This document shows, piece by piece, positions 1 through 64,000 of a stretch of 64,000 nucleotides of DNA. The stretch is from Conchocele bisecta (lineage: Eukaryota; Mollusca; Bivalvia; Lucinida; Thyasiridae). The stretch lies in NCBI GenBank assembly GCA_029237695.1, contig CM055279.1, forward strand, positions 682,001 through 746,000, in the 5' to 3' direction. Every line of letters begins with the position of its first letter. The first letter of the stretch is position 1. Below the pieces are notes generated by a model, which made no database searches, had not been told where the DNA came from, and was given only the letters and a program-made list of their open reading frames with translations. Made by a program: the position numbers and the translations under genes.

Positions 1-574
1 TCATCGGACGTAAAGCACATCGCGGCTGCATACATGTCTACAAATTAAAAAATATATGAATACCCCGAAAACTCTGACTACCCAGAAAACTGGCGTTACG
101 GCCATATCATTGCCACATCTGGTTCACACTTTCAACCACAGCAATTGAACTCCCCCCCCCCCCCCCCCCACCCTACTAGCTATTATGAATGTAGTCTATA
201 AGATACGTAACATAGACGGACCAGATCATGGCAGATGGATTAATCTAATGGGGGGTATGTGGGTGTGAAGTTCAATCGCATGTGGTTTAACGATTACACA
301 CATCAGTGTCATGGGTTTTCGTGGTGAATAAAAAAGGATCTCACATTTTATCCCTGTCGCCCTGAGGAAACCAGCGGCTCATATGATAGGCCGCGTGCGC
401 GTAAAGGTAATGCCACATCGTGTCGATCTGGTTCAGATGTCGGTATTCGTTGTCAGTCCTGTGGAAATTAAACAATTTTCTCTGGCAACAAACTTGTTTA
501 CAAATGGCGACCAAAATGTATTCCCACGGTAGTCGAACGGTATGACTAAAGTGCGCATTGGAGATTTTTGGCGC
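1..574. other. AT-rich DNA, no gene seen
   Basis: Contains a run of about 18 C followed by AC-rich sequence near 150-172. Short open frames on the minus strand near 341-645 show no domain, codon bias or splice context and are not called as genes. Confidence 0.5.
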
Positions 575-1085
575 ATTGGAGATTTCGCGGTGCATTGGAG
601 TTTTATGTTATAATTATATCTTCTAAATAATAGCATAACATTCATTTTTTTCTTGTTGTATATAATACACTGTTACATAGCTATAATATATATATAAGTC
701 AAGGCGAATGCGCATGTGTAAAGTTGATTTTGTATCAATATTAGGAATTGGAGATTTCGGGGCGCATTAGAGATTTATATGTTATATATCTTCTTAAAAA
801 GCATAATTTTTTTTTCTTCTTGTATATAATATACTGTTACATATATATATAATATACATTTAATTCAAGGTGAATGCGCATGTGTAAAGTTGATTTTGTA
901 TCAATTTTAGAAAAATACCTACTGGAAATATAATATGGCCTCGGCTTCTTGGAGATTTCGCGGCGCATTGGAGTTTTATATGTTATATATCTTCTTAATA
1001 AAAGCATAACATTATTTTTTTTTTCTTCTTGTATATAATATACTGTTACATATATATATAATATACATTTAATTCAAGGTCGAAT
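575..1085. repeat. Tandem repeat, about 3 diverged copies of roughly 190-230 bp
   Basis: Blocks starting with 'cgcattggag' at about 579, 767 and 961 are each followed by 'ttatatgttatatatcttctta', 'agcataac', a T-run, 'cttgtatataatatactgttacatat' and 'aattcaaggtgaatgcgcatg'. Order is kept in all copies, so this is a direct tandem repeat. Indels in T runs and AT dinucleotides separate the copies. Confidence 0.75.
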
Positions 1086-3456
1086 GTCAAGTTTCGCTAA
1101 ATAATTTCACGGCTGTTACAACTCGCCCAAAGACAACTCGATAAGACTACGATAAATCAGCTTGCATCACTATAAGACATTTTTCTTTTATTCTGATGCA
1201 TTTTTCTTGTATTATAAATTACTGCCTGTTCCACCTTTTGCTGCCGACGAACATTTGGCTATTAAACACATTCAATTAAAAAAAAATATTTAAAAGTAAA
1301 TACTTTTTCATCAATAACAAAAAAGTCACCCTCTCAAAAAAAAAAAAAATTTGATGATCATATTGATTTTATTGCGAAAAAACGATTTTCCTATGGGAAT
1401 TTAACATGGGGAAAAGGGAGGAGGAGCTAGGTCGACCAGTACCACTTGATTAGATTATGTACAACTCGCAGCTACAAAATATATCCGCAATGTGCCGTTA
1501 CGTTCTTCAAGTGATGTTATTATCTCCTTATTGATCACTGAGCACGGTTGTGCACATGTATTCGGATGCTTGACGTAACTATATTTTACATTGGGTTTCA
1601 CTTAAGCCAGGGCTACAAGGTGTTTATGGCATTGGCTGTAATAATTGATACTGACACGTTCATGATAAAACTGAACAAGTGCATTAAAACGCACATGCAG
1701 TGTAAGTGTTTTTTTTGTGGTAATGTTTAGTGATTATCATGGATCTCTTGACGTTGTCTTGTCATTTTCAACCGACACTTTGTCCGGTTCTACTGCTTTG
1801 ATACACATCAGCGAAGTTCAGTATGTCGTGTGGCGGGCCTGGTGGCTGTAAACTATCTTCCTGTGCATTCCTTCAGGACATCATGTTGCTATTTTCTCGA
1901 TTTCTGGTGGTAGTTGAGCACATTCAGATTGCTCTGGTATTAGCGGTGTTTCAATTTGTGTTTAAGTTAGGTGTGACACTACTGTTACTATCCTTGGCAC
2001 TAAATAACAAATTACTGCAAAATAACAAACATTTTACTGCCGGTAGTGGGATCATAGATGTATTGAATTTGCATAATATTGCCAAATCATGTCGTTGGAA
2101 AGCAGAACCACCGAACATACGGTCAATGGTTCAACGCCCTATCACCATAATGTGGATTGCGGTGCACTGCACTCCACATTAATATTATAGTCAACGTACA
2201 AAGGTTGTGGGTGATCCAAAATCGTCAGATCCTGGAGTATCCTATACTATTTAGTGTGTACGTATTTACTTCGGCTGTCCGGTTTGCGCAATTGGCAATC
2301 GGATCGATTCTCACTAATGCGACCTGGGTGCGACCTCCACTAATGCTGTGCGTGAGATGATATGGTGGTCGCCATATCGGACAAGTGGGTTTCCCCCGGG
2401 TGCCTCGGTTCATCCCAGATTAAATACCACCCCTAAGCAAATATATGTGTCAATTAAAACGTTTAAGTATAAAGCCCTGGCACTTGTAATTTGCAATCGT
2501 TGTACAATAAATAAAGTTAATTTTTTTTTATCAGAACAGAACAGAACATAGGCTTTATTTGAACAATTTCTCAGACCAGCTAGTGGTATATGAGCAAGCT
2601 GTGATATGCATGCACAAGTACATGACTATTGTCTAATAGGAAATATGGCAAATTGTAACAATACACATACATGATATAAATAGTAATGTAGCGAATATGT
2701 GCTATTTTTTAATACTATTGTGTTGTTTATGATTCAGTATATTCGGAAGGGAGCCATAATAATGAATCCAGATCGCACCGTGAAACGCGAAACCAGAAAA
2801 CTCGTATTGATGTTTTTAGTATCGTGTTACAAGGTGTGTGGCTAAAACAATAATAGGCATCAAGACCACCGTTATCTTCATTTACCATGTACAACCCGCC
2901 ACCGGGAACACGGATATAAGTGTTTCCCGTATCGGGTTATACCAGACCATTTATCAATTAATTCATTTGTTATACTTAGTTTGATGAATCTTGCATACAT
3001 GTCGCATTCAGTGAAGGGAGAAAAATCCATACGGTTCTACGAGCCATTTGCATTCATGAATTTTCATAGAAAGCTGTGTATGCAACTCATACAAAGTAAG
3101 TAGTTGTTATAACTTTGATGGACAATGTAGTCTCAGAGCAGCCTGTGCCTTTGCTCAGTATGGACAGAGGCTATCTTGTTCATCAAAGTCACGGTATCAG
3201 TGCTAGTAGCTGGTGTAAGCCATAATGGACATGTTTTGTTATATCATTGTATGAAACACGGAAATCATAATAAAACAATGTCTGATCATAGGTGGGATGC
3301 GCAGAAGAATGAGAGAGAGTGCAACAGGACTTAGACCACACTACCTATCACTTGGTTCTTACTTAAACACCATAATAACCAATGACGGAGCTATTAGCTG
3401 TATAAAATGGACATGTTCAATGTGTGGTTTTGTTTTAATCCAAAGTACAAGGAATG
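1086..3456. other. Intergenic DNA, no supported gene
   Basis: AT-rich sequence without recognisable domains. The longest open frame (1823-2182, 119 codons, plus strand) has a hydrophobic middle but no family signature and ends without splice or polyA context, so it is left uncalled. Nothing repeat-like stands out apart from homopolymer A/T tracts. Confidence 0.4.
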
Positions 3457-3575
3457 TATATAATTTAGACAATCGATTTATATCGCGTCTAATTATTCTG
3501 GATGAGTCCTCTGAAGAAGACATCGATGGTACATGTGTAATTACGGTTTCACTATTGGCATCGATTTGTTAAATG
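3457..3575. repeat. Duplicated ~115-bp segment, copy 1
   Basis: From 'tataatttagacaatcgat' to 'catcgatttgtt' this matches 4076-4190 at about 90 percent, including 'gcgtctaattattctggatg' and 'aattacggtttcactcttat'-like sequence. The two copies lie in the same orientation about 620 bp apart. The open frame across copy 1 (91 codons from 3297) is interrupted in copy 2, so coding is not supported. Confidence 0.75.
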
Positions 3576-4075
3576 TACATGACCACTCAGTAGGCACAAA
3601 CCGTTCTTTACAGGAATTAAAATAAGTGTATCATTGTGTCACTATTCCACCAGCTCTAAATATTACGAGTGCCCGCTATACAGATATAATCATTTAATAA
3701 TATGTATTTTACTGATAGTGACTCGTTGTGGTATCAGGCTATTTTGATATGCAAATATGGCATATGCTACTTTTTAATTATTTATACTAATTAAATGCAT
3801 CACCTGCAAAAATAATATGTTCGACAGATTATAAAGTATGATCATTGCACATCAAAAAATAAATACAGAGTATAAATAGTAATGTCCGTTAACAATTTAT
3901 GGAACCACGGTTATCGCCCCTGATATATGTGTGGAAATATACGGCTGATATAAAATGTATTATAATGCCAATCAATATGTGTAATGGTGAATGAATGCGT
4001 ATGTTGTCAGAAAATGTCTCGGATGATGTCTCTGATATAACAGTTTGTGCCTTAATTAAGAATACAAGGATTATT

Positions 4076-4190
4076 TACAATTTAGACAATCGATTATAAC
4101 GCGTCTAATTATTCTGGATGAGTCCTCTGAATAAGTCATTGATGGTACAAGTATAATTACGGTTTCACTCTTATCATCGATTTGTAAAAC
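4076..4190. repeat. Duplicated ~115-bp segment, copy 2
   Basis: Direct repeat of 3457-3575 with scattered substitutions and single-base indels, one of which turns the 'gaagaagac' of copy 1 into 'gaataagtc' and introduces a stop in the shared frame. Neither copy matches a family I recognise. Confidence 0.75.
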
Positions 4191-5539
4191 AAATAAAAAT
4201 ATGCATTTATATTATATACACACATATATATATATATACATGAGCCGGTTACAGCTGAATGCCACATCTGGTGTATAATATATCGACTTGCTATTATAGA
4301 CTACGCGCGCTTATGATATTAAAGGACCAGCATATGTCAACAAGTGTTACCTGTCTTGAATAACTATTGATTCACATACTTAATGTAATTCTTCACAAAT
4401 ACCTACATGACCTATCTAAAAAAAACATTGTTTCGGACAAATAAATTCTAATTTTAGGCGCTTGCACATGTTATCCATAAGCTCAATATGGTAGCTAAAA
4501 CAAAACAAAACCGGACAAGTTTTTCAACACCATATTTGTTTTTATAAATTCTAGTTTCAGGTCATTATTCTATGTTATTGATGTGGCAATACATATGGAT
4601 GTTGAAATGACCGGCACACATTATACGTTAATCATAGCCGTGTCAGTTGGGACGGGAGTCTTAATGGACTTTGTGTGGGGATTTAAAACAAACAGCGACC
4701 CTGACTGAATGCCATACACATTTCCAGATATTTTTAAATTAAATAAATATTAATAATCACATTAATTAAATAAATTAATTAACCAACTAATCAGAAATCA
4801 AAATACTAACAATATGTTATTTACAAATTAGTATGTTTTACGGTTACTTTAAGATGTGATTCATATCGACCTGTGACTGAAACAACACCTTGTTTGATGC
4901 ATTATTTCACAGGAAACGGCACACTGTAGCGACTACACCCAATGTCACGTTGCAGAAGATCCACTCTATATACCTGGCATTTGTTTGAAGATTTTAACGA
5001 TTCATCATACAAACTGAGTGATCTAATGATTCATCGTAAAATTATGGAACTCGTGGTTGTGGATGATAACATATTTGTCTACGATGTGTGATGTGTGCTG
5101 TGCCAGGTTGCAACTAAGCATGATCATGTAAATACCTATTGACTATTAATCTGAATCTGACAAAGTCACCATTATCACATCACATGTCACTATTTCCGAA
5201 ATAATAGCCCGAAATGTCAACAAGTTTCGAATTAAAATACATGCATGAGTAAACTACTACATGTATATACACGTTTCAATGTGTTGTTACTTTTTTTGCT
5301 TACCAATTTCTACTCAATTTTCGTCTCAGAATATCACATGTGCATGAAGGTTTACTTTATTGGATTGTAATTCAAATTCCCAACAATATACATGTAGCAT
5401 AGAATGAACTTGAAATTGCCGATGATGACAGTGAAAATACTCGATACATGTGTAGTGTGCGATAAACGATAACAACAAGAACACTCACTGACAACGGATA
5501 TACATGTACATGCACTAGTCATCATTTCATCATAAGAAG
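4191..5539. other. Intergenic DNA upstream of the membrane-protein gene
   Basis: AT-rich, with an alternating TA/CA tract near 4215-4240. The promoter of the downstream gene should lie in the last few hundred bases, but no clear TATA box or initiator could be assigned. An in-frame TAG at 5516-5518 closes the reading frame upstream of the chosen start codon. Confidence 0.4.
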
Positions 5540-6391
5540 ATGCTCGTCAAGCCGGGAATGAATATCAACATGCCCACACGGGACATATACGAACAGTAAG
5601 TGTTATTATGCAGTGTTACACTTGTGGTTTGTCGGATAGAGCCGGCCAAGATAAAACATTACTGTTCTAATTAAATATGTGAGATTAATTTGCCGAGATT
5701 ATTGAACGCGCCGAAAACTAAGAACATAGAACGCAAATTATAGAATAAGTTATTTTGACATACAAGCATCCACATTGGTTACGTTTTAATACGGTATTTT
5801 GTCAGTCCATTGAATCCATTGAAACTGTTTATTTACATACTACCATTTTGCAAAGTATTACATTTCATGTACGCCGTATTGCGTCATTATAATATATATA
5901 GTAAAGTATGAAGATGACAGTTTGCCTGTGTTTTCTGTCTCAGTGCCATGAAATACGAGGTGGGGAACTTGGTGTACGGGCTGATCATCGTCTGCTTCAT
6001 ATTCGCCGGTCTCTATATGCTGTGGACGTGGTGCTGCGGTGAGTCTAAGGCGAAAGAGACGAACGACAGACGACTTGCCATGACGCCAGTCTACGCTCAC
6101 GAGGTCCAGCCGGGCATTGTCGTTCTGCAAAGTGAAGATGGAGAATATTTCAAAATACTGCAAGAGTTCGATACAAAGAAAGACAGGTACGGTTCAACAT
6201 CATGCACGAGACCGGAGGTTGCACAACCGTTTCAGGACTTTCCGCCCATGACCGGAAATGGATCATCGTTTCACTTCTCCCCGTCAACGACGCATGCGCA
6301 GTATCAACCAGTTCCGACAGCGCCACCTACAGCGGCGGCCAATGACAATTATGGCGGCCACTCGCTGCCTCCACCGTATGGAGGAAGATAG
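5540..6391 (+). CDS. Two-exon gene for a 167-aa single-pass membrane protein with PPxY motif; family not recognised
   Basis: Exon 1 is 5540-5595 and exon 2 is 5944-6391. The 348-bp intron begins GTAAGT and ends with a pyrimidine-rich tract and CAG; joining completes a split codon and keeps the frame open. Retaining the intron gives an immediate TAA. ATG at 5540 is the first after an in-frame TAG at 5516. Residues 1-24 are short and polar (starting MLVKPGMNIN). Residues about 25-48 form one strongly hydrophobic helix (VGNLVYGLIIVCFIFAGLYM), followed by a WCC pair and charged KAKE, which suits N-out/C-in topology with possible palmitoylation. The remaining ~115 residues are rich in P, S, Q and T and end LPPPYGGR, so PPPY at about 161-164 is a canonical ligand for WW domains such as those of Nedd4-type ubiquitin ligases. 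An adaptor or trafficking role is inference. No clear homologue comes to mind; small TM/PPxY proteins such as WBP1/VOPP1 or Shisa-like proteins share only the layout. Confidence 0.8.
5596..5943 (+). other. Spliceosomal intron, phase 2
   Basis: Donor ACA|GTAAGTG and acceptor TTTTCTGTCTCAG|TGCC are both close to consensus. Splicing restores an open frame that is closed at once (TAA at 5597-5599) if the intron is kept. Confidence 0.8.
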
Positions 6392-6497
6392 AGATAGCAG
6401 CGTGACGGATGCCTTTGTTGTCGGTGGATTTTCATTGACAACATACAATTTATAAATTACACATATGTCTTTCTATTTCTGTCACTGACTCTTTCAA

Positions 6498-6674
6498 TTA
6501 ACCATTAGAATGCGGGAAGCGTAAAATGTCGTCTGCTGCTATTTTAATTTTGACTTCCTGTGGTTTGGCAGCATTTTATAATTATTTGATGAGAACACAA
6601 TTTTAAATTGAAAAGAATAAAAAAAAAAACAGCAGATGACAATTAAACATGTATTTCAGCAGTGTAAGGGTTAA
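6498..6674. mobile_element. Short MITE bounded by TTAA, in the 3' flank/UTR of the 167-aa gene
   Basis: TTAA occurs at 6498-6501 and 6671-6674. Inside, the left end 'aatgtcgtctgctgctattt' is the inverse of the right end 'aacagcagatgacaatt', and the right tip reads 'gtgtaagggttaa', the inverse of the 'ttaacccttaca' tips at 26363 and 42349. TTAA targets and CCCTTA tips resemble piggyBac-type non-autonomous elements; the superfamily is inference. It carries an AATAAA (6616-6621). Confidence 0.65.
6616..6621 (+). promoter_or_regulatory. Candidate polyadenylation signal AATAAA
   Basis: AATAAA 225 bp after the stop codon, inside the MITE at 6498-6674, so the transposon may supply the 3' end of the gene. 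A second AATAAA at 6739-6744 is an alternative. Confidence 0.35.
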
Positions 6675-6744
6675 CAAGCAGACATCTGACATCATTTATG
6701 TTTTTGAAATGGCAGTAATGTTTTATAGACATATACAAAATAAA

Positions 6745-8479
6745 AAGTATTGTTGTTATGTTGTACATGTCTAAAACCATATACTATGCCATCCTATCAA
6801 AACTCCGATTCCAGTGGGAGTTGGTCCCGGAGACATTCGTACTCGTTTTCGTTTGATAGGACACTAGAGTCAACTTCACCTCAACTTGGCGAAATTGACC
6901 AAATAGTACTCTATTACTGCTAGTAATATTAATGTTTTACCATTGTTCGGTTTTGTTCAGTATTGTCTGAATATTGAGAGCTAATATTGTTCATTAAATC
7001 AGGACAACTTCAATTCTGATTGGCGGCGGCGCACTTTAATATCCATGCTAGGAGAAATAGTGTTTGCTATTAAAGGAGCAAAGTTGTGCCGGAACATAGC
7101 ATCCAAATAAGACACATTTATAAGTATCAATAGGCATGCGTTATTAAATAAACTTAGTGTGCTGATTTTACACATATTCGTATAATAAGGCCATCAAAAA
7201 GTACTTTGGTTCTCAGATATTGCCGCGTCAGAAATTAAAGAAACAAAATCATACGGTGAATTCGCCACATGATCAATAAAAGCACTACAATGCAAAATAT
7301 GTTAAATCCAATAATTGCTAGTGATATTTCACGTCTAAAGAGGTTATAGTATATTTATAGAACATACATCTGACGACTTGAACAAAATGAGAGACGAATA
7401 TCTCAAACAAACAAAAATATATTTAAAAAATCCGCCCTCCCGCGTCACATTCCGCCAACCCCGTGTCTGAGAAAAAAAAGTACTGTTTTATGGCCTAAAT
7501 GAACACATATTACGATTTCCATAAGACGTGGAAATATTTTGTGGAAGTAGCAACTGAACTTGAAAACACGTCGTCAAATATTTGATCAAGGCATACGTTG
7601 TATGCCATTAAGACTTCTTTCATTTAAGAGCAAAGCGGTTATATTATAGTTCCTCTGTGTCAGTAGGCAATCGGATCAGGATATAAGCCAAAGTTGAATA
7701 TTTCAGTATATGTCCAGACTACCATTATGAGAAACATATCAAAGCTCCCCATGAATCCCACTGGATCTTAATTCAGAATTCAAGATGGCGTTCAAGATGG
7801 CTGCCATAAATTGATTAAACACATAAAGGCAACTATAACAAACATATTCACGTATAGTGAGGCAGCATATCACTGAACAATACATATATTAACCCTTCCA
7901 ATACTTATGAGTCGCTTAAACTTTCAAATATCCAAGATGGCTACCAAGATTGCCAACAAAATAAGTTCAAGGTACATTTTCTTCACAACATATTTTCAAC
8001 TCTAATACTCTTCGCCTAACGCACATTGGAACAGAACCCTTTCTGCCGAAGTGGCTATGTCAAAGACTGTCTGTGATGTTTTCCGACAATCGGTCAACGG
8101 CCAACGTCCGTGAGCGACGGAAAATGATGAGTTCAATTCGTTACGTTAGTGTTAAACCGACGCTGGCGTACTATGAGAAGACGTTATCGCGCAGAGACTC
8201 TGCGTTTTTGCATATTATACTTAAAATGTATCCAACAGTTGGTAAACGAAGCTCCCAAAACTAGTCAAAATGACACAGTTGATGAGAAAACTGAAATAGA
8301 AAGAGCGGATAACGACTGAGACGAGATTCTATGAGTTGCAGTGTGTGTTGTGAACAATGATTGATACATAAAGGGCTATACAGTTATAATGTGAAGAATG
8401 TATTGTTTTAACTAACGGGCTGACTAATCTTTTGACACGGCAATAACTAAACGGGTACAAACTTATGGAAGCGTCCTGG
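6745..8479. other. Intergenic DNA
   Basis: No gene is supported. 7780-7960 contains several 'caagatggc' motifs and a 'ttaacccttcc' near 7889, suggesting remnants of dispersed repeats. A 63-codon open frame at 8073 has no signature. Confidence 0.4.
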
Positions 8480-8655
8480 TGCCAATGCTTAGTATCTCCT
8501 AATTAAGCGTTACTATCTCCTAATTATAACACTATCTGTGCAAATACTAAAACAAGTTTTATCTCCTCTCCTAATTAGGAGATAATAACTCCTAATTATG
8601 AGATGACACGTCATAATTATGATATACTAAGTCCTAATTATGAGATAGTATAAGT
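8480..8655. repeat. Cluster of short palindromic TCTCCTAATTA / TAATTAGGAGATA motifs
   Basis: At least six copies of 'tcctaattat' or its partial inverse, several followed by 'gagata', lie between 8488 and 8650, in both orientations. The centre 'tctcctaattaggagata' (about 8567-8584) is a perfect palindrome. Looks like a decayed tandem repeat built on a palindrome. Confidence 0.6.
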
Positions 8656-8939
8656 CCTATAAATATATAAATATATTTTAGTTTAGCATTGTCACTATTG
8701 TCACCAGGACACTTCCATATAAACTCGATACGCATTTTAATGTACTTACGTTCTGTATCAACACAACCCAAACATTCGGTCAAGCATTACTCGTACATGT
8801 GCACTGTCCACATGACCTCACGTGTATGGCGCAAGGTTTTGCGATTTATTTAGTATTTATTGATATCAAAAAGTCGGAATTATGATATTACTAGAAATGT
8901 GGTGGGCACACGAATGCCCCAGCTGGCAGCCAAAGAAAA

Positions 8940-9575
8940 CGAGGCACATTTGAAAACACAGACGGCCAGAGACGCGTGGATTTGTCACAGCATGAAAGCA
9001 GACCATCAGAGCAATGGATGTGTGAAATATCAAGCATATACATGCAAGGAAAGCGACATTATAAGACACTTACCCGAGTGTTTAATGCATAAAGTATGTG
9101 ACCTTGGCCCTAGGCTTATCAGGGGCAGTGCGATCGTACCTTTTTTCATAGGCCGGTGGAGGACAACTAGAGCAATGCGCGTGTTAAATATCAACCAGAT
9201 CCGTACAAGGAAGCATAAAGTATAAGACATTTGCCCGAGCGTTTGGAATGCACCAAGTATGTGACCTTGATCTTGGGCTTGGTGGGGCGGAACGATCGTG
9301 GATTTGTCACAGGGCGGTAGAGGACCATTCAATCAAGTGTGTGTGAAATATCAAGCAGATGAGTGCACGGAAATAGAAATTATAAAGACATTTACCCGAG
9401 CGTAAGGCTTCAAATGCCCCGAGTATGTGACCTTGACCCTGGGCTTAGCAGGGGCGGGACGATCGTGGATTCCTCACAGGGCAGTAGAAGATCATTAGAG
9501 CAATGCGTGTGTGAAATACCAAGCAGATCCGTGTAAGGAAAATAAATAATATAAGACATTTACCCGAGCGTTATC
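8940..9575. repeat. Tandem repeat of ~163-166 bp, about 4 diverged copies
   Basis: The block 'aagtatgtgaccttg...gggctt' recurs near 9092, 9255 and 9421, preceded each time by 'ataagacatttacccgagcg' and followed by 'gatcgtggatttgtcacagg', 'agagcaatg' and 'gtgaaatatcaagcagat'. A degenerate further unit lies at about 10780-10925. Open frames across it on both strands are by-products of the repeat. Confidence 0.75.
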
Positions 9576-9582
9576 AGGTTTC

Positions 9583-9616
9583 TTGACGTACGTACGTACG
9601 GACGGGACGTACGGAC
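9583..9616. repeat. ACGT/GGAC simple repeat
   Basis: 'acgtacgtacgtacggacgg' followed by 'gacgtacggacg'. Short tetranucleotide-type tract at the edge of the tandem repeat. Confidence 0.7.
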
Positions 9617-9739
9617 GCCCTCACGATTCGGATGAAACTGATGAGTAAAATATAATTGAATGAACCCAATGGAACTGAAGCTGCACTCAGCCTGTGCGCC
9701 GGCGTAAATTGCTTCACTTGGAAATAGATGCCGGATATG

Positions 9740-9850
9740 CAGGGCCGTAACTAGGGGTGAAATCAAGAGGAGGCGAAAATTATTGAGGTCCATGAAGTGA
9801 AGTGGACCCCCCCCCCCCCCCCATTGAAAATGTTGAAACCTAGAAGCCCT
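9740..9850. mobile_element. Probable left end of a hAT-like MITE
   Basis: 'cagggccgtaactagggg' at 9740 resembles the tip of the complete element at 18573 ('caggcccgtagccag'). A C run (about 9807-9825) and 'ccctg' near 9846 could be the other end, but the flanks do not form a clean target duplication. Treated as a decayed copy. Confidence 0.4.
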
Positions 9851-9888
9851 GAAATGCAGTTTCCAGTGTTTCCAGGCTTCTAATATTT

Positions 9889-10446
9889 TAGTAGGGGATC
9901 TGATATGCAATAAGTGGCCTAGAAACACATTTTTGTAGTCCCCCAGAGGGGGCCAAGGTTTTATGGTATCGTTGGAAAGGGTATCATGTGAGCTTCCATT
10001 TAAAAGATGTTAGCAAGGAAAAAAAGTGTCCGTTGCTATGGAAACGCACATTAAAGACCACGCCCTAAAATTTTCCATATATCTACAAATTCGTCCCTGC
10101 AGTGCTCAGTTATCCTGTAATGTACATTAATGTGTATTATATAAGTACTGTTGTGGGTTATCAATATTTGTATCACTGATTCATTACCATAGATAGTGAG
10201 AAAAGTGTAAAATTTCAGAGTTATTCCCCCTTTTTTGCTATTTTTTTGTTATCAGCAATACCACGTTTTGAAATGTCAATATATCACCTATGTTGCTAGA
10301 AAATTAGGTGTTAAACCTAGCATATGAACTGATACTGTACAGAGATGATTATTCAAGATGTTAGCAAGGTCAATTAATGTTAGTTTCCATAGAAACAGTA
10401 CTTAAAAACACACCAATATACCGATAATTTGGACGATTTTGCTATT
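9889..10446 (+). repeat. Left terminal inverted repeat of the Academ-like transposon
   Basis: From 'tagtaggggatctga' to 'gacgattttgctatt' it is the reverse complement of 14051-14596 at roughly 85-90 percent with small indels. It contains two spaced copies of 'gatgttagcaagg' (10006, 10357), each followed about 26 bp later by a palindromic GTTnCnATnGnAAC motif (10032-10045, 10383-10396). Confidence 0.85.
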
Positions 10447-11192
10447 GTGTGCTATTATTGGCATGAATATGATGGTAGCTACATAGTAATGACCAACATA
10501 CTCGAAGCAGATATTTTTTTTTTTATTACCATATTCTGTTCCATGGCTTAATAATAAGCTAAGTGAATACCAAAATGGCCGACAAATTCAAGATGGCCGA
10601 CATATTTCACAATGGTGGACAAATGTTATTACATGAAAATCAATACCTGTATGCACAAATATACACATTAAATTGAATGGAAAGGAACTAGAAAATTATT
10701 GTGTTCATGGATCACGGATCCACTGGCAGCCTTGATAGTGAATAATAATTAACACATTTTTTAAGTCCATGGCTTTGACCCAGATAAAATCGTGGGTGTG
10801 CATTTTGTTACAGAATGATGCACGAGGCTAGTACAAATGCATCTGTGAAATAGGAAATCCTTCCATCAAGGGAAACAGACATTATAACAAATTTCCCTGC
10901 GCGTTAAGCTACCGTGACGTATGGACAATGGCAACACAACCCCTCCCCCCCCCCCCCTCCACAAGGTTTTATCAACCGGATCAACTAAACACTATGTACA
11001 CATAAATAACTATCGTGATCATATTACGATTACTGTAGTTATTTTACTTACTACATGATTGTACTACACATCCAGTACACATCTACATTTAGTGTTACAA
11101 CATACATGTACATATAATGTGTATGATACTTGCATGTATACAACTGCTTGTTTGCGAGGTCAAACTAAACATATTTTAGCCATCACATATAT
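10447..11192. other. Transposon interior downstream of the transposase gene
   Basis: Non-coding. Contains 'aagatggccgac' motifs (10570-10610), a decayed copy of the ~165-bp repeat unit (10780-10925) and a C-rich tract (10942-10961). Since the gene runs leftward, the 3' UTR would fall here; no clear polyA signal was assigned. Confidence 0.4.
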
Positions 11193-13714
11193 CTATATGT
11201 CATTATCTGATTCGGAATCACTGCTATCAAACCCCATACTGTTCAAACAATTTTGAGAACAGCCACAACACTCACTACATGCCATTCTGTTTTTGTAGCA
11301 ACTGCATCTAGCACTGGAAACATTGTGCACTACATGAACATTTAATGAGTTCCAGTACCGCCCTTGGTGCTGGTAGTTTGTCCATCCAATCAACGGACAA
11401 TATGCCGTTCTCCAACTGCCAACCATTGCCATGAGGGCTGGGAATTTCCTCTGTGGCGTTCAGAGCTGATTTCCAAATGAATGCCTGGTAGTTGGCCCGT
11501 GCAGCATGCTTCTGCAGTGCATCCCTACATGGAGGAAGGCGGTTACTGTGAGGGTTTTTGCTGCAGAAGTGCCTATACCGTAATTCATCGATACTGTCTC
11601 CATCGCCACCATACAGAGCACATGCAAATACCTCCACAGCTGACAAGCATTCCTCCGATATAGGAATGTGGTTGCCAAGAGATTGCATGCTTTGGCACAA
11701 GTCAGGTCGTGCTTTCACCAGCTCAAATGCTTTTTTCTTGCCTTTGCCAGCAAATGCGCTATTGCAATCTGAGCCAGTGAAAGCATGAAGACCAGCCAAA
11801 GAACCACCAATGAATGGACCAAGCGACATTGATATTGACATAATATCGACAAATCGAGATCGGTTTTTGGTACCACAATGCACAAGTATCTGGCAGCTAT
11901 GCATTTGTGGCTGGAAGTAGCATGCCAGCACTTGCACATCGGTATCTGGACTGCGAATAATCGCTGTTTGATACCCCACATCAGAGGCATGTTTCACATG
12001 CAACAGCATTCGATAGTCAGCTTCTTCTTAATGTGTGCAGAGTTCAGAGATCTCCTCACGAACAACACAGCTATCAAGGACCTGGTATTTGTGACAGGTC
12101 TCTTTGTTGGTAAGGAATACTGATCTCGTGGAGATAATTGCTGCATATGTCGATTTTACCCATTCTTCATACAAGAAGTCAACTAGAGCAATCTTGTTGG
12201 GACCATAGGAAAGGAACTTTTTCCATTGTTTGGGAACCTGTTGCTGACCAGAAGAGATCTTCACATGCAAAGTACCACCACAAGCCCTTCGCTCCCTTTC
12301 AATATTTTTAATGGATATTGAAGGATACTGGTCAGCAACAATGTCAACCCTGGCACCGTCATTAGTATGTGCAATGGACAATCTCAGAACTGAAGCAGCA
12401 AGCTCTGAAAATGTACTTGGTACATCCAACATACTTTGTAGCAGTGCCATTAGGTCAATAATCCAAACTGCGTCAATGGGCTGTTCATCAAAAGGTGGTA
12501 CATCAGACTGTATCAATTCTGCCAGTTTTGTTTTGGATGTTTTAGCAAAGGTTCCGTCAACCTCAGCCAGTGGCCATGGTATTGGACCGAGACAATGTTG
12601 CAACACATTGCGCAGATCTAGACGTCTCGCTTGGGCAACCACAATCATTCTGCAGAAAAGGTTTCTATCTGCCTTTAACACTTCTGTTTTGGTGCCAATT
12701 CTAACAGATTTTTTGGCTTTGTTGAGACTTGAAAATGTCTTTAATCCAATTTTCTTCAAAGGATCGTAGAATGATGTATCATTACTCACAAGCCTGTTTT
12801 GAACAAATTCGTCGAATGCGAGTTTACCTTTCGTTCCAGCTGCCATAAGGTCCGAGGATACCTCTGCAGATGCAACAAGACCTGCGGCAATGCTATGGAG
12901 ATCTGATGTACTGGTAAATGGGTTGCCCAGACTTTCAACAAAACCAACAACATTTCTGACTTCTTCTTCATCTTTTTTCAACCTTGTTGAACTACTTTCC
13001 TGGTGGTCCTCAGTATGATGTGGCTTTAAGCCTGTCATTGAAAAGCAATGTTCTCTAAGTGAAGCACGCTCATGGGCAGTTATGGTCCACCGGTGCACAG
13101 CCTGGACATTCCTACTGAACCCAATAATACCACCATGGGTCTTTGTGGTTTTGTTCAGGGTCTGTTCGATGGCCTGGTCACGAGGCACTTGAGAAAATGC
13201 CTTGGAGCCTCTTTGGAGTCCGAATTCACCATTCGAAATACTAATATATGCCTCCGGATGTGTGACTGGTAAACTACACATTTGGTGTTCATATACGGGT
13301 AAGTACTTCGCATAGTTCAACCGGTCATATGCAAACATCCATGGGATTGTGTGATGTATGCACTGCATGTGTAGGGCCCAGTTCCCTTCCCTGGTAGATC
13401 GAATGAGACAAAGCAATGTTCCTACCATATGTATATATGAATTCCAGAATATTGCCATTGGTCTAGTCAATGACTGGCAAAACGACTGATATGCAACATG
13501 AAGCTCATCAAAGGATGCCGAGTCCACAAACTGCTTGAAACCATCAGGAGTTGCAGCTGCCCGCAGAGCTGTATGTTCAGAAGTCAGAGCATTGCCTAGC
13601 AATCGATTCTTGTCATGATCTGACAAAGACTGTACAAATGCAAACCATCGGAGTCGCTCCATTGCTTCAAATACAAATACAAGCCCCCTATTGTACTGTC
13701 TTTCACCACTTGCT
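11193..13714 (-). pseudogene. Academ-like transposase with XPG/FEN-type nuclease, broken
   Basis: Read right to left. The first open part (13662-12028, 544 codons) starts MERLRWFAF; the frame stays open upstream to about 13735 (containing RQYNRGLVF), where 'ctag' at 13715 could be a splice acceptor. It contains PFDEQPIDAVWIIDLMALLQ and IKNIERERRACGG, like the N-part of XPG-type nucleases in this protein group. An in-frame TAA at 12028-12030 separates it from the second part (to 11308), which continues in the same frame: RSPDTDVQVLACYF and FTGSDCNSAFAGKGKKKAFE, the latter matching the GSD...GxGxKxA metal/H3TH motif of FEN/XPG nucleases. Near 11310-11320 a frameshift moves the frame to a Cys-rich tail (CSCYKNRMACSECCGCSQNC, ending in an acidic DSSDSESDND at 11193), the likely Cys8 zinc finger. 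The N-terminal half found in relatives is absent, since the right TIR begins only ~340 bp upstream. Confidence 0.7.
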
Positions 13715-14050
13715 AGATATATTAACAGTTGATATTAGATGCCATACATTCATGAGAATACATGAACCAGTTTGAATATTCAACTTCAACCTTTGTGGTG
13801 TAACCAACTTAGTAATTGTGATTAAAGTCACTAAATTGGGGTGATTCACATGCACAATGAGCATTATTGTTCAATAATTTGCAAAACAGCTGGGTAAGGT
13901 TGTTAAGGCTGTTTCTATGGTAACAAATATCTATTTGATATTAATAGCATACTAAATACATATTTGTATACCTTTCTCTATCCCATGGTAGTTGCTACAC
14001 CAGATATAAGTTTAATTATATGAGTGATACATTAGCAACTAAATGTGCAA

Positions 14051-14596
14051 AATAGCAAAATCGTCCAAATTATCGGTATATTAGTGTGTTTTTAAGTACT
14101 GTTTCTATGGAAACTAGCATTAATTGACCTTGCTAACATCCTGAATAATTATATATGTACAGTACCAGTTCATATGGTAGGTTTAACATCTGATTGTCTA
14201 GCAACATGGATGATATATTGACATTTCAAAACGTGCTATTGCTGATTACAAAAAATAGCAAAAAAGGGGGAATAACTCTGAAATTGTACACTTTTCTCAC
14301 TATCTATGGTAATAAATCAGTGGTACAGATCTTGATAACCCACAACAGTACTTATATAATGCACATTAATGTACATTACAGGATAACTGAGCACTGCAGG
14401 GACGAATTTGTAGATATATGGAAAATTTTAGGGCGTGGTCTTTAATGTGCGTTTCCATAGCAACGGACACTTTTTTTCCTTGCTAACATCTTTTAAATGG
14501 AAGCTCACATGATACCCTTTCCAACGATACCACAAAACCTTGGCCCCCTCTGGGGGACTACAAAAATGTTTTTTGAAGGTGTCAGATCCCCTACTA
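14051..14596 (-). repeat. Right terminal inverted repeat of the Academ-like transposon
   Basis: Inverse of 9889-10446, from 'aatagcaaaatcgtcc' to 'gtcagatcccctacta'. It carries 'ccttgctaacatc' at 14128 and 14478 and the palindromic motifs at 14101-14114 and 14451-14464. A further such motif sits just inside at 13911-13924. Confidence 0.85.
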
Positions 14597-15229
14597 TTTG
14601 GCTCATAATGGTTGTAAAATTGGGCAATTTAATTGAAAATACTGGAGGTGTCGACCGGACATCGCATATATACGCACCACGGCCTGGTCATCAAGGCATA
14701 CACCAGTATACATTGGGGTGGGGTGGAGGAGGGATAAATAATCGAATATGCCAGCCTTATAAATGCGAACAGTAGCTACTATTGCAGACTTTCTCGACTC
14801 GTAGTTTGCACCTTGGGGTACCGCGACTATGCTTACGTCATATTGTTGTTCATCCAACAAGAGTAATCTGGTTTCCCAGTACATCCAGGTTTGGAAGAAA
14901 ATGAACAATATTACATTATAATTAAATTATGTACGGTATGCATGCAACTTTAATGAGACTAGAACAGTATATAAATGCACAATTATGGGTACACGTTACC
15001 CACTATTCAATGTGCTATTTAAAAACGTTATATAGCGGGAAATCTGACATCGAGCTGCCACAATTAACATGTCTACAATTGCACGGCGATAAAATGTCGT
15101 ATGTGCACGACACCGAAACTGATATAGCACCAACTAACAACCCATTTTGTCACTGTATTTGGACACAATCACGCTACAATTAATATTCAGTGCAGAGTAC
15201 TTCCCGAACTGGAAGCATATTACATTGAA
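14597..15229. other. Unique-looking DNA, no gene
   Basis: Contains a G-rich stretch (14706-14735). Open frames of 84-101 codons occur on both strands but show no domain or splice context. Confidence 0.4.
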
Positions 15230-15537
15230 AACGCTGCTTCCCCTTCAAGAAGCAAGAAACGGAAAACAGCTGAACATGTCATTTTGCTTCCCGATCAGGC
15301 AGCAAGTGGCCATTTTTGCAAGGGCCTCGCTAAATCTGGTAAGATCTTATAGGCTAGCACGAATGTCACATTAACGACAAATGAATTATCTAGCATTTGA
15401 TTGTTGCTTTTTTTTAATGATTACAGGGCAGATTTAGCGAGTCCCCTGAAAAAATGACATTTGCTTCCTGATTGGAAGTAAAATGACGTTGTTCAGCTAT
15501 TTTCCGTTTCCTGCTTCCTGACGAGGAAGCAGTTTAT
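15230..15537. repeat. Fold-back element, ~110-bp arms
   Basis: Arm 1 (about 15230-15340, 'ctgcttccccttcaagaagc' to 'cctcgctaaatctg') is the inverse of arm 2 (about 15427-15537, 'cagatttagcgagtcccctg' to 'gacgaggaagcag') at about 80-85 percent, with an ~85-bp loop. The arms also repeat 'gaagcaggaaac'-like units internally. Confidence 0.8.
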
Positions 15538-16609
15538 ACAATGTCACAATATGTCGACGTATTGCGTTAAACTATCACGTTATGGGGACATGTTCAGATA
15601 AAATATCGCAACATGTTGACGTAATTTATCTCACCATGTCAACATGTCGTGATGTTTATATTCCAGATAGATTCGAGTAGTGTATGATTGCAATCGCCTA
15701 ATCATTACTGTTAAATGCCAAAGCGATCCTCCTATGCATGCTGGCATCCCATTCCTTGAGAACGCGCAATGAATTCTGCTCGAACAATACAGATTGGTGC
15801 CTGTGCATATTGGCTAAGGCGTTGCTGTTAAGCATATGCTCTCCCATACTGGCTCGGCACCAGGTCTCATGCGTCTGAGGGCACTAAAGAAGCCTACGGG
15901 AAGTGTCAGAAGTAGTGATTATGGTGTAAATGTTCGGGTATAATAGTTTATCGATGGAATTTAACACGTACTTCTGTCAGCTTATTGGTTCGATAGGATG
16001 GGTTCGTTGTCTCCATTGATTTAACTGCAATAAAACTGTCATGAATGTAATGTAGATTGGTAATTTATTGAAATGATTAAAATAATTAAAACTAATCACT
16101 GGAATCGATTCACTCGAAATACAGAATTGAAATATTAGTTAATATTGTGTAAAAAACGGACGGTATCATTTCTGTAAACATGTATTTTTGCATAATATGA
16201 GGGCATCTACCTTTAATTTTGAAAATAGCTAAGTCAATTAGGCGGGAAAAAATAGGTCAATGTAAAAAAGGTCACATGTTTGATATTTGTATGTGGTGGG
16301 CACCATTTGGTTATGAAACTGTTCAATTTTGATGGTCCTATGTTGTACAGTAACAGAGAAATGGACTTAAACGCGAAAACTTAACGTTTATGTCTCTCAC
16401 TCTTTGACTATATACACCGTCTACATTCTAGTACATGCTACTTTTTTATAAACAAATAAAAATCGGCGAAATCCAAGATCACAAGATCGCCTCGTCTGTC
16501 TCAACGTAGCACTTTACGGTGTTGATATGAGAAGATCTCGACAGCACAGTGCAGATGAGGTGTAGCAGAGGGGGTGTAGCAGTATGTAAATAAAGAAAGA
16601 AAGAGGAGG
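15538..16609. other. Unique-looking DNA, no gene
   Basis: AT-rich, without open frames of note, domains or repeats that I could recognise. Confidence 0.4.
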
Positions 16610-16875
16610 TATAACTGTGTCACAGGTGATTCTATAGTGTTTTGGCTGGTCAATTATTGTTTGTATATACATAAAACACCTTTCTAAACAATGCACACAA
16701 CAATTGAAATGTGCCCGGGTGTAAATATAATAGTACTTCGATTAGTATTATTATATTTACACCCGGGCAGATATGAATTGTTTTGTCCATTGTTTAGAAA
16801 GGTGTTTTATGTATATACAAACAATAATTGACCATCCAAGACACGCCAGAATCGTCTGTGAACTGTGTGTGTCCC
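16610..16875. repeat. Fold-back MITE with near-perfect arms
   Basis: 'caattattgtttgtatatac' through 'gtgcccgggtgtaaatataa' (about 16650-16731) is mirrored by 'ttatatttacacccgggc' through 'gtatatacaaacaataattg' (16751-16831). Similarity continues more weakly outward to about 16610 and 16875 ('aactgtgt...' against '...acacagtt'). The loop is about 15-20 bp. Confidence 0.85.
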
Positions 16876-17041
16876 AAAATAAAGCTAAATCGCAGTTACT
16901 TCCCGTTGTGAATACAGCGCACGCTCCAGGTTAGACAATACTAAAGGGCGCGAAATCGCCATAACAAATAGTGAGGGTCTTTTGAGGTCACAGACACAGT
17001 TAGCTTGCAAATATTGATCCATTACTACCCAGTTTCACTTG

Positions 17042-17374
17042 AGGAACAGGCGCGGATACGGGGGGGAGGGGGGGGGGGGGGGGGGTGGGGGGGGGGGGGG
17101 GGGGGTGGGGGGGCAGGGGGTCCGGACCCGCCCTGCTCCCGGCCAAAAAAAAAAAAAAGACGAAAATCTACAATACTCGAATAGTTGGATGACTTTTTTC
17201 GTGGCCCAGGTGTCAGGAAATCGCATCTGCGGCGATCTGGCACCTAAAATTTTCATGGAGGAGGACCCCCAGACCCCCCTACTTTACCATTTCGCGCTCG
17301 CGGAGGTCGGCTATGCCGATTTGTAATTACAGACCCCCCCCCTTGCAATTATTTCTGTATCCGCGCCTGAGGAA
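17042..17374. mobile_element. hAT-like MITE with 5-bp TSD and long poly-G tract
   Basis: The element 17047-17369 begins 'caggcgcggatac' and ends 'gtatccgcgcctg', a 13-bp perfect TIR, and is flanked by AGGAA on both sides (17042-17046, 17370-17374). The left subterminal region is an extended G tract (about 17060-17120); the right has a C run at 17331. CAG...CTG tips with a 5-bp target duplication fit hAT-type MITEs (hAT5-like); the superfamily is inference. Confidence 0.75.
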
Positions 17375-18567
17375 CATTTAGGGATGCTTTTAACACCAGT
17401 GTTCAGCATATGTCTAGCCATTAAAAGAAAATACTGAACCTGTTGGTCATGTGATGTAAACAGAGTTTTGTTGCAATAGCTTTGTGGTAAGGCACTATTA
17501 TACAATGACACAGATAAGTAGTATATACCTGTAAAATGCCATACTCCCAGAATGGTTCAGCTGTGTGAATTTGACATGTTGTCTGGTCTGTTATTTGGGA
17601 GTAAGAGACAGCACATGGCCTGGGCTGACCTCGATCTGGTGACCCCTCTCCCAAAAACCATCATGCATGGCCAAGCCTCATTGGTCATTACCTGTATGGT
17701 GGCAAACTCGGCCATTCATGCAATTATTCACAGCTTAGAGTGTTATTGTTATTACTATGCAACCCACATAAATAATGACTATCTGTACCAACTAACATTA
17801 CAACAGTTTCTGTGGCCAAAACATACACAATATTGGGGAACATGACGACGTTGGACTTTTCTTTCTGAGGTTTAATTCATGCAGAACCAGTACAAACTGG
17901 CTGCAGGTCATGTACACGTATGTCCCACAGCAGCCTTACGAGTAGAAAATAGGAGAGACCGGCCTTAGATTTAGTGTGATTAAACCTATAGATCGATGTC
18001 CTTTGCCTTTCCGGATAAATTTACGATACAAATATTTACTTTGACACCGATTCGTGCCGAGAAAGAGTTCGATCTGACAGTATTTTATGATGTTATTCTT
18101 ATCACTGAACACTTGGTATTGTATATGTCACAATGTTTAGTTTGTCCTGTTTGATTTGCGAGAAATGCGCATGAATAGCATGATGCACAAGCTAAGATTT
18201 TGCCAAGTTCATGCCGCACCAGTTTGGCAAAGTGACTCAACTCGTCCCCAAAGTAGTCAAAAAATATGACCCTGGTCGTTCCACTAGAAGCCAGCAAGCG
18301 AATGAGTACAACTTGGACTAGTCCCCAAAGTAACTCGTCCAGCCGGGGGGAGGGGGGGGGGGGGGGGGCACGTCTCATATCTCTGTTTGTAGCGTCGCAC
18401 CAGCACATGTGTCTTCAACATGTGACTGTGTTAATTATGGTATATGTATAGTAACATTAAAAACAAGATTGATAATTTCAGTGTTACAAACAGTAACTCT
18501 TGCAATTTACTCCCGACGTACCGTCCGTAGCCAGAGTTATGATTCGCACTTTAGCAAATAATTGTGA
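17375..18567. other. Unique-looking DNA, no supported gene
   Basis: Contains a G-rich tract (18343-18368). Open frames near 17421-17845 and 18085-18408 lack domains and splice context. Confidence 0.4.
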
Positions 18568-18792
18568 CATATCAGGCCCGTAGCCAGACCTGTTTGAAGG
18601 GGGGATCGTTTCGAAGGCTCAAGGGGTCTGAAGTATCTACCTGTTTGAAGGGGGGGTCGTTTCGAAGGCTCAAGGGGTCTGAAGTATCTATGGGGGTCTG
18701 AAAAAGGACCTCAAGGCTAAAAAAGTGAACCTCGAGGCGGGGCGGGGGGTCGTCTGACCGCTCCGACCCCCCCTGGTTACGGGCCTGCATAT
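18568..18792. mobile_element. hAT-like MITE with 5-bp TSD and internal direct repeat
   Basis: The element 18573-18787 starts 'caggcccgtagccag' and ends 'ctggttacgggcctg' (imperfect TIR) and is flanked by CATAT (18568-18572, 18788-18792). Two ~52-bp direct repeats ('acctgtttgaagggggg... ctgaagtatct') lie side by side at about 18588-18690. Same tip type and TSD length as the element at 17042. Confidence 0.75.
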
Positions 18793-19089
18793 TTGATTGA
18801 GATATTTTCCATCTGAAAAAAGTAAAGTATTAGTACAGTAGAAGATCGATCTCTCGAACCTGCAACAGACTCTAATAAAAGTTTGAGTCGGGCGTAGTTC
18901 GAGGGAAAGAAAATCAATACTGTGGGCGGATGAGATTTATGCTCTTTCATATTTTAGCCGCATTGTAATCATGCTCTTGCTATTTTAACATGTTTCAGTA
19001 TTTGCAGATTAATGCGAAACGTATTTCAGATGGCTGCACGCTATGACAGGACAACATTATATTGACAGTCTCCTATATCCCTTTACAGA
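18793..19089. other. Short spacer with possible MITE end
   Basis: 'tacagtagaagatcgatctc' at about 18834 resembles the TACAGT-type tips of the elements at 28364 and 56670. No matching second end was found. Confidence 0.35.
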
Positions 19090-19261
19090 GCTCCAGATAA
19101 GGAATTAGTAATTGAGTATTTTCACTCTATCATATCTGAAGCAATAGGGTATTTCAAAATTTTAATTGGGTAAAATAAAATCACACTAGTGTTTACACAT
19201 CAACAGACAGCAATTATTGAATAGTTTGCTTCAAAATGAAAACAAGTCTTGGCATTTCATT
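19090..19261 (-). repeat. Inverted copy of the repeat at 26499-26670
   Basis: 'gctccagataaggaattagt' to 'ggcatttcatta' is the reverse complement of 26499-26670 at about 90 percent. It ends abruptly at a junction with a GTCC-type repeat. The two copies face each other across ~7.2 kb containing the satellite. Confidence 0.8.
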
Positions 19262-19856
19262 AACCCTAGGAACACCAAACTTTCACAGCTTCATAACCAA
19301 GGGGTGCCTACCACATACAACTATCCAACATGTGACCATTTTTTTACCTTCACCTATTATTTCTACGTAATTGACTTTTCAACGTTAACTTTTTAACGTA
19401 CGTCTGGTTAAATGTTTCGTTATACTATATCTCTGCAACTGCTTCGCCCATTACCTTGAAACTTCACATGGGTGTTTATCATCGTCCATATTTTCATTCT
19501 AACCCCCAACCGTGCGGCCCCTGTGATCAATGTCAAGGTCAATTTTTTTTGTGTACTATATCTCTGCAACTGCTTCACCCATTACCTTCATACTTCACAT
19601 GGGTGTTTATCATCATTGTCGCACCCGCTTGCGGAAAGCGCGATATCGTCGGCATTTTGGCATACGTCCGTCCGTCCATATGTCCGAGTGTCCGGTTAAA
19701 GTTTTTTCGTTAAAATTTTTCCATCTACTATATCTATTTTTTTAGTGTCCATGCCTCGCCCCAAGGCGCGACTACAAAAAGTGGGTATAATTATGTTATC
19801 CAAGTGTCCATACTTGGAAAAAACCTGGCCTTCGTGGCTTTGCCTCGTTTCTTGTT
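19262..19856. mobile_element. GTCC-type non-autonomous repeat (AGCCAGG family), 3' part
   Basis: Shares 'accaccaaactttcacagct', 'ctatatctctgcaactgctt', 'ttcacatgggtgtttatcat', 'gcgatatcgtcggcattttg' and the end 'ctttgcctcgtttcttgtt' with copies at 42.4, 47.5, 49.7 and 61.6 kb. The 5' part is missing. Small open frames inside are by-products of the repeat. Confidence 0.75.
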
Positions 19857-20652
19857 GTAGATATTACACAAAATGATGTTTCCCCCAGTGCATGTGTGTT
19901 GTCTGTAACTGTAGATATTACACCAAATGATGTTTCACCAGGTGCCTGTGTGTTGTCTGTGTATTATCTCCATTACTGTAGATATTACACCAAATGATGT
20001 TTCACCCAGTGCCTGTGTGTTGTCTGTGTATTATCTCCATTACTGTAGATAGTACACCAAATGATGTTTCACCAGGTGCCTGTGTGTTGTCTGTGTATTA
20101 TCTCCATTACTGTAGATATTACACCAAATGATGTTTCACCAGGTGCCTGTGTATTGTCTGTGTATTATCTCCATTGCTGTAGATATTACACCAAATGATG
20201 TTTCCCCCAGTGCCTGTGTTTTGTCTGTGTATTATCTCCATTACTGTAGATATTACACCAAATGATGTTTCCCCCCAGTGCCTGTGTTTTGTCTGTGTAT
20301 TATCTCCATTACTGTAGATATTACACCAAATTATGTTTCCCTCAGTGCCTGTGTGTTGTCTGTGTATTATCTCCATTACTGTAGATATTACACCAAATGA
20401 TGTTCCCCCCAGTGCCTGTGTGTTGTGTGTGTATTATATCCATTACTGTAGATATTACACCAAATGATGTTTCACCAGGTGCCTGTGTGTGGTCTGTGTA
20501 TTATCTCCATTACTGTAGATATTACAACAAATGATGTTTTCCGTGCCTGTGTGTTGTCTGTGTATTATCTCCATTACTGTAGATATTCCACCAAATGATG
20601 TTTCCCCCAGTGCCTGTGTATTGTCTGTGTATTATCTCCATTATCTCCATTT

Positions 20653-20814
20653 TTCCATCTACTATATCTATTTTTTTAGTGTCCATGCCTCGCCCCAAGG
20701 CGCGACATGCAGGCCACGGCCATCTAGTCTACAAAAAGTGGGTATAATTATGTTATCCAAGTGTCCATGCTTGGAAAAAACCTGGCCTTCGTGGCTTTGC
20801 CTCGTTTCTTGTTG
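20653..20814. repeat. Duplicated array flank (end of GTCC-type repeat) inside the satellite
   Basis: 'tttttccatctactatatct' to 'gcctcgtttcttgtt' repeats 19722-19856, and the following monomers (to about 21030) repeat 19857-20070 including the shortened first unit 'tgcatgtgtgttgtctgtaa'. So the array start plus flank was duplicated as a block. The copy at 20653 keeps 'gacatgcaggccacggccat', lost in the first. Confidence 0.8.
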
Positions 20815-21031
20815 TAGATATTACACCAAATGATGTTTCCCCCAGTGCATGTGTGTTGTCTGTAACTGTAGATATTACACCAAATGATGTTTCACCAGGT
20901 GCCTGTGTGTTGTCTGTGTATTATCTCCATTACTGTAGATATTACACCAAATGATGTTTCACCCAGTGCCTGTGTGTTGTCTGTGTATTATCTCCATTAC
21001 TGTAGATAGTACACCAAATGATGTTTCACCA

Positions 21032-21142
21032 TGGACCATAACTTTTAAGTTTGGCTACCATGGGCCAAGCGGTTCATGTGAAGAAGAACTTTTAAATCTC
21101 TAATAAAAGAACGACCGTTTGACATTTCGGCGGCCATCTCTT
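21032..21142 (-). mobile_element. Fragment of a GTCC-type repeat (CACCTGAGC family) within the satellite
   Basis: 'ccatgggccaagcggttcat' and 'ctctaataaaagaacgacc' are the inverse of 55853-55918. The satellite resumes at 'ttgttgtagatattacacc', again preceded by an element terminus ending in CTTGTT. Confidence 0.75.
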
Positions 21143-24100
21143 GTTGTAGATATTACACCAAATGATGTTTCCCCCAGTGCCTGTAGATATTACAACAAAT
21201 GATGCTTTCAGTGCCTGTGTGTTGTCTGTGTATTATCTCCATTACTGTAGATATTACACCAAATGATGTTTCCCCTAGTGCCTGTGTGTTGTCTGTGTAC
21301 TATCTCCATTCCCCCAGTGCCTGTGTATTGTCTGTGTATTATCTCCATTACTGTAGATATTACACCAAATGATGTTTCACCCAGTGCCTGTGTGTTGTCT
21401 GTGTATTATCTCCATTACTGTATAATGATGTTTCCCCCAGTGCCTGTGTGTTGTCTGTGTATTATCTCCATTACTGTAGATATTACACCCAATGATATTT
21501 CCCTCAGTGCCTGTGTGTTGTGTGTATTATTTCCATTACTGTATAATGATGTTTCCCCCAGTGCCTGTGTGTTGTCTGTGTATTATCTCCATTACTGTAG
21601 ATATTACACCAAATGATGTTTCCCCCAGTGCCTGTGTGTTGTCTGTGTATTGTCTCCATTACTTTAGATATTACACCAAATGATGTTTCCCCCAGTGCCT
21701 GTGTATTGTCTGTGTATTATCTCCATAACTGTAGATATTACACCAAATGATGTTTCCCCCAGTGCCTGTGTGTTGTCCGTGTATTATCTCCATTACTGTA
21801 GATATTACACCAAATGATGTTTCCCCCAGTGCCTGTGTGTTGTCTGTGTATTATCTCCATTACTGTAGATATTACACCAAATGATGTTTCCCCCAGTGCC
21901 TGTGTATTGTCTGTGTATTATCTCCATTACTGTAGATATTACACCAAATGATGTTTCCCCCAGTGCCTGTGTGTTGTCCGTGTATTATCTCCATTACTGT
22001 AGATATTACACCAAATGATGTTTCCCCCAGTGCCTGTATTGTCTGTGTATTATCTCCATTACTGTAGATATTACAACAAATGATGTTTCACCAGGTGCCT
22101 GTGTGTTGTCTGTGTATTATCTCCATTACTGTAGATATTACACCAAATCATGTTTCCCCCAGTGCCTGTGGGTTGTCTGTGTATTATCTCCATTACTGTA
22201 GATGTTACACCAAATGATGTTTCCCCCAGTGCCTGTGTGTGGTCTGTGTATTATCTCCATTATTGTAGATATTACACCAAATGATGTTTCACCAGGTGCC
22301 TGTGTGTTGTCTGTGTATTATCTCCATTACTGTAGATATTACACCAAATGATGTTTCACCAGGTGCCTGTGTGTTGTCTGTATTATCTCCATTACTGTAG
22401 ATATTACACCAAATGATGTTTCACCAGGTGCCTGTGTGTTGTCTGTGTATTATCTCCATTATTGTAGATTACACCAAATGAGTTTTCACCAGGTCCTGTG
22501 TTGTCTGTGTATTATCTCCATTACCTGTATTACAACAAATGATGTTTCCCCCAGTGCCTGTGTATTGTCTGTGTATTATCTCCATTACTGTAGATATTAC
22601 ACCAAATGATGTTTCACCGGGTGCCTGTGTGTTGTCTGTGTATTATCTCCATTACTGTAGATATTACACCAAATGATGTTTCCCCCAGTGCCTGTGTGTT
22701 GTCTGTGTATTATCTCCATTATTGTAGATATTACACCAAATGATGTTTCACAAGGTGCCTGTGTGTTGTCTGTGTATTATCTCCATTACTGTAGATATTA
22801 CACCAAATGATGTTTCCCCCAGTGCCTGTGTGTGGTCTGTGTATTATCTCCATTATTGTAGATATTACACCAAATGATGTTTCCCCCAGTGCCTGTGTGT
22901 TGTCCGTGTATTATCTCCATTACTGTAGATATTACACCAAATGATGTTTCCCCCAGTGCCTGTGTGTTGTCTGTGTATTATCTCCATTACTGTAGATATT
23001 ACAAATGATGTTTCCAGTGCCTTGTGTTCTGTGTTTTCCTGTGTTATCTCCATTATGTAGATATTTACACCATGATGTTTCCAGTGCCTGTATTGTCTGT
23101 GTATTATCTCCGAGTTACTGTAGATATTGACACCAAATGAGTTTCCCCCAGTGCCTGTGTATTGTCTGTGTATATCTCCATTACTGTGATAATACACCAA
23201 ATGTATTTTTTCACCGGGTGCCTGTGGTGTTTGTCTGTGAAATTATCTCCATTACTGGTCGATATTAACAATACCAATGATGTTTCCCCCAGTGCCTGTG
23301 GTTGTCTGTGATTGAACTCCATTATTGTAGACTATACCCATATGAGTGGTTTCACAAGGTGCCTTGTGTTTGTCTGTGTATTATCTCCATTACTGTAGAT
23401 TAATACACCAAATTATGTTTCCTCCCCCAGTGCCTGTGTGTTTGTTCCTGTGTATTATTCTCCATTACTGTAGATATTACACCAAATGATTGTTTCCACC
23501 CCAGTGCCTGTGTTGTCGTGTATTATCTCCATTACTGTAAGATATCATAAACACCAAATGATGTTTCACCCCAGGTGCCAGGTGTGTTGTCTGTGTATTA
23601 TCTCCATTACTGTATATATTAAACAAACCAAATATTGTTTCCCCCAGGTGCCTGTGAATTGTCTGTGTATTATCTCCATTATGTAATATTACACCAAATG
23701 ATGTTTCCCCACCCAGTGCCTGTGTGTGGTCCGTGTATTATCCTCCATTACTGTAGATATTACACCAAATGATGTTTCCCCCAGTGCCTGTTGTATTGTC
23801 CTGTGTATTATCTCCATTACTGTAGATATTACACCAAATGATGTTTCACCGGTGCCTGTGTGTTGTCTGTGTATTATCTCCATTACTGTAGATATTACAA
23901 ACCAAATGAGGTTTTCCTCCCCCAGTGCCTGTGTGTTGTCTGTGTATTATCTCCATTACTGAGATATTACAAAACCAAATGAATGTTCCCCCAGTGCCTG
24001 AGTGTTGTCTGTGTATTATCTCCATTACTGTAGATTTTATTCACCAAATGATGACCAGGGTGCCTGTGTGTTGTCTGTGTATTATCTCCATTACTTGTAA

Positions 24101-26013
24101 GATAATTACACCAAATGATGTCCCCCATGCCTGGTGTGTTGTCCGGTGTATTACTCCATTACTTGTTATATTACACCAAAAATGATGTTTCCCCCCGTGC
24201 CTGTGTGTTTGTCTGTGTATTATCTCCATACTGTAGATATACAAAAAAAACCAAATTGATGTTTCCCCCAGTGCCTGTGTATAGGTTCAAAGTGTATTAT
24301 CCCATTTATGTGAATATTATTTCACCAAATTGGATGTTTCCCCCATGCCCAGTGTGTTGTCGTGTATTATCTCCATTACTGTAGATATTACACCAAATGA
24401 TGTTTCCCCCAGTGCCTGTAATTGTCTGTAATTATCTCCATTACTGTAGATATTACAACCAAATGATGTTTCACCAGTGCCTGTGTGTTGTCTGTGTATT
24501 ATCTCCCATTACTGTATATATTCACCAAACTGATGTTTCCCCCAGTGCCTGTGGGTTGTCCTGTGTATACCTCCATTAACCTGTAATTTTACACCAAATG
24601 ATGTTTCCCCCAGTGCCTGTATGTCTGTTGTATTATCTCCATTACTGTAGATATTACACCAAATGAGTTTCACCAAGGTGCCTGTGTTGTCTGTGTATTA
24701 TCTCCATTACTGTAGATATTACACCAAATATGTAATTTTCCCCCAGTGCCTGTGTGCTCTGTGTATTATCTCCATTATTGTAGATATTACACCAAATGAT
24801 GTTTCCCCCAGTGCCTGTGTGTTGGTCCTGTTATTATCTCCATTACTGTAGATATTACACACCAAATGATTTTCACCCCAGTGCCCTGTGTGTTGTCTGT
24901 GTATTATCTCCAATTACTGAAGATATTACACCAAATGATGTTTCCACCCCCAGTGCCTGTGTGTTGTCTGTGTATTATCTCCATTACTGTAATATACACA
25001 AATGATTTTTGTTTTCCCCCAGTGCCTGTGAGTTTTGTCTGTGTATTATCTCCATATTGTAGATATTACAACAAATGATGTTTCACCAAGGGCCTGTGTG
25101 TTGTCTGTGTATTATCTCCATTACTTGTAGATATTACACAAATGATGTTTTCCCAGGTGGGGCCTGTGTGTTGTCCCTGTGTATTATCTCCATTACTGTA
25201 GATATTACACCAAAATATGTTTTCAACCCCCAGGTGCCTGTGTGTTGTCTGTTATTATCTCCATTACTGAGATATAACACCAAATGATGTTTCCCCCCAT
25301 TTGTCCTGTGTATTGTCTGTATTATCTCCATTACTGTGTATATAACACCAAATGATGTGTCCCCCAGTGCCTGTGTGTGGTCTGTTGTATTATTCTCCAT
25401 TATTGTAGATATTACACAAATGGATCACCAAGGTGCCTGTGTGTTGTCTGTGTATTATCTCCATTACTGTAGATATTACACAAATGATGTTTCCCCCCAG
25501 GTGCCTTGTGGGAGTTTGTCCTGTGTACTTATCTCCATTACTAGTAAAGATTTACACCATTATTGTTTCACTTTAAAGGTGCCTATTTGGGTTTTCTGTG
25601 TATTTATCCTCCCATTACCTTATTAGATAAATTTACACCAAATTGGGATGTTTCCCCCAGTGCCTGTGTGTTGTCTGTGTATTATCTCCATTACTGTATA
25701 ATGATGTTTCCCCCAGTGCCTGTGTGTTGTCTGTGTATTATCTCCATTACTGTAGATATTACACCAAATGATGTTTCCCCCAGTGCCTGTGTATTGTCTG
25801 TGTATTATCTCCATTACTGTAGATATTACACCAAATGATGTTTCACCAGGTGCCTGTGTGTTGTCTGTGTATTATCTCCATTACTGTAGATATTACACCA
25901 AATGATGTTTCCCCCAGTGCCTGTGTGTGGTCTGTGTATTATCTCCATTATTGTAGATATTACACCAAATGATGTTTCACCAGGTGCCTGTGGGTTGTCT
26001 GTGTATTATCTCC

Positions 26014-26362
26014 AGCTGTTATTTTGTAGGCCAGCCAGCCTACTGGTTGTGACTCATTCCCTCCAAGATCTGGGAGTATAAGGGACCAGTATTATGTGGC
26101 CTCTCCTCCATGGGAATTGATTATAATCTCCGTTGCTGGTAAGTGAAGATTTTGATGAACATCTAGTCCAGTGTGGGAGCACATTAGATATCAATATAGC
26201 TGGAGCAGAGAAAACTGTTACATGACTGTAGTCATATGACTGTTGTAGTCCTGTAACAGCTTCCACAGATCCAACTATGTTCTTGTTACATGCAGCATTT
26301 TGGAATGCCTTTCTGTTTTCTCTTGGTAAATATCTCCGTAGAGAAGCAACCATACTACAGAT
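26014..26362. other. Unique island between satellite and MITE; weak minus-strand open frame
   Basis: A 99-codon minus-strand frame (26353-26054, starting MVASLRRYLP) covers most of it. It is not low-complexity and is not one of the repeats recognised here, but no domain, splice site or partner exon could be identified. Confidence 0.2.
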
Positions 26363-26670
26363 TAACCCTTACTACGCTGAATTAAATTTTGTCGTCTGCT
26401 GGAAATGTTTTATTTTCAATATTTCTCGATAAAAACCTGTTTTGACAGCGCATGAGATCATGTGTTGCCAAAACAGGTTTTTTGTTGGAGACAATTCTAA
26501 TGAAATACCAAGACATGTTTTCATTTCGAAGCAAACTATTAAATAATTGCGGTCTGTTGATGTGTAAACAGTAGTGTGATTTTATTTTACCCATTTAAAA
26601 TTTTGAAATACCTAATTGCTTCAGAAATGATGGAGAGACAATACTCAATTACTAATTCCTTATCTGGAGC
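26363..26670. mobile_element. TTAA-type MITE remnant
   Basis: Starts 'ttaacccttactacgctgaa' followed by 'ttttgtcgtctgctgg', as in the element at 42349 and inversely at 6674. Contains a hairpin 'aacctgttttgacagc'/'gccaaaacaggttt' (26434-26480). The distal part is the inverted partner of 19090-19261. Confidence 0.6.
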
Positions 26671-26821
26671 CCTGAAGTTTATACTTTTAAGTTGTGAAAG
26701 GGCGCCACAGCAATCTAGGAAGCAGACTAAAACGGTGCAACACTAGTACCTTGCTCTTCAGGTATTCTGGCATGATATATACATGGAGAAATATAAAATG
26801 CGTATCAAATTTATGGAAATT

Positions 26822-28062
26822 CAATGTGTTTATATGTCTCGATAACTGTAATAAAGAATTGTGAACACTGATATAGAATAGCAATAGCATGGCAATAGTT
26901 ATGTTTTCACTGAGATATTGTTGAGGCAACATATTGCAATGTGGCTCTTTATTCTGTATTCAGTAGGAAAAATATGAGAAAATGTGTACTAGAGAAAATT
27001 TGCCAACCAAATGCTAATTTAGAGATAAATATTGTGAAATGTGTATGTATCTGCTTGGTACAGGGTTGTGGGGGAGGGACGTGTATCTTCCTTTGATATT
27101 TTGCAGAAGTGAATCAGTAATATTTTTTTGTCATGAAACTCCCATTGACTGTGAGAGCTTGCCCTTACATTGATGAAATTAAATTTTGTCGTCTGCTGTT
27201 TATTTTTATTTTCCATTTTCTCTTAAAAAACTTGCTTTGCCAGCATGTTATGTTATGGAAAGTATTCTGATGTGCTGCCAAAAGATGTTTTTATCAAGAA
27301 GGTATACAAAATATGAAACAACAACAGAGGACACTTTTTGGGTTACTGCATTCTAAGTGTTGAAGTTCTACTGCAGTGATAATTGGCAGTGACAGGGCAG
27401 GAAGTTGTGGACCATATATGTGGCTGTGACTGGAGAAATGGGGCTTATGGGATCTGTGACCAGCGTATCTCCTGATCAAATAGCACACTCATGTAAGCCC
27501 TGCCCTGTCACTGCCAATTATCACTGCAGTAGAACTTCAACACTTAGAATGCAGTAACCAAAAATTGGCCTCTGCTGTTGTTTCATATTCTTGATCAAAA
27601 CATGTTTTGGCAGCACATCAGAATACTTTCCATAACATGCTGGCAAAGCAAGTTTTTTTAAGAGAAAATGGAAAATAAAAATAAACGGCAGAAAACGAAA
27701 TTTAGTTTCATCAATGTAAGGGCAAGCTCTCGCAGTCAATGGGAGTTTCATGACAAAAAAATATTACTGATTCACTTCTGCAAAATATCAAAGGAAGATA
27801 CACGTCCCTCCCCCACAACCCTATACCAAGCAGATACATACACATTTCACAATATTTATCTCTAAATTAGCATTTGGTTGGCAAATTTTCTCTAGTACAC
27901 ATTTCTCATATTTTTCCTACTGAATACAGAATAAAGAGCCACATTGCAATATGTTGCCTCAACAATATCTCAGTGAAAACATAACTATTGCCATGCTATT
28001 GCTATTCTATATCAGTGTTCACAATTCTTTATTACAGTTATCTAGACATAAACACATTGTAT
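26822..28062. repeat. 1.24-kb palindrome, ~575-bp arms at >93 percent identity
   Basis: The left arm (26822-27402) is the inverse of the right arm (27499-28062), traced from 'caatgtgtttatatgtctcg' / 'ctagacataaacacattg' at the outer ends to 'cactgccaattatcactgca' at the inner ends. The ~95-bp centre carries 'tggctgtgactggagaaatg', found also at 41880. Both arms include 'gtcgtctgctg'-type MITE sequence. The mirrored 65-codon frames (27019-27216 minus, 27668-27865 plus) are a consequence of the palindrome. Confidence 0.9.
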
Positions 28063-28215
28063 ATTGCTTGTTAGCAGCATGATGGATGTTTCATTGATGA
28101 AATGGCGAACTGTGTAGATCCTGATCAGACTGCTTCCGCACAGTGCTTCCGCACAGTCTGATCTGAATCTACACTGACTGCAAAACTCATAAGTCCCATT
28201 TCTCAAGTCACAGCC
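28063..28215. repeat. Partial fold-back repeat (GATCAG family)
   Basis: 'tgtagatcctgatcagactg', 'gatctgaatctacactgact' and 'cccatttctcaagtcacagc' match the distal half of the repeat at 41876-42124. A local duplication of 'gcttccgcacagt' is visible at 28131/28144. Confidence 0.6.
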
Positions 28216-28363
28216 ACATTTATAGATAGCATATGCATTTATTGCACTGATATCTCCAGCTGTATCAGCTATAGACCAAATTACTGCTATCTCTTCTGAA
28301 TCACCTGTGTGTGTATATGGGAGCCTGGTTGTAGGTCGAAATGCCCTTAATTTACATCACCAA

Positions 28364-28553
28364 TACAGTTCAACCTGGAAATAAAGGCCAGAGAAAAGAA
28401 GAGAAAAATGGGAAGAGAAAAATCTGGCCTTTGTTCACAGGTGGTCTTTGTTCGCAAGTTCATTTATGTAGTAATGGAATAATTGGGGAAACAAAAGCGC
28501 TATAGACAGGTAATTGCTATTCGGAGGTGGCCTTTAGCACAGGTTTCACTGTA
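28364..28553. mobile_element. MITE with TACAGT tips
   Basis: Begins 'tacagttcaacctg' and ends 'caggtttcactgta' (14-bp imperfect TIR). The internal parts are also inverted ('aaaggccagagaa' / 'tctggcctttgttc'). TA ends fit a Tc1/mariner-type target, which is inference. Confidence 0.65.
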
Positions 28554-28599
28554 CTTAAAATGCTCACTCAAAAATTGTTGTTTTCTGTTGTTTATCGGG

Positions 28600-29000
28600 T
28601 ACATATAATCGCCAGTCTGTTTCTCTGTCTGTCTGAAATTTGCATTAAAGTTTTCGGGTACGTTCTATCTCTGTAATTGTAAGTACGATTGCCTTGAAAC
28701 TTCATATGCTTATTACATTATTATTAGTCATCATCCTTGTTTTCATTCTGTGCCCAAGGTCAAGGTCAAATGACATAGAAATTTGCATGAAAGTTTTTGT
28801 CAAAATTTGTGTTGAAATTTTCTGGTACACACTATCTCTGTATCCAATCAGATTGGCTTGAAACTTTATATACATGTATGCTTATTAATCCATATTTACA
28901 TTCTGTGACCTGTGTCCAATGTCAAATGACTTTGAAGTTTATGTTAAAGTTTTTGAGGCGTTCATGTCCGTTGCGTTAAAGTTTTTGTTTATCGGTCCAG
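28600..29000. mobile_element. GTCC-type repeat fragment, diverged
   Basis: Contains 'ctatctctgtaattgtaagt', 'ttgaaacttcatatgcttat', 'ccaaggtcaaggtcaaatga' and 'tgcattaaagttttcgggta', the same blocks as at 45.2 and 60.2 kb. No intact ends. Confidence 0.65.
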
Positions 29001-29165
29001 GAGGTGACTTCCTTGAGTTCTCAATAAAAAACATGGTTTGGGGGCACTTGAGAATCATCTCTATGTCACTCTGGAGAACAACAATTGCCATCTTTCTGTG
29101 TACTGAGGATGTCGGTGCTAATTCATTGCATTTTGTAGTTTATTTTCTATTTTCCATTTTTATAT
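29001..29165. other. MITE flank interrupted by the LTR element
   Basis: 'tattttccatttttatat' at the end continues, after the 12.5-kb insertion, as 'atatcatcaaaaacatgctttgacagc' (41624). The uninterrupted version is seen near 45866 ('tattttccatttttatcata... gctttgacagc'). Confidence 0.6.
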
Positions 29166-30819
29166 TGAAGCGAAATTAGAACAGACTATACTGGTTCTTT
29201 GCTGTTTGCTACTTTTTCTTATACATGTAAGTAAATATTTGTCCAGAGTCAATTAGTCAATCAGCCTGCATCCAACCATTATTTTGGCTACCTGAATCTT
29301 AACTATTTTTAGATGTGGGTCAGGTTAACTTCTAACATGTTGTATATAAAAGTTTGCATCAACCGTTGGTTGCCTAACTTATTTTAAGACAACAACAATT
29401 AATGTAACCGTTTGGACCGTACATGTTGTGTTGCAACATGTTTCATCCAACATCCATCCGTTCATCCAAGTGTTGATGTTGACTAAGTTATTTTTAGACC
29501 GATTTAGCTATTTTGCAACCTGATTCAACATGTTTCTGCATTTCATCCTTCATCCAACCGTTGAACCATTGAAATGTTGAAACATTCCGTTGCATTGCAA
29601 CTTTTCATCAATACACAACCGTTTTCCGTTGAATCGTTGAAATGTTGAACTGTCCTGTTGCGTTGCATCTTTTCATCTATACGCAATCGTTTTTACGTTG
29701 AACTGTTGAAATGTTGATCCGTGCGAACCATACAACCGTTGTGTTGTTGATCTGTTGAGATGTTTTGTTAAAGTTATTTTTAGACAGATTTAGCTTAATG
29801 CAACCATTCAACATGTTGACAACACCTTTGTCCAAAATGGGTACATGTTTAAGCTCTGTTGTAAATTAAGTTTCACTGGTTCTTGAAACAATTATGGTGA
29901 AAACTTATCAAATATAAGGTCATTGTGACTTCATTACACTTGTAATTTACTTGAGAAGTTTACTTTTGGCATAGTTTCATTTTACAACATTGTACAGATT
30001 TCATCCAACCATCCAACCTTTGAGTTCTGTTGTGCAGTGGAGTTGTTATCAACCAACATTCCCAACAATCATCCATGACCCAGTTGAGGCCAGGTCAGTG
30101 ACTCAATTTGGAGTCCTGAATATGAGCAATCTATTTTTATCACTGTTGGATGCTGCAACAGATTCTGTTGAACCCTGCTAGATCATTTTATATTATTATT
30201 TAACCTTTTATATCAGTCATATTATAGGAAACTTGTATTTTTTAGGTTAGTTCTACGTTATTTCTATCATAATTTGCAATAATATCTGTTTTATTTAAGT
30301 TTGTTGTCTGCAACATGCGTTGGTGGTGACTTCCATTTTTATCAACATCATCAACATGTTGAAGGTTGCAGTATAAAAGCAAGACTCGAGCCTGGGAAGG
30401 ATTCTGAATTCTGTATTCTGTGTTCTGGACTAACAGTGTCAACTTCTAGAAATAAATAAGAAATAATAAATAGTTGACTCTGCAAATTTTGGCAAATGAT
30501 ATTTAGTTTAGATATTGAAAATTACATCTATGAAATTGTGTTTTTGGACTCTGTATTTTATACTTAGAAATTATAATAAAAAATAAGTACATGTACTACT
30601 TAGTTTGTGTTTAGTGAAAGAACATCCTAGAAATGTGGTGTAAATCGTGACAAGTTCACTGGTGGCAGCAAACATAAAATAATAACAGATGGAAAACGTG
30701 ACAGTTATTCTTCCTACTACTGATCATCCGTTCGTCCGTCCCTCACAGATCGTTCGTCCGTTCATCTGTCCATCTTCGAGATATCAGTTCAACTTCTTAT
30801 TCTTAACGTTTACGCAACA
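29166..30819 (+). repeat. 5' LTR (1654 bp)
   Basis: Matches the 3' LTR with about one substitution (29208 region, g/a) and about eight small indels. Contains degenerate ~67-bp internal repeats built from 'cgttgaa..gttgaaatgttga' (29560-29745). TATAAAAG at 30372-30379 is the likely promoter, followed by AATAAA at 30451-30456 and 30465-30470. A short CCGTTC/GTCCGTCC tract lies near the 3' end. Confidence 0.95.
30372..30379 (+). promoter_or_regulatory. LTR promoter TATA box
   Basis: TATAAAAG about 72-86 bp before two AATAAA signals, the usual U3-R layout. The same motif is conserved in the 3' LTR near 41174. Confidence 0.6.
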
Positions 30820-30820
30820 C

Positions 30821-30838
30821 TGGTGGCAGCGGTGGGAT
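30821..30838 (+). other. Primer binding site, tRNA-Leu
   Basis: TGGTGGCAGCGGTGGGAT, one base after the LTR, is the 18-nt complement of the 3' end (including CCA) of the animal tRNA-Leu type whose acceptor/T-arm ends ATCCCACCGCTGCCA. Confidence 0.85.
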
Positions 30839-30920
30839 ATTTGTACTTATACACGATTCCGAGGAGACTGCGTTACCATGTGTCCTGGTGAAATGTGTTT
30901 GTGTGATTTTTGTGCTAGTG

Positions 30921-31172
30921 ATGAGTGAATTAAACAAAGAAATAGTTGACCATAAAACCACATTAAATGTGCTGAATTTGGAAATAAAAAATTTAGTTGT
31001 GCATTTGCAGAATCAAACTTCAAATTACGTTATTGTGTTAGAAAAGTTTATTAATTTGTGTGACCAGAGTTTGAGTGAAAAAAATAAGAAAATTGAGGAA
31101 TTAGAATCGGAAAATGCAAAATTAAAAGTTGAGTTATTTAGTAATGAAGATGGTGTTTATAAATTAGAATAA
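30921..31172 (+). CDS. Leader ORF, 83-aa coiled-coil protein
   Basis: Lies between the primer site and gag. The start at 30921 (MSELNKEIVD) was preferred over an in-frame ATG 33 bp upstream because that adds only a short hydrophobic Cys/Val stretch. Heptad-like Leu/Ile spacing (LNVLNLEIKNLVVHL, then KKIEELESENAKLKVEL) predicts a coiled coil across most of its length. It is 17 bp upstream of the gag ATG in a different frame. Function unknown; it could be a detached gag N-terminus or an independent small ORF. Confidence 0.5.
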   Translation: MSELNKEIVDHKTTLNVLNLEIKNLVVHLQNQTSNYVIVLEKFINLCDQSLSEKNKKIEELESENAKLKVELFSNEDGVYKLE

Positions 31173-31189
31173 TCTGTTACATTTAAATA

Positions 31190-32625
31190 ATGGGTCCAAA
31201 GAAAAATCTTGATAAAGTGGTGGATAAGGATGATGGTGTCGACACGGAGGGACAGGTCGAGGAAATAAGTAGTCTACAAGATCGTCTTGAAAATTCACGA
31301 CGTGAAAATGAAGGTTTGAGAAATGCAGTTAATTCTATTGAAAGTGAAAATCAGCGACTCGAGGTGGTAGTTCGGGACGTTCGTAAGGATGCTAATTCAG
31401 AGTGTGAGGGTATGAAAGCAAGGTTGCAGAGTATGTCTTGTGACATGCAAACCCAAAGGGAGGATCTGACGCGTGAAATGCAAAAAGAAAGAGAAGAAGC
31501 TCTCTCTCAGATTTCTCAAATGCGTCGCGAGATACAGGATACAAGAGCAGCGATGGAAGATGAACGGAGGGATCGTCAGCGCAGTTATCACGTACCCGAT
31601 CCATGGGCAGACTTTGCTGCGAGAAGTCACCAAAATGGTAATCAGCCGCGTATCGGTTCACCAATGATGGATGTTGGGCAGCATTCACCAGCGCATCAAA
31701 CACAGTCATTACCCCCACAGCAAAGGCAGCGATCACCGGTTTACCGGGTGGATCGTGATCTACCACCTGCACGTCAACGACAAAATGTGGCTGGCAGATA
31801 TGAAGTTCCGTTACCACGTACCATGCTGTTTGATGGAAGGGGATCCTACGAGTCGTTTATTCGGCCATTTGACAACATGGCTGATATGTGTGGTTGGGAC
31901 AACCAGGGAAAAATCGTTTCGGCTGATTGGCAGTCTTCGCGGTGAAGCAGCTGATTTTGTGTTTAATCAGCTGACCCCCGAAACCCAAGCAAGTTATGAT
32001 GACCTCCAAATGGCCCTGGCATCCAGATTTAGGGAACGGCGGTCTGCAACATCATTCCTGGCCGAGTTAGAGAACAGAAAGTTACGACCGCAGGAAAAGT
32101 TGATCGAGTATGCATCCGACGTCAAGCGCCTGGTACGTAAAAGCTACCCAACCGCAGATGATATGACTTTTAACACAATTGCACTGCGATACTTCCTGAA
32201 AGGGCTGGGAAATCAACAAATGGTGTTAGCTGTTGGAATGAAAAATCCACAAACCATCAATGAGGCGGGTGAAATTCTAGAGACATACAAAAGCCTGTGT
32301 GAAGAGTCACAAGGAAAGTCTGCCGCAGGACCTAGAATGCGAACACTGAGAAATGCCACGACAGAGGTTTGTCACAGAGTCACAGTTTGCTGAATTCAAA
32401 AGTCAGATGGAATCCAGCATTGATAAGAAGCTAGGAGAAATAACAACATTGGTGAAAAATCTCGGCGACAAAGAGAAGGAAAAGGCAAATCCACCGGAAC
32501 GGCGACCGAGAAATATTGCTAACGTGGAATGTTTCCGCTGTCATGAGATGGGGCACTATGCTAACAACTGCCCAGCTGCAGATGGACATATGCCTGAGCG
32601 TGAAGCCGGAAATCGGGAAAACTAA
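31190..32625 (+). pseudogene. gag: gag, broken by two frameshifts; coiled coil, capsid-like region and CCHC knuckle
   Basis: Starts MGPKKNLDKV. The first ~130 residues are charged with heptad repeats (coiled coil), followed by a Pro/Gln-rich linker and a Ty3-type capsid region (LIGSLRGEAADFVFNQLTPE, ALASRFRERR, ending with LGNQQMVLAVGMKNP). Frame changes occur near 31905 and 32350. The last segment (to 32625) has one zinc knuckle, CFRCHEMGHYANNC (CX2CX4HX4C, about 32530-32571). The stop at 32625 separates gag from pol; whether pol was reached by frameshifting cannot be judged because the junction is damaged. Confidence 0.85.
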
Positions 32626-35600
32626 AACGGACTGAGGCACCCGGCCCTGCTTCAGTCCAATGCAACAATTATGTAAACAGTGCAAATGAAACTATACAAA
32701 AAATTACATGTTTGGAAATTAACAATGGATTTTCTGTTCTCCTTCCTATAACTGTGAGCAGTGTATCTGCAAAATTGGTGCTTGATACTGGGCAGCTGTG
32801 ACCATTTTATCTTCCAATGTTTACAATAAAATTCCATCAAGTCATAGACCTGAACTTATGAAAGTGAGCCCATCACTAAAATTGGAAGTTGCAAATGATG
32901 AACTGTTATCTGTTATGGGGTACATAAATTTGGAGTTCAAGGTCCAGAAAGATTCATTCACCTGGCAGTGTTTTGTTGCTCCAATCAGAGAAGATGGCTT
33001 GCTGGGATTAGACTTTCTACAAGCCAATAGCTATGTACTGAGTGCTGGAAATGGATTAAGGCTGAATCGCAAGAAATATAGTACAATTGTGCAGAAAGTG
33101 CCTTTTCGTGTCATTCGAGTGTCATGTCATCAAACAGTAACAGTTCCCGCCTGTAGTGAGATGCTGATACCTGGGAAATGTGACAGCAAATGCGTAGATT
33201 TTAAACAAGGTTTGGTAGCACCATTGGAGACAGAGTCTAATGAAGGTTTTATAGTGGGGCACACACTGGTAAATCCAAATCGAAGAGACATTAATATTCC
33301 AGTAAGAATAATGAACCCAACAAATGATGACATTTCAATTCCGGCAGGAAAAACACTGGGAATAATGAATGATGTCACTGATCTATCAATTTTATCAGGC
33401 GAAACTGATACAGACAGTCCAGTGCAACCTGTGCAACAGAAAAATGGGGACAAATTACCTGAACATCTTAGTGAATTATATCACGGGTCCAGTAAAGGGT
33501 TGTCAGTTGAAGAAAAACAAAAGTTAAAAGAATTATTAATAAAACATTCTGAGGTGTTTGCAAAATCTCCAACTGATTTAGGCCGAACATCAGTGCTTAA
33601 ACATACAATTGATACGGGAAATTGTGCACCAGTGAAACAACGTCCCCGCAGGCCACCTTTAGCATTTTACAATGAAGAAGAGGAAATAATTAAGAACCAG
33701 TTGGCAACAGGGGTCATACGAGAAAGTACGTCTCCGTGGGGGTCGCCGCTAGTGTATGTCCGAAAACGTGACGGCACAACTAGACCGTGTGTGGACTACA
33801 GGAAGTTGAATGAATTGTCAAAATCTGACGCATTTATTTCCATTACCGAACATGGGCGATTGTTTGGACTCGCTCCGTGGTGCTGGTTTATTTTCCTGTC
33901 TCGACCTACAGCAGGGGTATTGGCAGATCGAAATGTCAGAGGCGGACAAGCCGAAAACAGCTTTTGTATGCAGAAAAGGACTGTACGAGTACAACACTAT
34001 GCCGTTTGGACTTTCCGGAGCCGCGGCTACCTTTCAGCGTTGTATGGAGTTAGTGATGCGTGGATTACAGTGGTCGATTGTTATCATTTACCTCGATGAC
34101 TTGATAATTCATGGCAAGACATTTATTGAACACCTACAACATTTGGACCAAGTTTTGGGAAGGCTGAAAAGTGCAGGATTAAAGCTGAAACCAAGTAAAT
34201 GTAAATTACTTCAAAAACAAGTGACCTTTTTGGGACATGTGGTTACAGAAGATGGAGTAAAACCTGATTTACGGAAGATCGAGGTCATTAAAGAATGGCC
34301 AGTACCTCAGTGTGTTCGTGATATACGTTCGTTCGTCGGTTTTTGTTCGTATTATCGAAGATTCATTCAAAACTTTTCAAAGCGGGCACATCCGATGAAC
34401 CGGTTGTTAGAGGCCGGACAACCGTTTCAATGGACAGAACAGTGTCAGGAGAGTTTTGAAGATTTGAAAGCAGCGTTAACGGGGGACGAAGTGATGTCAT
34501 TCCCACAGGATGAAGGCTTATACATCTTGGACTGTGATGCCAGTGATGTTGCAGTGGGTGGGGTGTTATCACAAATGCAATGGAGTGATAAGGCGCAACA
34601 AATGTTGGAGAGACCTATAGCGTATGCCAGCAAATCACTAACAAAACCACAGCGTAGATATTGTGTGACACGGCGTGAACTTCTAAGTTGTGTAACATTC
34701 ACCCAAATGTTTAAGCAGTATCTGCTGGGCCGAAGTTTCATCCTGCGTACGGATCATAGTTCTCTGCGATGGATAATGAATTTTAAAAATCCTGAGAACC
34801 AGATGGCGCGTTGGCTGGAAATTCTATCACAATTTGACTTCAAGATTGAATTCCGGAAAGGATCCAAGCATGTCAATGCGATATGTTGTCAAGAAGGCCA
34901 TGTGATCCGGAGCATTGTGACTGTTATGATGGGACTGATATTCTAGAAAACCTGCCCTGCAAGGGATGCAGTGCATGTAGAAAGAAGCATGAAGAATGGT
35001 CAATCCTAACTGAAATAGATGATGTAGTTCCTCTCATTTCTAAGCGGATTCGTCCAGAAGTGGCGACTGAGATTCCAGTGGTCCATTTAACACGGATGGT
35101 GATGTTGTTTTTGAGTTACTTTATGAAGAAGACACAATTGTGGTGGAACAGTATTCTCACTATTTGGTTATGGCTAGTGATGGTTATACACGGTGGTGTG
35201 TTTAGAGCTTGGAACTGTTTGTTTACAACCAAGAATCGTTTTCCCAGATCCGGGTGCGAGAACCCTTCGGAGAACTCGTGAAATGGTTTTCAGTGTTTTC
35301 TAACTGTCGTGGAGCACGTAGCAGATTACGACGTCTTCGCGCTAGTGACAATGCGTCCGGGGGCCAGGATACTAGCAATGTCAAATTAAGTGATGCGACG
35401 CTTGAAAAAGACTTTGGCATAGGAACGCATGATGGAGGTGTGGCTCCCGATATGCCGCCCATAACGACCAATGCAGAAACTGACGATGAGGTGACTTACA
35501 CATTTTCTAACTGGGTTGGATCATATACCAGTGGGGAGCTGACTAAATTACAAATGGCTGACCCAGACATTGGCATTATTCTCGGTTCACGGAAACAATC

Positions 35601-37030
35601 AGCTGTAAGACCACCAAGAGATGTCATTGCGGCTGGAAGTCCGGCGTGCCGATGTTTATGGCTACAGTGGGACCAGTTATTTGTTAAAGACGGGGTGCTA
35701 TTTCGCAGGTGCGTTTCAACAGATGAAACAAAAAGTTATGATCAGCTAGTTCTACCGTCTATTCTACACAAAACTATATTACAGGCTTGTCATAATGACA
35801 TAACATCTGCACATTTAGGTGTTAAGAAGACAGTGGCTAGGATTAAATCAAATTTTTATTGGTACAATATCAATCAATCAGTGAAAATATGGATAAAACA
35901 ATGTGCATTTTGTGGTGGAAGAAAACGGCCAGCTAAGAAACCGAAATCTCCCTTACAAGAATATAATGTTGGTTTTCCATTAGACCGAGTGTAACAGACA
36001 TTACAGGACCTTTTCCAATGTCTGACTCAGGAAATAAATACATTCTTGTGGTAATGGATAGTTTTACCAAATTTGTGGAGGCTTTTGCAATTCCTGATCA
36101 AAGGGCAGAAACTGTTGCTAACAAGATAGTGTTTGAGTTCTTTATGAGGTATGGCTAGCTTTTGGATTTGCATTCTGATCAGGGGAAAAACTACATGTCA
36201 GATCTATTTAGGCAAATGTGTTGCTTGTTAGAAATAAACCAAACTCATACGTCAGCGTATCGTCCGATGGCGAACGGAATGTGCGAAAAGTTTAATTCCA
36301 CGTTACTAAACATGGTTACCACATATGTGAATGAAGAACAGACAAATTGGGACATGTATCTACCAATTGTGACGGCAGCATATCGTTCTTCAGTACACGA
36401 GACAACAGGCTACTCACCAAAACCAGCTTATGTTTGAAGAGAAGTTAATCTACCTGTACATTTCCTTCTTGGAATAAGACCACAAGAGGCCAAACCAGAT
36501 TGCACATACACAGACTATGTAGCAAATATGAATGAAAAGATGACCAAAATCTATAAATTGGTTCGCACAAAATTAAAGACAAACTCAGAGCGTCGAGAAA
36601 AGAAATTATGACACCAGAATAGTCATAAACAACTATTCTGTTGGTGACATTGTGTGTGTTATGGACACATCAAGAATAGTAGGTAGAAGTCCAAAGTTGA
36701 GAGCCGCACTGTATAAGGGACCTTTTGTTGTGACACGGAAAATTAGTGATCTGTTGTTTGAAGTCAGAGGTCAACCAAAAACAAGGAATAAAATTATTCA
36801 TCATGATCGGTTTAAAACGGTGTAGTTATGAAGAAATTCCACAATGGGTGTTATCAGTGCAACAACAACTAAAGAAAGATACGTCAAAAGTGGGTAATGC
36901 ATCTGCTAAAAACAAAAAAAATCAACACAAAAGTAAGCCAACAGGAAATCTGCAAAAACAAGATGTGTTTGTCCCACTGCGTACCAGTACCAGGCCTCGC
37001 AAAGAGCCAGATAGGTTACAGATGTATTAA
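32626..37030 (+). pseudogene. pol: pol: protease, reverse transcriptase, RNase H, integrase; multiple frameshifts
   Basis: Protease: LVLDTG at about 32775-32792, with a one-base loss in the G run directly after the active-site DTG. RT: RPRRPPLAFYNEEEEI leads into the fingers region (RPCVDYRKLNEL), a frame change near 33815, then LDLQQGYWQIEM, PFGLSGAAATFQR and the catalytic YLDD at 34089-34100. RNase H: DCDASD (34530-34547) and RTDHSSLRWI. A one-base loss in a G run at about 34881 separates RNase H from the tether. Integrase: HHCC finger (about 35790-35925, ending CAFCGG), core Asp at 36057, Asp at 36177 and Glu at 36285 in one frame, spacing DX35E, with an in-frame TAG at 36156. The C-terminal GPF module (YKGPFVVTRKISDLLFEV, about 36714) and a basic tail end at 37030. 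Ty3/gypsy order. Further frame changes occur near 35215-35280, 35990, 36437 and 36825. Confidence 0.92.
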
Positions 37031-37285
37031 GCATTTTAGTTGTCAACGCTGTTGAAGTGGTGATACAAAATACTTTCATCCGAAGTTTCAAATAACAGTT
37101 GGTTGATCAGTTGATTAGATTAATTCCTTCATCCAAAATGATTGCAAGACTTGCTGGCCCTGTTATCATGGAGATAAATTAGTCTGTGACATTTCTGTTC
37201 TTTCTAGGTGGACTAATTAATGCTATGTACAGTTACAACCGTTATAACATGACTGGGTCTATAGCATCTGTTTTATTTACGCCTC

Positions 37286-38011
37286 ATGCCTCAAGAAGCA
37301 AAGTTCAATTGTTTAAATTGTACGAAATCTTATGCCAGTAAACAAAGTCTGAAAAGACACATTGATCAAAAGCATAAGTGTTCCAGTGACACCATGGATA
37401 TACAGGGACAATCAACAAATACAGCTACATGTGCTTCAAAAACACAGGAGGAAAATACGGCTGATGGATCAACTTATGAAATCAGTGAAAACAACATAAA
37501 TGAATCAACTACCTCATACAGTGAAGAGTCAACCTCCGGGGCGCAAACACTTGGATACCCTTACCCGTCGGGCAACCAGAACACCACATATTTGGACTTG
37601 GAGGATTATGTGAGAAAAACATACTCGCCAATATCGGAGTGCGGTGATGTAGATTTACCATCGTTGCCAGCAGCTAAACCGTCGTTGAATTTGGGAAAGA
37701 GAAAACAGGACGACGAGACGAATGAGTGTTGTTGTAAAGCCATTGATGGAGTAACCACAAAGATGGCCTCCCTGGATAGAAGATTTACCGACTTGGAGAA
37801 GAGTCTGGTGTCAGACTTCCCCACATCAATCATCACCGGTTATATGGGGGACATCCTAAATGGACATCCTAAAGGAACAACACGAGTTTCAGCGAAAGTT
37901 ATTCTGCATCATACAGAAGGAAATACGAGCGACGAAAGAAATATGCTCAAGAAGGCAAGAAGTCCCGGCGGATGTGATGAAGTCAGTCACAGCCTTAAAC
38001 ACAGCTAGTGC
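37286..38011 (+). CDS. Accessory ORF, 240-aa C2H2 zinc-finger protein of the retrotransposon
   Basis: Intact frame starting MPQEAKFNCLNC, 255 bp after pol. Residues about 9-31 form one C2H2 finger (C-X2-C-X12-H-X4-H, ending HIDQKH). The middle is Ser/Thr/Asn/Glu-rich and probably disordered. Residues ~145-180 (GKRKQDDETNECCCKAIDGV, then MASLDRRFTDLEKSL) suggest an NLS-like basic patch, a CCC cluster and a short coiled coil. It sits where env or an antisense/accessory ORF is found in some gypsy elements. Uninterrupted length next to a frameshifted pol is notable. Not recognised as a known family; a captured host-type finger or a DNA/RNA-binding accessory is inference. Confidence 0.65.
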
Positions 38012-39946
38012 TTGAAGTTTTCAAAAAATAAGATTTCAAATTACAAGTGATTCTATGTAATTAAAAGTGATTGGATTATATTTAAATAAAAAGTGAATCT
38101 GGAATTAAAGAGTAATTTAATTTGTAATTTTTAAATAAATAATGTGTCAGTAAAGTGTATGCAATAACGGATTATACCAAAATTCAACATTCTGTTATCG
38201 CAGGGCCGACGTTTTCTACAGATCTCAATTCTCCGTCACTAAGGGCGACGTTTTCTGCAACTCTCAACGACACGGGTAACGACGCCACTCGGGTATTAAC
38301 ATTTTACGTTATCCTATCCACGGGTGATGACGTAATTCAACGACACCACACGGGTAACGACACACGGGTAACACACCGGGGAAACGACGTCACACGGGTA
38401 TTAACATTTTACGTTTTCCTGTCCAAGGATGATGACGCAATTCGACAACGCCACACGTGTATAAACAATTGACGCTTTCCTGCCTACTATTGGTGAAGAC
38501 GTAAGACGGCGATGTAATCAAGAATGTTGACGTTTGTCTATTGGTGGAGATGTTATACAGAGTCATGTAGACGTTCAGTAACGTTGTTTACAAAGTTGTG
38601 ACGATATATATCATTGACATGGATATCTTATATTTTACATTTACTGGTGTTTGTGTATCGGAACTAACAATGGATATGCCAGAGAAAATTTAGGGACATT
38701 TTAAGTTTTAATTCATGTATGTTCTTAATGTATGATCCATGGTACTACTATAAACATATAACAATTATTGTAGCCAGCATATATCTATATTATTGGAATG
38801 TGCTGAGGGACATACCAATAGGATGTAATGCTGGGTATAGTTTTGTTAAAATGTGTTCAAATTAATATGGATGATTTATATTTTATTTCTTTCATTGTTT
38901 AGATGGCATGTGCACCGTATGATTGTATGTCACGGTGTTGCTTATATATTCATTGTACCATGTATCCTGCAAATATGATGACATATTCTGGGTCAAATGT
39001 AACTCTTTCAACCCCAAATAAATTAAATGGATTTCCCCATGTTATTTTGTAATGCATTCTCATCATTACAAAATGGTTTTTGGACAAATCCATTTATAAC
39101 ATAGGGGCGTGGAGGTATGAAAAGGTAGAAATTGCTTGCAAATACCGGTAGTGGAGATCCTGATGAGAACGGCTGGTTATGAGCCGGCTCATCTGCCAAA
39201 GAAAGTGTGATCTTTTAGCTAGCCTATGTTGTGGTCAAACTGACCAGACTACTAGACATTCCGAGACTGTCAGTGAGTTAAGATTTATGTGTCTGACTTC
39301 TATGCTTTGGAATTCCATTCAACTGGACACTGATCATTAATGATGATAATATCTCCATTTGACCTCAAGTGAACTGTAGCATTCTGCTGTAGAGATTTTC
39401 AAAGTCATGTAACCTTTTCTACCCTTACCTGTATTTATTAATGGAATTAACTAGGTCAGGTTAAATTTTGAACTGGTCAGATTTCAAAATTTATGATTTT
39501 TTTAGATTATTCCATTATTTTTATTATTAATTTATAATAAGATCTGGCTGATTATACGAACATATAAAACATTCTTTGCAGAGAGTGTATATACTGATGA
39601 GACGGCTCTTTCTGAGTGGTATCGTTTGTATTTGCACTGTGTGCAGACTGATTTGGTGGTGGAAAAGGTTAGATGTTTGTTTATTTGTGTGGTTTGCATA
39701 TTTCTCTTGTTCCATGGTTTATGACTATTATCACATATATCCTGCTTATAATCGCGTATTCCTAGCAATATAGTAGTTTGTTTTCGTATAATTTCTTTTG
39801 TTTCATATTTATTTATTTGTTTATAATTAGGTTTGAGTCTTGCCAAATTTTCATTTACCAGTAGTTAATTTTCTATAAATGTATATATCTTTTTTTTTTA
39901 TGTCAAGTCCGGAGATGACACGTGTCATCAGGCGATGCCACAATCT
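38012..39946 (+). other. Non-coding 3' region of the retrotransposon
   Basis: About 1.9 kb. 38250-38460 holds three to four degenerate repeats of 'cacgggtaacgacg..acacgggtattaac'. The rest is AT-rich with no supported ORF. Its length is unusual for a simple gypsy element. Confidence 0.7.
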
Positions 39947-39955
39947 GGGAGGCGG
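39947..39955 (+). other. Candidate polypurine tract
   Basis: GGGAGGCGG four bases before the 3' LTR start; short and interrupted by one C, but in the expected position. Confidence 0.5.
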
Positions 39956-39959
39956 TCTG

Positions 39960-41623
39960 TGAAGCGAAATTAGAAAACAGACTATACTGGTTCTTTGCTG
40001 TTTACTACTTTTTCTATACATGTAAGTAAATATTTGTCCAGAGTCAATTAGTCAATCAGCCTGCATCCAACCATTATTTTGGCTACCTGAATCTTAACTA
40101 TTTTTAGATGTGGGTCAGGTTAACTTCTAACATGTTGTATATAAAAGTTTGCATCAACCGTTGGTTGCCTAACTTATTTTAAGACAACAACAATTAATGT
40201 AACCGTTTGGACCGTACATGTTGTGTTGCAACATGTTTCATCCAACATCCATCCGTTCATCCAAGTGTTGATGTTGACTAAGTTATTTTTAGACCGATTT
40301 AGCTATTTTGCAACCTGATTCAACATGTTTCTGCATTTCATCCTTCATCCAACCGTTGAACCATTGAAATGTTGAAACATTCCGTTGCATTGCAACTTTT
40401 CATCAATACACAACCGTTTTCCGTTGAATCGTTGAAATGTTGAACTGTCCTGTTGCGTTGCATCTTTTCATCTATACGCAATCGTTTTTACGTTGAACTG
40501 TTGAAATGTTGATCCGTGCGAACCATACAACCGTTGTGTTGTTGATCTGTTGAGATGTTTTGTTAAAGTTATTTTTAGACAGATTTAGCTTAATGCAAAC
40601 CATTCAACATGTTGACAACACCTTTGTCCAAAATGGGTACATGTTTAAGCTCTGTTGTAAATTAAGTTTCACTGGTTCTTGAAACAATTATGGTGAAAAC
40701 TTATCAAATATAAGGTCATTGTGACTTCATTACACTTGTAATTTATTTCTTGAGAAGTTTACTTTTGGCATAGTTTCATTTTACAACATTGTACAGATTT
40801 CATCCAACCATCCAACCTTTGAGTTCTGTTGTGCAGTGGAGTTGTTATCAACCAACATTCCCAACAATCATCCATGACCCAGTTGAGGCCAGGTCAGTGA
40901 CTCAATTTGGAGTCCTGAATATGAGCAATCTATTTTTATCACTGTTGGATGCTGCAACAGATTCTGTTGAACCCTGCTAGATCATTTTATATTATTATTT
41001 AACCTTTTATATCAGTCATATTATAGGAAACTTGTATTTTTTAGGTTAGTTCTACGTTATTTCTATCATAATTTGCAATAATATCTGTTTTATTTAAGTT
41101 TGTTTTGTCTGCAACATGCGTTGTGGTGACTTCCATTTTTATCAACATCATCTTAACATGTTGAAGGTTGCAGTATAAAAGCAAGACTCGAGCCTGGGAA
41201 GGATTCTGAATTCTGTATTCTGTGTTCTGGACTAACAGTGTCAACTTCTAGAAATAAATAAGAAATAATAAATAGTTGACTCTGCAAATTTTGGCAAATG
41301 ATATTTAGTTTAGATATTGGAAAAATTACATCTATGAAATTGTGTTTTTGGACTCTGTATTTTATACTTAGAAATTATAATAAAAAATAAGTACATGTAC
41401 TACTTAGTTTGTGTTTAGTGAAAGAACATCCTAGAAATGTGGTGTAAATCGTGACAAGTTCACTGGTGGCAGCAAACATAAAATAATAACAGATGGAAAA
41501 CGTGACAGTTATTCTTCCTACTACTGATCATCCGTTCGTCCGTCCCTCACAGATCGTTCGTCCGTTCATCTGTCCATCTTCGAGATATCAGTTCAACTTC
41601 TTATTCTTAACGTTTACGCAACA
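39960..41623 (+). repeat. 3' LTR (1664 bp)
   Basis: Near-identical to 29166-30819. Ends ...cgcaaca followed by the ATAT target duplication. Differences from the 5' LTR are almost all 1-4-base indels in short homopolymers or dinucleotides. Confidence 0.95.
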
Positions 41624-41760
41624 ATATCATCAAAAACATGCTTTGACAGCACTTTAAAATGTGCTGTCAAAACATGTTTTTATCGAGAAGGAATACAAAA
41701 TATGAAACGATAGCAGACAACACTTTTTGGTTCCAGCATTCTAAGCGTTAATCTAGTTCA
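41624..41760. mobile_element. Remainder of the MITE split by the LTR element
   Basis: Contains the hairpin 'aaacatgctttgacagcact' / 'gtgctgtcaaaacatgttt' and 'atcgagaaggaatacaaaat', as in the copies at 27290, 45890 and 46000. Confidence 0.65.
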
Positions 41761-41875
41761 ATATCCAACCTAATATCTAATTCCATCTCCATGTGAATTC
41801 AGTTATACCTGCGACCCTAAGTTCATGGAAACGTGTGCCATCCATCATTGAACAATAATACTGTCATTGCTACCT

Positions 41876-42124
41876 ATATGTGGCTGTGACTGGAGAAATG
41901 TGGCTTAAGGGATTTGTGACCAGTGTAGCTGGTGGTCAAATAGCACACACCTGTATGTGGTCTGATAACAATCTATATTGCTTGTTAGAAGCATGACATG
42001 TATTTCATTGATAGAATGGTGAACACTGCAGATCCTGATCAGACTGTGCGGATGTACAGGCTGATCTGGATCTACACTGGTCACAAATTGCATAAGCCCC
42101 ATTTCTCCAGTCGCAACCACATAT
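41876..42124. repeat. Fold-back repeat (TGGCTGTGACTGGAG family)
   Basis: Left 'tatgtggctgtgactggaga' with 'tgtgaccagtgtag' is inverted at the right as 'ctacactggtcacaaa' with 'tctccagtcgcaaccacata'. Related partial copies are at 27410-27490, 28085-28210, 47375-47420 and 57150-57235. Confidence 0.75.
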
Positions 42125-42348
42125 ACAATACTTACATCAGTATGCCACGCTTCGTGTACCAGTCACATAGTTTCAGTTTAACTGTTGTTTGTCACAAAAA
42201 TCATAGTTTAAGGAATTACGTTGCAAATTCTTGACTGAGTTATTGTGACAGCTAGAATCCAGCGTTGTTATTGTGGAGTGGGTATGTATTGAAATTGAAT
42301 ACCATTCTGTTATTGTCGTCGGTGATTATTTTCAATGATATACATATA

Positions 42349-42411
42349 TTAACCCTTACAGTGTTGAATTAAAATTTGTCGTCTGCTGTTTATTTTTTAT
42401 TGTCCATTTTT
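42349..42411. mobile_element. TTAACCCTTACA-type MITE end
   Basis: 'ttaacccttacagtgttgaa' then 'tttgtcgtctgctgttta'; cut at 42411 by the start of a GTCC-type repeat. The other half may be the sequence resuming at about 45866. Confidence 0.55.
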
Positions 42412-44028
42412 AGCCAGGTTTTTTGAAAAAAAATCCAGGCTATTAGGTATTGGCGAAAGGCCGGGCGGGGCGGAGGGCGGGCTGGGCGGGCTGGGCGGCG
42501 TCCACAATCAATGTTAAGTTTTCGTGTTTGAGTCCATTTCTTTCTTACTGTACCACCTAGGACCACCAAACTTTCACAGCTTCATTAAATCAAGGGGTGC
42601 CCACCACATATCACTATCCAACTTGTTACTTTTTTTTTAATTTTAACTTGACCCATTTATTTTTTCCGCGTAGTCAACTTAGCCATTTTCAATGTTAAGT
42701 TTTCGCGTTTACAATGTTAATGTTTTCGTGTTTAAGTCCATTTCTTTGTACTGTACCACCTAGGACCACCAAACTTTCACAGCTTCATAATCAAGGGGTA
42801 CCCACCACATATCACTATCCAACATGTTACTTTTTTTTTTAACTTCACCCATTTTTCCCCACCCCCGCAGTCGACTTAGCCATTTTCAATGTTAAGTTTT
42901 TGGCGTTTACAATGTTAAGTTTTCGTGTTTAAGTCCATTTCTTTGGTACTGTACCACCTAGGACCACCAAACTTTCACAGCTTCATAACCAAGGGGTGCC
43001 TACCACATACAACTATCCAACACGTTACTTTTTTTTTACCTTCACCTATTATTTCTACGTAATTGACTTAGCCATTTTCAACGTTAACTTTTTAACGTAC
43101 GTCTGGTTAAAGTGTTTTGGTTAAAAGTTTTTTGTTATACTATATCTCTGCAACTGCTTCGCCCATTACCTTGAAACTTCACATGGGTGTTTATCATTAT
43201 CCATATTTTCAGTTTAACCCCCAACCGTGCGGCCCCTGTGCCCAATGTCAAGGTCAAATTACTTTGAATTTTTTTGTTAAAGTTTTTTCGTGTACTATAT
43301 CTCTGCAACTGCTTCATCCATTACCTTGATACTTCACATGGGTGTTTATCATCATTGTCGCGCCCGCTTGCGGAAAGCGCGATATCGTCGGCATTTTGGC
43401 ATACGTCCGTCCGTACATCCGTGTGTCCGGTTAAACTTTTTTGGTTAAAGTTTTTCCATCTACTATATCTATTTTGTTAGTGTCCATGCCTCGCCCGAAG
43501 GCGCGACATGCTGGTCACAGCCATCTAGTCTACAAAAAGTGGGTATAATTATGTTATCCAAATGTCTATGCTTGGAAAAAACCTGGCCTTCGTGGCTTTG
43601 CCTCGTTTCTTGTTATGAACTTAACCCATTTTTTCAGCGCAGTCGACTTAGCCATTTTCAATGTTAACTTTTCGCGTTTACAATGTTAAGTTTTCGTGTT
43701 TAAGTCCATTTCTTTGGTACTGTACCACCTAGGACCACCAAAATTTCACAGCTTCATAACCAAGCGGTGCCCACCACATACAACTATCCAACATGTGACC
43801 ATTTTTTTTACCTTGACCTATTATTTCTATGTAATTGACTTAGCCATTTTCAACGTTAACTTTTTATGTTTTTCATTTATCTCTGCAACTGCTTTGCCCA
43901 TTACCTTGAAACTTCACATGGGTGTTTATCATCATCCATATTTTCATTCTACCCCCCAACCGTGCGGCCCCTGTGCCCAATGTCAAGGTCAAATTACTTT
44001 GAATTTTGTTTGTTAAAGTTTTTTGTGT

Positions 44029-44531
44029 ACTATATCTCTGCAGCCCCGTGCAGGCACCGGGGCGGGATCAACTGATCCTGAGAATAGTGCTGCAGTAGCC
44101 ATTGCTTGTCGTAAAAGGCGACTAAACTGGCTTAACGATTGGGTTCATACTTTCCGGAACCCACTATACCGGATTTGGCCCTCATGTACATTTTTGGCTT
44201 TCTTGTATGTGAGAGTTGAGTCGGGCTATGCCCCATATATAAAAGTAAGATTAGCGCTAATCCTATTACTTTTAGGGGATGGGATAAATGATGCTGGTGT
44301 GGCGAGGGCCTGGCACCAGATCAGGTTGTTCTAATTTCAGGACTGAATATATATTTTGATTGTAAATATTGAGTTCTGAAGTTGGGATTTACCCCCCTTG
44401 GACAGGTGGATATGGGACTCGACCCCGTTGACCCGTCTGCGTGTAGACTCCCTGAGGCTTGTACCTCTATGTCAGAAAAGCGGACGTTAAACCCTATTCA
44501 CTCACTCACTCTCACTCACTATATCTCTGCA
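44029..44531 (+). mobile_element. Retroposon (SINE-like) with 14-bp target duplication
   Basis: The insert 44043-44517 is flanked by ACTATATCTCTGCA (44029-44042 and 44518-44531). It is ~475 bp, starts 'gccccgtgcaggcaccgggg', contains 'gtcgtaaaaggcgactaaac' and ends 'cggacgttaaaccctattca' followed by a (CTCA)n tail. A long target duplication with a simple-repeat tail is typical of target-primed insertion. No clear pol III A/B boxes were identified, so SINE versus truncated LINE 3' end stays open. Confidence 0.8.
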
Positions 44532-44630
44532 ACTGCTTCACCCATTACCTTGATACTTCACATGGGTGTTTATCATCATTGTTGCGCCCGCTTGCGGAAA
44601 GCGCGATATAGTCGGCATTTTGGCATACGT

Positions 44631-44661
44631 CCGTCCGTCCGTCCGTCCGTCCGTCCGTGTG
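44631..44661. repeat. (CCGT)n microsatellite
   Basis: About seven GTCC/CCGT units within the repeat family; similar shorter tracts at 45028, 58175 and 60608. Confidence 0.8.
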
Positions 44662-44971
44662 TCCGGTTAAAGTTTTTTGGTTAAACTTTTTACATCTACT
44701 ATATCTAATTTTTTTTAGTGTCCATGCCTCGCCCCAAGGCGCGATATGCAGGTCACGGCCATCTAGTCTACAAAAAGTGGGTATAATTATGTTATCCAAG
44801 TGTCTATGCTTGGAAAAAACCTGGCCTTGGTGGCTTTGCCTCGTTTCTTGTTCATATTTGCTATGGGTGATTTTCTAACAAGTTAAATAATTCAACAACC
44901 TGGCACTGTCTCCATGAAACTGCCAAAACGTTACAGGGCATTCAGTCTGTTAAACAGGGGTTATTTTTGTC

Positions 44972-45712
44972 GAGCCCGCTTGCGGAAAGCGAGACATAGT
45001 GATCACAATGACGTCCGGGTGTCCGTGTGTCCGTCCGTCCGTGCGTGCTTACGGTACTATAGTAAAGGATAGGGTTAGTTACAATTAGCCACATAAAAAT
45101 CAGTTTATGTGGCTATTTGGGGGTTTATGTGGCTAAAATTTAACATGTGATAAGCCACATAAGTATAGTACCGTATAAGAACGTGCGTCCGTCCGTCCGA
45201 AATATGCGTTAAAGTTTTTAAATACCTTATATCTCTGCAGTCCTAAGTCACATTGACTTGAAACTTCATATGCTTATTAGTCATGATCCATATATTCATG
45301 CTGTATTCCACTCATGCGGCCCCTGTGCCCAAGGTCAAGGTCAAATGACTTAGAAGTTTGTGTTCCGAAATCTGCGTTAAAAGTTTTTAAACACCTTATA
45401 TCTCTGCAGTCCTAAGTCACATTGACTTGAAACTTGATATGCTTATTAGTCATCATCCATATATTCATTCTGTGTCCCACTCACGCGGCCCCTGTGTCCC
45501 TATGTCAAGGTCAAATGACTTAGAAGTTTGCGTTAAAGTTTCTGTCAAAATTTGCGTTAAAGTTTTCACATACCATACCTACTATCTCTGTAACCGTAAG
45601 TCAGATTTGCTTGAAACTTTGTATGCTTATTTGGCATCAAACTTCAAATAAATACACTCTGAGACCATCAAATGCCTCGGCAGGCTCGACATGCGGGCCG
45701 CGGCCATCCTCG
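44972..45712 (+). mobile_element. GTCC-type repeat, TCGAGCCCG family
   Basis: Starts 'tcgagcccgcttgcggaaag' and ends 'gctcgacatgcgggccgcgg' 'ccatcctcgttt'. Contains three ~150-bp modules with 'ctctgcagtcctaagtcaca', 'ttgaaacttcatatgcttat' and 'aaggtcaaggtcaaatgact'. Relatives at 28600, 59985, 60572. Interrupted by the small element at 45051. Confidence 0.75.
45051..45175. mobile_element. Small MITE inserted in the GTCC-type repeat
   Basis: Tips 'acggtactata' and 'tatagtaccgt' are exact inverses. Inside, 'agccacataaa' occurs repeatedly in both orientations. The insertion splits the GTCC tract ('tccgtgcgtgct' / 'gaacgtgcgtccgtcc'). Confidence 0.7.
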
Positions 45713-45745
45713 TTTGCATTTTAAAGCTATTTGTAGGTGTTGATA

Positions 45746-45862
45746 GGATAAATAGAATAGTAGGTTAGTGCAGTGAATGGGAAAAATATCTGGCGCGGCA
45801 TGGAAACTAAGCCTTGCCAGATATTTTTTCCCATTCACGGCACTAACCTACTATTCTCTATC
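45746..45862. repeat. Fold-back hairpin element
   Basis: 'gaatagtaggttagtgcagt' 'gaatgggaaaaatatctgg' is mirrored by 'ccagatattttttcccattc' 'acggcactaacctactattc'. Loop about 26 bp. Confidence 0.8.
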
Positions 45863-46075
45863 TATTTTCCATTTTTATCATAAAAAAATGCTTTGACAGC
45901 ACTTTAGAATAATTTACAACAGGCTTTGACAGCACTTCAGAATCATTTCCAATGGAAATGGGTTAGGGTTAGGGTGCTGTCAAACCATGTTTTTTACTGA
46001 GAAATAATGCAGGATATAAAAGCAACAGCAGATGACAATTGTTGTGTGTAGCGGTCCAAGGGTCAGTGTATCAGT
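45863..46075. mobile_element. TTAA-type MITE, right part
   Basis: 'tattttccatttttatcata', 'gctttgacagcacttta', 'gagaaataatgcaggatata' and 'aacagcagatgacaatt' match the family at 6498, 26363 and 41624. Includes 'gggttagggttaggg' (45960-45974), a short telomere-like run created inside the element. Confidence 0.6.
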
Positions 46076-46528
46076 CATGTAAGTAAGGTTAGCTGGCGTC
46101 ATAAAACCAGAAGTGGACATACCAAAGGAAAGTGATTTGAAGATCAGAATAGAAAAATACATTTTTTTATAGTCAGACATTCGGTCTGACCACTTCTGGT
46201 TTACCGTCAGAACGGCAGCAATTTTTCCAAACATGTACAACGAGTTTCGTGGAGAGTGCTGGCAGAGTTACGGACAGCTAATTACACATGTACAAATGAC
46301 GACAGATATTAAAGACAAACCGCACATCTGTGCCGACTGTTAGGGAGCTGTCCCTTATGGCTATATGTGACAGCGGACGTGATATAGTAGTGTCGCACGT
46401 CCAATTGATGTACAAGGTATATGTCACCTCCGCATGTCATCCCTGAATGTTACACGTTAATGCATCTAATTGTAAATGGACAGCAGGAATTTTTGGCTGT
46501 CAACCAATATGATGAGGATTTACAATCA

Positions 46529-46655
46529 GTAAAATTAAAATTTCTTTATTTTTCATCGAAAGTATATGTTGTGACCACTCATTTGAACCGTCTCATCGTG
46601 CTGGTTCATTTGAGTGGTCATAGCATATATTTTCGTTGAGAAATAAAGAAATTAT
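46529..46655. repeat. Fold-back hairpin element
   Basis: 'aatttctttatttttcatcg' with 'tgaccactcatttgaacc' is mirrored by 'ggttcatttgagtggtca' and 'cgttgagaaataaagaaatt'. Loop about 14 bp. Confidence 0.8.
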
Positions 46656-47129
46656 GTGAAGAAAATATTTCCAAAAGTGACAGCTGTGCGTAAACGTATA
46701 TTCCAAATTTATAAATGGGGTAATGTGATTGTTCCAAGACAACTGGGATGTGTACATCTTGGCAATTAATGGATAATTGTCTCCAGGCTAATTATACTTG
46801 TGGTATATTTAACGTTCATGTGCTAAAAATAGGAATATGCTGTCTATTTTATATCCCCTGGTCAAGCCCATGTAATAAGTACCCTGCTTATTAGCACTGG
46901 GAGGGTAAGGAACCTCAAATTACTTACCAATTAAGCATGAATAGGCTCCCTGGTTAACCGATAGCCTTGTTGCTGATCAGAGATAGACTTGTGGAGTCAA
47001 TGGTCCATTTAGTAGTGACAGCTTGATTCATTGATCCGATTATACTGGTAATTGATATGGTGACTATCATAGGAGGCAGTCAGGCCATGTGATTGTGTAC
47101 CTCTAGTGGAAGATGTGCAATTTTTCATG
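46656..47129. other. Unique-looking DNA, no gene
   Basis: No open frames or repeats of note were found. Confidence 0.4.
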
Positions 47130-47345
47130 AATTTGAAAATACATGTATGTATAATGTACAGAAACTGTGATATTTTCTGTAAATGACGTCCAAAATTGAC
47201 GAAATGTGCATGTCAAAAAATGCGGAATTCTGCACTGCAACTTTCGACATCATTTACCGAAAATTTTGCAAATATATTTATGATATCACACATCTTCTTA
47301 GTTAGGTACAGTATTTTCATGAAAAATCACAGATCTTACGTACAA
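47130..47345. repeat. Fold-back element with central TGACGTC-type arms, copy 1
   Basis: 'tctgtaaatgacgtccaaaa' faces 'cgacatcatttaccgaaaa', with 'gaaactgtgatat' / 'atatcaca' further out. Same family as 57290-57450. Confidence 0.7.
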
Positions 47346-47510
47346 AATCAAATTAGCTTGCCTCATACGTGAATGTGACTGGAGAAATGAGGCTAGTGTC
47401 GGCAGTCCAGCTCCTGGGGACCGTTTCATTAAAATTGCTAAGCATACTTATCTTGCTAAGTACACTTTGAGGGAGAAATGTTCAATTTAAGGATAAATTT
47501 ATTTATTTTT

Positions 47511-49722
47511 AGCCAGGTTTTTTGAAAAAAAATCCAGGCTATTGGTTTGGCGAAAGCCGGGCAGGCGGGCGGGCGGGCGGCGCGGGCCGGGCGGGAGGCG
47601 GTCGGGCGGCGGGCGGGCGGCGTCCACAATCAATGTTAAGTTTTCGTGTTTGAGTCCATTTCTTTGTGACTGTATCACCTAGGACCACCAAACTTTCACA
47701 GCTTCATAATCAAGGGGAGCCCACCACATATTACTATCCAACATGTTACTTTTTTTTTAACTTGACCCATTTTTTCCGCGCAGTCGACTTAGCCATTTTC
47801 AATGTTAAGTTTTCGCGTTTACAATGTTAAGTTTTCGTGTTTCAGTCCATTTCTTTGTGACTGTACCACCTAGGACCACCAAACTTTCACAGCTTCATGA
47901 TCAAGGGGAGCCCACCACATATTACTATCCAACATGTTACTTTTTTAGCCAGGTTTTTTTAAAAAAAATCCAGGCTATTGGATTGGCGAAAGCCGGGCGG
48001 GCGGGCGGGCGGGTGGGTGGGCGGGCGGGGCGGCGTCCACAATCAATGTTAAGTTTTCGTGTTTGAGTCCATTTCTTTGTTACTGTACCACCTAGGACCA
48101 CCAAACTTTCACAGCTTCATAATCAAGGGGTGCCCACCACATATCACTATCCAACATGTTACTTTTTTTTTTAACTTGACCCATTTTTTCCGCGTAGTCG
48201 ACTTAGCCATTTTCAATGTTAAGTTTTCGCGTTTACAATGTTAAGTTTTCGTGTTTAAGTCCATTTCTTTGGTACTGTACCACCTAGGACCACCAAACTT
48301 TCACAGCTTCATAATCAAGGGGTACCCACCACATATCACTATCCAACATGTTACTTTTTTTTTTAACTTCACCCATTTTTTCCGCGCAGTCGACTTTAAG
48401 TTTTCGCGTTTACAATGTTAAGTTTTCGTGTTTAAGTCCATTTCTTTGGTACTGTACCACCTAGGACCACCAAACTTTCACAGCTTCATAACCAAGGGGT
48501 GCCTACCACATACAACTATCCAACATGTGACAATTTTTTTACCTTCACCTATTATTTCTACGTAATTGACTTAGCCATTTTCAACGTTAACTTCTTAACG
48601 TACGTCTGGTTAAATTTTTTGGTTAAAACTTTTTCGTTATACTATATCTCTGCAACTGCTTCGCCCATTACCTTGAAACTTCACATGGGTGTTTATCAGC
48701 ATCCATATTTTCATTCTAACCCCCAACCGTGCAGCCCCTGTGCGCAATGTCAAGGTCAAATTACTTTGAATTTTTTTGTTAAAGTTTTTTCGTGTACTAT
48801 ACCTCTGCAACTGCTTCACCCAATACCTTGATACTTCACATGGGTGTTTATCATCATTGTCGCACCTGCTTGCGGAAAGCGCGATCCTGTGCCCAATGTC
48901 AAGGTCAAATTACTTTGAATTTTTTTGTTAAAGTTTTTTCGTGTACTGTATCTCTGCAACTGCTTCACCCAATACCTTGATACTTCACATGGGTGTTTAT
49001 CATCATTGTCGCACCTGCTTGCGGAAAGCGCGATCCTGTGCCCAATGTCAAGGTCAAATTACTTTGAATTTTTTTGTTAAAGTTTTTTCGTGTACTATCT
49101 CTGCAATAACTGCTTCACCCAATACCTTGATACTTCACATGGGTGCTTATCATCTTGTCGCACCTGCTTGCGGAAAGCGCGATTCCTGTGCCCAATGTCA
49201 AGGTCAAATTACTTTGAATTTTATTGTTAAAGTTTTTTCATGTACTGTATCTCTGCAACTGCTTCACCCAATACCTTGATACTTCACATGGGTGTTTATC
49301 ATCATTGTCGCACCTGCTTGCGGAAAGCGTGATCCTGTGCCCTATGTCAAGTTCAAATTACTTTGAATTTTTTTTGTTAAAGTTAAAGTTTTTTCGTGTA
49401 CTATATCTGCAACTGCTTCACCCAATACCTTGATACTTCACATGGGTGTTTATCATCATTGTCACACCTGCTTGCGGAAAGCGCGATATCGTCGGCATTT
49501 TGGCATACGTCGTCCGTCCGTCGTCCGTGTGTCCGGTTAAAGTTTTTTTGGTTAAAGTTTTTTCCATCTACTATATCTATTTTTTTAGTGTCCATGCCTC
49601 GCCCCAAGGCGCGACATGCAGGCCACGGCCATCTAGTCTACCAAAAGTGGGTATAATTATGTTATCCAAGTGTCTATGCTTGGAAAAAACCTGGCCTTCG
49701 TGGCTTTGCCTCGTTTCTTGTT
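47511..49722 (+). mobile_element. AGCCAGG-family repeat with a nested partial copy and internal 149-bp array
   Basis: Begins 'agccaggttttttgaaaaaa', followed by a GGCGGGC tract and 'gcgtccacaatcaatgttaa'. A second 5' tip starts at 47947. Ends 'gcctcgtttcttgtt' at about 49722. Contains five tandem 149-bp units (48737-49490). Confidence 0.8.
48737..49490 (+). repeat. 149-bp tandem array, about 5 units
   Basis: Unit boundaries ('cctgtgccc' after 'gcgcgat') fall at 48886, 49035, 49185 and 49334. Each unit carries 'aatgtcaaggtcaaattact', 'tatctctgcaactgcttcac' and 'gtcgcacctgcttgcggaaa'. The array ends at 'gatatcgtcggcattttg', present once. Confidence 0.9.
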
Positions 49723-52700
49723 TTTAACTTGACCCATTTTTTCCGCGCAGTCAACTTAGCCATTTTCAATGTTAAGTTTTCGCGTTTACAATGTTAAGTT
49801 TTCGTGTTTCAGTCCATTTCTTTGTTACTGTACCACCTAGGACCACCAAACTTTCACAGCTTCATAATCAAGGGGTGCCCACCACATATTACTATCCAAC
49901 ATGTTACTTTTTTAGCCAGGTTTTTTGAAAAAAAATCCAGGCTATTGGATTGGCGAAAGCCGGGCGGGCGGGCGGCGGCGGGCGGGCGGGCGGCGGGCGT
50001 GCGGCGTCCACAATCAATGTTAAGTTTTTTTTCCCGAAGTTAGTTTTTCGTTTTTGAGTTTTTCGTTTTGTTTGTTTGTCCATTTCTTTGTTACTGTACC
50101 ACCTAGGACCCACCAAAACTTTCACAGTTCATAATCAAGGGGTGCCCACCACTTAAATCACTATCCAACATGTTACTTTTTTTTTAACTTGACCCATTTT
50201 TTCCGCGTAGTCGACTTAGCCATTTTCAATGTTAAGTTTTCGCGTTTACAATGTTAAGTTTTCGTGTTTAGTCCATTTCTTTGGTACTGTACCACTAGGA
50301 CCACCAAACTTTCACAGCTTCATAATCAAGGGGTACCCACCACATATCACTATCCAACATGTTACTTTTTTTTTTAACTTCACCCATTTTTTCCGCGTAG
50401 TCGACTTAGCCATTTTCAATGTAAGTTTTCGCGTTTACAATGTTTAAGTTTTCGTGATTTTAAGTCCATTTCTTTGTTACTGTACCACCTAGGACCACCA
50501 AACTTTCACAGCTTCATAACCAAGGGTGCCTACCACATACAACTATCCACATGTGACCATATTTTTTTACCTTCACCTATTATTTCTACGTAATTGACTT
50601 AGCCATTTCAACGTTAACTTTTTAACGTACGTCTGGTTAGAGTTTTTTTTGGTTAAAACTTTTTCGTTATACTATATCTCTGCAACTGCTTCGCCATTAC
50701 CTTTGAAACTTCACATGGGTGTTTATCATCATCCATATTTTCATTCTAAACCCCAACCGTGCGGCCCCTGTGCCCAATGTCAAGGTCAAATTACTTTGAA
50801 TTTTTTGTTAAAGTTTTTTTGTGTACTATATCTCTGCAACTGCTTCACCCAATACCTTGATACTTCACATGGGTGTTTATCATCATTGTCGCACCTGCTT
50901 GCGGAAAGCGCGATCCTGTGCCCAATGTCAAGGTCAAATTACTTTGTTTGAATTTTTTTGTTAAAGTTTTTTCGTGTACTATACTCTGCAACTGCTTCAC
51001 CCAATACCTTGATACTTCACATGGGTGTTTATCATCATTGTCGCACCTGCTTGCGGAAAGCGCGATCCTGTGCCCAATGTCAAGGTCAAATTACTTTGAA
51101 TTTTTTTGTTAAAGTTAAAGTTTTTTCGTGTACTATATCTCTGCAACTGCTTCACCCAATACCTTGATACTTCACATGGGTGTTTATCATCATTGTCGCA
51201 CCTTCTTGCGGAAAGCGCGATCCTGTGCCCAATGTCAAGGTCAAATTACTTTGAATTTTTTTGTTAAAGTTTTTTCGTGTACTATATCTCTGCAACTGCT
51301 TCACCCAATACCTTGATACTTCACATGGGTGTTTATCATCATTGTCGCACCTGCTTGCGGAAAGTGCGATCCTGTGCCCAATGTCAAGGTCAAATTACTT
51401 TGAATTTTTTTGTTAAAGTTTTTCGTGTACTATATCTCTGCAACTGCTTCACCCAATACCTTGATACTTCATATGGGTGTTTATCATCATTGTCGCACCT
51501 TCTTGCGGAAAGCGCGATCCTGTGCCCAATGTCAAGGTCAAATTACTTTGAATTATTTTGTTAAGGTTTTTTCGTGTACTATATCTCTGCAACTGCTTCA
51601 CCAATACCTTGATACTTCACATGGGTGTTTATCATCATTGTTGCACCTGCTTGCGGAAAGCGCGATCCTGTGCCCCAATGTCAAGGTCAAATTACTTTGA
51701 ATTTTTTTTGTTAAAGTTTTTTTCGTGTACTATATCTCTGCAACTGCTTCACCCAATACCTTGATACTTCACATGGGTGTTTATCATCATTGTCGCACCT
51801 GCTTGCGGAAAGCGCGATCCTGTGCCCTATGTCAAGTTCAAATTACTTTGAATTTTTTTGTTAAAGTTTTTTCGTGTACTATATCTGCAACTGCTTCACC
51901 CAATACCTTGATACTTCACATGTGTGTTTATCATCATTGTCACACCTGCTTGCGGAAAGCGCGATATCGTCGGCATTTTAGCATACGTCCGTCCGTTCGT
52001 CCGTTTGTCTGGTTAAAGTTTTTTGGTTAAAGTTTTTCCATCTACTATATCTATTTTTTTAGTGTCCATGCCTCGCCCCAAGGCGCGACATGCAGGCCAC
52101 GGCCATCTAGTTAACTAAAAGTGGGTATAATTATGTTATCCAAGTGTCTATGCTTTTAACTTGACCCATTTTTTCCGCGCAGTCGACTTAGCCATTTTCA
52201 ATGTTAAGTTTTCGCGTTTACAATGTTAAGTTTTCGTGTTTATGTCCATTTCTTTGGTACTGTACCACCTAGGACCACCAAACTTTCACAGCTTCATAAC
52301 CAAGGGGTGCCTACCACATAAAACTATCCAACATGTGACCATTTTTTTTACCTTCACCTATTATTTCTACGTAATTGACTTAGCCATTTTCAATTTTTCG
52401 TTAACTTTTTAACGTATGTTTGGTTAAAGTTTTTTGGTTAAAAGTTTTTTGTTATACTATATCTCTGCAACTGCTTCGCCCATTACCTTCAAACTTCACA
52501 TGGGTGTTTATCATCATCATATATTTTCATTCTACCCCCCAACCGTGCGGCCCCTGTGCCCAATGTCAAGGTCAAATTACTTTGAATTTTTTTGTTAATT
52601 TGTTTTCGTGTACTATATCTCTGCAACTGCTTAACCCATTACCTTGATACTTCACATGGGTGTTTATCATCATTGTCGCACCCGCTTGCAGAAAGCGCGA

Positions 52701-52763
52701 TATCGTCGGCATTTTGGCATACGTTGGAAAAAACCTGGCCTTCGTGGCTTTGCCTCGTTTCTT
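49723..52763 (+). mobile_element. AGCCAGG-family repeat with a second 149-bp array
   Basis: A 5' tip at 49914 with GGC-rich tract, three 'ccaccaaactttcacag' blocks, an 8-unit array (50766-51963), and 3' sequences. A truncated extra copy (52157-52763) follows, in which 'catacgttggaaaaaacctg' joins directly to the 3' end, skipping the GTCC tract. Segment 49990-50700 has many single-base indels relative to sister copies. Confidence 0.75.
50766..51963 (+). repeat. 149-bp tandem array, about 8 units
   Basis: Boundaries at 50915, 51067, 51222, 51371, 51519, 51667 and 51819, so 148-155 bp each. Same unit as at 48737. Copies share small variants ('accttcttgcgg' in two units; 'ccctatgtcaagttc' in the last unit of both arrays). 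Confidence 0.9.
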
Positions 52764-53522
52764 GTTTTTAACTTGACCCATTTTTTCCGCGCAGTCGTCG
52801 ACTTAGCCATTTTGAATGTTAAGTTTTCGCGTTTACAATGTTAAGTTTTCGTGTTTAAGTCGATTTCTTTGGTACTGTACCACCTAGGACCACCAAACTT
52901 TCACAGCTTCATAACCAAGGGGTGCCTACCACATAAAACTATCCAACATGTGACCATTTTTTTTACCTTCACCTATTATTTCTACGTAATTGACTTAGCC
53001 ATTTTCAACGTTAACTTTTTAACGTACGTCTGGTTAAAGTTTTTTGCTTAAAAGTTTTTCGTTATACTATATCTCTGCAACTGCTTCGCCCATTACCTTG
53101 AAACTTCACATGGGTGTTTATCATCATCCATATTTTCATTCTACCCCCCAACCGTGCGGCCCCTGTGCCCAATATCAAGGTCAAATTACTTTTTTAGTTT
53201 TTTTGTGTACTATATCTCTGCAACTGCTTCACCTTGATACTTCACATGGGTGTTTATCATCATTGTCGCACCCGCTTGCAGAAAGCGCGATATCGTCGGC
53301 ATTTTGGCGTACGTCCGTCCGTACGTCCTTGTGTCCGGTTAAAGTTTTTTCGTTAAAGTTTTTCCATCTACTATATCTATTTTTTTAGTGTCCATGCCTC
53401 GCCCCAAGGCGCGACATGCAGGCTACGGCCATCTAGTCTACAAAAAGTGGGTATAATTATGTTATCCAAGTGTCTATGCTTGGAAAAAAACTGGCCTTCG
53501 TGGCTTTGCCTCGTTTCTTGTT
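52764..53522 (+). mobile_element. AGCCAGG-family repeat, 5'-truncated
   Basis: From 'ttttaacttgacccattttt' to 'gcctcgtttcttgtt', including 'gcgtacgtccgtccgtac' and 'gacatgcaggctacggccat'. Confidence 0.75.
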
Positions 53523-53523
53523 A

Positions 53524-53590
53524 TTATACTGAATTTATTACATTATCACAGCCATTTTGGCTGTGATAATGTTATACATTCAGTATATTA
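53524..53590. repeat. Short hairpin element
   Basis: 'atactgaat' ... 'cattatcacagccattttgg' 'ctgtgataatg' ... 'attcagtat': perfect 14-bp central stem with further outer pairing. Confidence 0.8.
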
Positions 53591-53985
53591 CTTCTGCATA
53601 CTTTTAATCATCAAATACATGCAGTCGTTAGTTTTAGATGAAATAATGCATTTCGGAAAAAAATACATATAAATTTTGGTGAAATCGGCTGCTGGGGCCC
53701 CGTTTCACTAAACTTTGTACGACTAAGAAGTTTGTAAGTGCAAAATTTAATTTTAGAATAACATTTACACCGATAGCCGATGCAGGGATTCCGCTGGGGA
53801 AAATAAAAAAATCCCCACTTCAAAAAAAATAAAACAATTGGCGATAAAAAATTACAATTTTCGAAAAAAAAATAAAAAAAATTGCGAAAGTGGTGATCGC
53901 CAGCGGAATCCCTGCCAATGTTGGAAAATCTTAGTGGATGTGTTCACATCTAATTATGTGTGCATGTAGGTGCAAAATGGTAACG
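53591..53985. other. Low-complexity region with a 'ccgctgg/ccagcgg' inverted pair
   Basis: 'gcagggattccgctgg' (53781) is inverted at 53900 ('ccagcggaatccctgc'), enclosing A-rich sequence and 'attggcgataaaaaattaca'. A related piece occurs at 56940-57006. Probably a fold-back element of ~130 bp. Confidence 0.55.
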
Positions 53986-54395
53986 CCATCACAATATACA
54001 TGTACCCACTTTTCCAAGTTTCAAAGACCAAAACGGGAGATAATCCATGAGCTTTGAATCAAATTAAGTCAAAATTTGTTTTGTGCATTCTACACATGAT
54101 ATGGAAACCAAATAGGAAGTCTCCAGCTATTACTACGGTTTAAAAGATTTACTTTTTACAAGGCAAAATTGCGAAATTCTAATTCCAAAATGGGGAGACA
54201 ACCCATGACCCAGGGGTCAAATAAAATTGAAATTCACTTTGCACATCTGCTCACCATACGGAAGCTCCATACCAAATATCAAGTCTCCATCTATTACAAA
54301 TAAAAGTTTTACTTCTTCCAAGAAATGTGAAGGATGGACGGACACCCGTGATGAAAACAATACACCCATATTTTTTTTTTTAAAATGGGTATAAT
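53986..54395 (-). mobile_element. GTCC-type repeat fragment, other family
   Basis: Repeated '...ccatgagctttgaatcaaat', 'ggaagtctccagctattac', 'caagtctccatctattac' modules, then 'ggatggacggacacccgtga' and 'aaaatgggtataatagat'. No coding capacity. Confidence 0.6.
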
Positions 54396-54682
54396 AGATA
54401 AATAACTGTCAGTCAGCCGAGTGTATTTAGCCACCCACATAGAAATTAAATCTTGGTTGTATCAAATTGAAATACAGAAGCTCTACAGAAAAACTGTACT
54501 TCAATATATTTGTCATGTTTGTAAGAAGGTAGGATGAAAATGACATTTATCAATGTTATGTAAAACAGGCGGATAAAGACACAGTGGAGTGGGGCATGTA
54601 TACTATAGATAACAGACATGGTCTTATACACAGTGATTCAGATAAAATGTAAATTCATACCTTCCTTCTAAAAGAAACACAC

Positions 54683-54745
54683 GCAATTTGGGAGTTCTTT
54701 AGAATTATCTCTTTGAGATAATTCTAACGAACTCCCAATTTGCAT
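54683..54745. repeat. Hairpin element
   Basis: 'gcaatttgggagttcttta' 'gaattatctc' faces 'gagataattc' 'taacgaactcccaatttgc', loop about 4 bp. Confidence 0.85.
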
Positions 54746-55029
54746 GTTTAATAAATAGATTAAGAAATTGTATTGAAAGTTGTTTCAATATATTATGATT
54801 ATCGGAAGCAATGCTTGACACATGGTGCATAATCTGGATATCGTGTGTTGCAATAGCCAGCCATGTGTGTGCATGAGATATATTGTGCACATTGTAAGCT
54901 ACATGTAGTACACTGGCGCTGCACTCCACACTGGTGTAAAATGTTTCACATAAAAAATGCACCAGGTTCCCTATGAGATGACGACACTCGGCTCTACTTA
55001 GAGCTATCGCATAAGCACCACCACACTAG
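54746..55029. other. Unique-looking DNA, no gene
   Basis: An 85-codon minus-strand frame is present but has no domain or splice context. Confidence 0.35.
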
Positions 55030-55370
55030 TGGAGGCACTTTACTGTTACCCTTGTCCGTCCATCCGTCCGTCCGTCACAAGGTTTAAGTTGACCTATAAT
55101 TGGCATATTTACATAGTTATTTCCCTTTGTTAAAGTTTTTGTAAGAGCTTGTATCTTCAATAGTATTAGTCCTACAGCCACCATACTTGCACACTATCAT
55201 AAGCCAGTGATATGCACCGCAACCCACTGTGTATCAAATGACCTTTGTTTGACCTTGACCTACAATTGCTATATTTTAATAGTTATTTACCTTGGTTAAA
55301 GGTTTTGTTTGAGCTTGCATCTTCAATAGTATTAGACCTACCTACAGCCTTTAATTGCCTCGTTTACTAT
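55030..55370 (+). mobile_element. GTCC-type repeat fragment with two ~165-bp modules
   Basis: 'gtccatccgtccgtccgtca' then two modules of 'gacctataattggcatattt' / 'gacctacaattgctatattt', 'gttaaagtttttgtaagag' and 'tcttcaatagtattagtcct'. Confidence 0.65.
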
Positions 55371-55709
55371 CAAAGCTGTATGTGGGGCATCCGTGTTCTA
55401 TGAACGCATTTTCTAGTTTGTCTAGTAGAAATTTGCACCGGTTACTAGGCGAAAATGTGTTTATACTGTATCTTCTGCATGTAGCTGAATGGGAATTCGT
55501 CAGGAATCTGGCACCTATTTCGACGTGAAACATGTTACACTGGCACTGATTAGTGCAGCACTGGTGATTTATCGAAAACATTGCTGTCCCCATTTATTCC
55601 ATTGGGGGCCCGAAAGTATTTGTTTCTCCGACATAAATATTTTGTAAAGTTTTGTTTATTTTTTTATTACTATATACTCCACTGTTTATTACTATATACT
55701 ACACCTTTA

Positions 55710-56526
55710 TTAGCTCACCTGAGCAAAGCTGCTCATGTGAGCTATTGTTACCGCAATGTGTCCGTCGTCGTCGTCCGTGAACCACATGGCCGATGGTACA
55801 TTTTTTGTCGAAATTGGATGGTCATGTCATCCAAGATGGCCGCCGAAAGGTCAAAAGGTCGTTCTTTTATTAGAGATTTCAAAATTCTTCTTCACATGAA
55901 CCGCTTGGCCCATGGTGGCCAAACTTCACAGTTATGTCCATGGGTGAAGCCTTTTCAGATCTGTTAAAACGGAGGTCGTCGCTAATCCAAGATCTAAAAA
56001 TAGCACAAATTCTTAAAAAATCTTCTTCTCATGAACTGCCAGCCGGATTTCGACGAAACTTGGTAGGAATGATCGATGTAGAATGCTCTTTCAAAGGTGT
56101 TAAAATGGTGACCCTGAGGTCAAAAATGGGCGTGGCCCGTGGGGTCAAATTTTATTTTTGACCGAATATGCTCATGTCATATATCAAATTGAAGGTATCG
56201 ATGAAGCGATTGCTCTGGTGCAATATTTGTCGGAATCGGATGATTATGTCATCCATGATGGCCGCCGAAAGGTCCATTTATTCGAGATTTTGAACGTCTT
56301 TTTTTCAGGAACCACATGGCCGATGCTGGCCAAACTTCATATAAGTTAAGATCCTTGGGTGAAGCATTTTCAGATTTGGTAAAATGAGAGTCATCGCTTA
56401 ATCCCAGATGACGGCCATCCAAAAATAGCACAATTTTTTTAAAACACATGAACTCAATGTCACATTCTCCTCTGGTGTTCATGGAGTCAGGTGAGCGAAT
56501 TAGGACCATCATGGCCCTCTTGTTAC
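55710..56526 (+). mobile_element. GTCC-type repeat, CACCTGAGC family
   Basis: Begins 'ttagctcacctgagcaaagc' (hairpin with 'gctcatgtgagct') and ends 'catggccctcttgtt'. Contains GTCGTCGTCCGTGA and repeated modules 'accacatggccgatg' and 'aagatggccgccgaaaggtc'. An inverted fragment of this family sits in the satellite at 21032. Open frames of up to 128 codons across it have no domain. Confidence 0.75.
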
Positions 56527-56669
56527 TATATACTCCCTCTAAACCGGACATTCGGGAAAATATAGATGTTTACCTTAGATGTGTTTCGCTGTTATGTATC
56601 TGTGATTACAACAACTTTTCATGATTGCAAAACACTAGAATGTGTTGTAAAGTGCTTACATGTCTGATA

Positions 56670-56759
56670 TACAGTGGAACATCTCCAAACCGGACACTCT
56701 GGGGACCTCCCAGGGCTGGGGACCTCCCAGGGTGTCCGGTTTGGAGAGGTTCCACTGTA
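56670..56759. mobile_element. 90-bp hairpin MITE with TACAGTGGAAC tips
   Basis: 'tacagtggaacatctccaaa' 'ccggacactctgg' is mirrored by 'ccagggtgtccggtttggag' 'aggttccactgta'. TA at both ends is consistent with a Tc1/mariner-type target. A related partial tip, 'ctctaaaccggacattcg', is at 56532. Confidence 0.85.
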
Positions 56760-57289
56760 TCTATTTATAAACATGTTTTCCAGCACAGAAAAGTCGTGTC
56801 TATGCATGCAATTCTGCTCTCATAAGCATGTTTATGAATGGCAATAAATACACTATGGCTGAAAACACAGGCATAACAGCTGGGGAAAATACAAAAATCA
56901 CCACTATTTTTTTTTTTTTTTTTTTTTCGAAAATTGTCATTTTTTATCGCCAATTGTTTATTGTTATCGCCAATTGCGAAAGTGGCGATCACCAGCGGAA
57001 TCCCTGTAACAGTGTATACTATTTAGAAAGCCAGTATATTATAAATCATATGCTATTTACCACTCAGAATGTCATTTAGGACAGACAGTAGGTGATATAT
57101 TTACCTAATGTTATACATATAGGATATGCAGCTACGGTTTACAATTACAGATATGTGGCTGTGTCTTGAGCAATGGGGCTTATGGCATTTGTGGCCTGTG
57201 TAGCTCCTGGTCAAATAGTACACTCCTGTAGCCTGATAACAATATATACATTTGTACATTTGTATTGCTTTGATTTTTCATGAAATGTA

Positions 57290-57450
57290 TTTACTGAAAC
57301 TGTGATGTTGTCTGTAAATGACGTCGAAAGATGACAAACTTTTCTCATCAAATACGGAATAGAAATCCGCATTCGTTATGAGAAATTTCATCAATTTTCG
57401 ACGTCATTTACGGAAAATGTTGTAAATTATGTAATACATGTTCTTGGGTA
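57290..57450. repeat. Fold-back element with TGACGTC-type arms, copy 2
   Basis: 'tctgtaaatgacgtcgaaag' is mirrored by 'tttcgacgtcatttacggaa', and 'gagaaatttcatc'/'gatgacaaacttttctc' pair inside. Preceded by a partial TGGCTGTG repeat (57150-57235), the same order as at 47375 and 47130. Confidence 0.8.
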
Positions 57451-57564
57451 CAAAGTCGGTCATTGCGCGTCCCATTCTGTTATGGCATTCCTTTGTTTGT
57501 GAATGTAGTATTGTGCAATACAACGAGCCACAGCTTACACAGACGTCCAAATAATGTCAGCTAA

Positions 57565-57840
57565 TACAGATGGCTTTTACTACTTCATGTGTCTTTTATA
57601 TTTTCTGTATCCTTTTACTACTTCATCATTGTGTGTTTTACATTTTCTGTATCCTTCTACTACTTCATCTGTGTTTTATATTTTCTGTATCATTTTACTT
57701 CTTCATCTGTCTTTGTATATTTCTGTATCCTTATTAGGATACAGAACATATCAAAGACAGATGAAGTTGTAAAAGTCATCTATTAGCTGAGATTATATCA
57801 GGTAATACAGAATATATAAAACAAAGATGATGTAGGTAAA
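57565..57840. repeat. ~55-bp tandem repeat followed by an inverted unit
   Basis: About 3.5 copies of 'ttatattttctgtatccttt' 'tactacttcatctgtg' (57570-57730), then the inverse 'ggatacagaacatatcaaag' 'acagatgaagttgtaaaag' (57737-57775) and a weaker copy to 57840. Confidence 0.8.
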
Positions 57841-57926
57841 GCCATCAATATCAGCCGCAACATTATCTTGGCTAACACACACCAATCAATGCACGTTTTG
57901 CCAATACACATTGCGTGTAAACAAAC

Positions 57927-59429
57927 TTAACTCTTTGTATGCTAGCGGCGAAAATATCCGCCAAACGAATTAGGAGTACATGTATATGTTTTATTTCTCT
58001 CTGTAAATATGTCTTGAAATTTCATTAGAATTGTGTCCTCCGGACACAATTCTAATGAAATTCCAAGACATATTCATGACATTTATAAGGAGAAATAAAA
58101 GAAAATATAATGAATTGTCATCTGCTATTTATACCCCCCACAACGAGTTGTGGGGGGTATACTGGAGTCAGGTTGTCCGTCCGTCCGTCCGTCCGAGCAA
58201 CCAAGGGTGTACAAGTGGCCATGGGGCGGAGCCTAACACAAAAGAATCCATATGGCCCGTGCATCCGCCCGTGCATCCGTCCGTGCGTCCGTAAACTTAA
58301 CATCAGAGAAATATTTTTATAACTTCTATTTCCTTCATCTAAAATGCTTAATATTTCACACATGCATCCCTGTAAGGCTCTACTACCATGCTGTGGCAAA
58401 TCCACAACCGTCCAACCCCTGCTGATCCCATGGTCAAGGTCAAATACTTAGTCTCTTTACAAAACTTAACATCAGAGAAATATTGTTTTTAAATATATTT
58501 CCCTTCATCTAAAATGCTTAAATATTTCACACATTGCATTCTGTAGCATTTCTTTGTATGCTATACTACATGCTGTGCCAAATCCACGACCATCCAACCC
58601 CCGCTGATCCCAAGGTCAAGGTCAAATACTTAGTCTCTTTACAAAACTTAACATCAGAGAAATATTGTTATAACTTCTATTTCCTTCATCTAAAATGCTT
58701 AATATTTCACACATGCATTCTCAGGCTCTACTACAATGCTGTGCCAAATCCACGACTGTCCAATCCCTGCTGATCCCAAGGTCAAGGTCAAATACTTAGT
58801 CTCTTTACAAAACTTAACATCAGAGAAATATTGTTATCTTCTATTTCCAAGGTTCAGTCAAATAAAACTAGTCTACACCTAACAAATCAGAAATAATTGG
58901 TTATACTTTCTATTTCCTTCATCTATGCTTATAAAATATCACAGCATTCCTAAGGCTCTACTACCATGCTGTGCCAAATCCACGACCGTCCAACCCCCGC
59001 TGATCCCAAGGTCAAGGTCAAATACATGGTCTCTTTACAAAAGTTAACATCAGAGAAATATGTTATAACTTCATCTAAAATTCTTAATATTTCATGCATG
59101 CATTCCTCTAAGGCTCTACTATCATGCTGTGACATATCCCCGCTGATCCCAAGCCAAGGTCAAGATCACATACTTAGTCTCTTTACAAAATATAACATCA
59201 GAGAAATTTGTTATAACTTCTATTTCCTTGCTCGGATCTGCTTCACATTCACGTTCGTGCCACCCCCGCTAAGCCCAGAGTCAAGGTCACAAGCCCACAC
59301 ACTTGGAAAATTTTACATATTTAGGGGTACCTGGGCCCACGCGGGGGTTATTCTGTAAGCCTCGCTTACTGACCAATCTAGTTTTGAACTATTTATAGCC
59401 CACAAATTTCCCAGCATGCAAAGAGTTAA
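57927..59429. mobile_element. TTAA-bounded MITE carrying a nested GTCC-type element
   Basis: Outer tips 'ttaactctttgtatgct' (57927) and 'agcatgcaaagagttaa' (ending 59429) are inverse. The left part holds a perfect hairpin 'tagaattgtgtcc'/'ggacacaattcta' (58027-58055). A related second copy lies near 62745-62870. Confidence 0.7.
58125..59397 (+). mobile_element. GTCC-type repeat, ACCCCCC hairpin family, with 9-bp direct repeats
   Basis: Lies between CTATTTATA at 58125-58133 and 59389-59397. Starts with a 14-bp stem 'ataccccccacaac'/'gttgtggggggtat', then a GTCC tract and five or more modules of 'cttaacatcagagaaatatt', 'tatttccttcatctaaaatg' and 'ccaaggtcaaggtcaaatac' of about 190 bp. Ends 'cgcgggggttattctgtaag'. 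Confidence 0.75.
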
Positions 59430-59980
59430 TGAGGGAGACAATCACTCTGATATTAATTAACAGTTTATGACTCAACCTTGAACTTCTAGTGCAGTACAGT
59501 GCAGTGAGTTTGTATGTCTTTACCAGATGTTCATATTTCTGAAAACTTGTGCACATTGTTATTTAGTTTATCCAGCAGTTGTGAAAGTTCTTGTGATTAT
59601 CTGCTCATAATACATGTATGTGTTTTTCATGGTAATTCATGCAAAATAAGTCTAAATGTGTTGTATGTCTGCCAATGAGATGTCTATTTTCATATGCAAT
59701 CATTTTGTCAATGGAATTCAATTTTGTCTACTGGTACCCGGTTCACATTTAGCACAACTGAGATCTAACACACAACTATTGCTTCAAACCGGGAACCAGT
59801 CTGTGGCATTGATTGATCTGAGTCACTGGAATGTCTGCAGTGACCCTGGGCAGTATTGATCAGTGTGACATGGCAGCTTGATAGGGTGTCTGCTTGCCAA
59901 TAATGGGATTATCCAGATTCTGTCTTATAATGACATGTACATGTCCAGTATTGTGATTTATTTGGATTACTTAACCATCC
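59430..59980. other. Unique-looking DNA, no gene
   Basis: Short open frames only; no domain or repeat recognised. Confidence 0.4.
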
Positions 59981-61002
59981 TGCTTGCCGACAGCGCGATA
60001 TACTGGTAGTCGGCACATTGTGGCATATGTACGTGTTTTCGGGTTAAATTTTATGTTAAAGGTACATGTACATGCCCTCTCAGTCGAAATGTTCTTTAAT
60101 TATATCAGAGACATAATCTGAGACATTTTCAGATACCTACTATCTCTGTAACCGTAAGTCAGATTTGGTTGAAACTTTGTATGCTTATTGGGCATCATAC
60201 ATATATTCATTCTGTGTCCCTTCATGCGTCCCCTGTGCCCCAAGGTCAAGGCCAAATGACTTAGAAGTTTGCGTTATCATAAAATCTGCGTTAAGAGTTT
60301 TTACATACCTTATATCTCTACAATTGTTACTCTAATTTACTTCCAACATCCACTATTTGTTATTCATCATCCATATTTTCATTCTATAGCCTGCCCATAT
60401 GGTCCACATGCCCAAGGTCAAGGTCAAATGACTTACATTTGTGTTAAAGTTTTTACGTACCTATATCTCCACAACCCTTACTCTGATTTACTTCAAACTT
60501 GAAATAAATACACTCTGAGACCATGAAATGCCTCGGCGGGCTCAACATGCGGGCCGCGGCCATCTGGTTTATCGAGCCCGTCACAATGACGTCCGGGTGT
60601 CCTTTCGTCCGTCCGTCTGTCCGTCCGTCCGTTCGAAATCTGTGTTAAAGTTTTTAAATACCTTATATCTCTGCAGTCCTAAGTCACATTGACTTGAAAC
60701 TTCAAATGCTTATTAGTCATCATCCATATATTCATTCTGTGTCCCACTCATGCGGCCCCTGTGCCCCAAGGCCAAGGTCAAATGACTTAGAAGTTTGTTC
60801 TTTATTATCATCCACATTTCATTCTATATCCCACACATGCGGCTCACATGCCCAAGATCAAGGTCAAATGATTTTAAAATTTGCATTACAGTTTTTACAT
60901 ACCTTATATCTCCACAACCCTTAGTTCAAACTTCAAATATACTGCGAGACCATCAAATGCCTCTGCGGGCTCGACATGCGGGCCGCGGCCATCTGGTTTA
61001 AT
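59981..61002 (+). mobile_element. Two GTCC-type repeats of the TCGAGCCCG family in tandem
   Basis: Copy 1 (59981-60571) ends 'aacatgcgggccgcggccat' 'ctggttt'; copy 2 (60572-61002) begins 'atcgagcccgtcacaatgac' with a (GTCC)n tract and ends 'gacatgcgggccgcggccat' 'ctggttt'. Modules as at 44972. Confidence 0.75.
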
Positions 61003-62447
61003 TTTTGTCTCGCCCGCGAAGCGGAAAGCGAGACATAGGTTTTGCTTTTCCAGAGTCCTCGTCCGCGTCGGCGTCATCATTCAATGTTAAGTTTTCGTGT
61101 TACGGTCATTACTTCAACACCTTATCAGCTACAGTCATCAAACTTTATACATACCTTTACTATGATATGTAGATGAATATAGGACTATTAAAAAAATTCT
61201 GGGCTCCAGGGTCAAGGTCAAACTCTATTTCTTTCTATGCTACAAACTGAACATTAATGCATGAAGACTCATGTGCTCTGTACACCTTACCTGTAGAGAG
61301 AACAATAGCCTTCTCCAGTTGAACAATAGTGACTGGGAGAACCATTCACCTGTGCTCGCATGTGCAAATGTCCAGACTGACCACTAACTGACCACTGACT
61401 TATTACAGGTAATTTATACAGGTAAATTACATTTCTGTAAACTGTGTTGACAATATTGTGGCAATATGTGAACCTGTGCAGATATGATATGTAGATAAAT
61501 ATAGGACTATTAAAAACAATTCTGGGCTCCAGTAGCGAGCATTATTTTTGTTAATTTTTAAATTTTTATTTTTTTAAAAGATTTTTTTTCAGATTCTTTT
61601 TCAATTTTTAGCCAGGTATTTTTGAAAAAAAATCCAGGCTATTGGATTGGCGAAAGCCGGGCGGGCGGGCGGTGGGCGGTGGGCGGCGGGCGGGCGGCGT
61701 CCACAATCAATGTTAAGTTTTCGTGTTTGAGTCCATTTCTTTGTTACTGTACCACCTAGGACCACCAAACTTTCACAGCTTCATAATCAAGGGGTGCCCA
61801 CCACATATCACTATCCAACATGTTACCTTTTTTTGAACTTGACCCATTTTTTCCGCGCAGTCGACTTAGCCATTTTCAATGTTAAGTTTTCGCGTTTACA
61901 ATGTTAAGTTTTCGTGTTTAAGTCCATTTCTTTGGTACTGTACCATTTAGGACCACCAAACTTTCACAGCTTCATAACCAAGGGGTGCCTACCACATACA
62001 ACTATCCAACATGTGACCATTTTTTTTACCTTCACCTATTATTTCTACGTAATTGACTTAAGCCATTTTCAATGTTAACTTTTTAACGTACGTCTGGTTA
62101 AAGTTTTTTGGTTAAAAGTTTTTCGTTATACTATATCTCTGCAACTGCTTCGCCCATTACCTTGAAACTTCACATGGGTGTTTATCATCATCCATATTTT
62201 CATTCTACCCCCCCCCCCCCCCAGCCGTGCGGCCCCTGTGCCCAATGTCAAGGTCAAATTACTTTGAATTCTTTTGTTAAAGTTTTTTCGTGTACTATAT
62301 CTCTGCAACTGCTTCACCCATTACCTTGATACTTCTTCACATGGGTGTTTATCATCATTGTCGCGCCAGTGAAAATTGCTTTCTGGCCCAGTCTCGAGGT
62401 CAAGGCGGCGGGACAAGGCGAGACATTTGATTCCGCGGAATTCTTGT
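61003..62447 (+). mobile_element. GTCTCGCCC-family repeat interrupted by an AGCCAGG-family copy
   Basis: Outer element: 'gtctcgcccgcgaagcggaa' 'agcgagacatag' at the start and 'gacaaggcgagacatttgat' 'tccgcggaattcttg' at the end. It has a short duplicated block 'gatatgtagatgaatatagg' (61159, 61487). Inner element: 'agccaggtatttttgaaaaa' at 61610 to about 62367, where 'gtcgcgcc' joins outer-type sequence without the GTCC tract. Confidence 0.6.
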
Positions 62448-62744
62448 TTTCATTATCAAGGCTGCCAGCGAGGGGATTAGCTTAGTGATAATGATGCCCT
62501 TGTTCACATTCTAGGTGACCTGGATTATAAAAGTACTCTCCGACCTTCATGTACATGTAGGTTTATGTTTCACAATGTTGACAATTATGGATTAATTACC
62601 AGTACATTAATTGGACCTTGTTGGTTTTGCTTCTGGCTGGCCATCTGTGATTGTCATTGCTCAGTGTACTGTAATTCTGATGATCATTATAGTGGTGAAA
62701 ATAACCAGCAAATCAAGCGTACTTTTCTTATTTCTCTACAGCTG

Positions 62745-62875
62745 TAAATATGTCTTGGAATTTCATTAGAATTGCGTCCTCCGGACTCAATTCTAATGAA
62801 ATTCCAAAACATATTCATGATATTTGCAGGGTGATATAAATCAAAATATAATGAATTGTTCTCTGCTACAAATGT
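62745..62875. mobile_element. TTAA-type MITE copy with central hairpin
   Basis: 'atgtcttggaatttcattag' 'aattgcgtcc' faces 'ggactcaattctaatgaaat' 'tccaaaacat', then 'tataatgaattgttctctgc'. Same family as 58010-58125. Confidence 0.75.
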
Positions 62876-64000
62876 TAAACCAATTTAAATAAAAAAAGAG
62901 TAAAAGCCTCCTCCCAACCAATCTGCCCCATTTTATCCCACAATTTGGATGAGAATATTCAAATTACTTTTCTAACAGACCTTTACTCTCTCCACAATAT
63001 TCTGTAATTTATGCTAATTACCAGATTATGGTAATTGGTTGTAACACAACCCACTGGGTCAGGATATCACATAAACATTACAATATAAAGGTGGAACAGA
63101 AATGCCATGGTTTTCAGCTGATTGGCCCAATGCCCCAGATAGATTTTGTATTTCCAAATGTACAATTTTTTTTTTGTTATTTAATATTTATTCACTTTTA
63201 AATACAATGTGTACAATCAAATATATATATATAAACATGATACAGATATTTGAATTTCTAGAGGTACAGAATGTATTAGACAGCAATATATTAGATAATT
63301 ATAGAAGGAGGAAGATAGGACAATAGAAAGGAGGAATATGTCTCTCCCTGTAATAATATACAGTAAACTTTAATGAAAGCTCTAATCGTGTAGATCCTGA
63401 TTACAAATTGGTGCAATAAACATAATTAATTATCAAACTAGTACCCCATGTAATAATATGTTGTTCTCTTTTATCTTTTCGTATGGCTATTTCCTCTTCT
63501 ATGTATAATCTTATTTTATATTTGTATTTTCTGAACTCAGTCGTAAAAGATCGGAGTTTGGTTAGTTTGTAATACTAAAAAATATGAAACATTGTGAATA
63601 CATGTACTAATTTAATTTTATTTAAATTAATTTTTAACAAAATGGAAACTTCTATGATTTGTATAATATAAACATGTCTCTAAAAATCATTATGATTATT
63701 TCAATTTTCACCATATGATTGGAATTTTATCAAATAAAATGATCATGCAGTTGAATTTGATCAAATAAAATTGTGCATTTTGTTGACATAGGTCATTTGC
63801 TGTCCATAAAGTGAAACCAATTTATTTTACATCATCAGAGCACCTGCAATGTTTTGCAAAGGAACAGTATCATTTATGTCACAGATCAGCCTAATATTTA
63901 GGTTAATCCAGTGACCTGTGACCCAATACCATCCATCTCGAGTTACCCAATATGGCAGGTCACACCAACTCCTGTCATGCTCCTGTGACCCAGCACTCCA
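62876..64000. other. AT-rich DNA, no supported gene
   Basis: T tract at 63164, (TA)n near 63222. A 74-codon frame at 63102 has no signature. The last ~80 bases are C-rich with two 'cctgtgaccca' repeats. Confidence 0.4.

Follow-up and report, generated by a model that had tools for sequence, protein, structure and literature searches.

ORF3, a C2H2 zinc-finger open reading frame downstream of pol in Ty3/gypsy elements of Conchocele bisecta, and its possible role as an accessory regulator

Results

The window, that is, the whole 64,000-nucleotide stretch of DNA that was analysed (G000:C15:682001-746000 in a 1.89-Gb assembly), contains a Ty3/gypsy element on the plus strand at 29165-41622, bounded by long terminal repeats (LTRs) of ~1.65 kb with approximate ends (5′ LTR, 29165-30819; 3′ LTR, 39960-41622). 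The LTRs are 99.1% identical and have TG..CA termini, and ATAT both precedes the first and follows the second. The pair differs by only 2 substitutions and 9 gaps, and the insertion is therefore recent. Between the LTRs, all on the plus strand, are a leader ORF for a coiled-coil-like protein of 83 aa (30921-31172), a gag region (31190-32620) with a Ty3_capsid-like match below cut-off and a CCHC knuckle recognized by eye, and a pol region (32798-36825) comprising a protease region, reverse transcriptase (RT) and RNase H (33810-34943), and an integrase with its H2C2 domain within 35209-35991. The TG..CA LTRs, the short target duplication and the location of RT-RNase H upstream of integrase are those of the Ty3/gypsy group (Metaviridae). 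As assembled, the gag region of this copy is broken into two frames and the pol region into several. A Troyka identity was rejected because the hallmarks given for Troyka are CG..CG termini and a 3-bp target duplication (PMC12440569), not the TG..CA and ATAT of this element. A weak dUTPase-like match (E 0.018, below cut-off) lies between protease and RT at 33125-33352 and, elsewhere in the window, two adjoining minus-strand ORFs of 233 and 544 aa (11308-13662) are without a Pfam match at E ≤ 0.1.

Downstream of pol lies ORF3, an ATG-to-stop frame at 37286-38008 (+) that encodes 240 aa. The original prediction described it as an intact C2H2 ORF in the env position of a Ty3/gypsy element, with one finger, a disordered middle, a CCC cluster and a short coiled coil. 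Much of this anatomy is borne out: the pol domains are located upstream, a single C2H2-like finger occupies residues 7-30 (matched by three generic Pfam C2H2 models at E 4e-4 to 2e-3, below their cut-offs), and it is followed by a variable, low-complexity linker, the motifs SPIS and KRK, an ECCC cluster and a helical stretch. The env position holds for the place after pol but not for the protein, which is not env-like. In the six ORF3 proteins compared, the 19-residue Kyte-Doolittle mean never rises above 1.23 and neither a membrane-spanning stretch nor a hydrophobic signal was found, and an envelope glycoprotein identity was rejected on these grounds.

What does not stand is the intactness of the frame. 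Alignment of the copies reveals that near 37.86 kb the window ORF3 shifts out of the reading frame used by the rest of family A (the family of the window element), so that residues ~194-240, some 47 residues, are an out-of-frame tail. Two of the seven family A places, on C13 and C14, stay open throughout and encode 246 aa that end in another C-terminus, and it is this C-terminus, not that of the window, that is conserved in the other families. ORF3 is thus a real ORF, yet it is not intact in the window copy. The family A copies are near-identical in alignment except for scattered short indels and a few substitutions, and their six LTR pairs together differ by 26 substitutions versus 88 gaps, an excess of indels suggesting that some of the frame breaks may stem from the assembly. 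The same counts could reflect either indel errors of the assembly or an unusual, indel-rich mutation process.

A genome search (20 rows, including those of families B and C) placed ORF3 of families A to C at 12 sites, seven for A (C15, the copy in the window, C13, C2, C14, two on C4, and C10), four for B (C1, C2, C6 and C7) and one for C (C13:6.53M). The A and B ORF3 proteins are ~40% identical, compared with protein-level identities of 75-91% for RT/RNase H pieces and 63-78% for integrase pieces, and in the B copies ORF3 follows pol as it does in A; one of the four B copies has an uninterrupted frame from end to end. A search with RT returned at least 111 rows, 109 of 5877 first-look candidates being scored, and eight elements beyond families A-C were examined, six of them for their post-pol stretch together with two at 54% RT identity. 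All four examined elements of family E (RT 66-68%) carry after pol a longer ORF3 of the 332-aa type with two fingers, open in full in one, with a single stop in another and frame-broken in two, and a family F element (RT 64%) has a broken version at the post-pol place. The E protein itself retrieved 46 rows, which merge to 25 places plus one weak match, and five of the 46 cover residues 1-332 without a stop. No ORF3 was found in the two elements at 54% RT identity within the 1.9 kb expected to hold it. A B-like copy at C7:82.49M (RT 87%) is also without ORF3, but from 1.2 kb past its RT match it continues with sequence that elsewhere lies 3′ of ORF3, and for this reason the copy appears to be internally deleted. 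Judged from the eight elements examined beyond A-C, ORF3 seems to be characteristic of a single branch of the gypsy elements of this genome. The ORF, whose presence in other copies had been proposed as a check, occurs at 12 places for A-C and 25 for E; most copies, the window's included, are frame-broken as assembled, but absence or decay in all of them does not hold, with two of seven A places, one of four B copies and five of 46 E rows fully open. Since the same frame and motifs recur in divergent families at the same place, their occurrence is more than chance. Two family A copies stand in tandem at L020-L023 (C4:21.70-21.72 Mb), apparently with a common LTR, as the leader ORF directly follows the 3′ LTR of the first copy. 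The leader ORF is kept in family B (L044 8263-8503; L047) at ~62% identity over 53 aa and is possibly a second accessory gene.

The ORF3 proteins, of 246-332 aa, have a fixed order of motifs: an N-terminal finger, a variable linker, SP[IV]S, KRK, CCC where present, and C-terminal helices. The finger reads CX2CX12HX4H in A, B and E, within the C2H2 spacing CX2CX12HX3-5H, and would bind zinc; it lacks a second His in family F and is readable in four of the six proteins, P0003 and P0005 being short at the N-terminus. Helix positions -1 to 6 are nearly constant (SKQSLKR in A and B, HLQSLRR in E, SKQKLRR in F). Family B passes two Pfam C2H2 cut-offs (33.4 vs 27 bits), while A and E fall below cut-off. 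Families B and E have in addition a second, degenerate finger, CX2CX12H without the last His. SP[IV]S and KRK are present in all six proteins, of which P0002-P0004 are all B or B-like; CCC is found in A, B and P0005 and is missing from E, and NTA lies close to the C-terminus in all five aligned proteins. Family E is tied to A and B by its place, its motif order and a profile match of the finger region (44 columns, E 7.6e-8) that may in part be general C2H2 likeness, the rest of E being too diverged for proof by sequence only. In the structure prediction that had been suggested as a check, the C-terminal part is helical in both models and AlphaFold reached moderate confidence for no more than the finger and some of the C-terminal helical sequence, and the models as a whole are poor (mean pLDDT 43 and 49). 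A fold search gave no match at E ≤ 0.001, and a sequence search of solved structures returned six C2H2 chains at E 0.6-0.9. Weak leucine-zipper-type matches were obtained for P0005 in the Pfam scan.

Selection was assessed between families A and B by contrasting pS and pN rather than by dN/dS because synonymous sites are saturated. Over 231 codons, pS is 0.805 and pN 0.366 (Fisher p 1e-21 on rounded counts), a contrast to be read with caution as the protein-guided alignment favours similarity; a non-coding frame drifting neutrally would not be expected to produce it. The segments differ, with pN of 0.24 in the finger, 0.56 in the linker, 0.29 in the SP/KRK part and 0.34 in the C-terminus, versus 0.06-0.19 for gag and pol pieces. 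Within E, all six pairs among four copies have pN/pS of 0.20-0.48, with Fisher p ranging from 0.035 to 0.32 and under 0.05 for a single pair; the stop codon that one copy contains was omitted from the comparison. Two B copies, by contrast, differ at 2 synonymous and 9 nonsynonymous positions over 178 codons (pS 0.017, pN 0.022), with no sign of constraint. Constraint, the point of the proposed check for purifying selection, is seen between A and B and within E but not between these two B copies, and ORF3 looks constrained between families while evolving about twice as fast as integrase. These data bear on whether ORF3 could be a passenger, a chance frame or captured host fragment without function. 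The broken frames of the window copy and of most others, and the pair of B copies, are what such a fragment would produce, but it would not be expected to recur across families with saturated synonymous sites or to be constrained within E, and the host homologue that had been proposed as a search target was found neither in genome searches nor in protein look-ups. We regard a passenger as scarcely credible; the evidence speaks strongly against it for the family, though not for the single window copy.

Outside this genome, a look-up with the window ORF protein gave nothing at E ≤ 1, and look-ups with alignments as query gave only two proteins, P0004 and P0005. P0004 (Logan) is 90% identical to the family B protein P0002. 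P0005 is recorded as a protein of a Sedimenticola metagenome-assembled genome, which we suspect to be animal contamination, and its match suggests that the ORF3 family exists beyond this genome. No relative was found in genome contigs with P0005 as query or in viral contigs with A3 as query.

The sequence 5′ of ORF3 makes expression by splicing plausible. Among 213 YAG sites in 30405-37295, the best pyrimidine tract belongs to a candidate acceptor with its AG at 37206-37207 (+), 78 nt upstream of the ATG of ORF3, and an acceptor-like site occurs at the homologous place in family B. In both families it is preceded by an inverted repeat, TTATC-N5-GATAA (37163-37177 (+) in the window; in all three B copies looked at). 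With a simple splice-site score, the leader upstream of gag yielded no strong donor; the first site to exceed the threshold is in gag (~31.41 kb) and the best in pol (~35.71 kb). No strong acceptor was found before ORF3 in E or F. Between ORF3 and the 3′ LTR there are degenerate repeats (38201-38480 (+)) with a 14-bp unit, CACACGGGTAACGA, and an 83-nt unit present twice; family B also has short tandem repeats there (L009 3064-3131; L012 6421-6484), of different sequence.

The A LTR has 12 GTTGAA boxes, counting both strands, versus ~1 in shuffled sequences (maximum 6 of 500), and its U3 holds an array of them at ~29558-29717 and 40353-40512 in the window. Several are in 8-bp phase inside a 68-bp duplication, which in part raises the count. 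By the zinc-finger recognition code, S at position 3 with R at position 6 would favour GT-containing triplets. The B LTRs have one box each and no array, although the finger helix is the same as in A; the array as the ORF3 target is therefore not supported by family B, and the boxes could be taken only as a lead.

Discussion

Based on the order of its motifs, its position, its recurrence across families and the constraint between them, we put forward ORF3 as a lineage-specific nuclear accessory protein that would oligomerise, bind nucleic acid and regulate expression of its own element in the manner of Tas or CERV, with which it was compared by description and not by sequence. Our confidence in this reading is evenly balanced. 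The protein would be made from a spliced RNA and would enter the nucleus by means of KRK, a nuclear-localisation-like motif; the presence of KRK together with the absence of a membrane segment fits best with a nuclear nucleic-acid-binding regulator. A single zinc finger binds weakly, and oligomers formed by the C-terminal helical, probably coiled-coil part would supply several fingers that bind cooperatively. The oligomer may then bind LTR DNA or RNA of the element and so regulate its expression. Against this mechanism stand the lack of a strong leader donor and of strong acceptors in E and F, the low-confidence models, the absence of the A box array from the B LTR, the two B copies without constraint, the frame breaks in most copies as assembled, and the F finger without its second His.

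Three other roles would use the same parts differently. If ORF3 were an export factor like CERV or Rev, nuclear ORF3 would bind unspliced element RNA, the finger contacting RNA and the coiled coil multimerising, and nuclear export of genomic RNA would require it. ORF3 has the KRK, the helical C-terminus, the finger and the acceptor-like site for this, and CERV, a nuclear protein made from a spliced mRNA, combines KRKK and a leucine zipper with what may be a zinc finger (PMC10309623). However, a pattern search of the six proteins did not find a conserved export signal, the pattern being absent from the C-terminal 25 residues of five of them and, over their full length, from P0001 and P0005, and the first exons of CERV are common to gag while ORF3 has its own ATG after pol, insofar as descriptions can be compared. 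We judge this role unlikely, but binding of the LTR as by Tas and export of RNA as by CERV cannot be separated by the present analysis. ORF3 could instead be directed to chromatin, countering silencing or steering integration by tethering complexes to chromosomal sites, for which a C2H2 finger and KRK would serve; neither is specific to such a role, Pfam scans found no known chromatin domain, and we hold this to be somewhat less probable than export. Finally, a nucleocapsid-like or structural helper, packed with Gag and at work within the particle instead of the nucleus, could chaperone nucleic acid with a single finger and a coiled coil, and the leader of the element has another coiled-coil ORF, but the gag region already has a CCHC knuckle and KRK is conserved in ORF3, and we consider this role quite improbable. 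The reading that we prefer is still the nuclear regulator of the element's own expression.

Accessory ORFs are known from LTR retrotransposons, and ORF3 belongs with them, set apart as sense, post-pol and C2H2-based. Unlike ORF3, Tas is encoded downstream of env by an enveloped virus, and to our knowledge it has no C2H2 finger. Few non-Env extra proteins of animal Ty3/gypsy elements, as far as we know, have an assigned role, CERV being one. Tas/Bel1 of foamy viruses is like ORF3 an accessory gene downstream of pol, and it is proposed to bind the promoter of its own element (PMC4929722), as suggested here for ORF3. CERV, from the Caenorhabditis elegans Ty3/gypsy element Cer1, is likewise a non-Env extra protein of a gypsy element, and besides the features given above shares fast divergence with ORF3 (PMC10309623). 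It differs in having 517 aa, first exons shared with gag, a possible C4 finger and a G domain (PMC10309623), whereas ORF3 encodes 246-332 aa after pol with a C2H2 finger. In plants, aORFs are described as either sense and env-like or antisense and encoding TRP28 (PMC11963269). The TRP28 aORF of Retand elements resembles ORF3 in being an additional ORF, predicted to bind DNA and located in a long region between pol and the 3′ LTR that often has tandem repeats, but it is antisense, of plants and of another domain (PMC11963269); a Retand aORF identity was rejected because ORF3 is in sense and not antisense to gag-pol. In the literature searched, to judge from titles and the opening of abstracts, no description was found of a C2H2 ORF downstream of pol in a gypsy element of animals.

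Two cautions follow from ORF3: an ORF that occupies the env position is not necessarily env and, as the window copy illustrates, a long open frame may run to its stop in the wrong frame. A gene for a zinc-finger protein that accompanies a single branch of pol defines a protein family of which several natural variants can be read, and with these one could ask whether self-regulation of the type found in complex retroviruses also exists among LTR retrotransposons. We further offer, as a tentative and on balance improbable extension, that a Ty3/gypsy lineage of animals has retained over a long time a C2H2 regulator of its own, passed on with pol and evolved independently as an equivalent of Tas or CERV, whose finger would read boxes in the LTR or RNA of the element itself. 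If true, this would be a self-contained regulatory circuit inside a retrotransposon.
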